Of a stretch of DNA of 64,000 nucleotides, positions 1 to 64,000 are shown one piece after another. The stretch lies in assembly GCF_003002095.1 (NCBI RefSeq), contig NZ_PVZC01000008.1, positions 62,001-126,000 of the forward strand, given 5' to 3'. Every line of letters begins with the position of its first letter. Positions within the stretch are counted from its first letter, which is position 1. The notes beneath the pieces are model-generated. The model was given only the letters and a program-made list of their open reading frames with translations. It did no database searches and was not told the origin of the DNA. Position numbers and translations under genes: made by a program. This DNA comes from Allonocardiopsis opalescens. Lineage in GTDB: Bacteria; Actinomycetota; Actinomycetes; Streptosporangiales; Streptosporangiaceae.

Positions 1-36
1 GTAGGGGCCGGCGTCCAGGGCGTCGTCGGTGCTCAC
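1..36 (-). CDS. ruvB: RuvB, N-terminal fragment (runs off the left edge)
   Basis: Only the first 12 codons are in the window. Translation from a GTG gives VSTDDALDAGPY, then the sequence leaves the window. The GTG overlaps the stop of ruvA as GTGA (bases 33-36), the usual coupling in an actinobacterial ruvCAB operon. RuvB is the hexameric AAA+ motor that drives Holliday-junction branch migration with RuvA. The identity rests on position after ruvC and ruvA and on the coupled start, because too little protein is visible for motifs. Confidence 0.75.
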   Translation of the reverse strand, partial: MSTDDALDAGPY

Positions 37-647
37 GCGCGGCTCAGCCTGCGCAGCGCGGACTTGAGCAGGACGGCGAGGTCGGGCTCCGGCCCGGCTT
101 CGGGCGCGACGGCGGCGACGGCGGACTCGGCGTCCTTGGCCGACCAGCCGAGGTTGACCAGCGCGGCGCGCAGCTGCGGCCGCCAGTCGCGCTCGGCCGC
201 GCCGGGCTCGGCGCCGGTGCCCGGGCCGTCGGGGTCCTCGCCCAGCGGGACGCCGAGGCGGTCCTTGAGTTCGAGCACCAGGCGCTGGGCGCCCTTGCGG
301 CCGATCCCGGGCACGCGGGTGAGCGCGGTGATGTCGTCGGCGGCGACGGCGCGGCGCAGCGCGTCGGGGGTGTGCACGGCGAGCATGGCCAGCGCCAGCT
401 TGGGGCCGATGCCGCTGGCGGTCTGCAGCAGCTCGAAGACGTCGCGCTCGTCGTCGTCGGCGAAGCCGAAGAGGGTCAGCGACTCCTCCCGCACCACCAG
501 CGAGGTCGGCACGTGGGCGTCCTCGCCGACCCGCAGCCGGGCCAGGGTGGCGGGGGTGCAGTGCAGCGCCATGCCCACACCGCCGACCTCCAGCACGGCG
601 GAGTCCACGCTGCGGGCGGCCACCCGCCCGCTGATGAACGAGATCAT
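33..647 (-). CDS. ruvA: Holliday junction branch migration protein RuvA
   Basis: A 204-residue protein starting MISFISGRV, the usual RuvA length. RuvA tetramers bind the four-way junction and load the RuvB motor. Visible features are the N-terminal OB-fold (VLEVGGVGMALHC), the two helix-hairpin-helix motifs (TASGIGPKLALAML and RVPGIGRKGAQRLV), and after an acidic linker (GEDPDGPGTG) the C-terminal RuvB-binding domain. The ATG at 647 is chosen because GAGGAG lies just upstream and the homology begins there; an in-frame start further upstream would add about 33 low-complexity residues. The gene lies 10 bases after ruvC and overlaps ruvB by 4 bases. Confidence 0.97.
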   Translation of the reverse strand: MISFISGRVAARSVDSAVLEVGGVGMALHCTPATLARLRVGEDAHVPTSLVVREESLTLFGFADDDERDVFELLQTASGIGPKLALAMLAVHTPDALRRAVAADDITALTRVPGIGRKGAQRLVLELKDRLGVPLGEDPDGPGTGAEPGAAERDWRPQLRAALVNLGWSAKDAESAVAAVAPEAGPEPDLAVLLKSALRRLSRA

Positions 648-657
648 CCGGGGCTCC

Positions 658-1200
658 TCACTCGGGGCGGCGCGCAGGGGTGCGCGCGGCGGTCTGGGCG
701 GCTGCGGCGCGAGCGATCCTGGCCATCGCGCCGCCGCGCCAGACATGGCAGATGGCCAGCGCGAGCGCGTCGGCCGCGTCGGCGGGCTTCGGCGCCGCGC
801 TGAGCCGCAGGATGCGGGTGACCATCGCGGTGACCTGTGCCTTGTCGGCCCGCCCGCTGCCGGTGATGGCGGCCTTGACCTCGCTGGGGGTGTGCAGCGC
901 GACGGGCAGCCGCAGCCGCGCCGCGGCGGTGATCGCGATCCCGCTGGCCTGGGCGGTGCCCATCACGGTGCGCAGATTGGCCTGGGCGAACACCCGCTCG
1001 ACGGCGACCGCGTCGGGCCGGTGCTCGGCCAGCCAGCCCTCGATCCCCTCGGCGATCCCCAGCAGCCGCTCCGGCAGCTCCGCCGCGGCCGGCGTGCGGA
1101 TCACCCCGACCGCGACCAGCGACAGCGGCGCCCCGGGCGCCCCGTCGACCACCCCGACCCCGCACCGGGTCAGCCCGGGATCGACGCCCAGCACCCGCAC
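658..1200 (-). CDS. ruvC: crossover junction endodeoxyribonuclease RuvC
   Basis: RuvC is the dimeric resolvase that nicks Holliday junctions symmetrically. The protein (180 residues) begins [18 protein letters not shown], with the first catalytic Asp in VDPG. The catalytic Glu is in AVERVF and the C-terminal acidic pair in DAADALALA. The GTG at 1200 is preferred over the ATG at 1233 because a GAGGTG ribosome site sits about 5 bases before it and RuvC proteins normally start at this point. It is the first gene of the ruvCAB operon, transcribed leftward. The ordinary actinobacterial neighbour yebC lies upstream, separated here by the TA remnant and the MarR-GNAT gene. Confidence 0.97.
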
Positions 1201-1379
1201 GCGCTCACCTCGGTTCGTCAGCCCCGCGAACATCCGTTCGGTCCGAGGTTAGCGACTCCCACCGACGAACACCGCCCGACACCGCCGATCCCGCCGGCGC
1301 CGCCGGGCCGCGGCGCCCTGCGGTCGCCGTTCCGGGAACCGGCTTGCCACCGAGGAGGCGGGCGGCGGAGGATCGCGCC

Positions 1380-1700
1380 ATGGTGTCGTCCGCCATTCGC
1401 CTGTTCGTCGCGCTGCTCCGGCACAGCGGCGCGTCCCGCACGATCCTGCACGACGTCGCACGCGAGATCTTCCCGTGGATCCGCTTCCTGCCGCCCGCCG
1501 ACGCCGAGGCCTTCCTCGCCGAGCTGGCCGATGTCCTGCGCGCCGCACAGGACATCGACAACCCCGGTCCCGCCATGCAGTGCGTCGTGGAGTGGCGGCA
1601 CACCGCAGAGGCCCATGCCGCACCGGATGTCCGCGAGGTCCTGGTCCGCGGCGAGTACGACGACCTCGGCCCCGTCCCACCGCCCGCGGCGGAGCGGTGA
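1380..1700 (+). CDS. small antitoxin-like protein
   Basis: A 106-residue protein on the opposite strand to its neighbours. ATG 1380 is preferred over 1344 because GGAGG lies 9 bases upstream. The sequence has FLPPADAEAFLAELADVLRAAQ, then a block PAMQCVVEWRHTAEAHA, and ends GPVPPPAAER. I recall this layout (LP..EEF..EL then EWRHTAE.HADP then G.VP.P) from small actinobacterial proteins encoded directly upstream of RelE-like toxins, so antitoxin is the likely role; this is family memory, not a search. The stop overlaps the start of a broken toxin gene as GTGA, the usual coupling of such pairs. Confidence 0.55.
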   Translation: MVSSAIRLFVALLRHSGASRTILHDVAREIFPWIRFLPPADAEAFLAELADVLRAAQDIDNPGPAMQCVVEWRHTAEAHAAPDVREVLVRGEYDDLGPVPPPAAER

Positions 1701-1821
1701 GCCCGAAACGGGGCGGTTGCGTGGTTCCGCCGGCGGCCGCGTGTGGTTCTTCGTCGACCCGGACGAGCATGTCGTCTGGGTCGAGTACGCGAGCCCGCGC
1801 CGTCCCAGGGCGACCGACTGA
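1697..1821 (+). pseudogene. internally deleted RelE/ParE-like toxin remnant
   Basis: A GTG at 1697 overlaps the antitoxin stop and begins VSPKRGGCVVPPAA. A different frame then gives GGRVWFFVDPDEHVVWVEYA and ends PRATD at 1821. RelE-like toxins that follow this type of antitoxin end in a similar GRIWYLVDD..TVWL.YA.TGHPKATE segment and begin with a VVPP-type N terminus. Both ends of a toxin are therefore visible, but about 65-75 residues between them are missing and the frames do not match. I infer one internal deletion that destroyed the toxin while sparing the antitoxin. An unrelated short peptide cannot be excluded. Confidence 0.5.
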
Positions 1822-1830
1822 CGCGGTGCC

Positions 1831-2754
1831 TCACAGCTCGCGGCTCCAGTTCTGGCCGGTGAGGTCGTGGCCGAAGCTGCGGTGCGGGGCCTGGTCGGTG
1901 AGGGTGAAGCCGGCGCGCTGGTAGATGCGGCGGGCGGCGGCCAGGACGTCGTTGGTCCACAGGGTCATCCGGCGGTAGCCGGCGGCGCGGGCGAAGGCGA
2001 TGCACTCGTCGACCAGGCGGCCGCCGATGCCGAGGCCGCGGGCGGCGGGCTCGACCAGCAGGAGGCGCAGGCGGGCGGTCTCGTCGTCGTCGCGGACGCA
2101 GAAGACGCAGCCGACCCTGGCGCCGCCGACCTCGGCGATCCAGACGGCCTCGCGGGCGGGGTCGGGCCCGGCCGCGTAGTCGGCGACGATCTTGGCGACC
2201 AGGGCCTCGTAGCTCGCGTCCCAGCCGTACTCCTGGGCGTAGAGGGCGGCATTGCGCGACACGACCCAGCCGAGGTCGCCCGGGCGCGGCGGGCGCAGCA
2301 CCACGACTGGGGCGGAGCGGCGGTCGCCCAGCAGGCGGCGGACGGTCGACATGGCGTCCAGCAGGCGGTCGCGCTCGTCGTCGGAGAGCGCGGACAGCAG
2401 GCCGAGGACGTCGGCCGAGGAGCGGTCGTCCAGCTCCTTCTGCACGGCGCGGCCCTTCTGGGTGAGCTGGACGGTGCGGCGGCGGCCGTCGCCGTCGGAG
2501 CGCTCGCGCACGATGAGTCCGGCGGAGGAGAGCCGGACCAGGATCCGGCTCAGGTAGCCGGCGTCCAGGCCCAGGGCGGCGCGCAGCCCGCCGACCTCGA
2601 CCGGGGATCCGTCCGCGGGGTTGGCCAGCTCCCACAGCACCCGCGACTCCGTCAGCGAGTAGGGCGAGCCGAGCAGGCCCTGGTCGAGCAGGCCGATCAC
2701 CCGGGTGTAGAAGCGGTTGAAGGCGCGGACCTCCGCGACCGACTCGTCCGACAT
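1831..2754 (-). CDS. MarR-type HTH regulator fused to GNAT acetyltransferase
   Basis: A 307-residue two-domain protein. Residues 1 to about 145 form a MarR winged helix (FNRFYTRVIGLLDQGLLGSP, then LGLDAGYLSRILVRLSSAGL and the wing RERSDGDGRRRTVQLT). Residues 150 to 307 form a GNAT domain with the acetyl-CoA loop in EPAARGLGIGGRLVDECI and the C-terminal LWTNDVLAAARRIYQRAGF. This fusion is a recognised architecture, thought to regulate transcription and acetylate a small molecule or protein; the substrate is unknown. ATG 2754 fits the MarR N terminus. A MarR-like palindrome lies about 33 bases upstream, suggesting autoregulation. Confidence 0.92.
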   Translation of the reverse strand: MSDESVAEVRAFNRFYTRVIGLLDQGLLGSPYSLTESRVLWELANPADGSPVEVGGLRAALGLDAGYLSRILVRLSSAGLIVRERSDGDGRRRTVQLTQKGRAVQKELDDRSSADVLGLLSALSDDERDRLLDAMSTVRRLLGDRRSAPVVVLRPPRPGDLGWVVSRNAALYAQEYGWDASYEALVAKIVADYAAGPDPAREAVWIAEVGGARVGCVFCVRDDDETARLRLLLVEPAARGLGIGGRLVDECIAFARAAGYRRMTLWTNDVLAAARRIYQRAGFTLTDQAPHRSFGHDLTGQNWSREL

Positions 2755-2786
2755 GACCAGCCTCTCTGCCGAAGTCAGTTATTTCT

Positions 2787-2799
2787 TTGACTCAGGCAA
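2787..2799. promoter_or_regulatory. MarR-type operator candidate
   Basis: TTGACTCAGGCAA is an interrupted palindrome (TTG.CT.AG.CAA), the pattern of many MarR/OhrR sites. It lies 33 bases upstream of the MarR-GNAT start, in a locally AT-richer patch that could hold the promoter. Binding by the adjacent gene product is inference from position. Confidence 0.5.
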
Positions 2800-3003
2800 T
2801 GATATGGGTACGGCTCCGCCGCGGTCCACCGGTTCACCGGCACCGCTCCCCCGTCCGGACGCACCGCCGCGGCGAGCCGGACCGGACCCGCCCGCACGCC
2901 CGCGGCCGGGACGGCGGCGAACGCCCGGGCCGGAAAGCGCCCGGCGGCGCGCCGATCGCGGGGATCGGGGCGCCGCCGGGCGGAGTCCGTGCGGATCAGC
3001 GGC

Positions 3004-3756
3004 TCAGCCGATGCGCTCCAGGATGTCGTCGGAGATGTCGGCGTTGGTGTAGACGTTCTGCACGTCGTCGGAGTCCTCGAGCACGTCGACCAGGCGCATG
3101 ACCTTCTTGGCGGTCTCCTCGTCCAGCGGGATCTCCACACTGGGCAGGAAGCTGGTCTCGGCCGACTCGTAGTCGATGCCGCTGTCCTGCAGCGCCGTGC
3201 GCACCGCGACCAGGTCGCCAGCCTCGGAGACGACCTCGAAGGCCTCGCCGAGGTCGTTGACGTCCTCGGCCCCGGCGTCCAGCACCGCGAGGGTGAGGTC
3301 GTCCTCGGTGACGCCGCCCTCCTTGGGCACGATCACGACGCCCTTCCGGTTGAACTGGTACGACACGGAGTTGGGGTCGGCCAGCGAGCCGCCGTTGCGG
3401 GTGAGCGCGGTGCGGACCTCGGAGGCGGCCCGGTTGCGGTTGTCGGTCAGGCACTCGATGTAGACGGCCACCCCGCCGGGGGCGTAGCCCTCGTACCAGA
3501 TGGTCTGCCACTCGGCGCCGCCGGCCTCCTCACCGGCCCCGCGCTTGCGGGCGCGCTCGATGTTGTCGAGCGGCACGGAGTTCTTCCTGGCCTTCTGGAC
3601 GGCGTCATAGAGGGTGGGGTTGCCGTCGATGTCGCCCCCGCCGGTGCGCGCGGCCACCTCGATGTTCTTGATCAGCTTGGCGAACAACTTGCCGCGCTTG
3701 GCGTCGACCACGGCCTTCTTGTGCTTGGTTGTCGCCCACTTTGAATGGCCGCTCAT
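3004..3756 (-). CDS. yebC: YebC/PmpR family translational or transcriptional regulator
   Basis: A 250-residue protein beginning [14 protein letters not shown], the hallmark of the YebC/TACO1 family. Further family motifs are [21 protein letters not shown] and [22 protein letters not shown]. Family members act on DNA or on ribosomes stalled at proline-rich stretches. Its position beside ruvCAB and pdxT is conserved in actinobacteria. The ATG overlaps the pdxT stop as ATGA (3753-3756), so the two are translationally coupled. The 204 bases between this gene and the MarR operator hold no gene I can support. Confidence 0.96.
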
Positions 3757-4391
3757 GCCTGTCCTTTCACGATCTTCACAAACAGTTCGTGGATGCGCGT
3801 GTCACCGGTCAGCTCCGGGTGGAACGACGTGGCCAGCAGCTGGTCCTGGCGGACGGCGACGATCCGGGCGGGGCCGCCCCCGGCGCCGGCGATCCGGCCC
3901 AGCACCCGCGCGCGCCCGCCCACCGACTCCACCCACGGGGCCCGGATGAAGACCGCCGTCAGCGGCTCGCCCGGGACGCCGTCGATCTCCACCGGCGCCT
4001 CGAAGGAGTCGATCTGGCGGCCGAAGGCGTTCCGGCGTACCACCATATCGAGACCGCCGATGGTCTCCTGACCGTCGGCGCCGTCGAGGATGCCGTCGGC
4101 CAGCATGATCATGCCCGCGCAGGAGCCGTACACGGGCAGGCCGCCGCCGACCCGCTTGCGCAGCGGTTCGAGCAGGTCGAAGGAGCGCGCCAGCCGCCAC
4201 ATGGTGGTGGACTCCCCGCCGGGCACGACCAGCCCGTCGAGGCGGTCCAGCTCCTGCGGGCGGCGGACGGCGACGGCGTGCGCGCCGACCGCCTCCAGCA
4301 TGCGGACGTGCTCGCGCACGTCGCCCTGGAGGGCGAGTACTCCGATGGTCGGGGCACCGGCGCGGTGTGCGGGGTCCGGAGGGATGGACAA
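3753..4391 (-). CDS. pdxT: pyridoxal 5'-phosphate synthase glutaminase subunit PdxT
   Basis: PdxT hydrolyses glutamine and channels ammonia to PdxS in the DXP-independent vitamin B6 pathway. The 212-residue protein has [24 protein letters not shown], the nucleophile Cys in VYGSCAGMI and the His-Glu pair in SFHPELTGD. The start appears to be TTG at 4391, with GAGG about 9 bases upstream; no ATG or GTG fits between it and the first homology block. The stop overlaps the yebC start. Its partner pdxS lies 2 kb upstream, separated by a membrane-protein gene and a TetR/CPBP pair. Confidence 0.96.
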
Positions 4392-4511
4392 GGGCGGAAC
4401 CTCACTGCGGCACGTGCGGTCCCGCCGGGCGACGGGGCCGCGCGGCGGGTCCGCGATACGTCGTGTTCTCTCCTTAGCAGCCTAGATGCCCACCGGGGGC
4501 GGTCGCGCCGG

Positions 4512-4799
4512 TCACCTGCGCCCCAGCCGGTAGCGGCGCACCACGCCCAGCGCCGCGAGCGCCAGCAGCGGCAGCGGGAGCACGCCCAGGCCCGGGAGCA
4601 GGGCGTTGAGCAGCCGGCGGGGCGAGGCCCACATCGGCAGGGCGCCGACGCCGAACAGGTCCACCACGACGTAGCAGGCGGCCGCGGCCAGCACGGCGAG
4701 CAGCAGCCACCCGCGCCGGGGGTCGGGCGGGGCGGACGGCCGGACGGCCGGGCGGCGGCGCTGGGTGACCCAGTCGGGCTGGCGGCGGCTCACGGACAC
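4512..4799 (-). CDS. small two-helix membrane protein
   Basis: A protein of about 95 residues. The start is one of two adjacent GTG codons (4799 or 4793), reading VSVSRRQPDWVTQRRR. A basic, Pro-rich N-terminal part is followed by two hydrophobic segments (GWLLLAVLAAAACYVVVDLF and LLPGLGVLPLPLLALAALGV) and a basic tail VVRRYRLGRR. This suggests a small integral membrane protein. I recognise no family and infer no function. It lies between pdxT and a TetR gene, all leftward. An overlapping frame from 4845 is less convincing because it lacks this hydrophobic pattern. Confidence 0.6.
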   Translation of the reverse strand: MSVSRRQPDWVTQRRRPAVRPSAPPDPRRGWLLLAVLAAAACYVVVDLFGVGALPMWASPRRLLNALLPGLGVLPLPLLALAALGVVRRYRLGRR

Positions 4800-4863
4800 G
4801 ACGATACGCCGCCCGGCCGCCGAACGCCCGGACCCCCGCCCGCATCCGCTGTGCGCCGCGGCC

Positions 4864-5478
4864 TCAGCGGGCCGGCACGTCCAGGGCGCGGGTCCACAGC
4901 GCTGCCACCGCCGCCAGGCAGGCGGCCGCGCTCCGCCCGGGCGGCGGGTCGACCACGGCGCCGTGGATCTGCGCCTCCACCCCCTGCACCGCCAGCAGCG
5001 CGGCCAGTTCGGGGTCGTCACCGCCCCGGCCGAGCCGGCGCAGCTCGGCGGCCAGCCCGGCGGCGGCCCGCCGCTCGATCGCGCGCAGCCGCGCCACCAG
5101 CTCCGGCACCCGGGGCGCCTGGTCGAACAGCAGCCGGTGCAGCCGCGGGCGCCCGGTGTGCAGCTCGGCCACCGCGCCGACGAGGCCGGACACCAGCCCG
5201 GGCAGGTCCGGCCGCTCCCGCGCGCAGGCGTCGAGGGCCTGGTCGAGCACCTGGACCGCCTCGGCCAGGTGCTCCTCGGCCAGCGCGGTCAGCAGCGCGT
5301 CCTTGTTCGGGAAGTACTGGTACAGCGAGCCGATCGACACCCCGGCCCGCTCCGCGACCCGGTTGGTGGTGGTCGCGGTGTAGCCGTGCCGGCCGAAGAG
5401 CTGAGCCGCCGCCTCCAGGATCGCGGCCACCGTCTCCTTGGACCGCTGCTGGCGCGGCCGTTTGCGGGGTGTGCTCAC
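4864..5478 (-). CDS. TetR family transcriptional regulator
   Basis: A 204-residue protein. Residues 10-57 form the TetR helix-turn-helix (TVAAILEAAAQLFGRHGYTA, then VAERAGVSIGSLYQYFPNKD). The remainder is the helical ligand-binding domain, ending ALWTRALDVPAR. The start is GTG 5478, with GGAGG just upstream. It is divergent from a CPBP membrane protease gene, and the shared intergenic region holds an 8-bp inverted repeat, so it probably represses itself and perhaps the protease gene. Ligand unknown. Confidence 0.93.
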   Translation of the reverse strand: MSTPRKRPRQQRSKETVAAILEAAAQLFGRHGYTATTTNRVAERAGVSIGSLYQYFPNKDALLTALAEEHLAEAVQVLDQALDACARERPDLPGLVSGLVGAVAELHTGRPRLHRLLFDQAPRVPELVARLRAIERRAAAGLAAELRRLGRGGDDPELAALLAVQGVEAQIHGAVVDPPPGRSAAACLAAVAALWTRALDVPAR

Positions 5479-5487
5479 GCCGCCTCC

Positions 5488-5522
5488 AATGCGAGTACCG
5501 AAAACTGAGGATAGCTCGCATT
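5488..5522. promoter_or_regulatory. inverted repeat between divergent tetR and CPBP protease genes
   Basis: AATGCGAG at 5488-5495 is matched perfectly by CTCGCATT at 5515-5522, arms 19 bases apart, in a patch less GC-rich than its surroundings. It is centred about 27 bases from the TetR start. A TetR operator is likely, though the long spacer is unusual and could mean two half-sites for two dimers. Confidence 0.5.
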
Positions 5523-5589
5523 ATGGAGGGGCGGATGCCGCTTCCGGCACCGGCCTACCCTCCCTCCCCGAACGGAGTCCGCTCCCCCC

Positions 5590-6333
5590 ATGCCGCCCGA
5601 CCTGCTCGCCTACGCCGCCCGGATCCTGCCCGGACTGCTCCTGATCGCCTGGTGCTTCGCACTGGCCCGCCGCGGCGGCGACCCGCTGCCGAGGATCGCG
5701 GTGCTGCTGCTCGGCTTCGTGCTGCTGCGGGACGCGATGACGCCGACCGGCCTGTGGCGGCTGGGCAGCGTCGACGGGGTGCTGGTCTGGCTGCGCTTCA
5801 CCGAGAACGCGCTCACCCTGGTGCTGCTCGGACTCGGCACGTTGGCGGCGACGGGCGCGCTGCTGCGCTTCGACCCCGAGCTGCGCGCCCTGGTGCGCTG
5901 GGGGCGCGCCGACGCCGCGGCCGTCGCGCTCGGGCTCGGCGGCGGGCTGGCCGCGGCCGCCCCCGTCCTGGCGCTGAACCTGCTGTGGCCGGTGCACGAG
6001 CGCGGCGGCGCGGTGGCGCTCGGCCTGCTGCCCGTACTGGCCTTCTTCTCGCTCTCCGGCAACCTGGCCGAGGAGGTGCTGTTCCGCGGCTTCCTGCAGG
6101 GGCGGATGGAACCGGCGCTCGGCCCGGCCCGCGCGGCGCTAGGCTCGGCCGTGCTCTTCGCCGCCTGCCACGTGTTCCTGGCGTCGACGGTCACCGGCGC
6201 GGGCTGGCCGCTGCTGGCCTTCACCCTCTACGAGGGCCTGATCTGCGCCGCCCTGCGGATGCGCCGCGGCGTGCTGCCCGCCGCCCTCGCGCACGGCACG
6301 GCGATCTTCCTGCTCGGCGCCGGACTGCCGTAG
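5590..6333 (+). CDS. CPBP family intramembrane glutamic endopeptidase
   Basis: A 247-residue, strongly hydrophobic protein with several membrane segments. It carries the CPBP (ABI/CAAX-like) signature: the paired Glu-Glu and Arg in NLAEEVLFRGFLQG (residues about 158-171), a second motif with His in AACHVFLA and a third in PAALAHGTAIF. Prokaryotic members cleave prenylated or other membrane peptides and are often linked to bacteriocin maturation or immunity. No bacteriocin-like gene is visible here. ATG 5590 gives a normal length. It is divergent from the TetR gene and ends before a strong hairpin shared with pdxS. Confidence 0.85.
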   Translation: MPPDLLAYAARILPGLLLIAWCFALARRGGDPLPRIAVLLLGFVLLRDAMTPTGLWRLGSVDGVLVWLRFTENALTLVLLGLGTLAATGALLRFDPELRALVRWGRADAAAVALGLGGGLAAAAPVLALNLLWPVHERGGAVALGLLPVLAFFSLSGNLAEEVLFRGFLQGRMEPALGPARAALGSAVLFAACHVFLASTVTGAGWPLLAFTLYEGLICAALRMRRGVLPAALAHGTAIFLLGAGLP

Positions 6334-6346
6334 GGGCCGCGACGGC

Positions 6347-6380
6347 GGCGGGGGAGGTGCCCGGTGGCACCTCCCCCGCC
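6347..6380. terminator. bidirectional hairpin terminator
   Basis: A perfect 15-bp stem (6347-6361 with 6366-6380, GGCGGGGGAGGTGCC) closes a CGGT loop between the convergent ends of the CPBP gene and pdxS. There is no T-tract, as is common for terminators in high-GC actinomycetes. Confidence 0.75.
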
Positions 6381-6395
6381 GCGCGGCCGCCGCGG

Positions 6396-7313
6396 CTACC
6401 AGCCGCGCCCGGCGTAGCGCTCCTGCTCGGGCAGCTGGTCGATGTTGATGCCGACCATGGCCTCGCCGAGGCCGCGCGAAACCTTGGCGATCACGTCGGG
6501 GTCGTCGTGGAAGGTGGTGGCCTTGACGATGGCCTCGGCCCGCTTGGCGGGGTCGCCGGACTTGAAGATGCCCGAGCCGACGAACACGCCCTCGGCGCCC
6601 AGCTGCATCATCATCGCGGCGTCGGCCGGAGTGGCGATACCGCCCGCGGTGAACAGCACCACCGGCAGCTTGCCCAGCTCGGCGACCTCCTTGACCAGCT
6701 CGTACGGCGCCCGCAGCTCCTTGGCCGCGACGAACAGCTCGGCGGCGTCCAGGGTGGTGAGCCGCTTGATGTCGGCCCGGATCTGGCGCATGTGCCGGGT
6801 GGCCTCGACCACATTGCCGGTGCCGGCCTCGCCCTTGGACCGGATCATCGCGGCGCCCTCGGCGACGCGGCGCAGCGCCTCGCCCAAGTTGGTGGCGCCG
6901 CACACGAAGGGCACCGTGAACGCCCACTTGTCGATGTGGTGCGCCTCGTCGGCCGGGGTCAGCACCTCGGACTCGTCGACGTAGTCGACACCGAGCGCCT
7001 GCAGCACCTGGGCCTCGACGAAGTGGCCGATGCGGGCCTTGGCCATGACCGGGATGGACACCGCGTTGACGATGCCGTCGATCATGTCGGGGTCCGACAT
7101 CCGGGCGACGCCGCCGTCCCTGCGGATGTCGGCCGGCACCCGCTCCAGCGCCATCACGGCCACGGCGCCGGCGTCCTCGGCGATCCTGGCCTGCTCGGGC
7201 GTGACGACGTCCATGATCACGCCGCCCTTGAGCTGCTCGGCCATACCGCGCTTCACGCGGCCGGTCCCCACCGCGCCGGACTCGGGGGTGGTCTCGGAGT
7301 TGCTGGACGACAC
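6396..7313 (-). CDS. pdxS: pyridoxal 5'-phosphate synthase lyase subunit PdxS
   Basis: PdxS condenses ribose 5-phosphate, glyceraldehyde 3-phosphate and PdxT-derived ammonia into PLP. It is a (beta/alpha)8 barrel of about 305 residues. Visible landmarks are [19 protein letters not shown], the active-site region [13 protein letters not shown], the Lys in [14 protein letters not shown] and the phosphate site [23 protein letters not shown] 7313 is preferred to GTG 7319 because GAGG lies 8 bases from it but only 2 from the other. The 222 bases upstream hold no gene. Confidence 0.97.
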
Positions 7314-7535
7314 GGGCACTACCTCACTGCCGGGAAAGGGACGACCTGGACGGACTCATCACGAGCCCGCCGTTCCAGTCTAATCACCGCCTGATCAACC
7401 CGATCCAGCCCGGTACACCCATGCGGCCGAGCCTCATCCGGCCGGGTCGGGCGTGTCGTGCACCCGCCGTTCCCGCAGGTCGGTCAGGTAGCGCGCGGCG
7501 GTCACGAAGACATGGTTTCGTGTTCTCACACCCGC

Positions 7536-8087
7536 TCACGCCGCCATCTTCGGCGGTTCGTCGTCGATCTCGAAGAAGTCGGGGAGTTCGGCGCGGCCGG
7601 AGAGACGCAGCAGGCGGACCAGGCGCTTGCGGCGGGCGAGGCGGGTCAGGGCGACGGCGTCGTTGTAGAAGCGGCGGGCGAGGTAGACCTGCTTGGCGGC
7701 CATGCGCAGCTCGGTGTACAGCTCGGGGCCGCCGGGGCGGCCGGTCAGCTCCTGGTGGAAGCCGTCCTGCTCGACGACGGCGCGCAGGACACCCGACAGG
7801 TGGCTCTCGGCGAGTTCGCGGGCGTCGGGCTCGTCGGCGCGGCGGGCGTCCTGGGCGGCCTCGGCCAGCAGGACGGCCGTGGCCGGGTCGAGCCGGCCCG
7901 ACGAGGCCAGTTCCAGGACGACGGCGCTGCGCCGGACCAGGGCGGCGTCCAGGGCGGCGCGGGCGGTCTCGACCCTGGTGTGCAGTCGGTCCAGCCGGCC
8001 GGCCCGCCAGGAGATGTAGAAGGCGAACAGGCCGAGGACCGAGACGACGATCGCGAGGTCGCCGAGGAGTGCGTGGAAGACCTCCAT
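7536..8087 (-). CDS. conserved membrane-anchored coiled-coil protein of the PIM operon
   Basis: A 183-residue protein with one N-terminal membrane segment (HALLGDLAIVVSVLGLFAFY), then a long Arg/Ala-rich helical region resembling LemA-type helical bundles (RLHTRVETARAALDAALVRR and AAKQVYLARRFYNDAV). The last part gives LARRKRLVRLLRLSG and ends acidic (ELPDFFEIDDE). It lies 14 bases after pimA, and a gene of this kind often follows pimA in actinobacteria. No clear Shine-Dalgarno sequence is visible, so it may depend on coupling with pimA. Function unknown. Confidence 0.75.
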   Translation of the reverse strand: MEVFHALLGDLAIVVSVLGLFAFYISWRAGRLDRLHTRVETARAALDAALVRRSAVVLELASSGRLDPATAVLLAEAAQDARRADEPDARELAESHLSGVLRAVVEQDGFHQELTGRPGGPELYTELRMAAKQVYLARRFYNDAVALTRLARRKRLVRLLRLSGRAELPDFFEIDDEPPKMAA

Positions 8088-8101
8088 CGGTCAGCGCCGG
8101 T

Positions 8102-9286
8102 TCAGCCGAGCCCGGGCGGGCTGGCGGGGGCGAGTCTGCCCGGCTCGCTCGGGCGCGCGGCCGGGAGCACGGTCTGGTAGACGGCGGCCACGTCGGCGGC
8201 GACGGTGGTCCAGTCGTAGGCCCGCACCGCCGCCCGCGCCCCGGCCGACAGCCGCTCGCGCAGCGCCGGCTCGTCCAGCATCCGCTCGGCGCCGCGCACC
8301 AGCGCGTCGGGGTCGCCGACCCGGAACAGCTCGCCGGCCTCGCCGTCGCGCAGCACGCTGCGGAAGGCGGCGATGTCGCTGGCCAGGATGGCGGCGCCGG
8401 CCGCCATCGCCTCGGTCAGCACCATGCCGAAGCTCTCCCCGCCCAGGTTCGGCGCGCAGAACACGTCGACGGAGTGGTAGGCGCGCACCTTGTCGGCCTC
8501 GCTGACCTTGCCCAGCACGGTGATGCGCTCGCGCAGCCCCTTGTCGACCTTGGCGAGCACGTCGGAGGGGCCGGGGCCGACCAGCAGCAGCCGCAGCCCG
8601 GGCCGGCGCCGCGCCAGGGTGCCGAAGGCGCGCAGCAGCACCGGCAGGCCCTTGCGCTGCTCGTCCATCCGGCCCAGGAAGCCGATCACCCCGCCGCGCT
8701 CCGCGCCGCCGAGCCGGCCGTCCAGCCGCCCGGGCCAGCCGGGCAGCGGCTCGCTCTGGGCGTACTTGGCCACCGGCACGCCGTTGGGGATCAGCACGGC
8801 GTCGCCGCCCAGGTGCTCCACCAGGGTGGTCCTGGCCGCCTCCGACACCGCGATGCGGCCGCTGATCTTCTCCAGCGCGGTCTGCAGGGCGGCGGCCGAG
8901 GCCGACATGGCCCGCGAGCGGGGGTTGGCGGTGTGGAAGGTGGCGACCAGCGGCGCGTCAGCGGCCCAGCAGGCCAGCAGCGACAGGCTCGGGGCGGCCG
9001 GTTCGTGCACGTGCACGATGTCGAAGGCGCCCTCGCGCAGCCACCGGCGCACCCGTGCGGCGGCCAGGAAGCCGAAGGCGAGCCGGGCCACCGAGCCGTT
9101 GTAGGGCACCGGGATGGCCTTGCCGCCGGAGACGGCGTAGGGCGGCAGCGGCGCCTCGTCGTCGGAGGGCGTGATCACCGAGACGTCGTGGCCGAGGCCG
9201 ATGAGCGCCTCGGCCAGCTCGGCGACGTGCAGCTGCACACCGCCGGGCACCTCCCAGGTGTAGGGGCAGACCAGCCCGACCCGCAC
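8102..9286 (-). CDS. pimA: phosphatidyl-myo-inositol mannosyltransferase PimA
   Basis: PimA transfers the first mannose from GDP-mannose to phosphatidylinositol at the inner face of the membrane. The 394-residue GT4/GT-B protein begins MRVGLVCPYTWEVPGGVQLH with the N-terminal Gly-rich loop. HVHEP and TFHTANPRS follow, and the C-terminal nucleotide-sugar site is GGESFGMVLTEAMAAG, which includes the EX7E motif. GTG 9286 has AGGAG 6 bases upstream. It lies in an operon with pgsA and a PIM acyltransferase, the same gene set as in mycobacteria. Confidence 0.95.
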   Translation of the reverse strand: MRVGLVCPYTWEVPGGVQLHVAELAEALIGLGHDVSVITPSDDEAPLPPYAVSGGKAIPVPYNGSVARLAFGFLAAARVRRWLREGAFDIVHVHEPAAPSLSLLACWAADAPLVATFHTANPRSRAMSASAAALQTALEKISGRIAVSEAARTTLVEHLGGDAVLIPNGVPVAKYAQSEPLPGWPGRLDGRLGGAERGGVIGFLGRMDEQRKGLPVLLRAFGTLARRRPGLRLLLVGPGPSDVLAKVDKGLRERITVLGKVSEADKVRAYHSVDVFCAPNLGGESFGMVLTEAMAAGAAILASDIAAFRSVLRDGEAGELFRVGDPDALVRGAERMLDEPALRERLSAGARAAVRAYDWTTVAADVAAVYQTVLPAARPSEPGRLAPASPPGLG

Positions 9287-9304
9287 GTGACTCTCCTATC
9301 TCGG

Positions 9305-10267
9305 CTAACCCGTCGACCGGTCCGGCCGCGCGGCGCGCCGCGCCCGCCGGGGGTCGAGGTCGGCGCTGAACACGCGCTGCAGCATGTGCCAGTCCTGCGG
9401 ATGGGCCGCGATGTCGGACTCGAAGGCGCGGGCGAGCGCCTGGGTCATCGCGGTGGTCCGGTGCCGGTCGTCTCCCTCGTCGGGCACCTCGATCTCGTCG
9501 TGGATCCTGATTCCCCAGCCCTTCCCGGTGAACCAGAGGCCCACCGGCAGCAGCGCGGCGCCGGTGCGCAGGGCGAGCGTGGCGGGTCCGGCCGGCATCC
9601 TGGCCGGCTCGCCGAAGAGGGTGACCTCCACCCCGCTGGAGCTGAGGTCGCGGTCGGCCAGCAGGCAGACGAGGCCGCCCGCCTTGAGCCGGTCGACCAG
9701 CACGGGCAGCGGCGGCGGGCCGCCGCGCAGCGCCAGCACCTCCATGCCCAGCGCGGTGCGGAAGGCGACGAAGCGCTCGAAGACCGACTCGGGCCGCAGC
9801 CGCTCGGCCACGGTGGTGAGCCGGTACCCGCGGCCGACGATCCAGGCGCCGGCCTGGTCCCAGTTGCCGCTGTGCGGCAGGGCCGCCACCACGCCGCGGC
9901 CCGACTCCAGCGCGGCGAACAGGGTGTCGGCGCCGTGGATCTCGGTGCGCTCGGCCAGCCGGCGCGGCCCGATGCTCGGCAACCGGAAGATCTCGTACCA
10001 GTACCGCAGGTAGGAGCGCATCCCGGACCGGGAGAGCGCCCGCAGGTCGGCCTCGCTCGGCCCGGGTCCGACGACCCGGCGCAGATTGGCCTCCAGCCGC
10101 CGCACCCCGCGCCCCTCGCGCCGCCAGACCGCGTCGGCGATCCAGGTGAACAGCCGGCGCCCCCAGCGCTCGGGCAGCCACCGGATCAGCCCCCAGCCGA
10201 TCAGGTAGCCGACGGCGATCACGCGTGCCCTCAATCGTGCTCCCCGCAGTGTCGGTACGTCCGCCAC
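9305..10267 (-). CDS. phosphatidylinositol mannoside acyltransferase (PatA/HtrB-like)
   Basis: An acyltransferase of the lipid A biosynthesis (HtrB/LpxL) superfamily that acylates the mannose of PIM1/PIM2 at the membrane. The 320-residue protein contains the catalytic H-x4-D block in LPHSGNWDQAG, a DRDLSSSGV motif and the PAGPATLALRTGAALLP substrate region. It lies between pgsA (27-base gap) and pimA (18-base gap). Starts at GTG 10267 or GTG 10222 are both possible; the second has a better-spaced GAGGG, the first matches the usual length. Confidence 0.9.
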   Translation of the reverse strand: MADVPTLRGARLRARVIAVGYLIGWGLIRWLPERWGRRLFTWIADAVWRREGRGVRRLEANLRRVVGPGPSEADLRALSRSGMRSYLRYWYEIFRLPSIGPRRLAERTEIHGADTLFAALESGRGVVAALPHSGNWDQAGAWIVGRGYRLTTVAERLRPESVFERFVAFRTALGMEVLALRGGPPPLPVLVDRLKAGGLVCLLADRDLSSSGVEVTLFGEPARMPAGPATLALRTGAALLPVGLWFTGKGWGIRIHDEIEVPDEGDDRHRTTAMTQALARAFESDIAAHPQDWHMLQRVFSADLDPRRARRAARPDRSTG

Positions 10268-10294
10268 GTCCTCATGCCGCCGCGCCGCGCGCCC

Positions 10295-10915
10295 TCAGGT
10301 GCCGCCCACGGTCTCGGCGGCGTGGGTCTGCCGGTAGACGGCCGCGACGCGCTGGACGACCGTGACCACGCTGAGCACGGCCAGCACGCCGAGGCCGCCC
10401 CACATCAGGTACGGCACCCCCGCGCCGGTCAGCCCGATGGTGACGAGCAGGATCACCAGCCGCTCGGTGCGCTCGGCGATCCCCACGTCGCAGCGCAGCC
10501 CCAGCCCCTCGGCGCGCGCCTTGACGTAGGAGACCAGCAGGCCGGCGACCAGGCACAGCAGGGCCAGGCCGACCAGCGGCGCCCCGCCGTCGACGCGCAG
10601 CAGGTACAGGATCAGGCCGCAGAAGATGGCGGCGTCGCTGACGCGGTCGAAGCTGGAGTCCAGGAAGGCTCCCCAGCGGCTCGAACCGCCGGTGGCGCGC
10701 GCCACCGCGCCGTCGAGCATGTCGGCCAGCACGAAGACGGTGACGACGACGGTGCCGGCGAACAGCTGCCCGCGCGGGTAGAAGTACAGCGCCGACGCCG
10801 CGACCCCCGCGGTGCCGACCATGGTGACCAGGTTCGGAGTGATCCCGAGCCGGGCCATTCCGCGTCCGACGGGGTCCAGGACGCGGGCGAAGACGGGCCG
10901 CAGTTGACTGAGCAT
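10295..10915 (-). CDS. pgsA: CDP-alcohol phosphatidyltransferase (phosphatidylinositol phosphate synthase type)
   Basis: A 206-residue integral membrane enzyme with about six hydrophobic helices. It bears the full CDP-alcohol phosphotransferase signature D-x2-D-G-x2-A-R-x8-G-x3-D-x3-D across DMLDGAVARATGGSSRW and GAFLDSSFD (residues about 65-90). In actinobacteria the copy in this operon condenses CDP-diacylglycerol with inositol phosphate to supply PimA. It is the first gene of the PIM operon. ATG 10915 is chosen because homology starts MLSQLRPVFARVLDP; a longer frame upstream is low-complexity. The 302 bases to the divergent EF-G2 gene contain no ORF I trust and must hold both promoters. 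Confidence 0.93.
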   Translation of the reverse strand: MLSQLRPVFARVLDPVGRGMARLGITPNLVTMVGTAGVAASALYFYPRGQLFAGTVVVTVFVLADMLDGAVARATGGSSRWGAFLDSSFDRVSDAAIFCGLILYLLRVDGGAPLVGLALLCLVAGLLVSYVKARAEGLGLRCDVGIAERTERLVILLVTIGLTGAGVPYLMWGGLGVLAVLSVVTVVQRVAAVYRQTHAAETVGGT

Positions 10916-11217
10916 GGTGACTCCGATCGTACGGCCCAGCGGCCCGCCGCGTACCGTCCTCGCCGTCGCGGGGGCGCGAAGTGACCGAACCGACCGTGGC
11001 GGGGGCGCTCGGCCTCCGGTGCCCCGTCGGGACGGGTCCGCGGCCCCTGGCACCGCCGTAACCTGGCCGATCACGGAAGTTCCCGCCCCGGAAACCCGGG
11101 CTCGACCCCCTTGTGATATGCGGCTGAGCGCGTCACGGTAGAGCCACCCCTCGGCGCGCGGGGCCGAGGGACGGCCGGGCGCGCGGCCCGGCCGAGCACC
11201 CACCCGACCGGGAGGCG

Positions 11218-13374
11218 ATGACCGTGGCCGACAAGTCAGCCAAATCGAGCCCGTCCGGAGCCGCCGGAGGCGTACCGGCGGTCGACCGGCCCACCGACAT
11301 CCGCAATGTGGTGCTGGTCGGCCATTCCGGCTCAGGCAAGACGACACTGCTGGAGTCCATGCTGCTGGCGGGCGGCGCCATCACCCGGGCCGGCCGGGTG
11401 GAGGACGGCACCACCGTGAGCGACCACGACGACGCCGAGGCGCGCCAGTGCCGCTCGGTGAACCTCGCGGTCGCCCCGCTGATGCTGGGCGGTGTCAAGG
11501 TCAACCTGCTGGACACCCCCGGGTACGCCGACTACGTCGGCGACCTGCGGGCCGGGCTGCGCGCCGCCGACGCGGCGCTGTTCGTCATCTCGGCCGTCGA
11601 CGGGATCGACGGCCCCACCAAGATCCTGTGGGAGGAGTGCGCCGCCGTCGGCATGCCGCGCGCGGTGGTGATCAACAAGATCGACCACCAGCGCGCCGAC
11701 TTCTTCCAGCTGCTGGCCGAGTGCCAGGACGCCTTCGGCGAGGGCGTCATGCCCGTGTACTACCCGGTGGGCGGCGGCGAGGAGCCGCTGCGCGGCCTGG
11801 TCGGCCTGCTGTCGGGGCGGCTGTTGGACTACTCCTCGGGCGAGCGGGTGGAGGCCGACCCCGGCGAGGAACTGCTCGACCGCCTCACCGACCTGCGCAA
11901 CGCGCTGATCGAGGGCGTCATCACCGAGAGCGAGGACGAGGCGCTGATGGAGCGCTACGTCGAGGGCGGCGAGATCGACGCCGCCGCGCTCATCCCCGAC
12001 CTGCACCAGGCGGTCGCTCGCGGCGGCTTCTACCCGGTGCTGGCGGTCTCGGCCACCCGCGGCGTCGGCGTCGCCGAGCTGCTGGAGGCGCTGCCGCAGG
12101 CCTGCCCGGCGCCGACCGAGCGGCCGCTGCCGCCGGTCACCCGCCTGGACGGCGAGCCGGTGGCCGGCCTGGGCTGCGATCCCGACGGGCCGCTGCTGGC
12201 CGAGGTGGTGAAGACCACCACCGACCCCTACGTCGGCCGGATCAGCCTGGTGCGGGTCTTCTCCGGCACCCTGCGCCCCGACTCCACCGTGCACGTCAGC
12301 GGGCACGGCCCGGCCGAGCGCGGCCGCGGCGAACACGATGTGGACGAGCGGATCGGCGCCCTGTCGGTGCCGCTGGGCAAGCAGATGCGGCCGGTGCCGC
12401 GGGTGGTGGCCGGCGATGTGTGCGCGGTCGCCAAGCTCTCGCGCGCCGAGACCGGCGACACCCTGTCCGACCGCGAGGCGCCGCTGCTGATGCCGGCCTG
12501 GACCTTCCCCGAGCCGCTGCTGCCGGTGGCGCTGCGCGCCGCGGTCAAGGCCGACGAGGACAAGCTGGCGCAGGCGCTGGCCCGGGTGTCGTCGGAGGAC
12601 GTGACGCTGCGGCTGGAGGTGAACGCCGAGACCCGCCAGCTGGTGCTGTGGTGCATGGGCGAGGCGCACCTGGAGGTCATCGTGGACCGGCTGGCCGACC
12701 GCTACGGCGTGCGGGTGGAGACCAGCGCGGTCCGGGTGCCGCTGCGCGAGACCTTCACCTCGCCGGCGCACGGCATGGGCCGCAACGTCAAGCAGACGGG
12801 CGGCCACGGCGAGTACGGGGTGTGCCGGATCGAGGTGGAGCCGCTGCCCTCGGGCGCCGGCCTGGAGTTCGTCGACAAGATCGTCGGAGGCGTGGTGCCG
12901 CGCCAGTTCATCCCGTCGGTGGAGAAGGGCGTGCGGGCGCAGATGGAGCAGGGCCTGGAGTCGGGCTACCCCTGCGTGGACATCCGCGTGACGCTCTACG
13001 ACGGCAAGGCGCATGCGGTGGACTCCTCCGACATGGCCTTCCAGAAGGCGGGCCGGCTCGCGCTCAAGGACGCCGCCGAGCACGCCCAGATGGCCATGCT
13101 GGAGCCGGTGGACGAGGTGGAGGTGCTGGTCGCCGACGAGTACGTGGGCGCGGTCATGTCCGACCTGTCGGCCCGCCGGGGCCGGGTGCTGGGCACCGAG
13201 AACCTGGCCGGGGGGCGCACCCTGGTGCGGGCGGAGGTGCCGCAGCTGGAGATGGTGCGCTACGCCGTGGAACTGCGCTCGCTCGCCCACGGCACCGGCG
13301 CGTTCAGCCGCGGCTACCTGCGCCACGAGCCGCTGCCCGCGCACGTCGCGGCGCGGCTGCCCGCCGCGGGCTGA
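11218..13374 (+). CDS. elongation factor G-like protein EF-G2
   Basis: A 718-residue translational GTPase homologue of the actinobacterial second EF-G. G1 is GHSGSGKTT (residues 35-43), G3 is DTPGYADYVGDL and G4 is NKID. The EF-G domain IV region (KQTGGHGEYGVCRIEVEPLP) and the C-terminal domain (PVDEVEVLVADEYVGAVMSD) are present. Members of this group are reported to lack full translocase activity; the role is unclear. ATG 11218 has GGGAGG directly upstream. It is divergent from pgsA and forms the left edge of an island that interrupts the usual pgsA-HIT-thrS order. Confidence 0.93.
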   Translation: MTVADKSAKSSPSGAAGGVPAVDRPTDIRNVVLVGHSGSGKTTLLESMLLAGGAITRAGRVEDGTTVSDHDDAEARQCRSVNLAVAPLMLGGVKVNLLDTPGYADYVGDLRAGLRAADAALFVISAVDGIDGPTKILWEECAAVGMPRAVVINKIDHQRADFFQLLAECQDAFGEGVMPVYYPVGGGEEPLRGLVGLLSGRLLDYSSGERVEADPGEELLDRLTDLRNALIEGVITESEDEALMERYVEGGEIDAAALIPDLHQAVARGGFYPVLAVSATRGVGVAELLEALPQACPAPTERPLPPVTRLDGEPVAGLGCDPDGPLLAEVVKTTTDPYVGRISLVRVFSGTLRPDSTVHVSGHGPAERGRGEHDVDERIGALSVPLGKQMRPVPRVVAGDVCAVAKLSRAETGDTLSDREAPLLMPAWTFPEPLLPVALRAAVKADEDKLAQALARVSSEDVTLRLEVNAETRQLVLWCMGEAHLEVIVDRLADRYGVRVETSAVRVPLRETFTSPAHGMGRNVKQTGGHGEYGVCRIEVEPLPSGAGLEFVDKIVGGVVPRQFIPSVEKGVRAQMEQGLESGYPCVDIRVTLYDGKAHAVDSSDMAFQKAGRLALKDAAEHAQMAMLEPVDEVEVLVADEYVGAVMSDLSARRGRVLGTENLAGGRTLVRAEVPQLEMVRYAVELRSLAHGTGAFSRGYLRHEPLPAHVAARLPAAG

Positions 13375-13384
13375 CGGCCGGGGC

Positions 13385-13415
13385 GGGCGCGCGGGCCTGC
13401 GGGCCCGGCGCGCCC
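13385..13415. terminator. hairpin between convergent EF-G2 and EF-hand genes
   Basis: Stem GGGCGCGC plus GGGC pairs with GCCC plus GCGCGCCC with a single bulged G, closing a 6-base loop. It lies just after the EF-G2 stop and before the end of the opposing EF-hand gene. Confidence 0.6.
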
Positions 13416-13431
13416 GCCGCCGCGGCCGGGC

Positions 13432-13671
13432 TCACTCCGCCGGACGGACTTCGTCCAGGGTGATCTCGCCGTCCTTGTTGTCGTCGGACGCCACCGCGTC
13501 GGGGCGGCCGTCGCCGTTGACGTCGATCTCCACCTCGACGGTGCCGTCCTCGCGGGTGCGGCCCTTGGCGGTGACGGTCTCCTCGACGCCGTCGGCGTCG
13601 AGGTCCATCGAGGTGGTGATGCTGCCGTCGGGGTTGCGGCGGTACTCGGGCTCGGGAGTCTGCTCGGCCAT
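13432..13671 (-). CDS. small acidic EF-hand-like calcium-binding protein
   Basis: A 79-residue acidic protein without signal peptide or membrane segment. It has three Asp-rich loops: DLDADGVEE, DVNGDGRPD and DDNKDGEITLDE (residues 63-74). The last fits the canonical 12-residue EF-hand loop: Asp at 1, Asn at 3, Asp at 5, Gly at 6, Ile at 8, Glu at 12. Calcium binding is therefore likely; the role is unknown. The same alternation of D-x-D/N-G motifs occurs in secreted dockerin/FG-GAP proteins, but this one is free-standing. It is convergent with EF-G2 and divergent from the HTTM pair. Confidence 0.75.
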   Translation of the reverse strand: MAEQTPEPEYRRNPDGSITTSMDLDADGVEETVTAKGRTREDGTVEVEIDVNGDGRPDAVASDDNKDGEITLDEVRPAE

Positions 13672-13991
13672 GGGATGGGTCCCCTTCCGGGACGTGTCGA
13701 ACGGTCCGCCGCGCAGCTGCCGCGCGGCGGTGGGGCGCCCGGGGGCGCCCGGCGCACCGCCGGGAGCGGCGGGCGCGGCGTGCCCGGCCGTGTCGCGGCC
13801 GGACCCGCACCAGTATGGACCAGCCTCGGCGCACGGCGGGGCGCGGCGAGGGCTCCGGTGGCCGGACCCGGCGTCCAGGGCGCGAGATCTACGTTTTCGT
13901 GACATCGTGGTCGGCCGCACGTACCCGGCGGCGCCCGTCCACTGGTCTAGGCTCGCCGCATCCGCGTCCGAGAGGAAAACTGGAGTCCCGC
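13672..13991. other. 320-base intergenic region between divergent genes
   Basis: It holds the promoters of the EF-hand gene (leftward) and the HTTM pair (rightward). An AT-richer patch at about 13890-13950 (TACGTTTTCGTGACATCG, then TCTAGGCT) is the best promoter candidate for the rightward pair. No gene is supported here. Confidence 0.4.
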
Positions 13992-14522
13992 ATGTCCCCA
14001 CCGGCCCCGTCCCCCTCCGCTGACGATACCGGCGCCGCCCCGGCGCCCCCGGAGACCGGAGCCGCGGCCGCGACGGCCGAGCCGCGGGGGCTGAGCCGCA
14101 CCGGCCGGGCGCTGCGCCTGGTGGCGTGCACGGTCTGCCTCGCACTGCTGACCTTCGGCACCTTCTTCTGGGACGACTTCCACTTCCCGTTCGGGCCGTT
14201 CCGGATGTACTCCACCCGCAACGACCCCAACGGCACCATCCAGGTGGCGATCCTGCAGGGCCGCACCGAGAGCCAGGACTGGCACGACCTGCCGTTCCAC
14301 CCCGACATCACCGGGGTGAACCGGGCCGAGGTGGAGGGGCAGATCCCGCTGTTCGAGGCCGATCCCGACCGGCTGAGCGTGATTGCCGACGCGATGGCCG
14401 CCCAGCAGCCGCACCTGGAGCCGCTCACCGGCGTCCGGCTGATCAACCGGTACCACCTGCTCGAGGAGCGGCGGCTCAACGGCCACCGCGACGACCTGAT
14501 CGCCGTCTGGGAGGCGCCGTGA
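13992..14522 (+). CDS. membrane-anchored partner of the HTTM protein
   Basis: A 176-residue protein. A low-complexity Pro/Ala-rich N terminus (residues 1-35) precedes one hydrophobic segment (LRLVACTVCLALLTFGTFFW, about 38-57), then FHFPFGPFRMYSTRND and an extracytoplasmic domain. I do not recognise a named family. The FGPFRMY motif and the 4-base coupled overlap with the next gene suggest an obligate partner of the HTTM protein. ATG 13992 is chosen because the frame upstream is non-coding in character; the Shine-Dalgarno site is weak (GAGGAAA about 20 bases upstream). Confidence 0.75.
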   Translation: MSPPAPSPSADDTGAAPAPPETGAAAATAEPRGLSRTGRALRLVACTVCLALLTFGTFFWDDFHFPFGPFRMYSTRNDPNGTIQVAILQGRTESQDWHDLPFHPDITGVNRAEVEGQIPLFEADPDRLSVIADAMAAQQPHLEPLTGVRLINRYHLLEERRLNGHRDDLIAVWEAP

Positions 14523-15466
14523 AGATGCTGAGGGCCGCCGCCGACTGGTGGTTCACCCCGATGCCCGACGCCCGGGTGCGGGTGTTCCGGGTCGTCATCT
14601 ACCTGTTCGTCGTCTACGACGTGCTCTTCATCCACAACATCGCCGCCAACCACGCGCACACCGGCGAGCTGTACCGGCCGCTGGAGATCGCCGAGCTGCT
14701 CTCGCTGCCGCAGCCCACCCCCGTGCTGATCACGGCGGTGCAGTGGACGCTGATCGCGAGCTGCCTGCTGTCGGCGGCCGGGTGGTTCCCGCGGGTGTCG
14801 GGGACCATCGCCTTCCTGGCCTACTTCGAGTGGTGCATCATGTCGTTCTCCTACGGCAAGGTGGACCACGACCGCATCGCGCTGCTGGTGGCGCTGGCGG
14901 TGCTGCCGACCGTGGGCCGGGCGCTGGCCGCCGACCGCACGCTGTCGGCGGCGGCCGGGTGGGCGCTACGCTGCGTGCAGGTGGCCGTCATCGCCACCTA
15001 CTTCCTGTCGGCCTTCGCCAAGTTCCGCTTCGGCGGCTTCGACTGGGCCAACGGCGCCACCCTGGTGCGCGCGGTGTTCCGGCGCAGCACGGTCTTCTCC
15101 GAGTGGATGCTGGACGTGCCGTGGGTGCTGCACGCCGGCCAGTGGGCCATCCTGCTGATGGAGCTGTCGGCGCCGGTGATCTTCCTGGTGGCGCTGCGCT
15201 GGCGGTACGCGATGGTCGGCATGTTCGTCGCCTTCCACATCGCCACCTACATGGTGATCACGATCGTGTTCCTGCCGCACACCATCTGCCTGGTGCTGGC
15301 CTTCCTGCCCACCGAGAAACTGGTGTGGTGGGCGCGGGACCGCTTCGCGGCGCTGCGCGGCGGCCGGACCGGCACGGCACCGCCGCCGGGCGGCGCGGCG
15401 GCCGGCGCGGCACCGTCCGCGTCCCCGTCGGCACCGGCGGCGGCCGCCCCGGCCGAGGGCGGCTGA
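14519..15466 (+). CDS. HTTM-domain membrane protein (gamma-carboxylase-like)
   Basis: A 315-residue integral membrane protein of the HTTM group, the horizontally transferred transmembrane domain related to vitamin K-dependent gamma-glutamyl carboxylase. It has about eight hydrophobic segments, for example VFRVVIYLFVVYDVLFIHNI and GMFVAFHIATYMVITIVFLP, and ends in an Ala/Pro-rich tail. The GTG start at 14519 overlaps the stop of the preceding gene (GTGA). The substrate is unknown. A DCC-type thiol oxidoreductase lies convergently downstream, and HTTM and DCC genes are often neighbours. Confidence 0.8.
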   Translation: MKMLRAAADWWFTPMPDARVRVFRVVIYLFVVYDVLFIHNIAANHAHTGELYRPLEIAELLSLPQPTPVLITAVQWTLIASCLLSAAGWFPRVSGTIAFLAYFEWCIMSFSYGKVDHDRIALLVALAVLPTVGRALAADRTLSAAAGWALRCVQVAVIATYFLSAFAKFRFGGFDWANGATLVRAVFRRSTVFSEWMLDVPWVLHAGQWAILLMELSAPVIFLVALRWRYAMVGMFVAFHIATYMVITIVFLPHTICLVLAFLPTEKLVWWARDRFAALRGGRTGTAPPPGGAAAGAAPSASPSAPAAAAPAEGG

Positions 15467-15479
15467 CCCGCTTCTCGGA

Positions 15480-15513
15480 GGCGGGCGGCGCGGCTCAGCT
15501 CGCGCCGCCCGCC
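15480..15513. terminator. hairpin at the convergent HTTM / DCC gene ends
   Basis: A perfect 13-bp stem (15480-15492 with 15501-15513, GGCGGGCGGCGCG) closes an 8-base loop. The loop contains the stop codon of the DCC gene, so the right arm also codes for that protein's last residues. Confidence 0.65.
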
Positions 15514-15905
15514 CCGGGCCGCAGGTGGGCGGGCATGGCGCAGGCGGCCGTGCCGCCCGGCAGGCGGTGGCGGTTCACCGCGACCAGCTGGTAGAGCCGC
15601 TGCATCAGCGGGCGCAGCGGCGCCGCCCGCAGCAGCGAGCCCAGCGGCCACCAGTACGGGCGGGCGGAGCTGAGCAGCACCGCGCCGACGGCGTCGGAGC
15701 CGCCCTCGACCCGGCCGTCCTTTCGCACCCACAGCACCTCGTACTCGGCCCGCTCGGCGGTGGTGCCGAGCGCGGCGAGGTCGGCGAACTGCCAGGCGAC
15801 GATGTCGGCGTCGGCCTTGACGTACCGCTCCGCGAAGGCCACGCACCGGGTGCAGATGGCGCAGTCGCCGTCGTAGACGAGCACGGGGCGGGTGCGGGCG
15901 GCCAT
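15495..15905 (-). CDS. DCC family thiol-disulfide oxidoreductase (DUF393)
   Basis: A 136-residue protein beginning MAARTRPVLVYDGDCAICTR with the D-x-D-C-x-x-C signature of DUF393 (Cys at residues 15 and 18). The rest matches the family: RCVAFAERYV, VGAVLLSSARPYWWPLGSLL and LYQLVAVNRHRLPGG. Members are thought to be thioredoxin-like redox proteins. ATG 15905 has GAGGAG upstream. Its convergent neighbour is the HTTM gene, a common association. Confidence 0.88.
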   Translation of the reverse strand: MAARTRPVLVYDGDCAICTRCVAFAERYVKADADIVAWQFADLAALGTTAERAEYEVLWVRKDGRVEGGSDAVGAVLLSSARPYWWPLGSLLRAAPLRPLMQRLYQLVAVNRHRLPGGTAACAMPAHLRPGAGGAS

Positions 15906-16045
15906 GGCGGGCTCCTCGGGCGGTTCGTCGGCGTCGTGTCGGTCGCGGCGGGCGCGCGCTCGGCGCGGCCCCCGGTGGATCCACGCTACCGCCGGCGGCG
16001 GTGCGCCGGGACGCCGCCCGCCCGGCACGCCGGGCCGGGCGCCGC

Positions 16046-16525
16046 CTAGTCCTCGCCGAGTTCCGCGGGCGGCCAGGGGTCGATCCTGCCGACCGGGTCG
16101 CCGCAGCCGTTGTAGACGGTGCCGTCAGGGCCGATCCGCTGCTCCTGGGTGCACAGCTCGGGCCGGTCGGGGGCGACGGTGGGCCGCTCGCAGCCCTCGT
16201 AGGGGTCGGTGATCTGGCCGGACTCCGGGATGCCGCCGCGCGGGCAGGCGGACGGCCGGGACTCGGGCACCGGGAAGCCGTTCTCGGGCGGGCAGCCGCC
16301 GCCGGAGTCCGGGCCGTCGCCGCGGGCGCAGTCCACCGTCTCGGGGCCGAGCCCGCCGGGGCCGCCGAAGAGCTGCTGCAGGCCGGAGCCGACCGACGGG
16401 CCCAGCTGGCCGAGCCCGGCGATGAGCGCCGCCGCGATCAGCCCGGCCAGGACGATCAGGCCGCCGTACTGCACCGCCGCGCTGCCCCGGTCGGACGCCG
16501 CGCGAAGCCGTGATCCGCCGCCCAT
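16046..16525 (-). CDS. secreted Flp-pilin-like protein with Cys-rich C-terminal region
   Basis: A 159-residue protein. The N terminus (MGGGSRLRAASDRGSAAVQY, then a hydrophobic segment GGLIVLAGLIAAALIAGLGQ) resembles Flp/Tad-type pilins and TadE-like pseudopilins, where a prepilin peptidase cuts before a hydrophobic helix. The rest is Gly/Pro-rich with about seven Cys (VDCARG, GGCPPE, SACPRG, EGCERP, ELCTQE, NGCGDP), probably disulfide-bonded outside the cell. No tad assembly genes are nearby. ATG 16525 has GGAG upstream. The function is inference only. Confidence 0.6.
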   Translation of the reverse strand: MGGGSRLRAASDRGSAAVQYGGLIVLAGLIAAALIAGLGQLGPSVGSGLQQLFGGPGGLGPETVDCARGDGPDSGGGCPPENGFPVPESRPSACPRGGIPESGQITDPYEGCERPTVAPDRPELCTQEQRIGPDGTVYNGCGDPVGRIDPWPPAELGED

Positions 16526-16637
16526 GACCTGCTCCGTCCGCCTCGACCGCTCCTGGGCTCCAGGGTGACCGACGGCACAGCGGGTGCCTAGAGCCCAGGG
16601 GCCCGGGCCCACGGGCCCACTGGGCCGGGCGGGCGGT

Positions 16638-17186
16638 TCAGGACGGGGCGGGCCAGTGCTCGGCGAGCAGGGCGCGGGTGTCGCGCAGCAGCTGCGGCAG
16701 CACCTTGGTGCGGCCGACGACGGGCATGAAGTTGGTGTCGCCGCCCCAGCGCGGCACGACGTGCTGGTGCAGGTGGGCCGCGATGCCCGCCCCCGCGACG
16801 GCGCCGAGGTTCATGCCGACGTTGAAGCCGTGCGCGTCGGAGGCCGAGCGCAGCGCCGCGATGGCCTGCTGGGTCAGCGCGGCGATCTCGGCGGTCTCGG
16901 CCGCGTCCAGCTCGGTGTAGTCGGCGACGTGGCGGTACGGGACCGCCATCAGGTGGCCGCTGTTGTAGGGGTACAGGTTGAGCACGGCGTAGGCGGCCGC
17001 ACCGCGCCGCACGATGAGGCCGTCCTCGTCGCCGAGCAGCGGGATGCGGCAGAACGGGCAGCCGTCGCCCGCGCCGTTGCCGGTGGGCTTGCCCTCCCCC
17101 TTGATGTACGCCATCCGGTGCGGGGTCCACATCCGCTGGAACCCGTCGGGCTCCCCCACGCCGTCCTGGGCCTGCCGCTCGGTCAT
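16638..17186 (-). CDS. HIT family nucleotide phosphorylase/hydrolase (Rv2613c-like)
   Basis: A 182-residue HIT protein. The active-site motif is HLHQHVVPRW (His-x-His-x-His) and the N-terminal Cys pair is in GCPFCRI. Homologues in this genomic position between thrS and pgsA are described as diadenosine tetraphosphate phosphorylases. ATG 17186 gives the usual length; the ribosome site is weak. The normal neighbours are displaced here by the EF-G2 island on one side and the Nudix-kinase-VWA-PurA operon on the other. Confidence 0.92.
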   Translation of the reverse strand: MTERQAQDGVGEPDGFQRMWTPHRMAYIKGEGKPTGNGAGDGCPFCRIPLLGDEDGLIVRRGAAAYAVLNLYPYNSGHLMAVPYRHVADYTELDAAETAEIAALTQQAIAALRSASDAHGFNVGMNLGAVAGAGIAAHLHQHVVPRWGGDTNFMPVVGRTKVLPQLLRDTRALLAEHWPAPS

Positions 17187-17201
17187 GCCAGCAGCATACG
17201 G

Positions 17202-17233
17202 CCGGGCGCGGCGGGGGCCGGGCCCGCGCCCGG
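17202..17233. terminator. hairpin after the DUF885 gene
   Basis: CCGGGCGCGG (17202-17211) pairs perfectly with CCGCGCCCGG (17224-17233) across a 12-base loop. It lies between the DUF885 stop and the HIT start. It could be a terminator or attenuator on the leftward transcript. Confidence 0.45.
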
Positions 17234-17250
17234 GGCGGGCGGCGCGGCGG

Positions 17251-18975
17251 TCACGGCTGGTCCAGGCCGAGCAGACCGCGCAGGTGGCGGGTGGGCGGGG
17301 AGCCGTGCGCCAGCATCGCGTCGTGGATCTCGCGCTGCGCCGCCGAGGGGCGGGCCGCGCGCAGCTCGGCGGCGATGCCGCGCACCTCGCGGTGGCCGAC
17401 GTAGTAGGTGGCCAGCTGGGCGCTGGTGAGCAGCGCGCGCCGCCACTTGCCCACCGCCGCCGCCTCCTCCTGGTGACCGCGCTGGATCATCAGCTCCATG
17501 GCCTCGGCCTCGGTGAGCTCGAAGCAGTGCACCCGCACGTCCAGGATGGCGTTGATGGTGCTGCGCAGCAGCATCTTCAGCCGCATCAGCCGGAAGGCCA
17601 GCGCGGTGCGGCGGTCCTCGCACCAGCCGTGCCGGTCGACCAGTTCCTCGGCGTACACCGCCCAGCCCTCCACGAAGGCGCCGTTGCGCAGCGCGGCCCG
17701 CACGGGGGTGGCGCCGCGGTAGCGGGCGGCGTGGCCGAGCTGCACGGCGTGGCCGGGCATGGCCTCGTGCACCATCGTGTCGCGCAGCAGGTGGCCGTTG
17801 TACTCGCGGTAGTAGGAGGCGGCGCGCTCGGCCGGCCAGTCGTCGGGCGGCGGGGCGACGGCGACCAGCATCGGCACCCGGCCGCCGCCGGGCGGGGCGG
17901 ACTCCAGCGGCCCGGGCGGGTCGCAGTAGGCGGTCGCGACGCCCCGGTGCGCCTCGGGCATCGGCCCGACCGCGATCTCCTGCTCGTCGGGGATGGTGAC
18001 CAGGTCCAGCTCGGTGATCCTGCGGGTGGCGTCCGCCAGCGCCTCCCGGCACAGCGGGAGCACGGTGTCGGCGCCGCTGGGCGCGTCGGCGGCCAGGCCG
18101 TCGAGCACCCCGCGCACCTCGTCGGGGGCGAGGCGGCGCCCGGCGTACTCGGCGGCGGCCTCGGTCAGCTCCTCCTCGACGGCGATCAGGTCGCTCTCGG
18201 CCCGGGTGAGCAGCGCGTCCGGGGACAGCTCGGAGTCCAGCGTGTACCACAGCTGGGCGGCGTAGTCGCGGGTGCCGAGGCGGGAGTCGCCCGCCGCCTG
18301 CTCGACCTGCCCCTCCAGCCAGCGCAGGTGCTCGTCGAGGGCGTCGGCGGCGGTGGCGCGGGCCGCCTCGGTCTCGGCGCGCAGCCGGGGCTCCCGCTCG
18401 ACCAGCGCGTCCAGCTCGGCGCCGAGCATCGCCAGGGTGCCGCGCACCCGGGTGATCGCGGTCTCCACGTGCACCCGCGGCATGCCGTGCAGGGTGGCAC
18501 GTGCGGTGGCCAGCGCGCCGGGGACGGCACGGAACCGCTCGGCCAGCGCCACCAGCCGGTCGGCGGGCGGCAGCGCGTCCCGCACGATCAGCCCGTACAG
18601 CGCGTCGCCGGGCAGGTGGGCCAGCGGGTCCCACTCGTGCGGCCGCAGCTCGGTGAGCCGCCACAGGTCGGCGGCGACGCGCGAGCGCAGGATGTCCAGG
18701 TCGACCCGGTCGGGCGCGCTGAGGACCGCGTCGTCGATCTCGTCCAGCGCGCCGAGCGCGTCGACCAGGACGTGCGCGCGCTCGGCGGTGCCGTCGGGCG
18801 AGAAGTCGGCGAGCCGGTCGTCGAAGCGGTGGTCCCCCAGCGAGGTCGCCCAGGCGGGGTCGGCGCGCATCAGCTCGCCGAGCACCTGCCCCGCCACCTG
18901 GCGGAACCGGGCCACCATGGCCGCGTGCTCACCGCCGGACGAGGGATCGGCATGGGGCTCCGGGGTGTCGGTCAT
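17251..18975 (-). CDS. DUF885 family metallopeptidase-like protein
   Basis: A 574-residue protein without signal peptide. The family's zinc-site motif is in VHEAMPGHAVQLGHAARY (His-Glu-x3-Gly-His), with a downstream Glu in NGAFVEGWAVYAEELV. DUF885 proteins resemble M32/M3-like gluzincin peptidases; few are characterised. The start MTDTPEPHAD at 18975 is preferred over 19077 because the longer N terminus is low-complexity and lacks a ribosome site. It lies leftward, about 170 bases after the XRE-TPR gene. Confidence 0.85.
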   Translation of the reverse strand: MTDTPEPHADPSSGGEHAAMVARFRQVAGQVLGELMRADPAWATSLGDHRFDDRLADFSPDGTAERAHVLVDALGALDEIDDAVLSAPDRVDLDILRSRVAADLWRLTELRPHEWDPLAHLPGDALYGLIVRDALPPADRLVALAERFRAVPGALATARATLHGMPRVHVETAITRVRGTLAMLGAELDALVEREPRLRAETEAARATAADALDEHLRWLEGQVEQAAGDSRLGTRDYAAQLWYTLDSELSPDALLTRAESDLIAVEEELTEAAAEYAGRRLAPDEVRGVLDGLAADAPSGADTVLPLCREALADATRRITELDLVTIPDEQEIAVGPMPEAHRGVATAYCDPPGPLESAPPGGGRVPMLVAVAPPPDDWPAERAASYYREYNGHLLRDTMVHEAMPGHAVQLGHAARYRGATPVRAALRNGAFVEGWAVYAEELVDRHGWCEDRRTALAFRLMRLKMLLRSTINAILDVRVHCFELTEAEAMELMIQRGHQEEAAAVGKWRRALLTSAQLATYYVGHREVRGIAAELRAARPSAAQREIHDAMLAHGSPPTRHLRGLLGLDQP

Positions 18976-19142
18976 CGCCGCACGCCCCGCCCGCTCGGCC
19001 TGCCGGTCCGGCGGTTCAGACTCATCGCTGCTCCCTCGCTCCCACGGTGGCGCCGCTGCGCCGCGCCGCTCCCCCAAGGCTCCGTACCCTACTCAGCCCA
19101 CCGCCAATGCGCTCGGCGCGGACGCGCCGGAAGGAGCCGGAA

Positions 19143-20207
19143 CTAGGAGGCGGCCTTCGCCGCGGCGAGGAATTCCCGGTACTCGTCGGCCCATTCCGCG
19201 CCCCGCTGCTCGGCGGGCAGCGCATCCAGGCCGTTGGCGAGGTGGTCGGCGGCGGTCGCGTGGTCCCCGAGCTCGTGGTGGACGACTCCGATGTTGAGGC
19301 GGAAGAAGGCCGGGGTGTACCAGTAGGCGGGCGGTGGCGGGGTGCCCGCGCCTTCGATCAGCTTCGCGGCGGTGTCCAGCAGGCGGCGGGCTTCGTCGTC
19401 GGCGCCGAGGGCGGCGTAGCCTTTGGCGGCTTGCAGCGTGTCGAAGACCTTCAGGGCCGGGTGGGCACCCGGCGTGGCGAGGGCCGCGTGCGACGCGCGC
19501 ACGACGGCGCGGTGCCGTCCCTGCTTGCGCGCCACGTAGCCCCGGAAGCCGGCCGCCAGCTCCGCGACGGTTCCGTCTCCGACCTCGTCGGCGAGTTTCT
19601 CGGCCTGCCTGAACAGGTGCACGGCCGCCGCGTCGCGGCGCAGGGCGGCGTGCAGCCAGCCGGTCCACACGGTCCACTCCGCGACCACCCGGGCCAGCGG
19701 ATCGCGGTGCGGTCCGCTGGCCTCGCGCATCAGGGCCGCGATGGCGTCCAGCTGCGCGGTCATCGGACCGACCACGGCGGCCGGTCCGACCGCGTCCTCC
19801 AGGCGGCGCTGAGCGGCCAGTACGGCGGCCAGCGCCTCAACGGCGGCGCCGTCGAGGCGCACGGGGCGCTCGATCACCGAGGCCAAGCGCTCGGATCGCT
19901 CATCATCCGGGCCGGACGGATCGTTGCGGGACTCCCGACTCTCAGGGATACCGGCGGTACGTTCGGGGACCGGATCCACGAACCTCGCGAAGCGCGCCTT
20001 GACCTCGTCACTCGATGACGAAAGGGACGAATCCAGAGCCTGCTGATTCACCGGCCGCGGTCGGACGCCCGCTCCGGCCTTTTCCCACTTCGAGACCATG
20101 CGCTCGCCGACCCCGAGATGAGCGGCGAAGTCGCGGATACTCATACGTTTCGCTTCTCGCAGCGCACGCACTTCGCGCCCGGACCAGACCTGGACATTCG
20201 CTGTCAT
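19143..20207 (-). CDS. XRE-family HTH protein with TPR-like C-terminal repeats
   Basis: A 354-residue protein. An N-terminal XRE helix-turn-helix (REAKRMSIRDFAAHLGVGER then MVSKWEKAG, residues about 16-47) is followed by a Ser-rich linker and a C-terminal region of helical repeats (WLHAALRRDAAAVHLFRQAE and FFRLNIGVVHHELGDHATAA). This resembles actinobacterial regulators with tetratricopeptide repeats that bind peptides or partner proteins. It follows the PurA-like gene after only 39 bases on the same strand and could be a fifth member of that operon. ATG 20207 fits the HTH boundary. Confidence 0.85.
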   Translation of the reverse strand: MTANVQVWSGREVRALREAKRMSIRDFAAHLGVGERMVSKWEKAGAGVRPRPVNQQALDSSLSSSSDEVKARFARFVDPVPERTAGIPESRESRNDPSGPDDERSERLASVIERPVRLDGAAVEALAAVLAAQRRLEDAVGPAAVVGPMTAQLDAIAALMREASGPHRDPLARVVAEWTVWTGWLHAALRRDAAAVHLFRQAEKLADEVGDGTVAELAAGFRGYVARKQGRHRAVVRASHAALATPGAHPALKVFDTLQAAKGYAALGADDEARRLLDTAAKLIEGAGTPPPPAYWYTPAFFRLNIGVVHHELGDHATAADHLANGLDALPAEQRGAEWADEYREFLAAAKAAS

Positions 20208-20246
20208 TTCTGATTCCTGGTGGTCTCGGCTGGCCGACCCGTCCGA

Positions 20247-21635
20247 TCATATTCGCTTGGCGGGAATCTCTTCATGTTCTCGCGACTCGTGGAACGGGGC
20301 GGCCGGGATGACCATTCCCATATCGCCTTGCGCGCCTGCCTCGGACTCGGACGGCAGGGTGCGCCCCACGCCGAGATCGCGCTTGTCGGTGGCGCGCGGC
20401 CCGGAGGACAGCAGGGTCACGGGGGCACCGACGACCTCGGCCACCGCTTCGGGCCAGTCGGCGGGAGCCGGAGCGATCACCGGTTCGGCGCGCAGCAGCC
20501 GCTCGGTGAGGCGGGCCTGGGCGGCGAGGTCGCCGGGCGGGCCCGGCTCCAGTGCCGCGACGAGTTCGCCGTCGATCCGGTAGGCGGTGCACAGGCCCAT
20601 CCCGGGCGCGCGGGCGGGCGCGTCGAGGTGGGTGAGCGCCACCTCGTCCACGCCACCCGTGGCCGCGGTCGCGTAGGCGTGCGCGACGGCGTCGAAGTGG
20701 CCGACGCGGAAGGCGCCCTGCCAGCGGCCGGGACCGTTGTGGGCCTCGGGCAGGGCGGCGGTGAGGGCGGCGTCCTCGGTGACCAGCGGGCCCGGGCCGT
20801 GCCGGGTGGTGGTGGTCCGCAGCACGCCCAGCCGCAGCGGCGGGGTGCCGTCGCCCGCCTCGGCCAGCAGTTCCAGCGCGTTGTGCGCTGTGGTGGTGGA
20901 CCAGGTGGTGTACGGGTGGAAGCCCCGCCACTCGTCCAGCAGCACGCCCTGGGCGCCCTCGAAGACCACCGGCCCGGCCGCCAGCAGCGCGGGCAGGTGG
21001 TCCTCGCCGACCAGGGCGACGGACTCGGCGAAGGCGGTGAAGGCGGCCGCGCAGTCCTCCACCGGCGGCGCGTCCAGCGGACCGAGTTCGTCAGTGAGCC
21101 GGTCGCGCAGCGCCGCCAGCTTCCGCCGCAGGGTGCGCGGCGCGGCGCAGTCGCCCGCGGTCGGCGCCTCGTCGGGCTCGGCCAGCGCGTAGCGGGCCGT
21201 CTCGCCGATCCCCATGCCGCACGAGCCGTGCCGTTCGGTGCCGCGCGCCGTCTCGCGGGCCCGGTTGGCGGCCCGGTGGTAGGGCGTGGTGAGCAGCGCG
21301 CGGCGGTCGACGGTGAGCCGGTCCAGCGCGTCGGGCACTCCGATCTCGGCGAGGTGGTCGGCCTCGGCGGCCAGGGCCAGCGGGTCGACCAGGGTGAACC
21401 GGGACAGGTGGGTCAGCACGCCGGGGACGAAGGTGCCCGCGCCGAGCTGGGCGAAGGTGTGGTGCCGTCCGTCGGGGGCGACCACGTTGTGCGCGGCCTG
21501 GGCACCGCCGTTGAAGCGCACCACGGCCTCAGCGCGGTGTCCGCGGCACAGCCAGTCCACCACGGTGCCCTTGCCGCAGTCGCCGAAGCCCAGGTCGACC
21601 ACGACCGTGTGCCGGAAGCGCCCGCCACCCGTCAC
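20247..21635 (-). CDS. divergent adenylosuccinate synthetase paralogue (PurA-like)
   Basis: A 462-residue homologue of PurA, the GTP-dependent ligase joining IMP and aspartate. The P-loop is GFGDCGKGTVVDW (PurA has GDEGKGK), keeping the catalytic Asp. GGAQAAHNVV replaces GGHNAGHTLV but keeps the second, catalytic His. FEGAQGVLLDE, TTTRHGPGPL and LSSGPRATDKRDL match PurA blocks. The PurA TTGRGIGP segment is altered (SCGMGIG), and the GRRRRTGW aspartate loop is replaced by PGRWQGAFRVG. Substrates therefore probably differ. The GTG at 21635 overlaps the VWA gene stop (GTGA). It is not a likely housekeeping purA, given the divergence and context. Confidence 0.82.
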   Translation of the reverse strand: MTGGGRFRHTVVVDLGFGDCGKGTVVDWLCRGHRAEAVVRFNGGAQAAHNVVAPDGRHHTFAQLGAGTFVPGVLTHLSRFTLVDPLALAAEADHLAEIGVPDALDRLTVDRRALLTTPYHRAANRARETARGTERHGSCGMGIGETARYALAEPDEAPTAGDCAAPRTLRRKLAALRDRLTDELGPLDAPPVEDCAAAFTAFAESVALVGEDHLPALLAAGPVVFEGAQGVLLDEWRGFHPYTTWSTTTAHNALELLAEAGDGTPPLRLGVLRTTTTRHGPGPLVTEDAALTAALPEAHNGPGRWQGAFRVGHFDAVAHAYATAATGGVDEVALTHLDAPARAPGMGLCTAYRIDGELVAALEPGPPGDLAAQARLTERLLRAEPVIAPAPADWPEAVAEVVGAPVTLLSSGPRATDKRDLGVGRTLPSESEAGAQGDMGMVIPAAPFHESREHEEIPAKRI

Positions 21636-22618
21636 AGCCGGGTCACCCCGCTGGCGCCGCCCTCGCCCTTGGGCAGCGGGGAGACGGCGACGGTGCCCCG
21701 GCTGGCGGCCAGCGGCGCCAGCGCCCGCGAGACCGAGGGCCCCGAGGCCGAGCCGACGTCCTTGAGGTGGCCGAGCCCGGTCTCCAGGTCGATGGCCTCC
21801 TCGGCCAGGCCGACGGTCAGCGCGATGGTCTCGCAGACGGCGTCCAGGTCGTCCAGACTGATCACGTTCTGGTTGAACAGCTCCCGCCAGGCCGACAGGA
21901 TCCCGTCGTCGCCCGCGTAGCTGGCGCCCTCGGGCAGGATGTAGAAGACCTCGTAGCGGCGCTTGAGCTCGGCGACGACGTCGGCCAGCGGGATGTTCTC
22001 GGCCAGGTCGTCGCCGATCACCTTGCGCACCTCGCGCGCCTTGACCGCGCCGTAGGGCATCTCGTCGCCGATGATGAACAGGTAGCCGCGCCGCCCGCGC
22101 CTGTCCAGGCAGTCCAGCCGGGTGTGCCGCGCCATGAAGTACATGGCCAGCTCGTAGGACTCGGTGCGCTGCCCGCCGCCCCCGCCCTCCAGCAGGATGC
22201 GGCCCAGGTCCTCGTCCATCCGGTTGTCGGACTCGAACTGCCCCACCTGCAGCGGCACCCGGTCGCAGGTGGCGTCGCCGATCGCGCCGAACATGACCTG
22301 GGGGTGCTCGACGTAGCCCTTGCGCATCAGCAGCCCGAACAGCTCGGGCAGCTTGGCCTGCAGCTTGCGCGGCACGGCGCGCATCGAGCCGGTCACGTCG
22401 AACAGCACCGCGATCGCCAGCGAGGTGGGGTGCTCGTCGGAGTCGCAGCTCTCGCGGACGCCGACGCCGTACGGATCCAGGCGTTCGTGCACCTTCCACG
22501 CGCTGCGCGGCGCCGACTTCGTCACCCGGTCGCTGTAGTCGAAGGCGCTGGCGCCCGTGCGGGCGCGGTAGCTGTCGGCGGCGGCGTAGACATCGGTGGA
22601 CCAGTGTCCGCTTCCCAT
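21632..22618 (-). CDS. von Willebrand factor A-domain protein
   Basis: A 328-residue cytoplasmic protein beginning MGSGHWSTDVYAAADSYRAR. The VWA fold starts at SLAIAVLFDVTGSM (residues about 70-83) with a MIDAS-type D-x-T-G-S. Further blocks are GAIGDATCDRVPLQVGQFE, GGGGGQRTESYELAMYFMAR and YLFIIGDEMPYGAV. VWA proteins of this kind organise complexes in TerY-like and other stress-response gene sets. Strong Shine-Dalgarno AAGGAG before ATG 22618. It is coupled to the PurA-like gene downstream; 112 bases separate it from the J-domain/kinase gene. Confidence 0.85.
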   Translation of the reverse strand: MGSGHWSTDVYAAADSYRARTGASAFDYSDRVTKSAPRSAWKVHERLDPYGVGVRESCDSDEHPTSLAIAVLFDVTGSMRAVPRKLQAKLPELFGLLMRKGYVEHPQVMFGAIGDATCDRVPLQVGQFESDNRMDEDLGRILLEGGGGGQRTESYELAMYFMARHTRLDCLDRRGRRGYLFIIGDEMPYGAVKAREVRKVIGDDLAENIPLADVVAELKRRYEVFYILPEGASYAGDDGILSAWRELFNQNVISLDDLDAVCETIALTVGLAEEAIDLETGLGHLKDVGSASGPSVSRALAPLAASRGTVAVSPLPKGEGGASGVTRL

Positions 22619-22730
22619 GTCGGTTCTCCTTTTTATGGTGTTCCGGTCGTTTCGGTGCGGTTCTCGGGCACGGCTCCGCCCCGGCGCGGCCGGACGGCGG
22701 GTCCGGTCCGCGTCGGCGGGAGGCGCGGGG

Positions 22731-23795
22731 TCAGGGCAGGGCGAACGGGCGGAAGACCCGCGGCCCGTAGAGGCGGTCGAGCAGGTCGTCGAACTCGGCC
22801 AGCAGCCGCCAGGCGTCCTTGGGCCGCCGCTCGGCGGCCGGCAGGGAGCAGCCGCGGGCGAAGGCCCGCATCTCAGGCGGTATGCGCTCGCCGATCAGCT
22901 CGACCATGCACCGGGTGGCCAGCGCGATGTCCGTGGCGGGCACGGCCGGGCGCCGCTCGGCCACCTCGGGCGGGTACCAGTCGGCGTAGCGGCTGACGAT
23001 CGCGGTGATCCGCCCGGTGCGGACGACCGCGTAGCACCAGTCGACCAGCGCCAGGCCGTGGTCGTCGGGGTGGATCAGGACGTGCTCGGGCAGTACGGCG
23101 CCGTGGATGACGCCGGCCCGGTGCGCCCAGCCGATGCCCACCAGCAGCCGCCGCCACATCCAGGCCGCGTCCCTGGGGTCGACACCGCCGGGGAAGGCGT
23201 CGCGCACCTCGGCCAGGGAGCGGAAGCCGTCGAGCCGCTGCAGGACGTTGGCGCGGCGCTCGGTGCCGTCGTCGCCGTCGCGGTGCCGGAAGGTCTCCAC
23301 CAGCCTGGGCGCGTAGGGGCGGAACCGGGGGTCACCGCCGGTGTGCAGCAGGGTCAGCGCCTCGGCCTCGGTGGCCATCAGGTCGTTGCAGTCGGCGCCG
23401 CGCGGCAGCTTGAGCAGCAGCCGCTCATCGTCGCCGGCGCGGCGGGCCGGGAAGAGGTCGGCCATCTCGCCGCTCGCCTCGGGCCGCGCCTCGACGCGGT
23501 ACTCGCCGCGGGCGGTGCGCAGGGTGAACTCCTCATCGGTGCCGACGGCCGCGGCCAGGCAGTGCTCGGCCCAGCGGGCGGCCAGCCGGGTGAACGCCTC
23601 GGTGGCCTCGGCGCGCCGCCCGGGCGGCGCCTGGTCGGGGTGGACGGCGCGGGCCAGCTCGCGGTAGCGCGCCCGGGCCCGCTCGCGGTGGGCGGGGCCC
23701 GGCGGGCCGAACAGCTCGCGGGCCGAAGCCGCCCTCAGCACGGTGCGCACGGCCGCGTCGAAGGGCTCCGCGGCGCCGGACGGTTCCGCGGTCAC
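22731..23795 (-). CDS. J-domain fused to a degenerate protein kinase-like domain
   Basis: A 354-residue protein. Residues about 15-80 look like a J-domain, with the helix II/loop YRELARAVHPDQAP carrying the HPD tripeptide (52-54). Residues about 95-340 resemble a kinase fold: LLLKLPRG with a possible ATP-binding Lys (129), GVIHGAVLPEHVLIH where HRD is replaced by HGA, and ALVDWCYA where DFG is replaced by DWC. The catalytic-loop Asp is missing, so this may be a pseudokinase; the DWC Asp could still bind metal. The GTG at 23795 overlaps the Nudix gene stop (GTGA). Confidence 0.78.
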   Translation of the reverse strand: MTAEPSGAAEPFDAAVRTVLRAASARELFGPPGPAHRERARARYRELARAVHPDQAPPGRRAEATEAFTRLAARWAEHCLAAAVGTDEEFTLRTARGEYRVEARPEASGEMADLFPARRAGDDERLLLKLPRGADCNDLMATEAEALTLLHTGGDPRFRPYAPRLVETFRHRDGDDGTERRANVLQRLDGFRSLAEVRDAFPGGVDPRDAAWMWRRLLVGIGWAHRAGVIHGAVLPEHVLIHPDDHGLALVDWCYAVVRTGRITAIVSRYADWYPPEVAERRPAVPATDIALATRCMVELIGERIPPEMRAFARGCSLPAAERRPKDAWRLLAEFDDLLDRLYGPRVFRPFALP

Positions 23796-24619
23796 TGCTC
23801 CGCCCCCTCGCCGGCCGGGCGCAGCAGCGCGGGGTGCAGCAGCCGGGCGTCGCCGGCCCGGTAGAGCTGGGCCCGGCGGCCGCCGCGCGGGCCGCCCCGC
23901 TCGGTGACCTGGCCGGTCTCGACCACGAAGCCGGGCACGGACAGCACCTTGCGGTGGAAGTTGCCGGGGTGCACCCGGCGGCCCCACACCGCCTCGTACA
24001 CCGCGCGCAGCTCGGCGATGGTGAACTCCGGGCCGAGGAAGGCGGTGGCCAGCGGGGTGTACTCCAGTTTCGCCCGGGCCCGCTCCAGGCCGTCGGCCAG
24101 GATGCGGGCGTGGTCGAAGGCCAGCGGCCGGCCGCGCCGGGCGCCCGCGCCCGCCGCGGCGTCGGCGGTGGCGAGGTTCAGCTCGGCCACCGGCGTCCAG
24201 GCGGCGTCGGCCGCGTCGCCGCCCGACACGGGGTCGGGCGGGTCGACCACCAGGGCGAGGTAGGCGACGGTGATGACGCGCATCCGGGGGTCGCGGGTGG
24301 GATCGCCGTAGGTGGCCAGCTGCTCCAGGTGGGAGTCGGCGAGGATGCCGGTCTCCTCGGTGAGCTCGCGCATGGCCGCCTCGTCCAGGTCCTCCTCGAC
24401 CAGGTGGCCCGACGCCGTCTTGTCGGTGCGCACGAAGCCGCCGGGCAGCGCCCAGAAGCCGGCGAAGGGCGGCATGGCCCGGCGGATCAGCAGCACGCTC
24501 AGCGCGCCGCCGCGCAGGGTCAGTGCCACGGTGTCCACCGTGACGGCGACCGGATGGTAGTCCTCCGGGCGGTAGGCGGCGAGGAACTCGCGCTCCTCGT
24601 CGGGGCCGGTGATCGACAT
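23792..24619 (-). CDS. NrtR-like Nudix-HTH regulator
   Basis: A 275-residue protein. An N-terminal Nudix domain is marked by PFAGFWALPGGFVRTD and the Nudix helix E-x7-REL-x-EETGI (DEAAMRELTEETGI); the Gly before the first Glu is displaced by an insertion. A C-terminal winged helix follows (FTIAELRAVYEAVWGRRVHP, then NFHRKVLSVPGFVVETG). This is the layout of NrtR-type regulators that bind ADP-ribose-like ligands and repress NAD or sugar genes. It is the first gene of the operon. An inverted repeat lies 19-51 bases upstream of ATG 24619, suggesting autorepression. Confidence 0.87.
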   Translation of the reverse strand: MSITGPDEEREFLAAYRPEDYHPVAVTVDTVALTLRGGALSVLLIRRAMPPFAGFWALPGGFVRTDKTASGHLVEEDLDEAAMRELTEETGILADSHLEQLATYGDPTRDPRMRVITVAYLALVVDPPDPVSGGDAADAAWTPVAELNLATADAAAGAGARRGRPLAFDHARILADGLERARAKLEYTPLATAFLGPEFTIAELRAVYEAVWGRRVHPGNFHRKVLSVPGFVVETGQVTERGGPRGGRRAQLYRAGDARLLHPALLRPAGEGAEQ

Positions 24620-24637
24620 GGCCTGAACCGTTCCGTA

Positions 24638-24670
24638 GTTCTCACTGTCAGAAATACTCTAACTGAGAAC
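24638..24670. promoter_or_regulatory. palindromic operator upstream of the Nudix-led operon
   Basis: GTTCTCA (24638-24644) and TGAGAAC (24664-24670) are perfect 7-bp arms of a 33-bp element. An inner imperfect palindrome CTGTCAGA...TCTAACTG continues the symmetry. The patch is AT-rich compared with its surroundings and overlaps the likely promoter. It is a good candidate for the Nudix-HTH protein's own operator. Confidence 0.6.
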
Positions 24671-24727
24671 AACGCCGGGCGCGAGGGGGCGAGGGCTCGG
24701 AGGTCTGGCCTGATCCGGCCAAGCGGA

Positions 24728-24765
24728 CGGGGCGGGCGCGTCCCGTGCGGAACGCGCCCGCCCCG
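24728..24765. terminator. thrS terminator hairpin
   Basis: A perfect 14-bp stem (24728-24741 with 24752-24765, CGGGGCGGGCGCGT) closes a loop that can itself pair partly. It lies 19 bases after the thrS stop and separates thrS from the Nudix-led operon. Confidence 0.7.
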
Positions 24766-24783
24766 CGGGCGGATTCGGCCGGC

Positions 24784-26757
<1,974 letters not shown>

Positions 26758-26935
26758 GGTTGCTCCCTGGTGAAGACGGGTGTGGCCGGGTGCCCGGACG
26801 GGCGCCCGCCCCCGATGCTATCGCCGTACGGCCCGCACCCGGCGCGATTACCCGGCCCGCCCGCCGGAGGGGGGCGGGAGCGCGGGACGGGGGTCACCAG
26901 GGGTGCCGCCTGGGGGCGGCGGTCGAGGGCGGCGC

Positions 26936-26971
26936 GCGGTGCGCACCCGCTCCGGCGGCCGCGCGCACCGC
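26936..26971. terminator. possible terminator after the SsgA-like gene
   Basis: GCGGTGCGC (26936-26944) pairs with GCGCACCGC (26963-26971) across an 18-base GC-rich loop, 21 bases downstream of the SsgA-like stop. Supported only by the stem. Confidence 0.35.
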
Positions 26972-26991
26972 ACCGCCGCGGGAGCGCGGGG

Positions 26992-27414
26992 CTACGGGCG
27001 GCGGAGGAAGGCGCCGATCTCGGCGTCGATGTCCACGTGGGCGGACTCGCGGCCGGCGGGCACGATCTCGTAGGTGCGGTGCAGGAACTCGGCGAGCGGC
27101 GAGATGGGGGCGTCGAACTCGGCCTGCCCGAACGGGGACGACAGCGCGATGTTCACGATGCGCTCGCCGTCGTCCGTGGACGGCCACACCTGCACATCGC
27201 CCTCGCCGACCCGGCGCACGATGCCGACGGTGAGCAACTCGCGGGCGAAGATCCACTCGACCGGCTCGTCATCGCCGACGTGGAACGCCATCTGGATGGC
27301 GTAGGGGTCCTCGGCCGTGTAGTGGAGCCGGGCCACCAGCGGAACCGCGGCACGGTCCGGAACAACCAGCCGCAGGCCCAGCTCGGCCGAGGCGGTCGTG
27401 CTGCTACTGTTCAT
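26992..27414 (-). CDS. SsgA/SsgB-like sporulation and cell division protein
   Basis: A 140-residue SsgA-like protein. Its blocks match the family: LGLRLVVPDRAAVPLVARLH, EDPYAIQMAFHVGDDEPVEW, WIFARELLTVG, GDVQVWPSTDDGERIVNIAL and LAEFLHRTYEIVPAG. SsgA-like proteins occur only in morphologically complex actinomycetes; SsgB recruits FtsZ for sporulation septation. Which paralogue this is cannot be settled by eye. ATG 27414 is preferred over TTG 27423 because GAGG is 10 bases from the ATG and only 2 from the TTG. Confidence 0.9.
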   Translation of the reverse strand: MNSSSTTASAELGLRLVVPDRAAVPLVARLHYTAEDPYAIQMAFHVGDDEPVEWIFARELLTVGIVRRVGEGDVQVWPSTDDGERIVNIALSSPFGQAEFDAPISPLAEFLHRTYEIVPAGRESAHVDIDAEIGAFLRRP

Positions 27415-27822
27415 CGTCGCCAAACCTCAAGTAGTCGGGTCCCGCCCAGGGGCAGGCGGGGCAGCTTGCACTGTCACCTGCTCCCGACGACGGGGACCAG
27501 CTTCCATGACGCTCAACCGCGAAAAGTCTCCGCGAGATTCCGCGAGGCGGCCGCACGCCACCCCCTCCGCAGGCATCAGACCATCCTGACCTGCGGAAAC
27601 ACGAAGCGTCATGATCTTGGATGTGTGCGGGGTCACTCCCCTGGGTGACGGCCATAACCGCAGGTCACAGCGGCTACAGAACCGACCACACGCGAGGGTA
27701 CTGCCTCCCCGCCACCCTCCAACGCACGGCACCGCCCGAACCATCCCGCCGCGGCCCGCAATCCATGCGCGACCACCCCGCGCGATGCGCTAACCTTTTC
27801 CCATCAGGCCCTCCGGGGCCGA
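27415..27822. other. 408-base intergenic region between the SsgA-like gene and tRNA-Val
   Basis: No gene is supported. It must carry the promoter and leader of the SsgA-like gene and the promoter of tRNA-Val. GC content is visibly lower around 27480-27620 than in neighbouring coding DNA, consistent with regulatory sequence; I found no convincing operator. Confidence 0.4.
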
Positions 27823-27894
27823 GGGCGATTGGCGCAGTGGTAGCGCGCTTCGTTCACACCGAAGAGGTCACTGGTTCGAACCCAGTATCGCCCA
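27823..27894 (+). tRNA. tRNA-Val (anticodon CAC)
   Basis: A 72-base cloverleaf. The acceptor stem is GGGCGAT/ATCGCCC and the D arm GCGC-AGTGGTA-GCGC. The anticodon stem-loop CTTCG-TTCACAC-CGAAG exposes CAC, and the T arm CTGG-TTCGAAC-CCAG is followed by discriminator A. CCA is not encoded. Confidence 0.96.
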
Positions 27895-27905
27895 CTCGAC
27901 TCTGG

Positions 27906-27958
27906 CGACCCGTGCTCGCAAGCCGTTGGCTTGCTCGCCGGGTCGTCTCGTTGTTTTT
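27906..27958 (+). terminator. intrinsic terminator of tRNA-Val
   Basis: An outer stem CGACCCG/CGGGTCG (27906-27912 with 27939-27945) encloses an inner stem GCAAGCC/GGCTTGC (27918-27924 with 27928-27934). It is followed shortly by TTGTTTTT (27951-27958). This is the only classical hairpin plus T-tract terminator I found in the window. Confidence 0.75.
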
Positions 27959-27959
27959 C

Positions 27960-28009
27960 CCGGGGGCATGGCCCCCGGAGCCCCCGCACCAGGGGGCTTT
28001 GCCCCCTGG
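27960..28009. repeat. pair of short perfect GC hairpins
   Basis: CCGGGGGC-ATG-GCCCCCGG (27960-27978) and CCAGGGGGC-TTT-GCCCCCTGG (27989-28009) stand side by side between the tRNA terminator and the tandem 101-bp repeats. Both are perfect stems with 3-base loops. They look like members of a REP-like hairpin family rather than terminators, having no downstream T-run. Confidence 0.5.
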
Positions 28010-28028
28010 ACCCCCTCACCCCCACATC

Positions 28029-28330
28029 GTTGAGGTCTCACCATTGCGATGTGGGGTTCCTTGGATCTGGTGGGCGGGCGGCCGTCGTTCGCCCTGTGGG
28101 GCTGCGCCCCTCGCCCCCGGAACGGGCTGGTTGAGGTCCCACCTTTGCGATGTGAGGTTCCTTGGATCTAGTGGGCGGACGGCCGTCGTTCGCCCTGTGG
28201 GGCTGCGCCCCTCGCCCCCGGAACGGGCTGGTTGAGGTCTCACCATTGCGATGTGGGGTTCCTTGGATCTGGTGGGCGGACGGCCGTCGTTCGCGCTGTG
28301 GGGCTGGGCCCCTCGCCCCGGAACGGGCTG
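28029..28330. repeat. three tandem copies of a 101-bp repeat
   Basis: Copies at 28029-28129, 28130-28230 and 28231-28330 (101, 101 and 100 bp) each start GTTGAGGTCTCACC or a variant and end CGGAACGGGCTG. They differ at only a few positions each. Every unit contains a GGGGCTGCGCCCC-type hairpin (GGGGCTGGGCCCC in the third). Short ORFs recur in each copy but lack ribosome sites and are not credible. The array lies between tRNA-Val and the conservon. Confidence 0.9.
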
Positions 28331-28632
28331 ATGGCCCGCATCAGCGGTACTGGTCTTCGGAAGGGCCGGGGCGGACGGGTTGTTCGGTGTGAGCGAAGTG
28401 GTCGGCCGAGTGCCGGACGTGGCAGTCCGTGACGGGTTTGCGGCGACGGAGCGGATCGGGGTGGCCACGGACGGACAAATGCGGGCTGAACGGGCGTGAT
28501 GATCTGGCAGACGGTTCCGGTGTGTGAGTAGTGTGACGGAATGCCCGTTCTGGTGTGTCCGAAGGTCTCGATGCGCCGTGGGCGTGGGCGTTCCCGCTCG
28601 TCCGACTCACGCTGAGGAAGTCTCCGGCCGCC
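28331..28632. other. 302-base intergenic region upstream of cvnA
   Basis: No gene is supported. It should hold the conservon promoter. The last 130 bases (from about 28500) have GTGTGAGTAGTGTGACGG and lower GC. I see no convincing operator. Confidence 0.35.
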
Positions 28633-30969
28633 ATGAAGACCCGCCGACGCCGCTCCATCAGGTCGCGACTGATCGCGCTCGTCCTGGTCCCCAGCACGGC
28701 GCTGGTGCTGCTGTGGTCCTTCGTGATGGGCACCAGCCTGAACACGGCGCTGAACCTGCTCGCGATGGACGCCCTGGTGAGCCAGGCGACGGTGCCCGCG
28801 CAGGACGTCATGAGCCAGCTCCAGCTGGAGCGGGCCACCACCGCCCGGTACTTCGGCGCCCGCGCCGCCGGGCACGACCCCGCCGAGGACGCCATGCTGG
28901 CGACCCGCGCGGCCACCGACGACGCCATCGAGATCTGGCGGCAGGCGTACGCCTCCGTCGACTTCGACCGGGCCCCCGAGCACTTCGAGCGCCGGATGCG
29001 CGACTTCGACACCGCGCTCGACGGGCTCGACCAACACCGCGAGGCGCTGGACACGGGCTCGCCCACCCGCGTCCAGACGATGGGCTACTTCAACGAGATC
29101 GGCGAGCGGGTGCTGCGCATCCTGGACGCCCAGACCGCGCTGCCCGACCCCGACATGGCCTACCAGGCCGGCAACCTGGTCACCCTGGTGCGGGCCCGCG
29201 AGCTGATCGACCAGGAGGGCGCCCTGCTGGCGTGGGTCTTCGCCTCGGGGCGGCTGACCACCGAGGACCACGCCGAGTTCTCCCGGCTGGTCGGCGCGCA
29301 GCGCTACGTGTACTCGCGGATCACCTCCGAGCTGCCCGAGACGCAGTACCAGGAGTACGTCGCGGTCACCGAGACCGACGCCTTCCGCACCATCCGGGAG
29401 CTGGAGAACGAGATCATCGGCTCCCGGGCCGGCGATGCCCTGCCCGTCGCCTCGATGACCTGGGACACCTCCCGGGAGGCGCTGGACGCGCAGCTGCGCG
29501 CGCTCGAGGACAGCTGGCTGGAGGTCATCTCGGGCACCTCGCTGCGCTACGCCGGCAGCCTGATCCAGCAGATCGCGCTGGGCACCGCCGCCGGCCTGCT
29601 GCTGGTCGGCGGCTCGATCGTCTTCTCCACCCGGGTCACCCGCCGGCTGATCGGCCGGCTCAGCGGCCTGCGCGAGGCGACGCTGCGGCTGGCCGAGGAG
29701 CGGCTGCCCTCGGTGGTGGCGCGGCTGCGGCGCGGCGAGGACATCGACGTGGACGCCGAGGCGCCCGAACTGCCGCACGACGACGACGAGATCGGCGCGG
29801 TGGCGGGCGCCTTCAACGCGGCGCAGCGCACCGCCGTCGAGGCCGCCGTCGACCAGGCCCGGCTGCGCGAGTCCGTGCGCAGCGTCTTCCTGAACCTGGC
29901 GCACCGCACCCAGGCGCTGGTGCACCGGCAGCTGAAGCTGCTGGACGGCATGCAGCGCCGCGAGCGCTCCCCCGACGAGCTGGAGGAGCTGTTCCAGGTC
30001 GACCACCTCGCCACCCGGATGCGCAGGAACGCCGAGAACCTGATCGTGCTGGGCGGCGCGCTGCCCGGCCGCCGCTGGCGCAGCCCGATCGCGCTGCGCG
30101 ACGTCAGCCGCGCCGCCGCCACCGAGATCGAGTCCTACGCGCGGGTGTCGCTGCTGCCGATGCCGCAGGTGGCGCTGATCGGCCCGGCCGTCGCCGACTC
30201 CATCCACCTGCTCGCCGAGCTGCTGGAGAACGCCACCGCCTTCTCCCCGCCGCACACCCCGGTGCAGGTGCGCGGCGAGTCCGTCGCCGAGGGCTTCGCG
30301 CTGGCCATCGAGGACCGCGGCATCGGCATGGACGACGACAAGCTCGCCGCCGCCAACGAGCTGCTGACCCGCCCGCCCGAGTTCGACGTGATCGGGGTGA
30401 CCGAGGAGTCGCGGCTCGGCCTGTTCGTGGTGGCCATGCTGGCGCACCGCCACGGCATCGCGGTCACGCTGAACCGCTCGCCCTACGGCGGCACCCAGGC
30501 GACGGTGCTGTTCCCCTCCGAGCTGCTGACCGAGCCCGCCGAGGGCCCGGGCGGCACCGGCCCGCTGCCGACGCGCCGCCGCCGCGCCGCCGGCGGCGCC
30601 CCCTCCGACGGCTCCAATGTCGCGGTGCTGCCCAGCCGGCGCCCCGCGTCCGCGCCGCGCCCGGCCCGCCCGGCGCCGCAGGAAGGCGCCGCCGGCTCCG
30701 GCGCGGCCCCCGACTCCGAGTACCGGGGGCTGCCGCGCCGGCGGCGCCAGAACGGCCTCGCGCCGCGGCCGGGCGCCCGGCACCGCGCCCCCGAGGGGGG
30801 CGACGCCCCGGCGCCGAGCGCTCCCGAGCGCTCCCCCGAGGAGATGCGGCGCAGATTGTCGGCCTACCAGCGCGGTACGCTGCGTGGTCGCGAGGAGGAG
30901 CCGGGCTCCGCCCCTCCTCCCGGCCCCGGTGCGGAGAGCGGCCGCGTCCCCGACACGAACGACACGTGA
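28633..30969 (+). CDS. cvnA: conservon sensor histidine kinase-like protein CvnA
   Basis: A 778-residue membrane sensor. TM1 is LIALVLVPSTALVLLWSF (about 14-31). An extracytoplasmic helical domain of the nitrate/nitrite-sensing type spans to about 305. TM2 is IALGTAAGLLLVGGSIVF (about 313-330), followed by a HAMP-like linker. The dimerisation region VFLNLAHRTQALVHRQ is near 415-430. The ATPase domain has an N-box in ELLENATAFSPPHTP and G-boxes DRGIGMDD and LGLFVVAMLAHRHG. The C-terminal ~170 residues are Pro/Arg-rich and disordered. Conservons pair such kinases with a roadblock protein, DUF742 and a small GTPase, all present next. Confidence 0.92.
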   Translation: MKTRRRRSIRSRLIALVLVPSTALVLLWSFVMGTSLNTALNLLAMDALVSQATVPAQDVMSQLQLERATTARYFGARAAGHDPAEDAMLATRAATDDAIEIWRQAYASVDFDRAPEHFERRMRDFDTALDGLDQHREALDTGSPTRVQTMGYFNEIGERVLRILDAQTALPDPDMAYQAGNLVTLVRARELIDQEGALLAWVFASGRLTTEDHAEFSRLVGAQRYVYSRITSELPETQYQEYVAVTETDAFRTIRELENEIIGSRAGDALPVASMTWDTSREALDAQLRALEDSWLEVISGTSLRYAGSLIQQIALGTAAGLLLVGGSIVFSTRVTRRLIGRLSGLREATLRLAEERLPSVVARLRRGEDIDVDAEAPELPHDDDEIGAVAGAFNAAQRTAVEAAVDQARLRESVRSVFLNLAHRTQALVHRQLKLLDGMQRRERSPDELEELFQVDHLATRMRRNAENLIVLGGALPGRRWRSPIALRDVSRAAATEIESYARVSLLPMPQVALIGPAVADSIHLLAELLENATAFSPPHTPVQVRGESVAEGFALAIEDRGIGMDDDKLAAANELLTRPPEFDVIGVTEESRLGLFVVAMLAHRHGIAVTLNRSPYGGTQATVLFPSELLTEPAEGPGGTGPLPTRRRRAAGGAPSDGSNVAVLPSRRPASAPRPARPAPQEGAAGSGAAPDSEYRGLPRRRRQNGLAPRPGARHRAPEGGDAPAPSAPERSPEEMRRRLSAYQRGTLRGREEEPGSAPPPGPGAESGRVPDTNDT

Positions 30970-30986
30970 GAGTGGAAGGTGTGTTA

Positions 30987-31427
30987 ATGGACCGAACCGC
31001 GCAGGGCTCGCACCGCAACGAGCTCGGCTGGCTGCTGGACGACCTGGTCACCCGGGTCGCCAACACCCGCTTCGCCATCGTCCTGTCCAATGACGGCCTG
31101 CTGCTGGGCACCTCCAAGGAGCTGCCGCGCGACGACGCCGAGCACCTCGCCGCCGTCGCGTCCGGCTTCCAGAGCCTGGCCAAGGGGGCGAGCCGGCACT
31201 TCGACGCGGGCGGGGTGCGGCAGACCATCGTGGAGATGGACGGCGCCTACCTCTTCGTCACGGCCGCCGGCGACGGCGCCTGCCTGGCCGTGCTCGGCGA
31301 CGCCGATTCCGACGTGGGCATGGTGGCCTACGAGATGAACATGCTGGTGAAGAGGGTCGGTCAGCTGCTGGCCACCGCCCCTCGGCAGCCGGCGGGGGCG
31401 TTCGGGGACCAGGGGTCCGCGGACTGA
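30987..31427 (+). CDS. cvnB: conservon roadblock/LC7 protein CvnB
   Basis: A 146-residue roadblock/LC7-domain protein (NELGWLLDDLVTRVANTRFA, LSNDGLLLGTSKELPRDDAE, GDGACLAVLGDADSDVGMVA). In conservons it is thought to act as regulator or GTPase-activating partner of CvnD at the membrane. ATG 30987 has GGAAGG upstream. It lies 17 bases after cvnA and 15 before cvnC. Confidence 0.94.
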   Translation: MDRTAQGSHRNELGWLLDDLVTRVANTRFAIVLSNDGLLLGTSKELPRDDAEHLAAVASGFQSLAKGASRHFDAGGVRQTIVEMDGAYLFVTAAGDGACLAVLGDADSDVGMVAYEMNMLVKRVGQLLATAPRQPAGAFGDQGSAD

Positions 31428-31442
31428 CCTGGGGAGGGTGAC

Positions 31443-31814
31443 ATGTCGTCGTCCGACAACGTCTGGTTCGATGACGAAGCCGGCCCGCTGATCCGGCCGT
31501 ACGCGATGACGCGCGGGCGGACCCAGCCGACCCGGGACGACTTCGACGTGGTCTCGATCGTGGTGCGCGTCGGCGGCGCCCGGCAGGACGCTCCGCTGGA
31601 CCCCGAGCACCAGGCGGTGCTCGACATGTGCGCCTCGCCGCTGTCGGTCGCCGAGATCGCCTCGCACCTGGACTACCCGATCGGGGTGGTCAAGGTGCTG
31701 CTCGGCGACCTGCTCGACCAGGGCCTGATCGTGTCGCGGACCCCGGCGGCGCGCGCCAACCGCCCCAGTATGAACGTGCTCAGCGCGGTGCTGGACGGCA
31801 TCCGTGCACTCTGA
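31443..31814 (+). CDS. cvnC: conservon DUF742 protein CvnC
   Basis: A 123-residue DUF742 protein. Features are LIRPYAMTRGRTQPTRDDFD at the N terminus and a winged-helix-like segment (CASPLSVAEIASHLDYPIGV and VLLGDLLDQGLIVSRTP). It ends MNVLSAVLDGIRAL. DUF742 proteins are constant conservon members and may link the GTPase to gene expression. GGGGAGGG precedes ATG 31443. Its end overlaps the cvnD start by 11 bases. Confidence 0.94.
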   Translation: MSSSDNVWFDDEAGPLIRPYAMTRGRTQPTRDDFDVVSIVVRVGGARQDAPLDPEHQAVLDMCASPLSVAEIASHLDYPIGVVKVLLGDLLDQGLIVSRTPAARANRPSMNVLSAVLDGIRAL

Positions 31815-32418
31815 GCCGACGCGCGCCGACGACACGCTGCCCGAGGCGCTGAAGATCCTGGTATCCGGCGGCTTCGGGGTGGGCAAGACGACCTTCGTCG
31901 GCGCGGTGAGCGAGATCGCGCCGCTGCGCACGGAGGAGAACCTCACCGCCGAGAGCATCGGCGTGGACGACCTCGGCGGGGTCGACGGCAAGAGCACCAC
32001 CACCGTGGCGATGGACTTCGGCCGGATCACCGTCAGCCCGCGGCTGCGGGTCTACCTGTTCGGCACGCCCGGCCAGCACCGCTTCTGGTTCATGTGGGAG
32101 GAACTGGCGCTGGGCGCGCTCGGCGCGGTGGTGCTCGCCGACACCCGCAGGCTGGCCGACTGCTTCCACGCGATCGACTTCTTCGAGCAGCGCGGACTGC
32201 CTTTCGTGGTGGCGGTGAACCGCTTCGAGGGCGCTCCCGTGCACCCGCTGGCCGATGTTGCGGTGGCGCTGGACCTGGCGCCCTCGGTGCCGGTGATCGC
32301 CTGCGACGCCCGCGAGCGCGCCTCGGTCAAGGAGGTGCTGTCGGCGCTGCTGCTGCACGTGATGGCCGCCGACGGCGGCGCGGCGCCCGAGCGCCACCCG
32401 CAGCCGCAGCCCGGCTGA
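31804..32418 (+). CDS. cvnD: conservon small GTPase CvnD
   Basis: A 204-residue Ras-like/MglA-type GTPase. The P-loop is SGGFGVGKTTFVGAV (residues about 20-34), the switch 2 region LFGTPGQHRFWFMW and the base-recognition motif NRFEGAP in place of NKxD. The GTG at 31804 lies inside the end of cvnC, so translation is coupled. It completes the cvnABCD set, which in Streptomyces affects development and antibiotic production. Confidence 0.94.
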   Translation: MHSEPTRADDTLPEALKILVSGGFGVGKTTFVGAVSEIAPLRTEENLTAESIGVDDLGGVDGKSTTTVAMDFGRITVSPRLRVYLFGTPGQHRFWFMWEELALGALGAVVLADTRRLADCFHAIDFFEQRGLPFVVAVNRFEGAPVHPLADVAVALDLAPSVPVIACDARERASVKEVLSALLLHVMAADGGAAPERHPQPQPG

Positions 32419-32429
32419 GCCGCCGCTGA

Positions 32430-33275
32430 TCAGGGGTCGCGCAGGTCCGCGGAGTGCTTGGCGAAGGACTCCATCACCGCCTGGGTGACGCTGCCCGGCG
32501 CCGGCCGCAGCGCCGCGCCGTCGACCGAGCGCACCGGCTGGACGTCGCGGACGGTGGAGGTGAGGAAGACCTCGGAGGCGGTGGTCAGCACCTCCGGCTC
32601 CAGGTCGGCCTCCTCGCCGCCGAACCACTCCAGCACCAGTTCGCGGGTGATCCCGGCCAGGCAGCCCGAGGACAGCGGCGGGGTGAGCAGCCGGCCGTCC
32701 AGCACCGCGAAGACGTTGCTGCCGGTGCCCTCGCAGAGCCGGCCCGCGGTGTTGGCGAAGACCGCCTCGTTCGCGCCGCGTTCCTTGGCGTAGGCCAGGG
32801 CGCGGACGTTCTCGGCGTAGGAGGTGGTCTTCAGTCCGGTCAGCGCGCCGCGCTCATTGCGGGTCCACGGCACCACCGCGACGTCGGCGTAGGACTGCCA
32901 GGGCCCGGCGTCGGCCGCGGCGACGACGAAGGTGGGCTCGCCGGGGGTGCGCTCGGAGCCCAGCGGCGCCAGGCCCGCGGTGACGGTGATGCGGACGCGG
33001 GCGCGCTCCAGCGGCGGGCCGGCGTCGAGCACGGCGTGCACGCCGCGCCGGATGTCGTCGAGGTCGGGGCTGCCCAGGCCCAGCCCCTCGGCCGAGCGGG
33101 CGAGCCGGCGCAGGTGGCGGCTGAGCGCGAAGGGGCTGCCGTGGTCGGCCTTCACCGTCTCGAAGACGCCGTCGCCGACGGTGAGGCCGTGGTCGAAGAC
33201 CGAGACGCGCGCCTGCGCCTCCTCGACCAGCCGCCCCGCGCCGCCGCCGGCGCCGCCTCCACCGACCCAGATCAT
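32430..33275 (-). CDS. pabC: aminodeoxychorismate lyase / class IV PLP aminotransferase
   Basis: A 281-residue fold-type IV PLP enzyme. FDHGLTVGDGVFETVKADHG is the family N-terminal block; the Lys expected to bind PLP lies in TGLKTTSYAENVRALAYAKE. Also present are NEAVFANTAGRLCEGTGSNV and VFLTSTVRDVQPV. PabC releases pyruvate from aminodeoxychorismate to give p-aminobenzoate for folate; a branched-chain or D-amino acid aminotransferase is the alternative. ATG 33275 (MIWVGGGG) has GGGAG upstream. It is convergent with cvnD (11-base gap). Confidence 0.85.
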   Translation of the reverse strand: MIWVGGGGAGGGAGRLVEEAQARVSVFDHGLTVGDGVFETVKADHGSPFALSRHLRRLARSAEGLGLGSPDLDDIRRGVHAVLDAGPPLERARVRITVTAGLAPLGSERTPGEPTFVVAAADAGPWQSYADVAVVPWTRNERGALTGLKTTSYAENVRALAYAKERGANEAVFANTAGRLCEGTGSNVFAVLDGRLLTPPLSSGCLAGITRELVLEWFGGEEADLEPEVLTTASEVFLTSTVRDVQPVRSVDGAALRPAPGSVTQAVMESFAKHSADLRDP

Positions 33276-33449
33276 CGCGCTCTCCCGTTCCTCGGCCGCA
33301 CACCGCGGCGACCCGCTGCGACCTGGGCCGCGGCACGGGCGCCGCCCGTCGTCCCCACGGTAGCGCCGCGCGGGGCGCGGTTGGTAACACCGCGGGAATC
33401 CGCTACAGTTCAGGGACAGCGCAGCCGGGCGCACCGCCCGAGGCGCCGC

Positions 33450-33522
33450 GCGGACGTGGCTCAGTTGGTAGAGCATCACCTTGCCAAGGTGAGGGTCGCG
33501 GGTTCGAATCCCGTCGTCCGCT
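33450..33522 (+). tRNA. tRNA-Gly (anticodon GCC)
   Basis: A 73-base cloverleaf. The acceptor stem is GCGGACG/CGTCCGC, the D arm contains GCTCAGTTGGTAGAGC, the anticodon stem-loop TCACC-TTGCCAA-GGTGA exposes GCC, and the T arm is CGGG-TTCGAAT-CCCG. CCA is not encoded. Confidence 0.96.
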
Positions 33523-33527
33523 CCGAT

Positions 33528-33551
33528 ACGGCCGGGAGGCATCCCGGCCGT
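33528..33551 (+). terminator. terminator of tRNA-Gly
   Basis: A perfect 10-bp stem ACGGCCGGGA/TCCCGGCCGT with a GGCA loop, followed by TTTCC, directly after the tRNA. Confidence 0.75.
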
Positions 33552-33661
33552 TTCCGTGTCCTGGTCCGCCGTACCGGTCCCGTCACCGCGCGCATCCGTC
33601 GAACCACCGGTTTCCGCGCGCACGCCTGCCGCATTTCGTAACCCGCCGGTAACATACTGTC

Positions 33662-36427
33662 GTGCTTCACAGCCGCACCGCCGCCCCGGCCGTCCGCCTG
33701 CGGGGCCGGGCCGGCGAGCAGCGCGCGCTCGCGGCCCTGCTCGCCGAGGCGGAGGCCGGACGCGGTGCGGCCCTGCTGCTGACCGGCGGCCCTGGGCTGG
33801 GCCGGTCCGCGCTGCTCGACGACGCCTGCGCGGCGGCCGGCCCGCTGCTGGTGCTGCGGGCCTGCGGGGTCGCGCCCGAGTCCGGACTGGCCTTCGCCGG
33901 CCTGCAGCGGCTGCTGCGCCCGGTGCGCGACAGCCTGGCCGGCCTCGGCGCGGCGCAGGCCGCGGTGCTGCGCCGGGCGCTGGAGACGGGCCGGGTGGCC
34001 GAGAGCGACCGCTTCCTGCTGTGCGCCGGCTTCCTGGACCTGCTCGGCCTGCTCGGCGCGGCGCGCCCGCTGCTGTGCGCCGTGGACGACGCGCACCTGC
34101 TGGACGGGCGCTCGCTCGACGTGCTGGCCTTCGCCGCCCGCAGGACCGCGGGCCTGCCGGTGGCGATGCTGTTCACCGCCCGCGACGGCCGGCCCGAACC
34201 GGTGGTGCCCGGGGTCGCCGCGCTGCGGCTGCCCCCGCTCACCGACGACGCCGTGCGCGAGCTGCTGGCCGACGCCGCGCCGGGACCGGTGGCGCCCCGG
34301 GTGGCCGACCGGCTGGTCCGCGCCGCCTGCGGCAACCCGCTCGCGGCGCGCGGCTTCGCCGCGTCGCTCGGCCCCGAGCGGCTGTCGGGCGCGGCGCCGC
34401 TGCCCGAGCCGCCGCGGCTGGACGACGGCCTGCGCGAGGCCCACGCCGCGCCGGTGCGCGCGCTGCCGGCGCTCACCCGCGACCTGCTGCTGCTGGCGGC
34501 GGCCGACCCCCGCGCCGGGGTGGACGCGCTGGTGCGGGCCGCCGGGCCGCCGGCCGTCTCGGTGAGCGCCTTCGAACCGGCCGAGGAGGCCGGCCTGGTC
34601 CGCATCGACGGCGACCGGCTGCGCTTCCGCGAACCGCTGCTGCGCACCGCCGTCTACCAGGACGCCTCGGCCGCCCGGCGCCGGGCGGCGCACCGGGCGC
34701 TGGCCGGGGTGGTGGACGCCGCCCAGCACCCCGCCAGGTACGTCCGGCACCGCGCCGCCGGAGCGCGCGGCCCCGACCGCGCGCTGGCGGCGGAGCTGGC
34801 GGCCGTCGCGGCGGCGGTCCGCAGGACCGAGGGCCACGCGGCCGCGTCCAAGGCGCTGGAGCGGGCCGCGGGCCTGACCCCGCACCCGCAGCGGCGGGCC
34901 TGCCGGCTGGCCACCGCCTCGCACGACGCCTGGCTGGCCGGACTCACCGACCGGGCCGAGGAGCTGCTGGCCCGGGCGCGCGCCCTGGCCCCCGCCGGGC
35001 GGGCCGCGGGGGTGGTCGAGCTGCTGCACGGCCACGCCGCGCTGCGGGCCGGGAACGCGCTGGACGCCGCGGACGCGCTGCTGGCCGCGGCCGCGCTGCT
35101 GGTCGACCACGACAGGCCGCTGGCCGTCCGGGCGCTGCTGCGCGCGGCCGACGCCGCCTCCTACGCCGGCGACGCGGACCGCCAGGACACCGCGGCCAGG
35201 CTGCTGGCGCCGCTGGCCCGCCCCGACGACGACCCCGCGCTCCGGCTGGGCTGCGCCTACCTGGCCGGCTACGCCGCCTCCTCGCGCGGCGACTACCCCG
35301 CCTCCGTCGGCCCGCTGCGGCGGGTGCTCGCCCTGGCCGAGGAGGTGGAGGACCCGCCCGAGCTGATCTGGGCCTGCATCGCCGCGCTGCGGCTCGGCGA
35401 CGCCCCGCGCGCCCACGCCCTGGCCCGCCGGGCGGTGGCGGTGGCCCGGCGCCGCGAGGCGGCCGCGGCGGTCCCCCAGGCGCTGGAGTTCCTGGTCTGG
35501 GCGGAGTTCTGGACCGGCCGCTTCCCCTCGGCCGTGGAGAGCAGCCGGCTCGGCCTGCGGCTGGCGAGCGAGACCGGGCAGCCCACCTGCGCCACGCACC
35601 ACCTGGCCTGGCTGGCGCTGACCGCCGCGGTCCAGGGCGACGCCGAGGGCTGCCGCGCCCTGGCCAGGGCCGCCGCCGAGCAGGCGCGCGAGCACAGCCT
35701 GGGGCTGCCCGCGGCGCTGGGCTCGTGGGCGATGGCGCTGCTCGACCTCGCCGCGGGCGACGCGGCCGCGAGCTTCTTCCGGCTGCGCGCCCTGGTGCGC
35801 GCGGGCCCCGGCCACGGCCACGCCACCATGCGGCTGCTGACCGGGCCCTACTTCGTGGAGGCGGCGGTGCGCACCGGCGAGACCGCCCGCGCCCGGGCCG
35901 CGCTCGACGGCTACCTGCGCTGGGCCGACGCCACCGGCAGCACGGCCGCGCGGGCGCTGGCCGCACGCGGGCGCGCCCTGCTGGCGGCCGGCGCCGAGGC
36001 GGAGGAGCTGTTCGAGGAGGCGCTGCGGCTGCACCGCAGCAGCGGGCACGACGGCGTGGAGGAGGCCAGGACCCGGCTGCTGTACGGGGCGGCGCTGCGC
36101 CGCAGCCGGCTGCCGGCGCGGGCCCGCGAGCACCTGCGCGACGCGGTGGCGGCATTCGAACGCTCCGGCGCCCGGCTGTGGCTGGCGCAGGCGCGCGCCG
36201 AGCTGCGCGCCATCGGCGATCTGGACCACCGGGCCGAGCGGCCCGCCGCCGACGGGCTCACCCCGCAGCAGCGCCAGATCGCGCTGCTGGTGGCCCGCGG
36301 CGCCACCAACCGCGAGGTGGCCGCGCACATGTTCCTCAGCCCGCGCACGGTCGAGTACCACCTGCGGGCCGTCTTCCGGAAGCTCAACATCAGGTCGCGG
36401 GTGGAGCTGGCCCGCCTGTTCCACTGA
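33662..36427 (+). CDS. large LuxR (LAL-type) ATPase regulator
   Basis: A 921-residue protein. An N-terminal AAA-like ATPase domain has Walker A LLTGGPGLGRSALLDDA (residues about 40-56), with Arg where the invariant Lys should be, and Walker B LLCAVDDAHLLD. A long Ala/Leu-rich helical-repeat region follows. The C-terminal LuxR helix-turn-helix (LTPQQRQIALLVARGATNRE then HMFLSPRTVEYHLRAVFRKL) spans about 860-915. LAL regulators activate secondary metabolism or sugar genes. The GTG start at 33662 lies just 6 bases after TAACAT, so the mRNA may be leaderless. The next gene is a cutinase. Confidence 0.9.
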   Translation: MLHSRTAAPAVRLRGRAGEQRALAALLAEAEAGRGAALLLTGGPGLGRSALLDDACAAAGPLLVLRACGVAPESGLAFAGLQRLLRPVRDSLAGLGAAQAAVLRRALETGRVAESDRFLLCAGFLDLLGLLGAARPLLCAVDDAHLLDGRSLDVLAFAARRTAGLPVAMLFTARDGRPEPVVPGVAALRLPPLTDDAVRELLADAAPGPVAPRVADRLVRAACGNPLAARGFAASLGPERLSGAAPLPEPPRLDDGLREAHAAPVRALPALTRDLLLLAAADPRAGVDALVRAAGPPAVSVSAFEPAEEAGLVRIDGDRLRFREPLLRTAVYQDASAARRRAAHRALAGVVDAAQHPARYVRHRAAGARGPDRALAAELAAVAAAVRRTEGHAAASKALERAAGLTPHPQRRACRLATASHDAWLAGLTDRAEELLARARALAPAGRAAGVVELLHGHAALRAGNALDAADALLAAAALLVDHDRPLAVRALLRAADAASYAGDADRQDTAARLLAPLARPDDDPALRLGCAYLAGYAASSRGDYPASVGPLRRVLALAEEVEDPPELIWACIAALRLGDAPRAHALARRAVAVARRREAAAAVPQALEFLVWAEFWTGRFPSAVESSRLGLRLASETGQPTCATHHLAWLALTAAVQGDAEGCRALARAAAEQAREHSLGLPAALGSWAMALLDLAAGDAAASFFRLRALVRAGPGHGHATMRLLTGPYFVEAAVRTGETARARAALDGYLRWADATGSTAARALAARGRALLAAGAEAEELFEEALRLHRSSGHDGVEEARTRLLYGAALRRSRLPARAREHLRDAVAAFERSGARLWLAQARAELRAIGDLDHRAERPAADGLTPQQRQIALLVARGATNREVAAHMFLSPRTVEYHLRAVFRKLNIRSRVELARLFH

Positions 36428-36873
36428 TTCCGCCGACCCGCGGCGGCGATTCCGCGTTTCTTTCCGGATCGGCACATTCGCCGTTCCCGCCTCGCACCGG
36501 CCCGCGCGTGAGGCGGTGGCGGCGATGGCCGTCCCGACCTCCCGTTCGGCAGGGCGACGGCGGCCGGGCGTCCGGTCCGTGCGCCCGCCGCCGCCCTCCA
36601 CGGGAGCGGTCCCACACGCCTCCGTAGCCGCTGAGCAGGCCGTTCATCAAGACTGGTGGTCCTACGGATGCGCGGCCGGCGAATCGACTCGATAGTTGCC
36701 AGCAACGGAAACAGAGCGGCTGCCCGAACAGCCCCGCGACGCACCGTCCCCCATGGCGCACGCGGACCCACCGGTTCCCGCCTCCGCTCACTCCCCCGCC
36801 GGTGCTCCGGTCCGCGCCGTCCGTTCCCCCGGGCGCGGCCGGTGCGCCACCTTCCGACAGGAGTACGCCTTCC
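36428..36873. other. 446-base intergenic region upstream of the cutinase gene
   Basis: No gene is supported; reading frames here are compositional. It must carry the cutinase promoter. GC content drops around 36640-36715 (ATCAAGACTGGTGG, GAATCGACTCGATAGTTGCC), the best promoter region. GAATCGACTCGATAG contains the partial palindrome ATCGACTCGAT. Confidence 0.4.
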
Positions 36874-37791
36874 ATGCGATCACCTCTGCGCACCTCCGCC
36901 GCGCCGCCCTCCCCCCGCCGCACCCGCCGGGCCGGCCGGCTGCTGCTCACGCTGGCGCTCGTCGCCGCCGGACTGGCCGCCGCCGGTCCGGCGCAGGCCG
37001 ACGAGAACCCCTACGAGCGCGGGCCGAACCCCACCGAGTCCAGTGTCGAGGCCGTGCGCGGCCCCTTCGCCACGGCGAGCACCTCGGTGTCGTCCCTGGT
37101 GGCGGGCTTCGGCGGCGGCACGATCCACTACCCGACCAGCACCGCCGAGGGCACCTTCGGCGCGGTCGCGCTGGCCCCCGGCTACACCGCCAGCTCGACC
37201 TCCTACTCCTGGTTCGGGCCGCGGCTTGCCTCGCAGGGCTTCGTGGTGTTCCTGATCGACACCGACTCCCGCTTCGACCAGCCCGGCAGCCGGGGCGACC
37301 AGCTGCTCAACGCGCTGGACTACCTGGTCGAGGACAGCTCGGTGCGCAACCGGATCGACCCGGACCGGCTGGCCGTGATGGGGCACTCGATGGGCGGCGG
37401 CGGCTCGCTGTCGGCCGCGGAGGAGCGCCCCGAGCTGCAGGCCGCCATCCCGATGACCCCCTGGCACATCAGCGAGGACTGGTCGGACGTGAGCGTGCCG
37501 ACCCTGATCATCGGCGCGGAGGACGACACCGTCGCCTCCGTCGGCTCGCACGCCATCCCGTTCTACGAGAGCCTGCCGGGCTCGCTGGACCGGGCCTACA
37601 TGGAGCTGGCGGACGCGAGCCACTTCGTCCCCAACAGCGCCGACACCAATATCGCCCGCTACACGATCAGCTGGCTGAAGCGCTTCGTCGACAACGACAC
37701 CCGCTACGAGCAGTTCCTGTGCCCGCCGCCGGACACCGGGCTGTTCAGCGACTTCTCCGACTACCGCGACAGCTGCCCGCACAGCGGCTGA
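36874..37791 (+). CDS. secreted cutinase / polyester hydrolase (PETase-family)
   Basis: A 305-residue alpha/beta hydrolase of the Thermobifida cutinase type, which opens cutin and synthetic polyesters. The Arg-rich signal peptide (RRTRRAGRLLLTLALVAAGL) is followed by AQA at 40-42, so the mature protein would begin DENPYERGPNPTE. The triad is Ser172 in GHSMGGG, Asp218 in GAEDDTVA and His250 in ASHFVPN. The oxyanion pair is Tyr104 and Met173, the substrate-stacking Trp is 197, and a C-terminal disulfide is likely between Cys283 and Cys301. ATG 36874 has AGGAG 11 bases upstream. It is preceded by a LAL regulator and followed by a long hairpin. Confidence 0.94.
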   Translation: MRSPLRTSAAPPSPRRTRRAGRLLLTLALVAAGLAAAGPAQADENPYERGPNPTESSVEAVRGPFATASTSVSSLVAGFGGGTIHYPTSTAEGTFGAVALAPGYTASSTSYSWFGPRLASQGFVVFLIDTDSRFDQPGSRGDQLLNALDYLVEDSSVRNRIDPDRLAVMGHSMGGGGSLSAAEERPELQAAIPMTPWHISEDWSDVSVPTLIIGAEDDTVASVGSHAIPFYESLPGSLDRAYMELADASHFVPNSADTNIARYTISWLKRFVDNDTRYEQFLCPPPDTGLFSDFSDYRDSCPHSG

Positions 37792-37798
37792 GCCCGGC

Positions 37799-37846
37799 CC
37801 GCAGGCCGCCCGGCCCTCCCCCTGCGGAGGGCCGGGCGGCCTGCGG
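37799..37846. terminator. 21-bp perfect hairpin between cutinase and GH3 genes
   Basis: Arms at 37799-37819 and 37826-37846 pair without mismatch (begins CCGCAGGCCGCCC) around a 6-base loop. It lies between convergent gene ends and probably terminates transcription from both sides. No T-tract. Confidence 0.8.
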
Positions 37847-37872
37847 CGTGCGCGGGCGCCCGGGGCGGGCGC

Positions 37873-40701
37873 TCAGCCGGACGGGACCGCCTCCAGGATC
37901 GCCACGGCCACACCGGGCTGGTCGAAGACCACGAACAGGTCGCGGCGCCCGGTCGCGGCCTCCCCCAGCGGGCAGCCGTACTCCGCGAAGGCGAAGCGGT
38001 CCGGCTCGGGCGGCAGGGCGAGGGCGCCGACCAGCGGGCCGTCCAGGGGGTCGTCCAGGCGCAGGCTGAGGGTGCCGCCCGAGGCGGCGTTGGCCGACAC
38101 GCGGACGGCGGCCGGGCCCGATCCGGCGGGTGGGAAGGCGACGTCGCGGAAGGCGATCCAGGAGTCGGCCTCCGCCGAGCGGACCGCCTCGCCGCGCTCG
38201 GGCGCGGCCGGGCAGGGCGTGACGCCGTGGTAGTCGTCGTGGTCGGCGGCGCTCCAAGGGCCGGCGCCGATCGAGCGCGGCGGGATGGTCTCGCCGGGTA
38301 CGTCGAGGGGGGCGCGCAGCCGGATGTCCTTGGCGGAGCGGCCGAGCTGGATCTTGCGCGGGGCGTCCTCGACCACGAAGCGGTTCCTGGTGACGTCCCA
38401 GACGGCGAGGTCGGCCAGGTCGAAGGCGATCGTGACGGTGCGGCTCTCGCCGGGCGCCAGCTCGACCCGGGCGAAGCCGCGCAGCTGGCGCAGCGGCTGC
38501 TTGACGCGGGAGCGGCGCTGCTGGGTGTAGCACTGCACCACCTCCGAGCCGGGCCGGTCGCCGGTGTTGGTGACGACGGCGCGGGCCAGCACCCGCCCGC
38601 CGACCACGGCGACCTGGAGCCCGCTGTAGTCGAAGTCGGTGTAGCTCAGGCCGTGGCCGAAGGGGTAGAGCGGGTTGCCCCGGTAGTACAGGTAGGTGGC
38701 GTCGCTGGCGATGATGTCGTAGTCGAACAGGTCGGGCAGTTCGGCGGCGGAGCGGTACCAGGTCTGGGTGAGCCGCCCGGCCGGCTCGGCGTCGCCGAAG
38801 AGCACGTCGGCGAGCGCGTTGCCGTACTCCTGGCCGCCGTGCGCCGACCACACCACGGCGGGCAGCGTCTCGTCGGCCCAGGTGGCCGAGAAGGGGTAGC
38901 CGCTGCTGAGCACCAGCACGGTCTTCGGGTTCGCCGCGTGCACCGCCCGCAGCACGCGCTCCTGGGCGGCGGGGAGGTCCAGGTCGGCGCGGTCCTCGGT
39001 CTCCCTGCCGTTGACGAGCGGGTGGTCGCCGGCGACCACCACGGCGACCTCGGCGGTCGCGGCGAGCGCCGCCGCCGCCCTGGCGCCGTCGGTCAGGGTC
39101 TCCACGGTGAGCACCGCGGCGGCGTCGGCGTCGCCGGTGAGCACGAGGGTGCCGCCGGGGGCGGCGGTGACGTACTGGCCGGTGGCGATGTGCCGCAGCA
39201 CGACGGCGCCGCCGGGGCGCTCCTGGAAGCGGAAGGTCTGGCGCACCTCCCAGCCGGCCGGGCCCGGCTGGTCGTTGACCAGCACGCCGTCCTCGCCGGC
39301 CGAGAGGTAGCGGCCGTTGGCCGCCGCGCGCAGCGCCTTGGCGCCGCCGCCCCAGTCGAAGACGTCGAAGGCGCAGGAGTCGCGGTCGGCGCCCGCCACG
39401 ACCCGCAGCGGGCCGCCGGCCGGGTCGGCGTCGGCGGTGACCCGGCCCGAGCCGGTGCGCAGCACGACGCGGTCGACGCCCTCGTGGAAGACGGTCTCGA
39501 CCCGGGCGGCGATGCCGTCGCGTGCGGTGACGGAGTAGGGCAGGGTGCCGCTGTACCAGTCCTCCATCAGCGCGTCGCCGAGCTGGCCGATGACCGCGAC
39601 GCGGCGGGGGCGGGCCAGCGGCAGCAGGCCGTCGTTCTTGAGCAGCACGATGGAGCGGGTGGCCGCGGTCCTGGCCAGGGCCTGGTGCGCGGGGCTGTTC
39701 ACGACGTCGCCGTCCTGCGCTCGGGAGCCGTCGGCGTCCTCGGGGTCGAACTCGCCCAGCCGGAACCGGATCGAGAGCGCGTGCCGGGCGGCGGCGTCGA
39801 TGTCGCCGGGCGCGAGCAGGCCGCGGCGCAGCGCCTCGCGGATGTGGCCGAGGGTAGCCTCGGGTCGGTCGGCGTCCTGGGTGAAGCTGTCCAGGCCGGC
39901 CTTGATCGCGTGCGCGTAGGCGGTGGGCGGGTCGGGGTGGAAGCCCTGGAGGGCGGTGAGGTTGCCCGGGGCGAAGGCGTCGCTGACCACCAGGATGTCG
40001 TCGGGGGCGGCGGCGCGCAGCACTTCGGCGATGAGCGGGCTCAGGTGCGCAGGGCGGCCGTTGACCAGGTTGTAGGAGGGCATCACCGCGACCGCCGCGC
40101 CCGCGCGCAGCGCGGGCAGGAAGGCGGGCAGCTCGTACTCGTGCAGCACCCTCGGCGGCAGGTTGCTGGAGGTGGTGCAGCGGTCGGTCTCGTTGTTGTA
40201 GGCCAGGAAGTGCTTGAGGGTCGGCGCGGTGCGCAGCCGCGGGCCCGGGCCGGCCAGCCCGCGTGCGTAGGCGGCGCCGAGCAGCCCGGTGAGCCAGGGG
40301 TCCTCGGCGTAGCCCTCCTCGTTTCGGCCCCACCGGGGGTCGCGCAGCGGGTTGACCACCGGCGCCCACACGTTGCGGCCCGCGGCGGCGGGGTCCTTGC
40401 GGTGGTAGGCGAGCACCTCCTCGGCCGTTGCGGCGCCGACCGCGCGTACCAGCGCGGGGTCCCAGGTGCTGCCCAGCCCGACCGCCTGCGGGAACACGGT
40501 GGCGGGGCCGAGCCAGGCCAGTCCGTGCAGCGCCTCGGTGCCGGTGCGGAAGGCGCCCAGGCCGAGCCGCTCGACCGGCGCCTGGTGCTGATGCAGCAGG
40601 CCGATCCGCTCGTCGGGGGTCAGCCGCCGGAGCAGGTCCTCGACGCGGTCGGCCACGGGGAGTTCGGGGTCGCGGTAGGTGCCGGTCACGGGTTCGGTCA
40701 T
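37873..40701 (-). CDS. glycoside hydrolase family 3 beta-glycosidase
   Basis: A 942-residue intracellular-type protein without signal peptide. The GH3 N-terminal barrel includes KHFLAYNNETDR and the nucleophile region ILVVSDAFAPGNL (Asp241). The C-terminal domain begins near SIVLLKNDGLLPLA. Within it lies an insertion of about 150 residues resembling a beta-trefoil/fascin-like module (GRYLSAGEDGVLVNDQ and GQYVTAAPGGTLVLTG). A fibronectin III-like C-terminal region starts near LQVAVVGGRVLARAVVTNTG. Beta-glucosidase or beta-xylosidase activity on xyloglucan oligosaccharides fits the locus; specificity cannot be read by eye. ATG 40701 (MTEPVTGTYRDPELP) is preferred. A LacI-type operator lies 69 bases upstream. 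Confidence 0.92.
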   Translation of the reverse strand: MTEPVTGTYRDPELPVADRVEDLLRRLTPDERIGLLHQHQAPVERLGLGAFRTGTEALHGLAWLGPATVFPQAVGLGSTWDPALVRAVGAATAEEVLAYHRKDPAAAGRNVWAPVVNPLRDPRWGRNEEGYAEDPWLTGLLGAAYARGLAGPGPRLRTAPTLKHFLAYNNETDRCTTSSNLPPRVLHEYELPAFLPALRAGAAVAVMPSYNLVNGRPAHLSPLIAEVLRAAAPDDILVVSDAFAPGNLTALQGFHPDPPTAYAHAIKAGLDSFTQDADRPEATLGHIREALRRGLLAPGDIDAAARHALSIRFRLGEFDPEDADGSRAQDGDVVNSPAHQALARTAATRSIVLLKNDGLLPLARPRRVAVIGQLGDALMEDWYSGTLPYSVTARDGIAARVETVFHEGVDRVVLRTGSGRVTADADPAGGPLRVVAGADRDSCAFDVFDWGGGAKALRAAANGRYLSAGEDGVLVNDQPGPAGWEVRQTFRFQERPGGAVVLRHIATGQYVTAAPGGTLVLTGDADAAAVLTVETLTDGARAAAALAATAEVAVVVAGDHPLVNGRETEDRADLDLPAAQERVLRAVHAANPKTVLVLSSGYPFSATWADETLPAVVWSAHGGQEYGNALADVLFGDAEPAGRLTQTWYRSAAELPDLFDYDIIASDATYLYYRGNPLYPFGHGLSYTDFDYSGLQVAVVGGRVLARAVVTNTGDRPGSEVVQCYTQQRRSRVKQPLRQLRGFARVELAPGESRTVTIAFDLADLAVWDVTRNRFVVEDAPRKIQLGRSAKDIRLRAPLDVPGETIPPRSIGAGPWSAADHDDYHGVTPCPAAPERGEAVRSAEADSWIAFRDVAFPPAGSGPAAVRVSANAASGGTLSLRLDDPLDGPLVGALALPPEPDRFAFAEYGCPLGEAATGRRDLFVVFDQPGVAVAILEAVPSG

Positions 40702-40769
40702 CGGTCCATCCCGTCTGTCGGGCGCGCCGCGCCGGCGGGGGGACCGGCACGACCGGGTGCGGCTGATCA

Positions 40770-40783
40770 TCGAAGCGCTTCGA
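40770..40783. promoter_or_regulatory. LacI-type operator upstream of the GH3 gene
   Basis: TCGAAGCGCTTCGA is a perfect 14-bp palindrome with the central CG step typical of LacI-family sites. The identical sequence occurs at 53681-53694 before the lacI gene. Control of GH3 by that LacI protein is inferred from identity. Confidence 0.8.
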
Positions 40784-40895
40784 CACCGCCCCTCACGAGA
40801 CTGCCCAGCCGACGCCCGGCGGTCAATAGCGGCGGCGGAGTTTGTGTCGTGGCCGGTCGCCCGGACCCGCCGTGCGGCCGGATGTCAAAGCGGCC

Positions 40896-41012
40896 GTCCA
40901 CAGACCCGCGGCCGGGCCCGGCCTGTCCACAACCCACCGGTAGCGCCTCCCGAACCGCCCGCGAAACCGGAAGACTGGTGCCAAGGGGTGCCCCCCAGGG
41001 CGGGCGGGGGAA
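40896..41012 (-). repeat. intergenic element, copy A
   Basis: Read on the minus strand, the element has a G-run hairpin (GGGGGGCACCCC), then CACCAGTCTTCCGG (40980-40967). TTGTGGACAG follows 48 bases later (40932-40923) and CTGTGGAC 29 bases after that (40903-40896). Copy B at 54917-55036 has the same motifs at nearly identical spacing. Both copies point toward the downstream glycoside hydrolase gene. No gene is supported in 40702-41111; besides this element and the LacI operator I see only GC-rich sequence. Confidence 0.7.
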
Positions 41013-41111
41013 GGGATTCCGGGGGCGGGGCGACGGGACGGACGGCACCGGACCGGCCGGCCGGGCGGCCGTTCGGGGGCGGGACAGGCGCCGGAGTGTC
41101 CGGACGCCCGC

Positions 41112-42350
41112 TCAGTCGAAGGGCAGCCGCCCCGCGTCCACCGCCTCCAGGACGCGGGCCGCGCCGCCCAGCGCGGCGGCGTCGCGCTGGAGGGTGGACG
41201 CGACCACCTGGCAGCCCCCGCCGCCCGGCACGGCGGCGCGCTCCTGGAGCTCCTTGTCGACGGCGGGCAGCAGCCAGGGCGCGAGCGCCGCGTAGTGGCC
41301 GCCGAGCACGACGGTGCGCGGATTGAGCAGGTTGACCAGCACGGCCACGCCCGCGCCGAGGTCGCGGCCGGCCGCCTCCAGCGCGGCCAGCACCTGCCGG
41401 TCGCCGGCCCGGGCGCGGGCCACCACCTCGTCCACCTCAGGCTCCAGGTCGGAGAAGGGCACCGTGCCGTCGCGGGCGTCGGGCTCGTCGCCGTTGGCCG
41501 ACGCCCGCCGCACGACCGCGCCGATCCCGGCCAGCGCCTCCAGGCAGCCCCGCCGCCCGCAGCGGCACAGCGGTCCCGCCGGGTCGATCTGGATGTGGGC
41601 GGCCTCGCCGCCGTAGCCCGCGCTGCCGCGCCGCAGCCGCCCGTCCACGATCATGCCGGCACCCAGCCCGGCCTCGCCGGTGAGGTAGACCAGGTCGCTG
41701 ACCCCGGCGTGCGGGCCGAAGCGGTGCTCGGCCAGGGCGGCCAGGTTCGCGTCATTGCCCACGTCGACCAGGAAGCCGGGCTCGCGCAGCGCGCGGGTGA
41801 GGTCCCCGACCACGTCGACGTCCCGCCAGCCCAGGCCGGGCGCGTCACTGACCCTGCCGTGCGGGTCGACCAGGCCGGGGACGGCGACGGAGAGCCCGAG
41901 CACCTGCCGCCCGTCGCGCTCGGTGCGCGCGATCACCCGCCGCGCCAGCGCGGCCACCGCGGTGACCGACCGGGGGCCGCGCTCGGTGGCGCCGGGGAAC
42001 GACCGCCGCCACGACAGCACCGGCTGCCCGGCGAGGTCGACGGCGACGGCGGTGAGGTGGTCGACGTTCACCTCGATGCCGATCGCGGCGTAGGAGGCGC
42101 CGTCGAGGGTGAGCATCATGGCGGGGCGGCCGACGCGGTTGCCGGTCATGCCGATCTCGCGCAGCAGCCGCCGTTCGAGCAGCTCGGAGACGAGGCTGGA
42201 CACGGTGGTCTTGTTCAGCCCGGTCGCGGCGGCGATGTCGGCGCGCGAGCAGGGCGCCTGCTCGCGCACGCAGCGCAGCACCACGGCGCGGTTGGTCGCC
42301 CGGACGTGCGCGAGCTCCGCGCGGCGCGGATCGCTGGGCGTCGTGATCAC
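41112..42350 (-). CDS. ROK family transcriptional regulator (XylR/NagC type)
   Basis: A 412-residue protein. The N-terminal winged helix is NRAVVLRCVREQAPCSRADI then ATGLNKTTVSSLVSELLER (residues about 19-60). A sugar-kinase-like ROK domain follows: GIEVNVDHLTAVAVDLAG, VDVGNDANLAALAEHRFG, LTGEAGLGAGMIVDG, and the zinc motif CRCGRRGCLEA. Such repressors bind mono- or oligosaccharides. GTG 42350 has GGGAAG upstream. It is divergent from the ABC importer genes, and the intergenic region holds a XylR-like operator, so it probably represses both sides. Confidence 0.93.
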   Translation of the reverse strand: MITTPSDPRRAELAHVRATNRAVVLRCVREQAPCSRADIAAATGLNKTTVSSLVSELLERRLLREIGMTGNRVGRPAMMLTLDGASYAAIGIEVNVDHLTAVAVDLAGQPVLSWRRSFPGATERGPRSVTAVAALARRVIARTERDGRQVLGLSVAVPGLVDPHGRVSDAPGLGWRDVDVVGDLTRALREPGFLVDVGNDANLAALAEHRFGPHAGVSDLVYLTGEAGLGAGMIVDGRLRRGSAGYGGEAAHIQIDPAGPLCRCGRRGCLEALAGIGAVVRRASANGDEPDARDGTVPFSDLEPEVDEVVARARAGDRQVLAALEAAGRDLGAGVAVLVNLLNPRTVVLGGHYAALAPWLLPAVDKELQERAAVPGGGGCQVVASTLQRDAAALGGAARVLEAVDAGRLPFD

Positions 42351-42473
42351 GTTCGGTCGACTTCCCTTCGCCCGGCGGGGTCCCGCCGTCTCGGCTCCGG
42401 CGGCCGGCGGCGCGCCCCGGCCCCGGGCGGATCGCCACCCGGCCGACGTCTTGTGTGCCAGGTCACCGTCGAG

Positions 42474-42503
42474 TAATTTGTTGGGCTACTCAACGAACTA
42501 ATT
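42474..42503. promoter_or_regulatory. ROK/XylR-like operator between ROK gene and ABC importer
   Basis: An AT-rich 30-base patch in GC-rich DNA reads TAATTTGTTG, a 10-base centre, then AACGAACTAATT. The right half (CAACGAACTAAT) is close to the half-site of Bacillus XylR operators (CAACAAACTAA), and the left half approximates its mirror. It overlaps the probable promoters. The rest of 42351-42703 contains no gene. Confidence 0.65.
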
Positions 42504-42703
42504 CTAGCGCGCACCTCCATCTGGACGAAGCCATATTTCCCGGCCGGTGCACCGGCTCCCCCGACCCCTCCGCTCCCAAGACGCCGCCCTCCGGGGCCCG
42601 CGCGGACCCGCTCCCCGCCGGGCCCTCCCGACGCACGCCCACCCTCCGCCCAAGCCGCCGCCGGGCCCCGGTCCGGCGCGCCCTGCCCGAGGAAGAATCC
42701 GCC

Positions 42704-44401
42704 ATGTCCGCCATGCCTCCGCGCCACCGCGCGCCGTCAACCTCCACCAAGCCCTGGGCGACCCGCCGCCGCTTCCTCGGCGTGCTCGGCTTCGGCGCCG
42801 CGGCGGCCGCCTCCGGCGGCCTGCTCTCGGCGTGCGCGCCGAGCGGTCCGCGCCCCGGCTCCGGCGGCGCCTCGGCGGCGGCGGTCGACAGCCTCGACGC
42901 GCTCTGCCCCACCTACACCCCCTACGAGGCGCTGCCGCCGGACATCCCCGGACAGCACGGCGCGCCCAGCGGATTCACCTCCTACCCCACCGAATTGGTC
43001 CAGGCCGTGGCCGAAACCCCGGGCCGGGGCGGCCACTACCGCTTCATGGCGCCGCTGTGGGCGCCGATCCCGCCGGGGCTGGGCGACAACTCCTTCTACG
43101 ACGCGGTCAACGGCCGGCTGGGCGCCACCGTCGAGTTCAGCTTCCAGGACGGCAACACCATCACCGACCGGCTGAACGTGCTGATCGCCTCCCGCGAGGT
43201 CTCCGACATCACGATGGTCCCCGACTGGGCCATCAACCTGATCCCGAACTTCGCCGAGGCCGCCGGCGAGCTGTTCGAGGACCTGACGCCGTACCTGGCC
43301 GGCGACGAGGTGGCGCCGTACCCGATGCTGGCCTCGCTGCCCACCCCGGCGTGGCGGTGGGGCATCTTCAACCAGCGGCTGCAGGGCGTGCCGTGGCCCT
43401 CCGACCCCTACAACGAGTGGATGTTCTACCGGCAGGACGTCTTCGAGGCCAACGGCTGGCCGATGCCGGCGAACGCGGCCGAGCTGATGGAGCTGGGCCG
43501 CGAGATCAACGACCCCGACAACAACCGCTGGGCCTTTGGCGACATGTGGCGCACGGTGCGCCAGGTCTTCCGCACCCCGCGCGACTGGCGCTACGAGAAC
43601 GGCGAGCTGATCCACCGCTACGAGACCGAGGAGCTGGCCGCCGCGGTGGAGTTCATGCGGGAGGTGTACGACGCCGACCTGATCCACCCCGACGTGATCA
43701 GCAGCCGCGGCGCGGGCGTCAAGGAGCTGTTCAACTCCGGCGAGATCCTCGTCTACCAGGACGGCTTCGGCGGCTGGACCGAGGCGTACCGGGGCGTGCT
43801 GGCGCAGAACCCGGACTTCCGGATGAACCTGCTGCCCGCCTTCGCCCACGACGGCGGCACGCCGTCGCTGCATCCCAACGACCCCTCGGGCCAGTGCGTC
43901 CTGCTGCGCCGCGGCATGGAGCCCGACCAGATCCGCGAGGTGCTCGGCCTGATCAACTACTGCACCGCGCCCTTCGGCACCCGCGAGTACATGATGTACC
44001 GCTACGGCGTGGAGGGCGAGCACTACGAGCTGGACGGCAACGGCGCCCCGCAGCGCACCGAGCTGGGCCAGCGCGAGTACTCCGACGGCTACCTGTTCCT
44101 CAGCGGACGCAACAACGTCATCGCCGAGAGCGAGTACCCCGGCTATGTGGAGTCCTATACCTCCTGGTACAACGACGCCGCCCAGTACCGCGCGGCCGAC
44201 CCCTTCGAGGGCATCAGGATCCAGCGCCCGTCCGCCTACTCCGCCATCGAGCAGCCGACCGAGGACAAGATCACCGACATCATCCGCGGCCGCCGCCCGG
44301 TCTCCGACATCACGCAGGTGGTGGACGAGTGGCGCCGCGACGGCGGCGAGGAGGCGCGCGAGTTCTACCACGGCGTGCTGCAGGAGAACGGCCGTGACTG
44401 A
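42704..44401 (+). CDS. ABC importer solute-binding lipoprotein
   Basis: A 565-residue extracellular solute-binding protein of the large LplA/YtcQ type. The N terminus ATRRRFLGVLGFGAAAAASG has a twin-Arg motif and ends in the lipobox LLSAC, giving a lipid-anchored Cys. Family blocks include YNEWMFYRQDVFEANGWPMP and NNRWAFGDMWRTVRQVF. Xyloglucan oligosaccharides are the likely ligand from context only. ATG 42704 follows GAGGAAG. Its stop overlaps the next gene by 8 bases. Confidence 0.93.
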   Translation: MSAMPPRHRAPSTSTKPWATRRRFLGVLGFGAAAAASGGLLSACAPSGPRPGSGGASAAAVDSLDALCPTYTPYEALPPDIPGQHGAPSGFTSYPTELVQAVAETPGRGGHYRFMAPLWAPIPPGLGDNSFYDAVNGRLGATVEFSFQDGNTITDRLNVLIASREVSDITMVPDWAINLIPNFAEAAGELFEDLTPYLAGDEVAPYPMLASLPTPAWRWGIFNQRLQGVPWPSDPYNEWMFYRQDVFEANGWPMPANAAELMELGREINDPDNNRWAFGDMWRTVRQVFRTPRDWRYENGELIHRYETEELAAAVEFMREVYDADLIHPDVISSRGAGVKELFNSGEILVYQDGFGGWTEAYRGVLAQNPDFRMNLLPAFAHDGGTPSLHPNDPSGQCVLLRRGMEPDQIREVLGLINYCTAPFGTREYMMYRYGVEGEHYELDGNGAPQRTELGQREYSDGYLFLSGRNNVIAESEYPGYVESYTSWYNDAAQYRAADPFEGIRIQRPSAYSAIEQPTEDKITDIIRGRRPVSDITQVVDEWRRDGGEEAREFYHGVLQENGRD

Positions 44402-45434
44402 GCGCGTCGCCGCCCCGCCGGCCGTGCGCGCCGACGGCGCGCCGCCCGGCGGGCGCGGCCCGCGCCGCCCCCCTCCGTCGCGGCGCGACCGCCGCCGGGC
44501 GCGGCGCGACGGCGCGGCCCCGCGGCCGCCGCTGCGGGCGCGGCTGGCCCGCGACTGGCAGCTGCTGCTGATGACGGTGCCCGCGATCGGGCTGCTGGCC
44601 GTGTTCCACTACGTGCCGACGCTGGGCAACGTGATCGCGTTCCAGGACTACTCGCCCTTCGACGGCTTCCTGGGCAGCCCGTTCATCGGCTTCGACAACT
44701 TTTACTGGCTCTTCACCGACGTGTCCTTCTGGCAGGCGGTGCGCAACACGCTCGCCATCACCGGCTTCCAGCTGCTCTTCTTCTTCCCGGTGCCGATCCT
44801 GCTGGCCATCCTGCTCGACAGCGTGATGTCGCCCCGGCTGCGGCTGTTCGTGCAGAGCGTCGTCTACCTGCCGCACTTCTTCTCGTGGGTGCTGGTCATC
44901 ACCCTGTTCCAGCAGATCCTCGGCGGCGCCGGCCTGATCTCGCAGACCCTGCGCCAGAACGGCTACGAGGGCGTGGACCTGATGACCAACCCCGACGCCT
45001 TCCTGCTGCTGGTCACCGGCCAGATGATCTGGAAGGACGCGGGCTGGGGGACGATCATCTTCCTGGCCGCGCTGGCCGCCATCAACCCCAACCTCTACGA
45101 GGCGGCGGCCGTCGACGGGGCCGGGCGCTGGCGCCGGATCTGGCACATCACCCTGCCGGGCCTGCGCCCCGTCATCGTCCTGCTGCTGATCCTGCGGCTG
45201 GGCGACGCGCTCAACGTCGGCTTCGAGCAGTTCTTCCTGCAGCGCGACGCGGTCGGCCGCGAGGTCGCCGAAGTGCTGGACACCTTCGTGTACTGGCGCA
45301 CGCTCGTGACCGGCGAGTGGAGCTACGGGGCCGCGGCCGGCCTGGTCAAGGGCGTGGTCGGGCTGGTCCTCATCCTGGTGGCCAACAAGGTGGCCCACCG
45401 CCTCGGCGAACAGGGAATCTACCGACGATCATGA
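44394..45434 (+). CDS. ABC sugar importer permease (LplB type)
   Basis: A 346-residue membrane protein. A basic, Pro/Arg-rich N-terminal stretch (about 55 residues) precedes six predicted helices beginning WQLLLMTVPAIGLLAVFHYV. The EAA loop is EAAAVDGAGRWRRIWHITLP. It pairs with the next permease. GTG 44394 lies inside the end of the solute-binding gene. The unusually long charged N terminus is noted; a start further in cannot be excluded. Confidence 0.93.
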   Translation: MTERVAAPPAVRADGAPPGGRGPRRPPPSRRDRRRARRDGAAPRPPLRARLARDWQLLLMTVPAIGLLAVFHYVPTLGNVIAFQDYSPFDGFLGSPFIGFDNFYWLFTDVSFWQAVRNTLAITGFQLLFFFPVPILLAILLDSVMSPRLRLFVQSVVYLPHFFSWVLVITLFQQILGGAGLISQTLRQNGYEGVDLMTNPDAFLLLVTGQMIWKDAGWGTIIFLAALAAINPNLYEAAAVDGAGRWRRIWHITLPGLRPVIVLLLILRLGDALNVGFEQFFLQRDAVGREVAEVLDTFVYWRTLVTGEWSYGAAAGLVKGVVGLVLILVANKVAHRLGEQGIYRRS

Positions 45435-46336
45435 CTACCGCATCCAAGCGCCCCGCCTGGCAGGAGCCGCCCACCCCGGTGGGCCTGGCCGCCAAGGGCC
45501 TCGTGCTCACCGCCATCGTCGCGGTGGTCACGGTCCCGCTCTACGTCGTCGTGCTGACCAGCCTGTCGCCCGCCGAGGCGGTGAACCGGGCGGGCGGCCT
45601 GGTGACGGTGCCCGACGGCATCTCCTTCGCCGCCTACCAGGAACTGTTCGCCGGCGGGGTGGTCACCCGCTCCGTGCTGGTCAGCCTCGGCGTCACCCTC
45701 ACCGGCACCGCGCTGAGCCTGGCGGTGACGATCCTGGCCGCCTACGGGCTGTCGCGGCCCGGTTCGCTGCTGCACCGGCCGCTGCTGTTCCTGATCCTGC
45801 TGACCTTCCTGTTCGGCCCGGGCATCATCCCCAGCTACCTGCTGGTCAGCTCGCTCGGGCTCATCGACAGCTACTGGTCGCTGATCCTGCCCACCGCGAT
45901 CAACGCCTTCAACCTGGTGGTGATGCGCGCCTTCTTCATGGGCATCCCGGGCGAGGTGTCCGACAGCGCCCGCATCGACGGCGCCAACGACTGGCAGATC
46001 CTCACCCGCATCGTGCTGCCGATGTCCAAGGGGGTGACCGCGGTCGTCGGCCTGTTCTACGCCGTGGGCTACTGGAACGCCTTCTTCAACGCGATCCTCT
46101 ACCTCAACGACAACACGATGTGGCCGCTCCAGCTGATCCTGCGCCAGTACGTGCAGCAGGGCCAGACGCTCAGCGTGGGCTCGCTGGCCGACCCCTCCCA
46201 GACCAGCGCGCTGCCGCCGAACCTGGCCATCCAGATGGCGATCGTGGTGGTGGCGCTGGTCCCGGTGGTGCTGGTGTACCCGCTGGTGCAGCGGCACTTC
46301 ACCAAGGGCGTGGTGATTGGGGCGGTGAAGGGCTGA
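45431..46336 (+). CDS. ABC sugar importer permease (YtcP/CarB-like)
   Basis: A 301-residue membrane protein with six hydrophobic helices, starting KGLVLTAIVAVVTVPLYVVV. Its EAA-type loop is SARIDGANDWQILTRIVLPM. The ATG overlaps the stop of the preceding permease gene (ATGA). No ATP-binding subunit gene follows, so the importer must borrow one encoded elsewhere, as MsiK does for many actinomycete sugar importers. Confidence 0.94.
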   Translation: MTTASKRPAWQEPPTPVGLAAKGLVLTAIVAVVTVPLYVVVLTSLSPAEAVNRAGGLVTVPDGISFAAYQELFAGGVVTRSVLVSLGVTLTGTALSLAVTILAAYGLSRPGSLLHRPLLFLILLTFLFGPGIIPSYLLVSSLGLIDSYWSLILPTAINAFNLVVMRAFFMGIPGEVSDSARIDGANDWQILTRIVLPMSKGVTAVVGLFYAVGYWNAFFNAILYLNDNTMWPLQLILRQYVQQGQTLSVGSLADPSQTSALPPNLAIQMAIVVVALVPVVLVYPLVQRHFTKGVVIGAVKG

Positions 46337-46360
46337 GGCGGGCGCGCGTCACCGCCCGCC
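46337..46360. terminator. hairpin at the convergent permease / XRE gene ends
   Basis: GGCGGGCG (46337-46344) pairs with CGCCCGCC (46353-46360) across an 8-base loop that contains the stop codon of the opposing XRE gene. Confidence 0.5.
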
Positions 46361-47194
46361 GACGGCCCCGTGGTGGCCGGTGACGCGGAGCAGGTCGAGC
46401 TTGCCGGCGTCCTCGGTGTGCGGGCGGGCGGTGTAGACGATGATCCGGAGATCGGAGTCCAGGGTGGCCAGCACATCGCAGTCCAGGGTGACCAGGCCGA
46501 CCGCCGGGCTGTGGATCGTCTTGCGTTCGGGCGAACGGGGCGGCACCGCGAAGTCGTCCCACCGCTCGGCGAAGGCCGGGCTGGTCGCGCGCAGCTCGGC
46601 CACCAGTGCTGCGAGCCCGCGGTCGTCCGGATAGGACGCCATCGCGCCGCGCAGGTCGCCGACGAGGCCCCGGCCGAAGCGGTCGTGCTCCTCCGCGGTG
46701 TACACGACCGGGTTCGCCAGGCCGGTGAAGTGGCGCCACACCAGGTTGCGCGCGCGTGGGGACGCCGCCTCGGCGACGCCGAGCAGGGCGGTCCACAGCG
46801 GGTTGGCGTGGATGAGGTCCCAGCTCGCGGTGAAGACCGCGACCGGGGTGTCGGTGAGCCGGTCGACGATGCGGGCGGTGCCCGGGCCGATGTGCCGGGG
46901 CACCACGCCCGCGGCGGGCGGCTGGGCCCCGGCGGCGCGGTAGAGCAGGTCGCGTTCGCCGGTCGACAGGCGCAGCGCGCGGGCGAGTGCGGCCAGCACC
47001 TGCGCGGACGGGTTGCGCGCCCGCCCCTGCTCCAGCCGGACCAGGTAGTCGACGGAGATCTGGGCGATGGCGGACAGCTCCTCGCGGCGCAGTCCGGCGG
47101 TGCGGCGCACGCCGACATCGGGCAGCCCGACGTCGGCCGGGCGCACCCGCTCGCGCCACGAGCGCAGGGCCCTGGCCAGTTCACCGGTGCTCAT
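46349..47194 (-). CDS. XRE regulator with MmyB-like ligand domain
   Basis: A 281-residue protein. The N-terminal XRE helix-turn-helix is RTAGLRREELSAIAQISVDY then LVRLEQGRARNPS (residues about 31-63). The C-terminal MmyB-type PAS-like domain includes PVAVFTASWDLIHANPLWTA and DRGLAALVAELRATSPAFAE. Such regulators are often divergent from an SDR gene, as here, and probably control it. ATG 47194 matches the family N terminus. This pair does not look part of the xyloglucan system. Confidence 0.92.
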   Translation of the reverse strand: MSTGELARALRSWRERVRPADVGLPDVGVRRTAGLRREELSAIAQISVDYLVRLEQGRARNPSAQVLAALARALRLSTGERDLLYRAAGAQPPAAGVVPRHIGPGTARIVDRLTDTPVAVFTASWDLIHANPLWTALLGVAEAASPRARNLVWRHFTGLANPVVYTAEEHDRFGRGLVGDLRGAMASYPDDRGLAALVAELRATSPAFAERWDDFAVPPRSPERKTIHSPAVGLVTLDCDVLATLDSDLRIIVYTARPHTEDAGKLDLLRVTGHHGAVGGR

Positions 47195-47372
47195 GCCACC
47201 AGGGTGCCACCCCCGCACGCGAACAGGGTGGTACAGCCGATACCTGGGACGGCGGTCCGGCATGCCGGACGGTGGGGGGCATGCCAACACAGACCTGCAC
47301 GTCCCAGCCGCCGGGGCGGGTGCCGGCGTCCTCGGCGCACCGCGCGCACCGGCCGGGCCAAGGAGCGGACCG

Positions 47373-48317
47373 ATGAGCCGCCTCGCCGTCGTCACGGGCG
47401 CCAGCGGCGGGATCGGGGAGCAGATCGCGGCCGGTATCGCCCGCACCGGCGCGGCGGTCGTCCTCGTCGCCCGCGATCCCGCCCGGCTGGACCTGGCGCG
47501 GCGGCGCATCCGCGGCGCCGTCCCGGGAGCCGAGCTGGAGACCGAGCCGGCCGATCTGTCGGACCTGGCCGAGGTGCGGGCGCTCGCGGACCGACTCGGC
47601 GCGCGGAGGCCGTCGATCGTGGTGAGCAATGCCGCGGTCATCGCGCCGATCGACGACCGCACCCCCGAGGGCCTCCACCGGTCGCTGGTGACCAACCACC
47701 TCGCCCCCTACCTGCTGCTGCGCAGCCTCGCGGAGCGTCCGGCGGCCGGGCCGCGCCGCTTCGTCGTCGTGGGCGGCTCCCCGAGCGGGCTCGCCCGCAC
47801 CCCGGTCGACCTCGACGACCTCAACCTGGAGAGCGGGCGCGGCCTGGGCTGGCCGCCCAGCTTCCGCCCGTTCGTCGCCTACGCGCGCACCAAGAACATG
47901 AACGCGATGTTCGTGTACGCGCTGGCCTCCCGGCTCGCCGGCACCGGCACGACCGTGAACGGCGCGCACCCGGGCATCATCAAGGGCGGCCGCCTCGACC
48001 GCTACGACCGCGGCGCGCTGAAGCTGTTCGGAACGGTGTGCTCGGTGTTCGCGGGCGATACCGCCACCGGCGCCGACACCCCGCTGTGGCTGGCCACGGC
48101 CGAGGAGGCCGAGGGCGTGACGGGGAAGTTCTTCGTCAAGCGCCAGGCCGCCGAGACCGCACCGCACACCACCGACCCCGAGCGCCTGGACCGCCTGTGG
48201 CGCGAGAGCGCCCGCCTCGTCGGGCTGCCCGCCGACGCGGGGCGGGAGCCGTCCGCCTCGGACACCGGCGCGGACCGGACGTCCCCGCCGCGGCCGGAGC
48301 GGGGACGTCCGTCGTGA
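47373..48317 (+). CDS. short-chain dehydrogenase/reductase
   Basis: A 314-residue SDR. The Rossmann motif is VVTGASGGIGEQIAAGIART, the NAA motif VVSNAAVIAP and the catalytic Y-x3-K is in YARTKNMN (catalytic Ser probably in VVVGGSPSG). The C-terminal ~30 residues are charged and disordered. Substrate unknown. ATG 47373 has AGGAG upstream. Divergent from the MmyB-like regulator. Confidence 0.93.
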   Translation: MSRLAVVTGASGGIGEQIAAGIARTGAAVVLVARDPARLDLARRRIRGAVPGAELETEPADLSDLAEVRALADRLGARRPSIVVSNAAVIAPIDDRTPEGLHRSLVTNHLAPYLLLRSLAERPAAGPRRFVVVGGSPSGLARTPVDLDDLNLESGRGLGWPPSFRPFVAYARTKNMNAMFVYALASRLAGTGTTVNGAHPGIIKGGRLDRYDRGALKLFGTVCSVFAGDTATGADTPLWLATAEEAEGVTGKFFVKRQAAETAPHTTDPERLDRLWRESARLVGLPADAGREPSASDTGADRTSPPRPERGRPS

Positions 48318-48320
48318 GTG

Positions 48321-48363
48321 GCGAGGGAGGCGGCGCGCCGGTCGGGCGCGCCGCCTCCCTCGC
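48321..48363. terminator. 19-bp perfect hairpin between SDR and GH74 genes
   Basis: Arms 48321-48339 and 48345-48363 (starting GCGAGGGAGGCGG) pair without mismatch around GGTCG, between two convergent gene ends. Confidence 0.8.
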
Positions 48364-48396
48364 ATCATGGCGGGGTGGCCGCCTGGCCGGCGCGGC

Positions 48397-51135
48397 TCAC
48401 GAGGTGCAGGCCGCGCCGTTGAGGGTGAAGGCCGACGGGACGCTCGCCGCTCCGGTGCGGCTGCCGAGGAAGCCGAAGGAGACCGTGTCCCCCGGTGCCA
48501 CGGTGGCGTTCCAGGAGGCGTTGGTGACGGTGACGTCCGCGCCCGCCTGGGTGTGGGTGGCGCCCCAGATCTGGGTGATGCGCTCCCCGGCCGTGAAGCG
48601 CCAGGCCAGCGACCAGCCCGACAGCGGTGCGCTGCCGGTGTTGGTCAGCTCGACCGCGCCCTGGAAGCCGCCGCTCCACTGGTTGGTGACGGTGTAGTCG
48701 ACGGAGCAGGAGCCGCCCGGGCCGGTGGTGGGTCCGCCGGTGGGCTCGCCCGTGGGATCGCCGCCGCCGGGGCCGTCGGCCAGGTCGCCGACGATGACGC
48801 CCCGCCCGTTGGTGCCGACGTAGACGCGGCCGTAGACGCGGGGGTCGCCGGTGATGGCCGCGCCGGTCCAGGCCCACTGGTTGTCGTCGTCGTTGATCCG
48901 CACCCAGCTGGCGCCCGCGTCGTCGGAGCGGAAGATGCCGCGCACGCCGCCGATCTGGGCGCTGGTGTACAGGGCCGGGTGGTCGGCGCCGGGCGCGGGC
49001 GCGCCGAAGCCGATGGTGTCGGCCTCCTGGACGCCGCTCACCCGGGTGAAGGAGGCGCCGGCGTCGGTGGAGCGCCACAGCCCGTAGGTGCCGCCCTCCT
49101 CGCCGCCGGCCAGCCAGACCTCGCCCTCACCGCCGGGCACGGCCTTGAACCGGACGTTGCCGCTGGACGGCAGGCCGGTGGCGGCGGTGGCGGTGAAGCT
49201 CGCGCCGCCGTCGGTGCTCACGTAGAAGCGGCCCGCGGCGTACCCGTAGAACACGTTCGGGTCGACCCGGTCGGACTCCACGGTGGCGCCGGCCGGGATG
49301 CCCTGGGCGGGCGTCCACGATCCGCCGAAGTCCGACGAGTGGTGCACGCCGGCGCCCTGGGGGCTCCAGACGATGTCGGTGCCGTCGGCGGCGAGCGCCA
49401 CGGTGCCGCCGCCGGTGACGCCCGCGGGCTCGGCGCCGGCGTACCAGTTGGCGCCGTTGTCGTTGGACAGGCCGATGTTGGCGACACCGTCGGCGTTGCC
49501 GACGCGCACCACCCGGTTCGGGTCGAGTTCGGCGTAGTCGAGGCTGGTGGTGGAGGTGTGGACGGGCGAGGTGAACATCATGCCCGGCACGGTGTCCAGG
49601 TCGGTGTGGCGGAAGCCGCCGATGTCGCCGAGGCCGCTGAGCAGCGGGGCGCCCGAGGGCGGGCTGGCCAGGTCGAGCACGGCGGTCTCCTCCAGGCCGC
49701 GCGCCATCACCTCGATGTCGATCTGGCCGCCGGAGTCCCAGGTAGTGAGGTTCTCGGTGCCGTAGATGGTGGCGCCGGTGCCGTACATCATCCGGTCGGA
49801 GTCGAAGGGGTCGATCTCCAGGGCCTCGGTCATCCAGCCGAGCTTGGGGGTGGTCTCGGGCGGGGCCGGGTTGGCGCCGAAGGTCAGCCACGGGGCGGCG
49901 GAGATGTCCATCTGGTAGCGGAAGGACCGGTTGGGATAGCTGGTGTAGTCCCAGGCGCGGGTCCAGGTGGCGCCCGCGTCGGTGCTGCGGAAGATTATGA
50001 TGTCGGGCCACCACGAGATCTGGGTGGCCACCATGAGCGTGTCGGGGTCCTGCCGGTCGATGGTCAGGCCGCTGTAGCCGAAGTGGTTGTCGGGGCTGTC
50101 GGAGGGCACCGGGCTGATCCTGGTCCACTCCCCCGAGGCGGTGTCGAGCCGCCACACGTCGCCGTGGCCGCCGTCGTAGGGGCCGCCGGTGTCGCTGGTG
50201 GCGATGTAGAGGCGGCCGTTCTCGTGGTCGAGCACGCCCTTGTGGGCGATGAAGCCGGTGGGCTGGCCGGGCACCCGCTCCCAGCTGGCGCCGCCGTCGG
50301 TGCTGCGGTAGACCGTGTTCTGCAGGTCGGCGACGCCGACGTAGATGTCCTGGCTGGCCTGGCCGCCGCTGCCGCTGGTGGGGTCGAAGGTCACCCAGAC
50401 GACGCCCTGGATGTCGGAGGAGTAGCCGGAGGTGTCGTTCGGGTCGGCCACGTAGTCGCCGGGGTTGGGGAAGGCGGTCACCTCCGACCAGGTGGCGCCG
50501 TAGTCGGTGCTGCGCCACAGCCCTTCGCCGCTGGGAGCGCCGAAGTAGACGATGCGGTTGTCGTTGGGGTCCACGGCCAGGCGCTCGCCCATGCCGCGTC
50601 CCGGCATGTTGCCGCCGACCTTGAACGGCAGCTCGGTGACGTCCCAGGTCTCGCCGCGGTCGTCGGAGCGCAGGATGGCGCCGTTGCCGGGGTCCCAGTC
50701 GTTGGTGTAGTTGCCGACGGCGGCGTAGACGCGGTCGGGGTCGCGGGCGTCGGTGGCGATGCTGGCCACCCCGCTCCAGCCCCAGTCGTCCCAGCCCACC
50801 CAGTCCAGCAGCGGGATCCAGGTCTCGGTGCCGGGCTCCCAGCGGTAGGCGCCGCCGATGTCGGTGCGGGCGTAGGCGAGGCCGGGCTCGCTCTGGTTGA
50901 AGACGATGCCGGGGACGAAGCCTCCGCCGACGACCTGGGCGTTGCGCCACTCGTAATCGCCGGTCGCGGCGGTGGCCGAGGCGGCCTGCGGCAGGGCGAA
51001 CAGGCCGAGCGCGCCGAGAGCGGTGGCGAGGACGGCGACGCAGGCGGTCAGGCGGGCGCGCACCGAGCGGGTCCGGGACGGTGGGACCCGGTCGGGCGGT
51101 TCGGGGGGCGGGGTCGTGCGGGGTCTGAGTGCCAT
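48397..51135 (-). CDS. secreted endo-xyloglucanase, GH74 with CBM2
   Basis: A 912-residue secreted enzyme that cuts the beta-1,4-glucan backbone of xyloglucan. A signal peptide (residues about 25-57, ending AASATA) is followed by two seven-bladed propellers with many SxDGGxxW-type Asp-box repeats. The likely catalytic Asp pair is Asp92 in ARTDIGGAYRW and Asp504 in GLGDIGGFRH, which matches the known GH74 pair. A Gly/Thr/Pro linker near 790-810 leads to a CBM2 (SCSVDYTVTNQWSGGFQGAV to the C terminus), which binds cellulose. Overall layout as in Thermobifida fusca Xg74A. ATG 51135 has GAGGAAG upstream. Confidence 0.95.
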   Translation of the reverse strand: MALRPRTTPPPEPPDRVPPSRTRSVRARLTACVAVLATALGALGLFALPQAASATAATGDYEWRNAQVVGGGFVPGIVFNQSEPGLAYARTDIGGAYRWEPGTETWIPLLDWVGWDDWGWSGVASIATDARDPDRVYAAVGNYTNDWDPGNGAILRSDDRGETWDVTELPFKVGGNMPGRGMGERLAVDPNDNRIVYFGAPSGEGLWRSTDYGATWSEVTAFPNPGDYVADPNDTSGYSSDIQGVVWVTFDPTSGSGGQASQDIYVGVADLQNTVYRSTDGGASWERVPGQPTGFIAHKGVLDHENGRLYIATSDTGGPYDGGHGDVWRLDTASGEWTRISPVPSDSPDNHFGYSGLTIDRQDPDTLMVATQISWWPDIIIFRSTDAGATWTRAWDYTSYPNRSFRYQMDISAAPWLTFGANPAPPETTPKLGWMTEALEIDPFDSDRMMYGTGATIYGTENLTTWDSGGQIDIEVMARGLEETAVLDLASPPSGAPLLSGLGDIGGFRHTDLDTVPGMMFTSPVHTSTTSLDYAELDPNRVVRVGNADGVANIGLSNDNGANWYAGAEPAGVTGGGTVALAADGTDIVWSPQGAGVHHSSDFGGSWTPAQGIPAGATVESDRVDPNVFYGYAAGRFYVSTDGGASFTATAATGLPSSGNVRFKAVPGGEGEVWLAGGEEGGTYGLWRSTDAGASFTRVSGVQEADTIGFGAPAPGADHPALYTSAQIGGVRGIFRSDDAGASWVRINDDDNQWAWTGAAITGDPRVYGRVYVGTNGRGVIVGDLADGPGGGDPTGEPTGGPTTGPGGSCSVDYTVTNQWSGGFQGAVELTNTGSAPLSGWSLAWRFTAGERITQIWGATHTQAGADVTVTNASWNATVAPGDTVSFGFLGSRTGAASVPSAFTLNGAACTS

Positions 51136-51324
51136 CGGGCTTCCTCTGCTCGGGCTGCCCGCACCGGGGCCCTGGGGGAGGCCGGGTGCGGTCCGGGGCG
51201 GCAGGGCGGGCGCCGTGCCGGGACGGGCCGTCGGGGACGCGGCGGCCGCCCGCGCGGCGCTGGTGGCGCGGCGCGCGGCGGCTCGGGCGGGATCGGCCCG
51301 TACCGCGGTCCCGGACAGCTGGCA

Positions 51325-51347
51325 ATTAGTCTGGTCTCCCAACCAAT
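51325..51347. promoter_or_regulatory. possible ROK-type site upstream of the GH74 gene
   Basis: ATTAGTCTGG-TCTC-CCAACCAAT is a degenerate palindrome in an AT-richer patch, about 190 bases before the GH74 start. It resembles the TTAGTTTG...CAAACTAA pattern of XylR-like sites, with several mismatches. Within 51136-51574 I see only this and the GH42 promoter. Confidence 0.4.
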
Positions 51348-51508
51348 CCGCGTCAACGGGCGCACCGGAGCGGCGAGGTACCCGAACCCCGGACCCGTAT
51401 CCGCGGGAGGGGTGACGTCCGACTCGGCCACCGTTTCCACCTGCGTGGACGGCCGTACGAAGCGACGGTCCGGACAGGGTCGGAGCGTGGCGGCGCCTCG
51501 GACCGCTC

Positions 51509-51553
51509 TCGACAGAAGCCGGTGGGGTGGCCGCATAATTAGGCTTCCTTATG
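51509..51553 (+). promoter_or_regulatory. promoter with overlapping inverted repeat before the GH42 gene
   Basis: TCGACA (51509-51514) and CATAAT (51534-51539) are plausible -35 and -10 boxes with a 19-base spacer. CATAATTAGGCTTCCTTATG (51534-51553) has perfect 5-bp outer arms and overlaps the -10 box, so a repressor bound there would block transcription. Assignment to LacI or ROK is open; it does not match the LacI palindrome. Confidence 0.45.
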
Positions 51554-51574
51554 TCCAAACCAGGGAGCGCCCGC

Positions 51575-53737
51575 ATGCCCGCTACGCCCGTCCCCCTCCC
51601 AGCCGCCGGGCTCTGGTACGGCGGCGACTACAACCCCGAGCAGTGGCCCGAGAGCGTCTGGCAGGAGGACGTGCGGCTGATGCGCCGCGCCGGAGTGAAC
51701 CTGGCGACCGTGGGCGTCTTCTCGTGGTCGTGGCTGGAGCCGGAGGAGGGCCGCTACACCTTCGGCTGGCTGGACCGGGTGCTCGACCTGCTGGCGGACC
51801 ACGGGATCGGCGCGGCGCTGGCCACCCCGACGGCCTCGCCGCCGCCCTGGTTCGGCCTGGCGCACCCCGACGCGCTGCCGGTGACCGCCGAGGGCGTGCG
51901 GCTCTCCCACGGCAGCCGCGACACCTACTGCGTGTGCGCGCCGTCGTACCTGGCGGCGAGCACCCGGATCGCCGCCGCGCTCGCCGACCGCTACCGCGGC
52001 CACCCGGCGCTCGCGCTGTGGCATGTCCACAACGAGTACGGCACCTGGTGCCACTGCGAGCACGTCGCGGCCGCCTTCCGCGACTGGCTGGCCCGCCGCC
52101 ACGGCGGCCTGGACGCCCTCAACGACGCCTGGACCACGGCCTTCTGGAGCCAGCGCTACGCCTCCTGGGAGGAGGTGCTGCCGCCGCGCGCCACCCAGTA
52201 CCGGCCCAATCCGGCGCAGGCGCTGGACTTCCGGCGGTTCCTGTCCGACGCGATGCTGGCGCACTTCACCGCGCAGCGCGACGTCCTGCGCGAGCGCGCC
52301 CCGGGCGTGCCGGTGACCACGAACCTCGCCTACGGCGACTGGGTGCCGGTGGACCCGTGGCGCTGGGCCGAGGAGGTGGACCTGGTCGCCGTCGACCACT
52401 ATCCGGACCGGCCGGGCTCCGCCGCCGCCGAGCAGACGGCCTTCGCCGCCGATCTGGCCAGGTCCTGGGCCGGATCCAGGCCGTGGCTGCTGATGGAGCA
52501 GGCGGCCGGGGTGGTGTACGCGGGCGGGCGGACCCTGGCCAAGCGGCCGGGCGAGCTGCTGCGGCACGGCGCGGGCCATGTGGCGCGCGGCTCGGTGGGC
52601 GCGATGTTCTTCCAGTGGCGGGCCTCGGCGGGGGGCGCCGAGCAGTGGCACGGCGGGATGGTGCCGCACGCGGGCCCGGCCTCGCGGGTCTACGGCGAGG
52701 TGTGCGGGCTGGGCGGGCTGCTGTCGCGGCTGGGCGAGGCGCGCGAGGCGCGGGTGGTGGCGCCGGTCGCGGTGCTGTGGGACCCCGAGTGCTGGTGGGC
52801 GCTGGGCGCCCCGCACCTGCCCGCGCCCGACCTGGACTACCTGGAGGCCGTCGCCCAGGTGCACCGGGTGCTGTGGCGGGCGGGGTGGACGGCGGACTTC
52901 GTCGCGCCCGGGGCCAGGCTGGCGGGCTACCGGGCCGTGGTGGCGCCCGCGCTGTACCTGGCGTCGGACCGGGCGGCCGAGGCCCTGGCGGCGTACGTCG
53001 AGGGCGGCGGCCGGCTGCTGGCCACCTTCCTGAGCGGGGTGGCCGACGAGCACGGGCGGGTGCGGACCGGCGGGTACCCCGGCGCGCTGCGCGGGCTGCT
53101 CGGCGTGCGCGTCACCGAGTTCCTGCCGCTGGAGCCGGACGAGCGGGTGGCGGTCTTCGCCGAGGGGGCCGCCGGGCCGGACGGTGCGGAGCCGTCGCGC
53201 TACGGGGCCGGGCGGCTGTGGAGCGAGGACGTGGCGGTGACCGGGGCGCGCGCGGTGGCGCGCTACGCCTCGGGGGTGCTGGCCGACCGGCCCGCGATCA
53301 CCCGCAAGGAGCACGGGGCGGGCACGGCCTGGTACCTGTCCACCCGGCTCGGCGACGAGGGCCTGTCCCGGCTGCTGGCCGAGGTGCTGGGCGCGTCCGG
53401 TGCGCAGGGCGCGCCGCCGGGGGTGGAGGTGGTGCGCCGCGAGCCCGCGGACGGCGGCCCGGCGTGGCTCTTCGTGCTCAACCACACCGAACTGGCGCAC
53501 GATCTGCCGCTGCGGCGGCTGGGCGCGGCGGCGGGCGCGGTGGACGCCGTGTCGGGGGCGCGCTACCCGCCGGAGGGCGGGCCGGTGCGGATCGCGCCGG
53601 GCGGCGTGCTCGTGCTCCGCGCACGCGTCGACGCGGAGGGGTCTTGCCATCCGGAGGCCGGGAAGCCTACTGTCGGTGCGTCGAAGCGCTTCGACAGCGG
53701 CGCTCCGGCGGGCTCGCACCGCCCTGGACGGAAGTAG
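51575..53737 (+). CDS. beta-galactosidase, GH42
   Basis: A 720-residue intracellular enzyme likely removing galactose from xyloglucan side chains. The GH42 barrel begins GLWYGGDYNPEQWPESVWQE. The acid/base is Glu154 in WHVHNEYGTW and the nucleophile Glu308 in WLLMEQAAGV. The trimerisation domain and short C-terminal domain follow. ATG 51575 is preferred over 51551 because AGGGAG lies 8 bases before it. The final ~25 codons (VGASKRFDSGAPAG) read through the LacI operator and lie outside the usual GH42 fold, so the tail may be an accidental extension into the lacI promoter. Confidence 0.94.
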   Translation: MPATPVPLPAAGLWYGGDYNPEQWPESVWQEDVRLMRRAGVNLATVGVFSWSWLEPEEGRYTFGWLDRVLDLLADHGIGAALATPTASPPPWFGLAHPDALPVTAEGVRLSHGSRDTYCVCAPSYLAASTRIAAALADRYRGHPALALWHVHNEYGTWCHCEHVAAAFRDWLARRHGGLDALNDAWTTAFWSQRYASWEEVLPPRATQYRPNPAQALDFRRFLSDAMLAHFTAQRDVLRERAPGVPVTTNLAYGDWVPVDPWRWAEEVDLVAVDHYPDRPGSAAAEQTAFAADLARSWAGSRPWLLMEQAAGVVYAGGRTLAKRPGELLRHGAGHVARGSVGAMFFQWRASAGGAEQWHGGMVPHAGPASRVYGEVCGLGGLLSRLGEAREARVVAPVAVLWDPECWWALGAPHLPAPDLDYLEAVAQVHRVLWRAGWTADFVAPGARLAGYRAVVAPALYLASDRAAEALAAYVEGGGRLLATFLSGVADEHGRVRTGGYPGALRGLLGVRVTEFLPLEPDERVAVFAEGAAGPDGAEPSRYGAGRLWSEDVAVTGARAVARYASGVLADRPAITRKEHGAGTAWYLSTRLGDEGLSRLLAEVLGASGAQGAPPGVEVVRREPADGGPAWLFVLNHTELAHDLPLRRLGAAAGAVDAVSGARYPPEGGPVRIAPGGVLVLRARVDAEGSCHPEAGKPTVGASKRFDSGAPAGSHRPGRK
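53681..53694. promoter_or_regulatory. LacI-type operator before lacI, inside the GH42 3' end
   Basis: TCGAAGCGCTTCGA, identical to the operator at 40770-40783. It lies 48 bases before the LacI start and within the last codons of the GH42 gene. Autoregulation is the obvious reading. Confidence 0.8.
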
Positions 53738-53741
53738 GCCG

Positions 53742-54755
53742 ATGGCGACCATCGCGGACGTGGCACGGCACGCCGGCGTGTCGATCAGCACCGTCTCCTA
53801 CGTGCTCTCCGGCAAGCGCGCCATCTCGGCCGAGACCGACGCGCGGGTGCGGCGCAGCATCAGGGAGCTGGGCTACCGGCCGCACGCGGGCGCCCGCTCG
53901 CTGGCCGGGAGCAGGACGAACGTGCTCGCGCTGGTGGTGCCGCTGCGCTCGGACATGAACCTGCCGGTGCTGATGCGCTTCGTCACCACGATCGTGCTGT
54001 CGGCCCGCGAGCACGACCACGACGTGCTGCTGCTCACCCAGGACGAGGGCGTCGACGGCCTGCTGCGGGTGGCGGAGTCGGCGATGGCCGACGCCTTCAT
54101 CGTGATGGACGTCGAGGCCGACGACCCGCGCCCCGCCGTGCTGACCGGCCTGGCGCAGCCCAGCGTCCTGATCGGCGTGCCCGACGACCCGTCCGGGCTG
54201 CCCTGCGTGGACCTGGACTTCGCCGCCGCCGGCGCCGCCTGCCTGGAGCACCTGGCCGGCCTCGGGCACCGCTGCGTCGGCTTCCTCGGCCCGCCCGAGC
54301 AGGTGTACCTGCGCGGCACCAGCTTCGCCCGGCGCACTCTGGAGGGCTTCCGCGGCGCCGCCGACGCGCACGGCGTGCGCACGGCCGAGGAGCCGTGCAC
54401 GCCGACCTTCGGCGGGGTGCGCGCGGCGCTGGCCGCGCTGCGGGAGCGCCGACCCGGGCTCAGCGCCGTCGTCGTGCACAACGAGGACGCGCTGCCCGTG
54501 CTCCAGGAGGTGCTGCACGCCGAGGGCGCGGGGGTGCCCGGCGACCTGTCGCTGGTGGCGATCGGCCCCGACGAGTCCGCCGAAGGGCTCCCCGTGCCGA
54601 TGACCGTCGTGGCGATGCCCGCCGAGCAGATCGCCAAGGACGCCGTGCGCACCGTGATGCGCCGCCTGGACGGCGCCGAGGACCACACCGTGCGCCTGCT
54701 CCCCCCTCAACTCCAGCTCCGCGCCAGCACCGCCCCGCCCCCGAACGCCCCCTGA
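53742..54755 (+). CDS. LacI family transcriptional regulator
   Basis: A 337-residue protein. The LacI helix-turn-helix and hinge are MATIADVARHAGVSISTVSY then VLSGKRAISAETDARVRRSI. The periplasmic-binding-protein-like domain follows (NVLALVVPLRSDMNLPVLMR, GHRCVGFLGPPEQ, AVVVHNEDALPVLQEVLHAE). The protein probably senses a xyloglucan-derived sugar and represses the locus through TCGAAGCGCTTCGA sites. ATG 53742 follows GTAGG. It lies 4 bases after the GH42 stop, so it could also be read from the GH42 transcript. Confidence 0.94.
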   Translation: MATIADVARHAGVSISTVSYVLSGKRAISAETDARVRRSIRELGYRPHAGARSLAGSRTNVLALVVPLRSDMNLPVLMRFVTTIVLSAREHDHDVLLLTQDEGVDGLLRVAESAMADAFIVMDVEADDPRPAVLTGLAQPSVLIGVPDDPSGLPCVDLDFAAAGAACLEHLAGLGHRCVGFLGPPEQVYLRGTSFARRTLEGFRGAADAHGVRTAEEPCTPTFGGVRAALAALRERRPGLSAVVVHNEDALPVLQEVLHAEGAGVPGDLSLVAIGPDESAEGLPVPMTVVAMPAEQIAKDAVRTVMRRLDGAEDHTVRLLPPQLQLRASTAPPPNAP

Positions 54756-54916
54756 CGCCGTCGCCCGCCCGAGTCCCCGCCCGCCCGACCGCCCCCGTCC
54801 GGCCCTACCCGCCCTGGCCCCGACTCCGCTGGCCCCGATTCCGCCGCCCGGACTCCGCCGCACGACTGCCCTCGCCCCGATCGCGCTCACCCCGACTCCG
54901 CTCACCAGACCCCCCT

Positions 54917-55036
54917 CCCCCGCCCTCCCAAGGGGGCACAGCCCCTGCCACCAGTCTTCCGGCGCGGACCGCCCGGATGCCAGACCTACCCGCCGGTTGT
55001 GGACGACTTCGCCGGCCACCGCCGACCTGTGGACAG
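54917..55036 (+). repeat. intergenic element, copy B
   Basis: CCCCCGCCCTCCC and GGGGGCACAGCCCC are followed by CACCAGTCTTCCGG (54949-54962). TTGTGGAC (54997-55004) comes 48 bases after the start of that motif and CTGTGGACAG (55027-55036) 30 bases later. Motifs and spacing match copy A at 40896-41012. The element ends 75 bases before the GH31 start. The remaining bases of 54756-55110 are C-rich and hold no gene I can support. Confidence 0.7.
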
Positions 55037-55110
55037 CGGAACGCGGCCGGAGCGGCCGACCGCCATCCTGGAACGCGTCCGCCCGTCCCCGCCCAGAAAG
55101 GCACGGACCC

Positions 55111-57093
55111 ATGAGCCCCTTCCGAGTCGACGGCGACACCCTCCTGTGGCGGTCCGGGCACGAACTGCTCCGGATCAGGCCCTGGGGGCCCGGCTCGCTC
55201 CGCGTGCAGTCCGGCCTGCACGCCCTCCGCGACGACCTCCCCGGCGCGCTCCTCGACGCCCCCGCCCCCGCCCCGGCGCAGGCCGTCGTGGAACCCGGCG
55301 GCGCGCGCATCACCAACGGCCTGCTGACGGCCGCGGTCAGCGAGGCCGGACTGGTCAGCTTCTCCCGCACCGACGACGGCACCGAACTCCTCGCCGAGCA
55401 GCCCGCCCACTTCTGGTGGCCGGGTCCGCGCCACTTCCTGTCCGCCGGCAACGGCTACCAGCGGCTCGAGCAGCGCTTCCGCGCCTACCCGGGCGAGCGC
55501 CTGTACGGCCTGGGCCAGCGCATGCACGGCCGCTTCGACCAGAAGGGCATGGTGCTCGAACTGGAGCAGCGCAACGGCGAGATCACCATCCCGTTCGCCC
55601 TGTCCAGCCGCGGCTACGGCCTGCTGTGGAACAGCCCCGCGGTCGGCCGCGTCGAGCTGGCCGAGAACGGCACCCGCTGGGTCGCCGACGGCGCCCGCCA
55701 GATCGACTACTGGATCACCGCCGACCCCGACCCCGCCGCCATCGTGTCCCGCTACGCCGAGGCCACCGGCCGCCCGCCGATGCTGCCGGAGTGGGCCACG
55801 GGCTTCTGGCAGAGCAAGCTGCGCTACCGCACCCAGGACGAACTCCTCGCCGTCGCCCGCGAGCACCGCGAGCGCGGCCTGCCGCTGTCGGTCATCGTCG
55901 CCGACTTCTTCCACTGGACCCGCCTGGGCGACTGGCGCTTCGACCCGGCCGAGTGGCCCGACCCCGCCGCCATGGTCCGCGAGCTGGACGAGATGGGCGT
56001 CCGGCTCATGGTCTCGATCTGGCCCAGCGTCAACCCCACCAGCGAGAACCACCCCGCCATGGCCGAACGCGGCCTGCTCGTCGGCACGGAGAGCGGTGTG
56101 GAGTTCCACGCCGGGTGGGTCGACAAGGGCAATGACGCCGAGATCCCGGTCGCCTTCTACGACGCCACCTCGCCCGAGGCCCGCCGCTTCGTCTGGGAGA
56201 CCGTCCGCCGCAACTACTACGACCTCGGCATCCGGGTGTGGTGGCTCGACGCCTGCGAACCCGAGATCCGCCCTGGCCACCCCGCCAACCTGCGCTTCCA
56301 CACCGGCCCCGGCCTGGAGGTCTTCAACAGCTACCCCGCCGAGCACGCACGCGGCTTCTACGAGGGCATGCGCGAGGCCGGCGAGGACGAGATCGTGCTG
56401 CTGTGCCGGTCGGCCTGGGCGGGCAGCCAGCGCTGGGGCGCCGCCGTCTGGTCCGGCGACATCCCGGCCACCTTCGAGTCGCTGGCCGCCCAGGTGCCCG
56501 CCGGCCTGAACATGGCCGTGTCGGGAATCCCGTGGTGGACCACCGACATCGGCGGCTTCCACGGCGGCGACCCCGACGACCCCCTCTACCGCGAACTGAT
56601 CGTGCGCTGGTTCCAGTTCGCCGCCTTCTGCCCGCTGTTCCGGCTGCACGGCAACCGCGACCCCCGCACCCCGCTGGGCGCCGCCATGACCGGCGGCCCC
56701 AACGAGGTCTGGTCCTACGGCGCCGACGCCTACGCCCTGATCACCGACATCCTGCACCTGCGCGAACGGCTCCGCCCCTACCTGGCCGAGCAGATGCGCA
56801 CCGCCCACGAACGGGGCCTGCCGCCGATGCGCCCGCTCTTCCTGGAGTTCCCCGACGACCCCAGATCGTGGGAGGTCGAGGACCAGTTCCTGCTCGGCCC
56901 CGACCTCCTGGTCGCGCCGGTCACCTCCCCCGGCGCCACCGAGCGCACCGTCTACCTGCCGAAGGGCTCCACCTGGACCGACGCCTGGACCGGGACCGAA
57001 CTCGAACCCGGCGCCGAGCACCAGGTCGCCGCCCCGCTGTCGCGCATCCCCGTCTTCCTGCGCGACGGCGCCCGCGTCCCGATCGCGCAGTGA
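55111..57093 (+). CDS. alpha-xylosidase, GH31
   Basis: A 660-residue intracellular GH31 enzyme. The nucleophile is Asp380 in VWWLDACEPEIRPG, the form seen in YicI-type alpha-xylosidases. The acid/base is Asp450 in AAVWSGDIPATF. The N-terminal beta domain includes ERLYGLGQRMHGRFDQKG, and WTTDIGGFHGG and RLHGNRDP lie in the later barrel. It would remove xylose from the non-reducing end of xyloglucan oligosaccharides before beta-glucosidase action. ATG 55111 follows AAAGG. A 10-base gap separates it from the convergent FkbM gene. Confidence 0.93.
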   Translation: MSPFRVDGDTLLWRSGHELLRIRPWGPGSLRVQSGLHALRDDLPGALLDAPAPAPAQAVVEPGGARITNGLLTAAVSEAGLVSFSRTDDGTELLAEQPAHFWWPGPRHFLSAGNGYQRLEQRFRAYPGERLYGLGQRMHGRFDQKGMVLELEQRNGEITIPFALSSRGYGLLWNSPAVGRVELAENGTRWVADGARQIDYWITADPDPAAIVSRYAEATGRPPMLPEWATGFWQSKLRYRTQDELLAVAREHRERGLPLSVIVADFFHWTRLGDWRFDPAEWPDPAAMVRELDEMGVRLMVSIWPSVNPTSENHPAMAERGLLVGTESGVEFHAGWVDKGNDAEIPVAFYDATSPEARRFVWETVRRNYYDLGIRVWWLDACEPEIRPGHPANLRFHTGPGLEVFNSYPAEHARGFYEGMREAGEDEIVLLCRSAWAGSQRWGAAVWSGDIPATFESLAAQVPAGLNMAVSGIPWWTTDIGGFHGGDPDDPLYRELIVRWFQFAAFCPLFRLHGNRDPRTPLGAAMTGGPNEVWSYGADAYALITDILHLRERLRPYLAEQMRTAHERGLPPMRPLFLEFPDDPRSWEVEDQFLLGPDLLVAPVTSPGATERTVYLPKGSTWTDAWTGTELEPGAEHQVAAPLSRIPVFLRDGARVPIAQ

Positions 57094-57103
57094 GCGGGCC
57101 GTG

Positions 57104-57931
57104 TCAGCGCCGCCACGCCTCCTCGGTCGCGAACAGGTAGTTGCGGTAGCGCGGGCTGCTGCCGTCCACCGCGTCCACCGGCCGCCACTCCCGGCGGCGC
57201 CAGGCGTACATGCGGTAGCCGCGCTCGGCCAGCGCGGCCACGATCGCGGCGCAGTCGGTGCCGTACTTCGCCAGGTGCCGGTCCTCGATCTCCATCAGCA
57301 GCGAGGGCCGGTGCTCGGCCAGCACCCGCTCGGCGCCGGCCAGCACGGCGGGTTCGAAGCCCTCCACGTCCACCTTCATGAAGTCCACCCGGCCGATCCC
57401 GTGGTCGGCGCAGAACCCGTCCACGGTCCGCACCCGGGTGCGCAGGGCCCGGCTGGTGCGGGTCGCGGCGTACTCGGGCGGCGCACTCCCCTCGGCCACC
57501 CCCTCGCGCAGGTGCGCCCAGCCGTGGATGGGCAGCCCGAAGCGGATCGGCAGCGTCAGTTCGGCGGTGCCCTCCCGCCGGCCGAGCGCCGCGTTGAACA
57601 CCCGCACATTGCCCGCGCCGGTGGCGCGGTGCCCGGCGGCCAGGATCCGGAACGGGTTCGGCAGCGGCTCGAAGCCGTACACCCGCCCCGCCGGCCCCAC
57701 CAGCGCGGCCAGCGGATAGGTGTACATCCCGTACGCGGCCCCGATGTCGAAGCACACATCGCCGGCCCGCACGATCCGGTCCAGCCCCAGGATCTCCGGT
57801 TCGCTCAGCGCCAGCGCGGCGCAGCCGCGCAGCACCCCCGCCAGCGCCCCGGTTCGGTGCCGCCCGCGTCCGCCCGACGGCGGCGCGGCGGTCGGGCGGT
57901 CTGCGGTGGGTGCGATCGGGCCGGCGGCCAT
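57104..57931 (-). CDS. FkbM family methyltransferase
   Basis: A 275-residue SAM-dependent methyltransferase. Motif I is DVCFDIGAAYGMYTYPLAAL (residues about 58-77), GFEPLPNPFRIL follows, and the FkbM block is DFMKVDVEGFEPAVLAGAER. The family methylates hydroxyls on sugars, polyketides and other small molecules; the substrate here is unknown. The first 40 residues are Pro/Gly/Arg-rich and probably disordered. ATG 57931 has GAGGAG upstream. Probably unrelated to the xyloglucan genes. Confidence 0.92.
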   Translation of the reverse strand: MAAGPIAPTADRPTAAPPSGGRGRHRTGALAGVLRGCAALALSEPEILGLDRIVRAGDVCFDIGAAYGMYTYPLAALVGPAGRVYGFEPLPNPFRILAAGHRATGAGNVRVFNAALGRREGTAELTLPIRFGLPIHGWAHLREGVAEGSAPPEYAATRTSRALRTRVRTVDGFCADHGIGRVDFMKVDVEGFEPAVLAGAERVLAEHRPSLLMEIEDRHLAKYGTDCAAIVAALAERGYRMYAWRRREWRPVDAVDGSSPRYRNYLFATEEAWRR

Positions 57932-58566
57932 GGCTCCTCCTCGGCGGAGCCCCCGGCCCCGCCTGTCGACGTCTGCCCGAGCACGCTAGGAAGCGGAAGG
58001 GTCCGCCCGAATCCCCGCACGGAGCACATTGCGCCCTGGCTCCCCGGAGCCAGCCGGGGCCCCGGCCTCCCTCCCGGGGATGAGCCGCACCGCCGACCGG
58101 GGATTCGGTCGACCGCACCGGACGGCACCGGTCGGGCGACCTGTCCGCCGGTTCGAGCCGACCGGGCACGGACTCGGACACCGTCTGAGACGTCCGGAGC
58201 CCTGGGGCGCCGTGCGCGACCGGCGTGCGCGGCCGGAACCCGGGAACAGGGAGGAGCCTCCGCCTGGGCGCCCGGTGCCGCGACCATGGCCGCGCGTCCG
58301 CCGCGCTCATGGTCGCGACCCCACCCGTTCAGGGCTGCGCGGCCTGCCGCAGCGCTGCGAGGGGCACCGGACACCGAGCCGACCTCGGACGGACAGTCGT
58401 CCGCCGCAGACCGCGCCCGCGGTCGCCGACCGGCCGCCAAGGCGCAGAGCACTCGCGGCACCGCGCTTTCGGCCGTCCGGGATAGCGACGGGCTCCGCAA
58501 CGGCACCAGGTGTTCACGGCACCAGCCCCCTCGCCGTCCAAGCGGGCGGCCCGGGCGCCCGCCGCC
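57932..58566. other. 635-base non-coding region with a 10-bp inverted repeat
   Basis: Small frames here lack ribosome sites and recognisable sequence, so I call no gene. CGCGACCATG (58279-58288) and CATGGTCGCG (58308-58317) form a perfect 10-bp inverted repeat, 19 bases apart. The left end carries the FkbM promoter; the right end lies downstream of the two-component genes. Confidence 0.5.
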
Positions 58567-59247
58567 TCAGCCTCCGGTGTGGCCGGGGACGACCAGGCCG
58601 CTCTCGTAGGCGAAGACCACGGCCTGTGCGCGGTCGCGCAGGCCGAGTTTGCTGAACAGGCGGCCGACGTGCGACTTCACCGTCTCCTCCGCCACCACCA
58701 GCCGGGCGGCGATCTCCGTGTTGGACAGCCCGGCCGCGATGAGGGTCAGCACCTCGGTCTCGCGGGCGGTCAGCGCCGCGAGCCGCGGCGAGCGGGCGCT
58801 CTCGGTCCGGGGGCGCGCGGCGAAGCTCTCGATCAGCCGCCGGGTGACGGAGGGGGCCAGCAGCGCCTCGCCGCCCGCGACCACGCGCACCGCGCTGATC
58901 AGGTCGGCGGGCGGGGCGTCCTTCAGCAGGAAGCCGCTCGCGCCGGCCCGCAGCGCGCTGAACACGTAGTCGTCCACGTCGAAGGTGGTCAGCACCACCA
59001 CCCGGGGCACCCGGTCGCCCGGCGCGCGCGGCGCCAGGATCTCGCGGGCGGCGGTGAGGCCGTCCATATTGGGCATCCGGATGTCCATCAGCACCACGTC
59101 GGGCCGCAGCCTGCGCACCGCCTCGACCGCCGCGGCACCGTCGACGGCGTCGCCCACGACCTCGATATCGGGCTGCGCCGCGAGCAGCGCCGCGAACCCG
59201 GCCCGCACCATGGCCTGATCGTCGGCGATCAGCACCGAGATCGTCAC
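58567..59247 (-). CDS. NarL/FixJ-type response regulator
   Basis: A 226-residue regulator. In the receiver domain the acidic pair is in LIADDQAMVRAGF, the phosphorylated Asp in VVLMDIRMPNMDG and the Lys in GFLLKDAPP. The C-terminal LuxR helix-turn-helix is LTARETEVLTLIAAGLSNTE then LVVAEETVKSHVGRLFSKL. The GTG at 59247 overlaps the stop of the sensor kinase gene (GTGA), so this is a coupled pair. Signal and targets unknown. Confidence 0.95.
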   Translation of the reverse strand: MTISVLIADDQAMVRAGFAALLAAQPDIEVVGDAVDGAAAVEAVRRLRPDVVLMDIRMPNMDGLTAAREILAPRAPGDRVPRVVVLTTFDVDDYVFSALRAGASGFLLKDAPPADLISAVRVVAGGEALLAPSVTRRLIESFAARPRTESARSPRLAALTARETEVLTLIAAGLSNTEIAARLVVAEETVKSHVGRLFSKLGLRDRAQAVVFAYESGLVVPGHTGG

Positions 59248-60668
59248 CCGCCGCCCCCTTCTCCCGCGCCGCGCCAGCGCGCGGCCTGCGTACCGGCACC
59301 GCTCCCGTCCGGCGCGCCGCCGTCCGCCGCGGCGGCGCCCCCGCCGACGCGGCTTCCGCCGGCGTCGCCGTCCCGCACCAGCGGGATGATAGCGGTGACC
59401 AGGAAGCCGCCGTCGTCCGTCGGCCCCGCGGCCAGCTCGCCGCCCAGCATGGCCGCCCGCTCCCGCATCCCGAGCAGGCCGTGCCCGGGCCCGCGCTCGC
59501 GTCCGTCCAGCACCGCGGCCGGATCGGGGGCCGCGGCCGGAGCGGCGGGCGGCGGGCCGTTGCGGACGCGCACGCCCAGCCGGGGCGGGTCGCCGTGCGC
59601 GTCCACGCTGACCTCGGCGGACGCGCCGGGGGCATGGCGGACCGTGTTGCTCAGCGACTCCTGGACGATCCGGTAGACGGACAGCGCCACCGAGGCGGAC
59701 ACGCGCTCGGGCGGGGCGTCCACGGTGAGGCGGGTCGGGCTGCCGGCCCGGCGGGCCGACTCGGCCAGCCGGCCGAGGTCGGCCAGGCCGGGCTGGGGTG
59801 CCGTCTCGGCCGCGCCCTCGGCGGTGCGCAGCACGCTGAGGAGCTGGCGCATCTCGCGCAGCGACTCGCGTGCGGCCGCGCCGATGGCGGCGAACTCCGC
59901 CGCCGTCGGCTCCGACACGCCGCCCTCGATGCGGTAGGGCGCGCTGCTGGCCTGGACCGCGATGACGGACATGTGGTGGGCGACCACGTCGTGCAGCTCA
60001 CGGGCGATCCGGGCCCGCTCCTCCAGCAGTTCGCGCCTGCCCCGCTCCTCGGCGACCCGCTGCCGCTCGGCGGCCACCCGCAGCGTGGCGTCGCGCCGCG
60101 TCCGCCTGGTGCGGCCGACCAGCGCCGCCATCACCAGCATCGCCGACCAGGTGCCCGCCGACCAGACGGCGAGCACGGCGTCGGCGGCGAGGTAGGGCGC
60201 GTGCGCCCACCCGGCCAGCAGCCCCGTGCACACCGCGAGGACGCCGGCCCGCGACGGCGCCGACAGCACCGCCACGTACAGCACCAGCACCGGAACGGGC
60301 GCGATGTCGAGCATCCACGGGATCACCGGCATCCGGGTGCCGAGGTAGGTCAGCGGCGGCAGGGCCACCAGCCACGCCAGGGTCAGCCACCAGGCCGCCA
60401 TCGGCCGGCGCGCGCACAGCCACAGCGGGAAGGACACCAGCGCGGCCACCACCGGTGCCAGCAGGCCGTAGCCGCCCACACCGGCCAGGATCAGCGTGTT
60501 CAGCACCAGCAGCACCACGGCCGTGATCCGCAGCGGCCGCGCCGCCACCATCGGCGTGGCCGCGCCCCCCGGCGGCGACTCCGCCGCCGAGGGCACCCGC
60601 GCCGCGTTCGCCGCCCGCACCTCGGCGAGCAGCCCCGCCACCGGCTCCCACCGCACGCTCACCACCAC
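59244..60668 (-). CDS. sensor histidine kinase (HisKA_3 type)
   Basis: A 474-residue kinase. Several N-terminal membrane segments (ITAVVLLVLNTLILAGVGGY, WWLTLAWLVALPPLTYLGTR, LVLYVAVLSAPS) make up residues about 45-185. A coiled linker is followed by the HisKA_3 site ERARIARELHDVVAHHMSVI with the phosphorylated His, and the ATPase domain has the N-box in RIVQESLSNTVRHAPGA and GHGLLGMRERAAML. The Gly/Ala-rich C terminus is disordered. Three GTG codons cluster at the start (60668 to 60662); which is used is uncertain. Confidence 0.93.
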   Translation of the reverse strand: MVVSVRWEPVAGLLAEVRAANAARVPSAAESPPGGAATPMVAARPLRITAVVLLVLNTLILAGVGGYGLLAPVVAALVSFPLWLCARRPMAAWWLTLAWLVALPPLTYLGTRMPVIPWMLDIAPVPVLVLYVAVLSAPSRAGVLAVCTGLLAGWAHAPYLAADAVLAVWSAGTWSAMLVMAALVGRTRRTRRDATLRVAAERQRVAEERGRRELLEERARIARELHDVVAHHMSVIAVQASSAPYRIEGGVSEPTAAEFAAIGAAARESLREMRQLLSVLRTAEGAAETAPQPGLADLGRLAESARRAGSPTRLTVDAPPERVSASVALSVYRIVQESLSNTVRHAPGASAEVSVDAHGDPPRLGVRVRNGPPPAAPAAAPDPAAVLDGRERGPGHGLLGMRERAAMLGGELAAGPTDDGGFLVTAIIPLVRDGDAGGSRVGGGAAAADGGAPDGSGAGTQAARWRGAGEGGGG

Positions 60669-61101
60669 CCCCGGCCGTCGGCCGCCAGCCTACGGGGCCG
60701 GATCGGTACGGCCCGCGCACGAGCCGCGGCCGCCCTCCGGCCCGCCTCTGCGTCGCCGCGCACGGCCGGTCCGGCACCGGCCGTACCGAGCGCCGGCACC
60801 GACCCGGCGCCCTCCACGGCTCCGGCCGCCGGTGCGGCACCCGTCCGACCGCCGGGCGGCGTCTCGCCGCACGAGCGCGGCTCCGCCGCTCGACCCGCGC
60901 GATCCAGGAGAACGGCTCCAACGGCGTCGGTGCCGAACGCGTCGTCCGGCCCCCTGACCGCCGCGCCATATCTGTGTGCCCTGCCCTTCGGGGTCATAGC
61001 GGCCACCGCCGCGGAGGGCGACGATGCGCGAAACAGCGCTCCCACGGCTTCGCGCACCCGGTCGCCGGCAGCTGGGCCCAGTGCGCGGGAGGGCAGGACC
61101 G
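60669..61101. other. 433-base region between divergent histidine kinase and hypothetical genes
   Basis: No gene is supported. It must hold two divergent promoters. The last 78 bases could instead be coding, because an in-frame ATG at 61024 also has a good ribosome site (GGAGGG). Confidence 0.35.
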
Positions 61102-61977
61102 ATGGCGCACAACACCGCGTGTGCGAACGCCCGGCGGCATGCGTGCCGATGCGTCGGTTGCGGCGGCGCCCAGCACGGCTGGCCGGGGCGGCTCGCCGCC
61201 GCCGGGGACGCCGCCGCGCGGGCCCGTCTCCGCGCAGCGGCCGACCGCGCCTGGGCGCAGGCCGCGGGCACACGGTCCACCCGGCCGACGAAGCCGATGA
61301 GGGAGGCGGCGATGGACTGCGTGGCGGCCGACGCGGTCGACTGGCTCGCCGCCCGTCCCGAATCCGCTCGGCTCCTCGCGGCGATCGGCACCGGACTCAC
61401 CGATGACGTCCTCGCCCGTCTGGACTCGAACGGGGAAACGACCCAGCACACGCAGGAGACCCGCCGCCCTGAGGGAGCCGCCGCGAGTCCCGTCGAGGAC
61501 GGCGGCGGGTCGGCGGACACGGCGGAGCGCGTCTCAAGCGCCGGACTGAGGGAGATCATCGTCCGCCGGCGCCATCACTTCTGGTGCGATCTGCTGCTCG
61601 CGTTCGCCACCGCACTCGAATCCGCCGACGCGCGGCTCGACCGGGTACCGGACTCCGTCTCCTCGGCCCTGCTCGGCGACCGGGACACGGCGGACGCCCA
61701 GCCCTTGAGCTCGGTCCTCGCGGACGCCGCCGTGCGTTCGGTGGTGCACCTGGCCTGGCGGCTGCTCGGCCGCCTGCTCGATCCGGTCCAGGCCGACGGC
61801 CTGCCCCTGGTGCTCCGGGTCCTGGCCGCGCTGATCTGTCCGACGCCCGAGGAGCATCCCGGGCTCGTCCGCGGCTGCCTCGGCCCCTTGGCGGACGAGG
61901 TGGTCGGGCAGGAGACGCGCGAGCGGCTGCTCGCCTCGTTTCCGGCGGAGCGCTTCGCCTCCTTCCTCGCCGCCTGA
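61102..61977 (+). CDS. Cys/His-motif hypothetical protein
   Basis: A 291-residue soluble protein of unknown function. The N terminus carries a compact Cys/His cluster, CANARRHACRCVGCGGAQHG, which looks like a small zinc-binding knuckle. A helical N-terminal region (MREAAMDCVAADAVDWLAAR), a low-complexity linker (about 125-155) and a helical C-terminal domain (LREIIVRRRHHFWCDLLLAF and LRVLAALICPTPEEHPGLVR) follow. I have the impression that this N-terminal cluster recurs in uncharacterised actinobacterial proteins but cannot name the family. ATG 61102 has GGAGGG upstream; 61024 is an alternative. Confidence 0.65.
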   Translation: MAHNTACANARRHACRCVGCGGAQHGWPGRLAAAGDAAARARLRAAADRAWAQAAGTRSTRPTKPMREAAMDCVAADAVDWLAARPESARLLAAIGTGLTDDVLARLDSNGETTQHTQETRRPEGAAASPVEDGGGSADTAERVSSAGLREIIVRRRHHFWCDLLLAFATALESADARLDRVPDSVSSALLGDRDTADAQPLSSVLADAAVRSVVHLAWRLLGRLLDPVQADGLPLVLRVLAALICPTPEEHPGLVRGCLGPLADEVVGQETRERLLASFPAERFASFLAA

Positions 61978-62142
61978 CACGGAGCCGCCGGCCCGTCCGG
62001 TGCCGCCGCGGTCCGGGTGATCTCGCCCGGCCGCCGCCGTGACGGCGGCCCGGTGGCGGGGTAGTGGCCGCGCGATCCGGGCCCGTGTGTGCGGGACGGA
62101 GTGGACCTGGGGCCGCGTGGTCGCGGCCGAGAAGGAGGAGAC

Positions 62143-62535
62143 GTGTCTGTGATCCCGTCCGAGCGAGAGGACATCCTGCACAAGCTCGCGTTCGCGCACA
62201 TCGCGACGATCGGGCCGAACGGCGAGCCGCAGTCGAGTCCGGTGTGGTTCGAGTGGGACGGCACCTTCGTGAAGTTCAGTCAGACCTCGACAAGGCAGAA
62301 GTTCCGGAACCTCGAACGGGACCCCCGGATCGCGCTGTCGGTGCACGACCCGGACAATCCGTATCGGTATCTGGAGATCCGGGGCCGGGTGGAGCGCTTC
62401 GACCGCGACCACGGCGACGCGTTCATCAACGCGATGGCCAAGAAGTACCTGGGCGAGGACGTGTACCCGTGGGCGCAGCCCGGCGACGAGCGGCACGTGG
62501 TGGTGGTGCGGCCGGAGCACACGACGCAGCAGTGA
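62143..62535 (+). CDS. PPOX-class F420-dependent oxidoreductase
   Basis: A 130-residue split-barrel flavin/deazaflavin-binding protein. Blocks typical of the F420-dependent PPOX group are DILHKLAFAHIATIGPNGEP, SSPVWFEWDGTFVKFSQTST, RQKFRNLERDPRIALSV and YRYLEIRGRVE. Such enzymes reduce diverse substrates with F420H2; the natural substrate is unknown. GTG 62143 has GGAGGAG just upstream; GTG 62149 is an alternative. A perfect hairpin follows the stop. Confidence 0.92.
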   Translation: MSVIPSEREDILHKLAFAHIATIGPNGEPQSSPVWFEWDGTFVKFSQTSTRQKFRNLERDPRIALSVHDPDNPYRYLEIRGRVERFDRDHGDAFINAMAKKYLGEDVYPWAQPGDERHVVVVRPEHTTQQ

Positions 62536-62541
62536 ACAGGG

Positions 62542-62581
62542 CACCGGGCGGTCCGCCGGCTCGGCCGCGGACCGCCCGGTG
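62542..62581 (+). terminator. terminator of the F420-dependent oxidoreductase gene
   Basis: A perfect 15-bp stem (62542-62556 with 62567-62581, CACCGGGCGGTCCGC) closes a 10-base loop, 6 bases after the stop codon. Confidence 0.75.
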
Positions 62582-62606
62582 TGCCCGGGCGCACAAGGGA
62601 ACGATA

Positions 62607-62646
62607 TTGCGTTATCGATTGAAAACACTAATATTGCCCGATAACG
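62607..62646 (+). promoter_or_regulatory. AT-rich promoter with TetR-type operator
   Basis: TTGCGT (62607-62612), a 16-base spacer and TAATAT (62629-62634) make a good sigma-70-type promoter. CGTTATCG (62610-62617) and CGATAACG (62639-62646) are perfect 8-bp inverted arms that straddle it. The heptamer ATATTGC also occurs twice (62604-62610, 62631-62637). It lies 81 bases before the TetR gene, whose product probably binds here and controls the MMPL gene downstream. Confidence 0.7.
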
Positions 62647-62727
62647 ACGTGGCGCGGCGGGCCGGTCCTGTCCGCGCTTCGCCGTGTTCGGGGCCGGCTC
62701 GGGGCGAGCACAGGGGGACGGGGAGCC

Positions 62728-63402
62728 ATGGGTGTGCACGCGGCGGCGGGCGGAGCCGTGTCCGCTGAGCCTCCGGAGGGCGCCGACTCCCCCGCCCGCG
62801 GCCGCCGGCGCTTCTCCGACGTGGTGGCGGCGGAGATCCTGGACGCGGCGCTGGCCGAGTTCGCCGCGCACGGCTTCGAGGGTGCGTCCACCCGCGCGAT
62901 CGCGCAGCGGGCCGGTGCGCACCAGCCGCAGATCAACTACTACTTCTCCACCAAGGAAGCGCTCTGGCGCGCCGCGATGGACCGGCTCTTCGCGGAGCTC
63001 GGCGAGGTCCTCGACGGGCTGGACATCGCGGGCGACCCGCAGGCGCACGCCGTCACGGCGCTGCGCAGGTTCGCGCGCTTCGCCGCCAGGCGCCCGGAGC
63101 TGCACCAGATCATGTCGCTGGAGTCCACCTCCGACTCCGCGCGACTGCGCTGGCTGACCGAGCGCCACGTCCGGCCGCTCTACGACCTCTTCGTGCACGC
63201 CTGGACCCGGATGCGCGCGGCCGGGGTCACCGTCGACCTGGATCCCCCGCGCGCCTTCCACCTGCTCGTCGCCTTCGGCGCCGTCCCGTTCGCGCAGGCG
63301 CCGTGGCTGCGAATGGTGACCGGTGTCGAGCCCTCGCGCCAGGAGTGGGCCGACGAGCACGCCGACCGCCTGATCGCCCTGCTGCTGCCCGGGCTCGCCT
63401 GA
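62728..63402 (+). CDS. TetR family transcriptional regulator
   Basis: A 224-residue regulator. The helix-turn-helix is EILDAALAEFAAHGFEGAST then IAQRAGAHQPQINYYFSTKE (residues about 35-75), followed by a helical ligand domain. It lies 81 bases before an MMPL transporter gene on the same strand, under an AT-rich promoter with an inverted repeat; the pair resembles drug- or lipid-responsive repressor/exporter units. ATG 62728 follows GGGGAG. Confidence 0.93.
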   Translation: MGVHAAAGGAVSAEPPEGADSPARGRRRFSDVVAAEILDAALAEFAAHGFEGASTRAIAQRAGAHQPQINYYFSTKEALWRAAMDRLFAELGEVLDGLDIAGDPQAHAVTALRRFARFAARRPELHQIMSLESTSDSARLRWLTERHVRPLYDLFVHAWTRMRAAGVTVDLDPPRAFHLLVAFGAVPFAQAPWLRMVTGVEPSRQEWADEHADRLIALLLPGLA

Positions 63403-63483
63403 TCCCGTGAGCCAGCGCCCCGCCCCCCGGCCGGCCCGCCTCCTCGGGCCCGCCACCCGACCCGACCCGAGGTAACTCCTTCG

Positions 63484-64000
63484 ATGGCTGCACTCCTGTA
63501 CCGGCTGGGCCGCTTCTCCTACCGGCGCCGCTGGATCGTGCTCGGCGCCTGGATGGCGACGCTGGTGGTGCTCGGCCTGGCCGCGCTGGCCTTCCGCGGC
63601 CCCACCGAGGACTCCTTCACCATCCCCGGCACCGAGTCCCAGCGCACGCTGGACATGCTGGACCAGCGCTTCCCCGAGCGCAGCGGCGGCAGCGCCCGCG
63701 CGGTCTTCCAGGTGCCCGCCGGCGCCGACGTCACCGACGAGCGCTACCAGGAGGCCATCGCCGCGTCGGTGGCCGAGATGGAGGACGTCGACGGCGTCGA
63801 GTCGGCCATGGACCCCTTCGGCCTGGTGGAGACGGCGCGGCAGACCTATGACGAGGAGATCGACGCCGCCATCGCCGACGCGCAGGCCCAGGCCCGCGAG
63901 ACGGCGCGCGACATGGTGCGCGAGGCCGCCCGCGAGCAGGCGTCCGCGCAGATCCCGGAGGGCACCCCCGACCGCGAGCAGCTGCTGGAGTTCGCCGAGT
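63484..64000 (+). CDS. MMPL family transporter, N-terminal part (runs off the right edge)
   Basis: The first 172 residues of an RND-superfamily MMPL exporter. The N terminus MAALLYRLGRFSYRRRWIVL leads into one membrane helix (LGAWMATLVVLGLAALAF). The periplasmic porter domain begins FTIPGTESQRTLDMLDQRFP, with VDGVESAMDPF; an acidic/Arg helical segment with coiled-coil character (RETARDMVREAAREQA) follows. No stop before the window end. GAGGTAA precedes ATG 63484. MMPL proteins export lipids or drugs; control by the adjacent TetR is likely. Confidence 0.93.
   Translation, partial: MAALLYRLGRFSYRRRWIVLGAWMATLVVLGLAALAFRGPTEDSFTIPGTESQRTLDMLDQRFPERSGGSARAVFQVPAGADVTDERYQEAIAASVAEMEDVDGVESAMDPFGLVETARQTYDEEIDAAIADAQAQARETARDMVREAAREQASAQIPEGTPDREQLLEFAE

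Follow-up and report, generated by a model that had tools for sequence, protein, structure and literature searches.

What is a small operon for, when it joins a Nudix regulator, a J-domain protein with a kinase fold, a VWA protein and a relative of adenylosuccinate synthetase (PurA)? The question arises from the window analysed here, a stretch of 64,000 nucleotides of Allonocardiopsis opalescens. A preliminary description had proposed four leftward genes with GTGA overlaps at two junctions and one palindrome in front, and the gene coordinates agree with it:

24638-24670, no strand assigned: operator-like site, two tandem imperfect palindromes
23792-24619, minus strand: Nudix-HTH gene, Pfam NUDIX and NrtR_WHD
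22731-23795, minus strand: J-kinase gene, GTG start, HPD at residues 52-54, HRD changed to HGA and DFG to DWC
21632-22618, minus strand: VWA gene, MIDAS-type residues D74-x-T76-G-S78 and D185
20247-21635, minus strand: PurA-like gene, GTG start, PF00709 match

The GTGA overlaps lie at 23792-23795 and 21632-21635, and the third junction, between the J-kinase and VWA genes, is a gap of 112 bases. The XRE/TPR gene downstream (19143-20207) was also considered as an operon member, but across 90 loci it was matched only in the window's own stretch and it was left out.

The gene set is conserved. Of 80 actinobacterial loci, 69 hold all four genes together and in the same order; contig ends cut four of the remaining 11. 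These are the best 80 of at least 528 relatives and all 80 are actinobacterial; breadth beyond Actinomycetota rests on plasmid and phage copies. It means that the four genes are neighbours in other genomes too, and the earlier suggestion of a conserved, under-described four-gene system is borne out. Among clusters of flanking ORFs no fifth widespread gene family was found across the 80 loci; the widest extra cluster, an amino-acid permease (17/80), looks like a lineage effect. This count leaves out the four operon families and minus-strand frames taken for antisense, and the smaller clusters are unannotated.

The VWA/PurA-like core is present on plasmids of Actinomycetota and Proteobacteria and in 190 mycobacteriophage records (counted from listings; Gizmo and Cane17, both Bixzunavirus, were inspected individually). 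The PurA-like gene lies downstream of the VWA gene in 79 of the 80 actinobacterial loci, the exception stopping at a contig edge, and follows it in 75 of 80 environmental viral loci, a sample from 146 relatives in which nine near-duplicate or short loci are still included for such counts (the nine were dropped before flank listing). Some IMG/VR contigs may be misfiled: viral locus L128 stands beside the Variovorax plasmid copy L174 with short branches in a quick first tree. With an order this fixed, the proteins probably act jointly. The operon of this soil-type actinomycete is thus one copy of a widespread module which also occurs on plasmids and in many large phages. A profile of 4 rows found the VWA protein in two of 296 genomes of a phylum sample, the genome of the window being one of the two; a profile of 45 rows found it in six of 60 relatives, mostly one per genus. 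One genome comparison gave 90 matching genomes, three of them weak or partial (E 5e-4, 5.7e-4 and 2.5e-14).

The other two genes are less constant. The J-pseudokinase was undetected in 7/80 actinobacterial and 37/80 viral loci, so the module does not strictly require it. The Nudix gene is present in 73/80 actinobacterial loci, whereas a Nudix match was found in only 4/80 viral loci; it is the cellular copies that add this gene for a Nudix-winged-helix protein, preceded by tandem palindromes of operator type.

The product of this gene matches NUDIX (7.5e-18) and NrtR_WHD (7.7e-13) in Pfam, and so has the domains of the NrtR regulators of NAD metabolism, but its 122.4 bits fall far short of the 400 that the NtrR equivalog demands. 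The complete Nudix box RExxEExG (here REL-T-EE-TG) is found in 59 of the 83 members that were aligned, the window's among them, and is incomplete in the others. The operator ahead of the gene has the consensus GTTCTCA-n4-GAGT-n3-(A/T)CTn-n4-TGAGAAC. Of 74 upstream regions, 73 match it at 15 or more of its 22 positions, versus 12 of 1480 dinucleotide shuffles, and 72 match it at 16 or more, versus 2/1480; the regions are the window's and those of 73 loci, and the consensus was derived from four of them including the window's. The palindrome noticed earlier is therefore beyond chance. With up to three mismatches allowed, the genome of 6.97 Mb has this form of the operator only once, before the operon, which may again set the protein apart from the NrtR regulators. 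With a Nudix-HTH protein as described before and a single dedicated site, the protein is a probable local regulator of the operon.

The PurA-like protein belongs to Adenylsucc_synt (PF00709, 8.2e-60) and matches phrog_1211 (7.5e-75), but it is below the NCBIfam equivalog cut-offs, with 155.6 of 402 bits for PRK01117.1 and 125.9 of 395.55 bits for purA. The one housekeeping PurA of the genome is encoded separately (G000:C2). In the tree, 65 rows of the PurA-like family stand apart from 17 housekeeping rows (support 100/99 and 98/98), and the family forms its own clade (100/99) apart from PurZ, the synthase of a 2-aminoadenine precursor in phages; only five PurZ rows were included, four of them filling less than half of the columns, and the bootstrap fell short of fully settled. 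The distinction from housekeeping PurA which the preliminary description expected was thus found, and a housekeeping duplicate is unlikely from the second genomic copy, the residue replacements and the separate clade.

Residues were mapped by sequence alignment. The PurA-like family has the PurA fold and 24 near-invariant core residues in common with PurA, including D13, K16, H41, Q224 and T239. Among 166 PurA-like rows, Asp13 is kept in 165 (one gap), Lys16 in 165, His41 in 166, Gln224 in 163, Thr239 in 162 and Arg272 in 163. In contrast, N38 is replaced by Gln in 164, V273 by His in 163 and T301 by Gln in 161; R303 is aligned to a gap in all 166; R305 is Phe, Leu, Trp or Met in 158; T129 becomes Cys or Val, T300 becomes Trp, Phe or Tyr, and R143 is lost as a common residue. 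Each of N38, T129, R143, V273, T300, T301, R303 and R305 is kept in 31/31 housekeeping rows. We take Thr300, Thr301, Arg303 and Arg305 to be aspartate-binding and Asn38, Thr129 and Arg143 to bind the IMP phosphate. Arg131 was dropped as a mark of lost aspartate binding, as it varies among housekeeping rows too (kept in 22/31). On the nucleotide side, Asp333, a residue of guanine recognition, is kept in 149/166 rows, with gaps in 15. No row that has a residue at position 331 retains the Lys (K331H/C), however, and 59 rows lack the C-terminal G416/P417 motif or leave it unaligned. Because the residues specific for GTP are thus incompletely preserved, we speak of an NTP rather than of GTP.

One might regard this protein simply as an extra adenylosuccinate synthetase which boosts the AMP supply, with functionally unrelated neighbours. 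Its PF00709 membership would fit, and PurZ is an aspartate user although its 300-303 loop differs: PurZ rows are also gapped at 300, 301 and 303, so that among the aspartate positions only R305 distinguishes the family from an enzyme that uses aspartate; three of five PurZ rows are aligned at R305 and keep it. But R305 and the phosphate-binding residues are replaced, several by other near-invariant residues, and the partners are fixed across phyla and phages, which makes this explanation very improbable.

The replacement of aspartate and IMP 5'-phosphate residues rather suggests that the purine-bearing substrate is another one, probably larger, and that its partner is not aspartate. Judged from the alignment, the lost aspartate pocket could also mean that the second step was lost.

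PurZ offered a second comparison, since the preliminary description had drawn a parallel to 2-aminoadenine synthesis. PurZ has the PurA fold, occurs in phages and keeps His41 and Lys16 as the family does, but its three aligned rows keep N38, T129, V273 and R305, all replaced in the family. A role in phage-type DNA base modification would agree with public annotation, because phage copies are named '2-aminooxy adenylosuccinate synthetase', a label also borne by phrog_1211 and by PurZ-type proteins. However, position 13 is Ser in PurZ (3/3 aligned rows here; 147/147 phage PurZ in PMC12884076) and Asp in all 165 family rows with a residue. With the separate clade, this leads us to reject a PurZ identity, and the parallel is not upheld; a chromosomal bacterial copy with its own regulator would also be unexpected, and we give base modification hardly any credit.

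The VWA protein gave no match in Pfam, but its structure model (45 rows, mean pLDDT 92.0) has a vWA fold at residues 65-274, which matches the I domains of integrin beta at Z 15.8. The MIDAS residues are kept almost throughout the 174 rows (D74 173, T76 172, S78 172, D185 173), so the assignment as a VWA protein with intact MIDAS residues stands. It also matches phrog_2971, a family of unknown function, at 5.9e-79. Intein-like insertions were seen by eye immediately before the MIDAS strand of the phage Cane17 VWA protein and, in a PurA-like protein of one phage, directly behind His41. Inteins tend toward functional sites.

For the J-kinase, the Pfam DnaJ match (19.4 of 27.8 bits) and the kinase match were both below cut-offs, and the protein matches phrog_3043 (2.6e-58). 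Its model, built from 43 rows, has a mean pLDDT of 94.8 and a kinase fold at residues 89-340 with Z 25.2 to PknB; the Z search covered the kinase part, and the J part shows predicted helices at 12-21, 25-29, 34-51 and 61-84 with HPD. Among 128 rows His is kept in 121, Pro in 118 and Asp in 121, and so over 90% of rows retain HPD, as they do the MIDAS residues. The Asp of HRD is Ala in 72/74 actinobacterial rows. The DFG Asp is kept in 69/74 of these rows, and is Gly in 5/5 proteobacterial plasmid rows and 16/46 phage rows. From the alignment and the model, the second protein appears to join a J domain to a pseudokinase-like domain whose kinase fold lacks the catalytic Asp, as the description of a J-domain/degenerate kinase had it, and the replaced Asp speaks against an active kinase of TerY type. 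Some of the 43 viral J-kinase matches may be J proteins without the kinase fold, since 13 of 46 phage rows align to the profile over the J part alone. In phage loci an M-rich upstream protein looks by eye unrelated to the J-pseudokinase.

A VWA protein with MIDAS residues and a J domain with HPD might also work as chaperones in the folding or assembly of one particular complex, in phages perhaps virion parts. The PurA-like protein would then be a subunit that serves as an NTP switch and has no ligase activity. Jumbo phages are reported to have J proteins and MoxR-vWA pairs (PMC7824862). But a mere switch would not need Asp13 and His41, which are kept in all rows with the residue, and no MoxR-type ATPase recurs: AAA_5 was found in 2 of 120 scanned phage flanking proteins, and no fifth widespread family in the 80 actinobacterial loci. 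We consider such an assembly role unlikely, though worth keeping in mind.

The phage neighbourhood was scanned with Pfam for 120 of 457 flanking ORFs (at least 110 aa), picked mostly by nearness. We found NAMPT in four, HAD_SAK_2 in three, TROVE in two and Band_7 in two; the scanned representative of a flanking cluster from seven loci is a TROVE protein, and Vibrio phage phiKT1024 has annotated NADAR and TROVE genes. Because no family exceeded 4/120, a link to RNA repair or NAD is treated as a lead only. Such neighbours could mean that the enzyme restores purines. It would re-aminate or otherwise repair purine nucleotides that have been damaged or deaminated, either free ones or those within RNA, and so help phages against nucleotide-destroying host defences and bacteria against phage or stress damage. 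This is matched with a core common to lytic phages and hosts, and with 6-oxopurine-activating residues that are kept while aspartate-binding residues are replaced. But the flanking counts are small and uncorrected for background, large phages frequently carry RNA-repair or NAD-salvage genes, and the VWA and J proteins are left unexplained. Purine restoration is therefore also doubtful in our opinion, hardly different from the assembly role.

The boldest reading, to which we give a probability of roughly one in three, is a new kind of module of phages and hosts. Its enzyme would have the PurA fold, use an NTP and, with the two substrate pockets both remade, act on a purine that is part of something larger: RNA, a dinucleotide (for instance a derivative of NAD or ADP-ribose) or a protein that bears a nucleotide. 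This larger molecule would be handed over by the VWA protein and the J-pseudokinase with Hsp70. The activity would be one undescribed so far; phages may be a main reservoir, and bacteria may have domesticated the module under a Nudix repressor.

In PurA, the Asp/His pair and the phosphate loop phosphorylate the 6-oxygen of a 6-oxopurine. By analogy, in the PurA-like enzyme, which retains both, they would spend an NTP, probably GTP, on activating a substrate carbonyl, and the enzyme would then join something other than aspartate to the larger purine-bearing substrate. The VWA protein, by metal-dependent ligand binding, and the J-pseudokinase, by recruiting host Hsp70/DnaK, may together serve as an adaptor, presenting the target or remodelling it. 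As the NrtR family suggests, the Nudix-winged-helix protein would bind the tandem operator and repress the operon. Release would come with a ligand that resembles ADP-ribose, or with a substrate or product of the machine itself. The explanation that we prefer, tentatively and at less than even odds, is that a repressed NTP-using purine ligase and a VWA/J adaptor make up one machine with its own switch.

If this is true, a PurA-fold enzyme linked to an Hsp70-type adaptor is a new functional combination. The gene set is testable, for a possibly unknown purine-ligase-like reaction common to lytic phages, plasmids and bacterial chromosomes, and it occurs in a tractable laboratory pair of host and phage, Mycobacterium smegmatis with its Bxz1-type phages. 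Annotation comes into question as well: adenylosuccinate synthetase, either 'PurA-like' or '2-aminooxy', is the label in the listed mycobacteriophage records, and the active site fits neither PurA nor PurZ.

We recognised no paper describing this gene set in the open-licence PMC literature (subscription papers and preprints lie outside it), and the module is apparently undescribed so far. Against the known anti-phage systems of PADLOC-DB 2.0.0, only kinase-fold similarity was found (MkoA 8.8e-9, PD-T4-6, mad6), with a Nudix match of 0.041 and nothing for the VWA or PurA-like protein at 0.1. Lytic phages carry the core too, a distribution that a simple defence reading does not predict.

Besides PurA, PurZ and NrtR, two known systems come close. 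Ter systems are proposed makers of nucleoside or nucleotide derivatives. ARG-centred anti-ADP-ribosylation systems have a one-component repressor with a Nudix sensor and HTH, some with a vWA protein, and actinobacteria are among their hosts (PMC9503650), all of which resembles the window operon. TerY-P/Ter systems, too, have a vWA protein beside a kinase-fold protein; PMC7159879 and PMC7824862 mention such systems. In the Pfam scan the four-gene operon has no PP2C, no Ter gene and no ADP-ribosylglycohydrolase; it also has no phosphatase, unlike ARG-centred systems, and with these partner genes absent neither a classic ARG nor a classic TerY system is accepted here. Section 3.8 of PMC9503650 names no PurA-like enzyme or J-pseudokinase. 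The window operon differs from TerY-P/Ter systems also in its own components: the kinase fold is degenerate and fused to a J domain, and a PurA-like enzyme takes the place of the PRTase/HAD enzymes.

The four leftward genes and the GTGA overlaps at two junctions reported in the preliminary description were confirmed. Their products were assigned by profile searches and, for the two middle genes, also by AlphaFold models:

24619 to 20247, minus strand: four-gene operon (two GTGA overlaps; the remaining junction is a 112-base gap)
23792-24619, minus strand: gene 1, Nudix protein with NrtR-type winged helix (profile searches)
22731-23795, minus strand: gene 2, predicted J-domain/kinase-fold protein, "J-kinase" (profile searches, AlphaFold model)
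21632-22618, minus strand: gene 3, VWA protein (profile searches, AlphaFold model)
20247-21635, minus strand: gene 4, PurA homologue, "PurA-like" (profile searches)

In a Pfam scan of the operon proteins, VWA gave no match and the J and kinase parts stayed below threshold. The VWA model (mean pLDDT 92.0) had vWA domains as best structural matches (Z 15.8, 189 residues, rmsd 2.8). In the J-kinase model (mean pLDDT 94.8), residues 89-340 resembled PknB by structure comparison (Z 25.2, 228 residues, rmsd 2.0), and the predicted helices N-terminal of the kinase part carry HPD at 52-54.

A VWA profile searched against GTDB-based genome contigs found at least 528 relatives. In the best 80 of these, which were fetched and all belong to Actinomycetota, PurA-like lies downstream of VWA in 79 loci, J-kinase and Nudix genes lie upstream in 73 each, and the complete set is present in 69, so the proposed grouping of the four genes holds in other genomes. 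Among the 11 incomplete loci (L-numbers denote fetched loci), contig ends truncate four (L016, L036, L051, L077), J-kinase was not detected in three (L060, L078, L084), and four contain VWA and PurA-like alone (L067, L072, L081, L087; three Catenulispora and one Catenulisporales MAG). The distribution is patchy: 90 of 200 genomes (three weak or partial) and 19 of 45 genera at order level, 6 of 60 genomes among relatives, and 2 of 296 phylum-wide, one being the window's own genome. VWA was also found in 21 plasmid records from Actinomycetota, Alpha- and Betaproteobacteria; seven fetched plasmids have J-kinase (7/7) and PurA-like (6/7). In four proteobacterial plasmids the Nudix gene lies upstream and divergent, in two from Actinomycetota it lies downstream, and the Variovorax plasmid gave no Nudix match.

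At 16638-26757 of the window, thrS and a HIT-family gene are 7.6 kb apart; besides the operon, a DUF885 gene and an XRE/TPR gene of the NsdA family lie between them. Among 19 fetched relatives examined for this spacing, the HIT gene follows thrS on the same strand within 200 bases in ten; the two are about 1 kb apart in two and on opposite strands in one. In three, HIT is instead preceded at 0.2-1.1 kb by a DUF885 gene, and three have neither beside HIT within the stretch compared. Since the two genes often adjoin in relatives, the operon was probably inserted between them here.

Phage protein families contain counterparts of all four products. A search of 50,697 phage records found VWA in 208, PurA-like in 220 and J-kinase in 191, mycobacteriophages accounting for 190 in each count (189 Mycobacterium, 1 Mycolicibacterium). 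Gizmo and Cane17 (both Bixzunavirus) have the order kinase, VWA, one small gene, PurA-like; VWA immediately precedes PurA-like in Rhizobium phage RHph_TM30, and one small gene separates them in Vibrio phage phiKT1024. IMG/VR gave 146 relatives, of which 80 were fetched (contigs up to 494 kb): PurA-like follows VWA on the same strand in 75 loci (within 400 bases in 62), J-kinase profiles match in 43, and Nudix in four, at least one of which (L157) is an NMN-adenylyltransferase-like/Nudix fusion. A helical protein of about 115 residues (GAFxxSLKRNNKQIRxDRA...) occurs in 26 of the 80 (including L131, L135, L142), directly upstream of VWA in 16 of 16 aligned loci; it coincides with a J-kinase match in none of the 80, and 11 have neither. 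This lack of co-occurrence suggests that it functionally replaces J-kinase in some viral loci. It matched nothing in PHROG (L131, L142) and no Pfam family (L132). The same slot encodes a methionine-rich phage protein of about 235-330 aa in L153, L157, L160, L162 and L169. In a few cases, phage copies have TROVE, NADAR, NAMPT, R2K ATP-grasp and HAD_SAK genes in their vicinity (L005, which is phiKT1024, L161, L148, L157 and other viral loci). A conserved module common to bacteria and phages is thus well established.

Of 174 VWA rows, 172-173 retain the MIDAS residues, and every row has D115, L123, Q124, E129, G147, E153 and Y155. J-kinase keeps HPD in 118-121 of 128 rows; 13 of its 46 phage rows align in the J part only. 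The Asp of its catalytic loop has been lost, with Ala in its place in 72 of 74 actinobacterial rows. Of those 74, 69 retain the DFG Asp, which is Gly in 5/5 proteobacterial plasmid rows and 16/46 phage rows. With a putative J domain joined to so degenerate a kinase fold, the protein would more plausibly be an adaptor that recruits Hsp70 than an active kinase. A rival reading of the module is a chaperone complex with PurA-like as its switch subunit.

PurA-like might be an ordinary extra PurA, to which it is homologous. In an 88-row tree, the PurA-like family (65 rows; support 100/99), housekeeping PurA (17; 98/98) and PurZ, the phage 2-aminoadenine precursor synthase (5; 99/96), form separate groups, and the host genome encodes a housekeeping PurA besides (610 bits vs 202 for the operon protein). 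PurA-like is thus neither inside housekeeping PurA nor the sole PurA of the genome, a combination that would have refuted the reading in the preliminary description. The phage-labelled PurA of faecal phage contig MT837463.1 (L007) falls with housekeeping PurA, outside the family. Cellular PurA-like copies are nested among phage copies in the PurA trees, so phages are likely a reservoir; any direction of transfer between phages and cells would be read from long branches.

Residues were compared in E. coli numbering between 166 family rows (161 distinct) and 31 housekeeping rows. At least 95% conservation in both was found for 24 core residues, including Gly12, Asp13, Lys16, His41, Gln224, Thr239 and Arg272. 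Among housekeeping-invariant residues, Asn38 is Gln in 164 family rows, Thr129 is Cys in 147 and Val in 16, Arg143 is replaced, Val273 is His in 163, Thr300 is Trp in 113, Phe in 20 and Tyr in 17, Thr301 is Gln in 161, Arg303 is a gap in all 166, and Arg305 is Phe, Leu, Trp or Met in 158; Arg131 varies among housekeeping rows themselves. We take Asn38, Thr129 and Arg143 of PurA to bind the 5'-phosphate, and Thr300, Thr301 and Arg305 to bind aspartate. Arg303 touches aspartate and the IMP ribose, according to PMC8342488. With the core kept and pocket residues replaced, PurA-like probably still performs the phosphoryl-transfer half-reaction of PurA, and its acceptor and nucleophile probably differ, a pattern that fits an ordinary extra PurA poorly. 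Asp333, a guanine-nucleotide residue, is kept in 149/166 rows, but Lys331 has given way to other residues and 59 rows have G416/P417 either missing or unaligned, so NTP rather than GTP is named as co-substrate. Intein-like insertions, read by eye, lie directly behind catalytic His41 in PurA-like of L148 (3400-5922) and just before the MIDAS strand in Cane17 VWA (L008, 3825-5711); they appear to point independently at these same sites.

Two tandem imperfect palindromes precede the Nudix gene. The palindrome noted earlier in front of the operon recurs: of 74 such regions, 73 match a consensus derived from four of them at 15 or more of its 22 positions, against 12 of 1480 shuffled regions, and the window's genome has one such site, at 24639-24669 of the window. 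The actinobacterial consensus was absent from 13 Rhodococcus, Tsukamurella, Catenulispora-type, proteobacterial plasmid and phage regions (best score 13); the Rhodococcus, Tsukamurella and Catenulispora-type regions have other palindromes at that place. L067, L072, L081 and L087 (Catenulispora-type, without a Nudix gene) share one around TTATCGTC-n5-GACGATAA (arms 8-11) before the VWA start; by eye, their genes divergent from VWA resemble those for PhoH, YbeY and CBS-domain proteins. L173 and L177, with the Nudix gene downstream of PurA-like, have TTTTAGTC-n5-GACTAAAA and TATTTCTAGTC-n5-GACTAGAAATA before J-kinase. As the Nudix box is complete in 59 of 83 Nudix-HTH members, hydrolysis does not extend to all of them, and what they share is more likely binding.

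Our best, still tentative reading, to which we give somewhat less than two chances in five, is a putative repressed, NTP-dependent purine-activating ligase served by a VWA/J adaptor. The Nudix-winged-helix protein would repress the operon, PurA-like would activate a purine at the cost of NTP and act as ligase, and VWA and the J-pseudokinase would serve it as adaptor. The conserved catalytic core suits this ligase more directly than a switch subunit in a chaperone complex; restoration of damaged purines is a further rival. We found no description of the gene set in the openly licensed literature searched.

PurZ-like DNA modification is the remaining rival. The RefSeq label "2-aminooxy adenylosuccinate synthetase" covers both the PurA-like family (for example L003, L004, L008) and PurZ-type proteins (L210-L212), apparently by annotation transfer. 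PurZ uses aspartate yet likewise shows gaps at 300, 301 and 303 of the residue alignment, a caution on reading the family's changes at those positions. However, PurZ keeps Arg305, Asn38, Thr129 and Val273 (three aligned rows), all replaced in the PurA-like family, from which its five rows are also separate on the tree.
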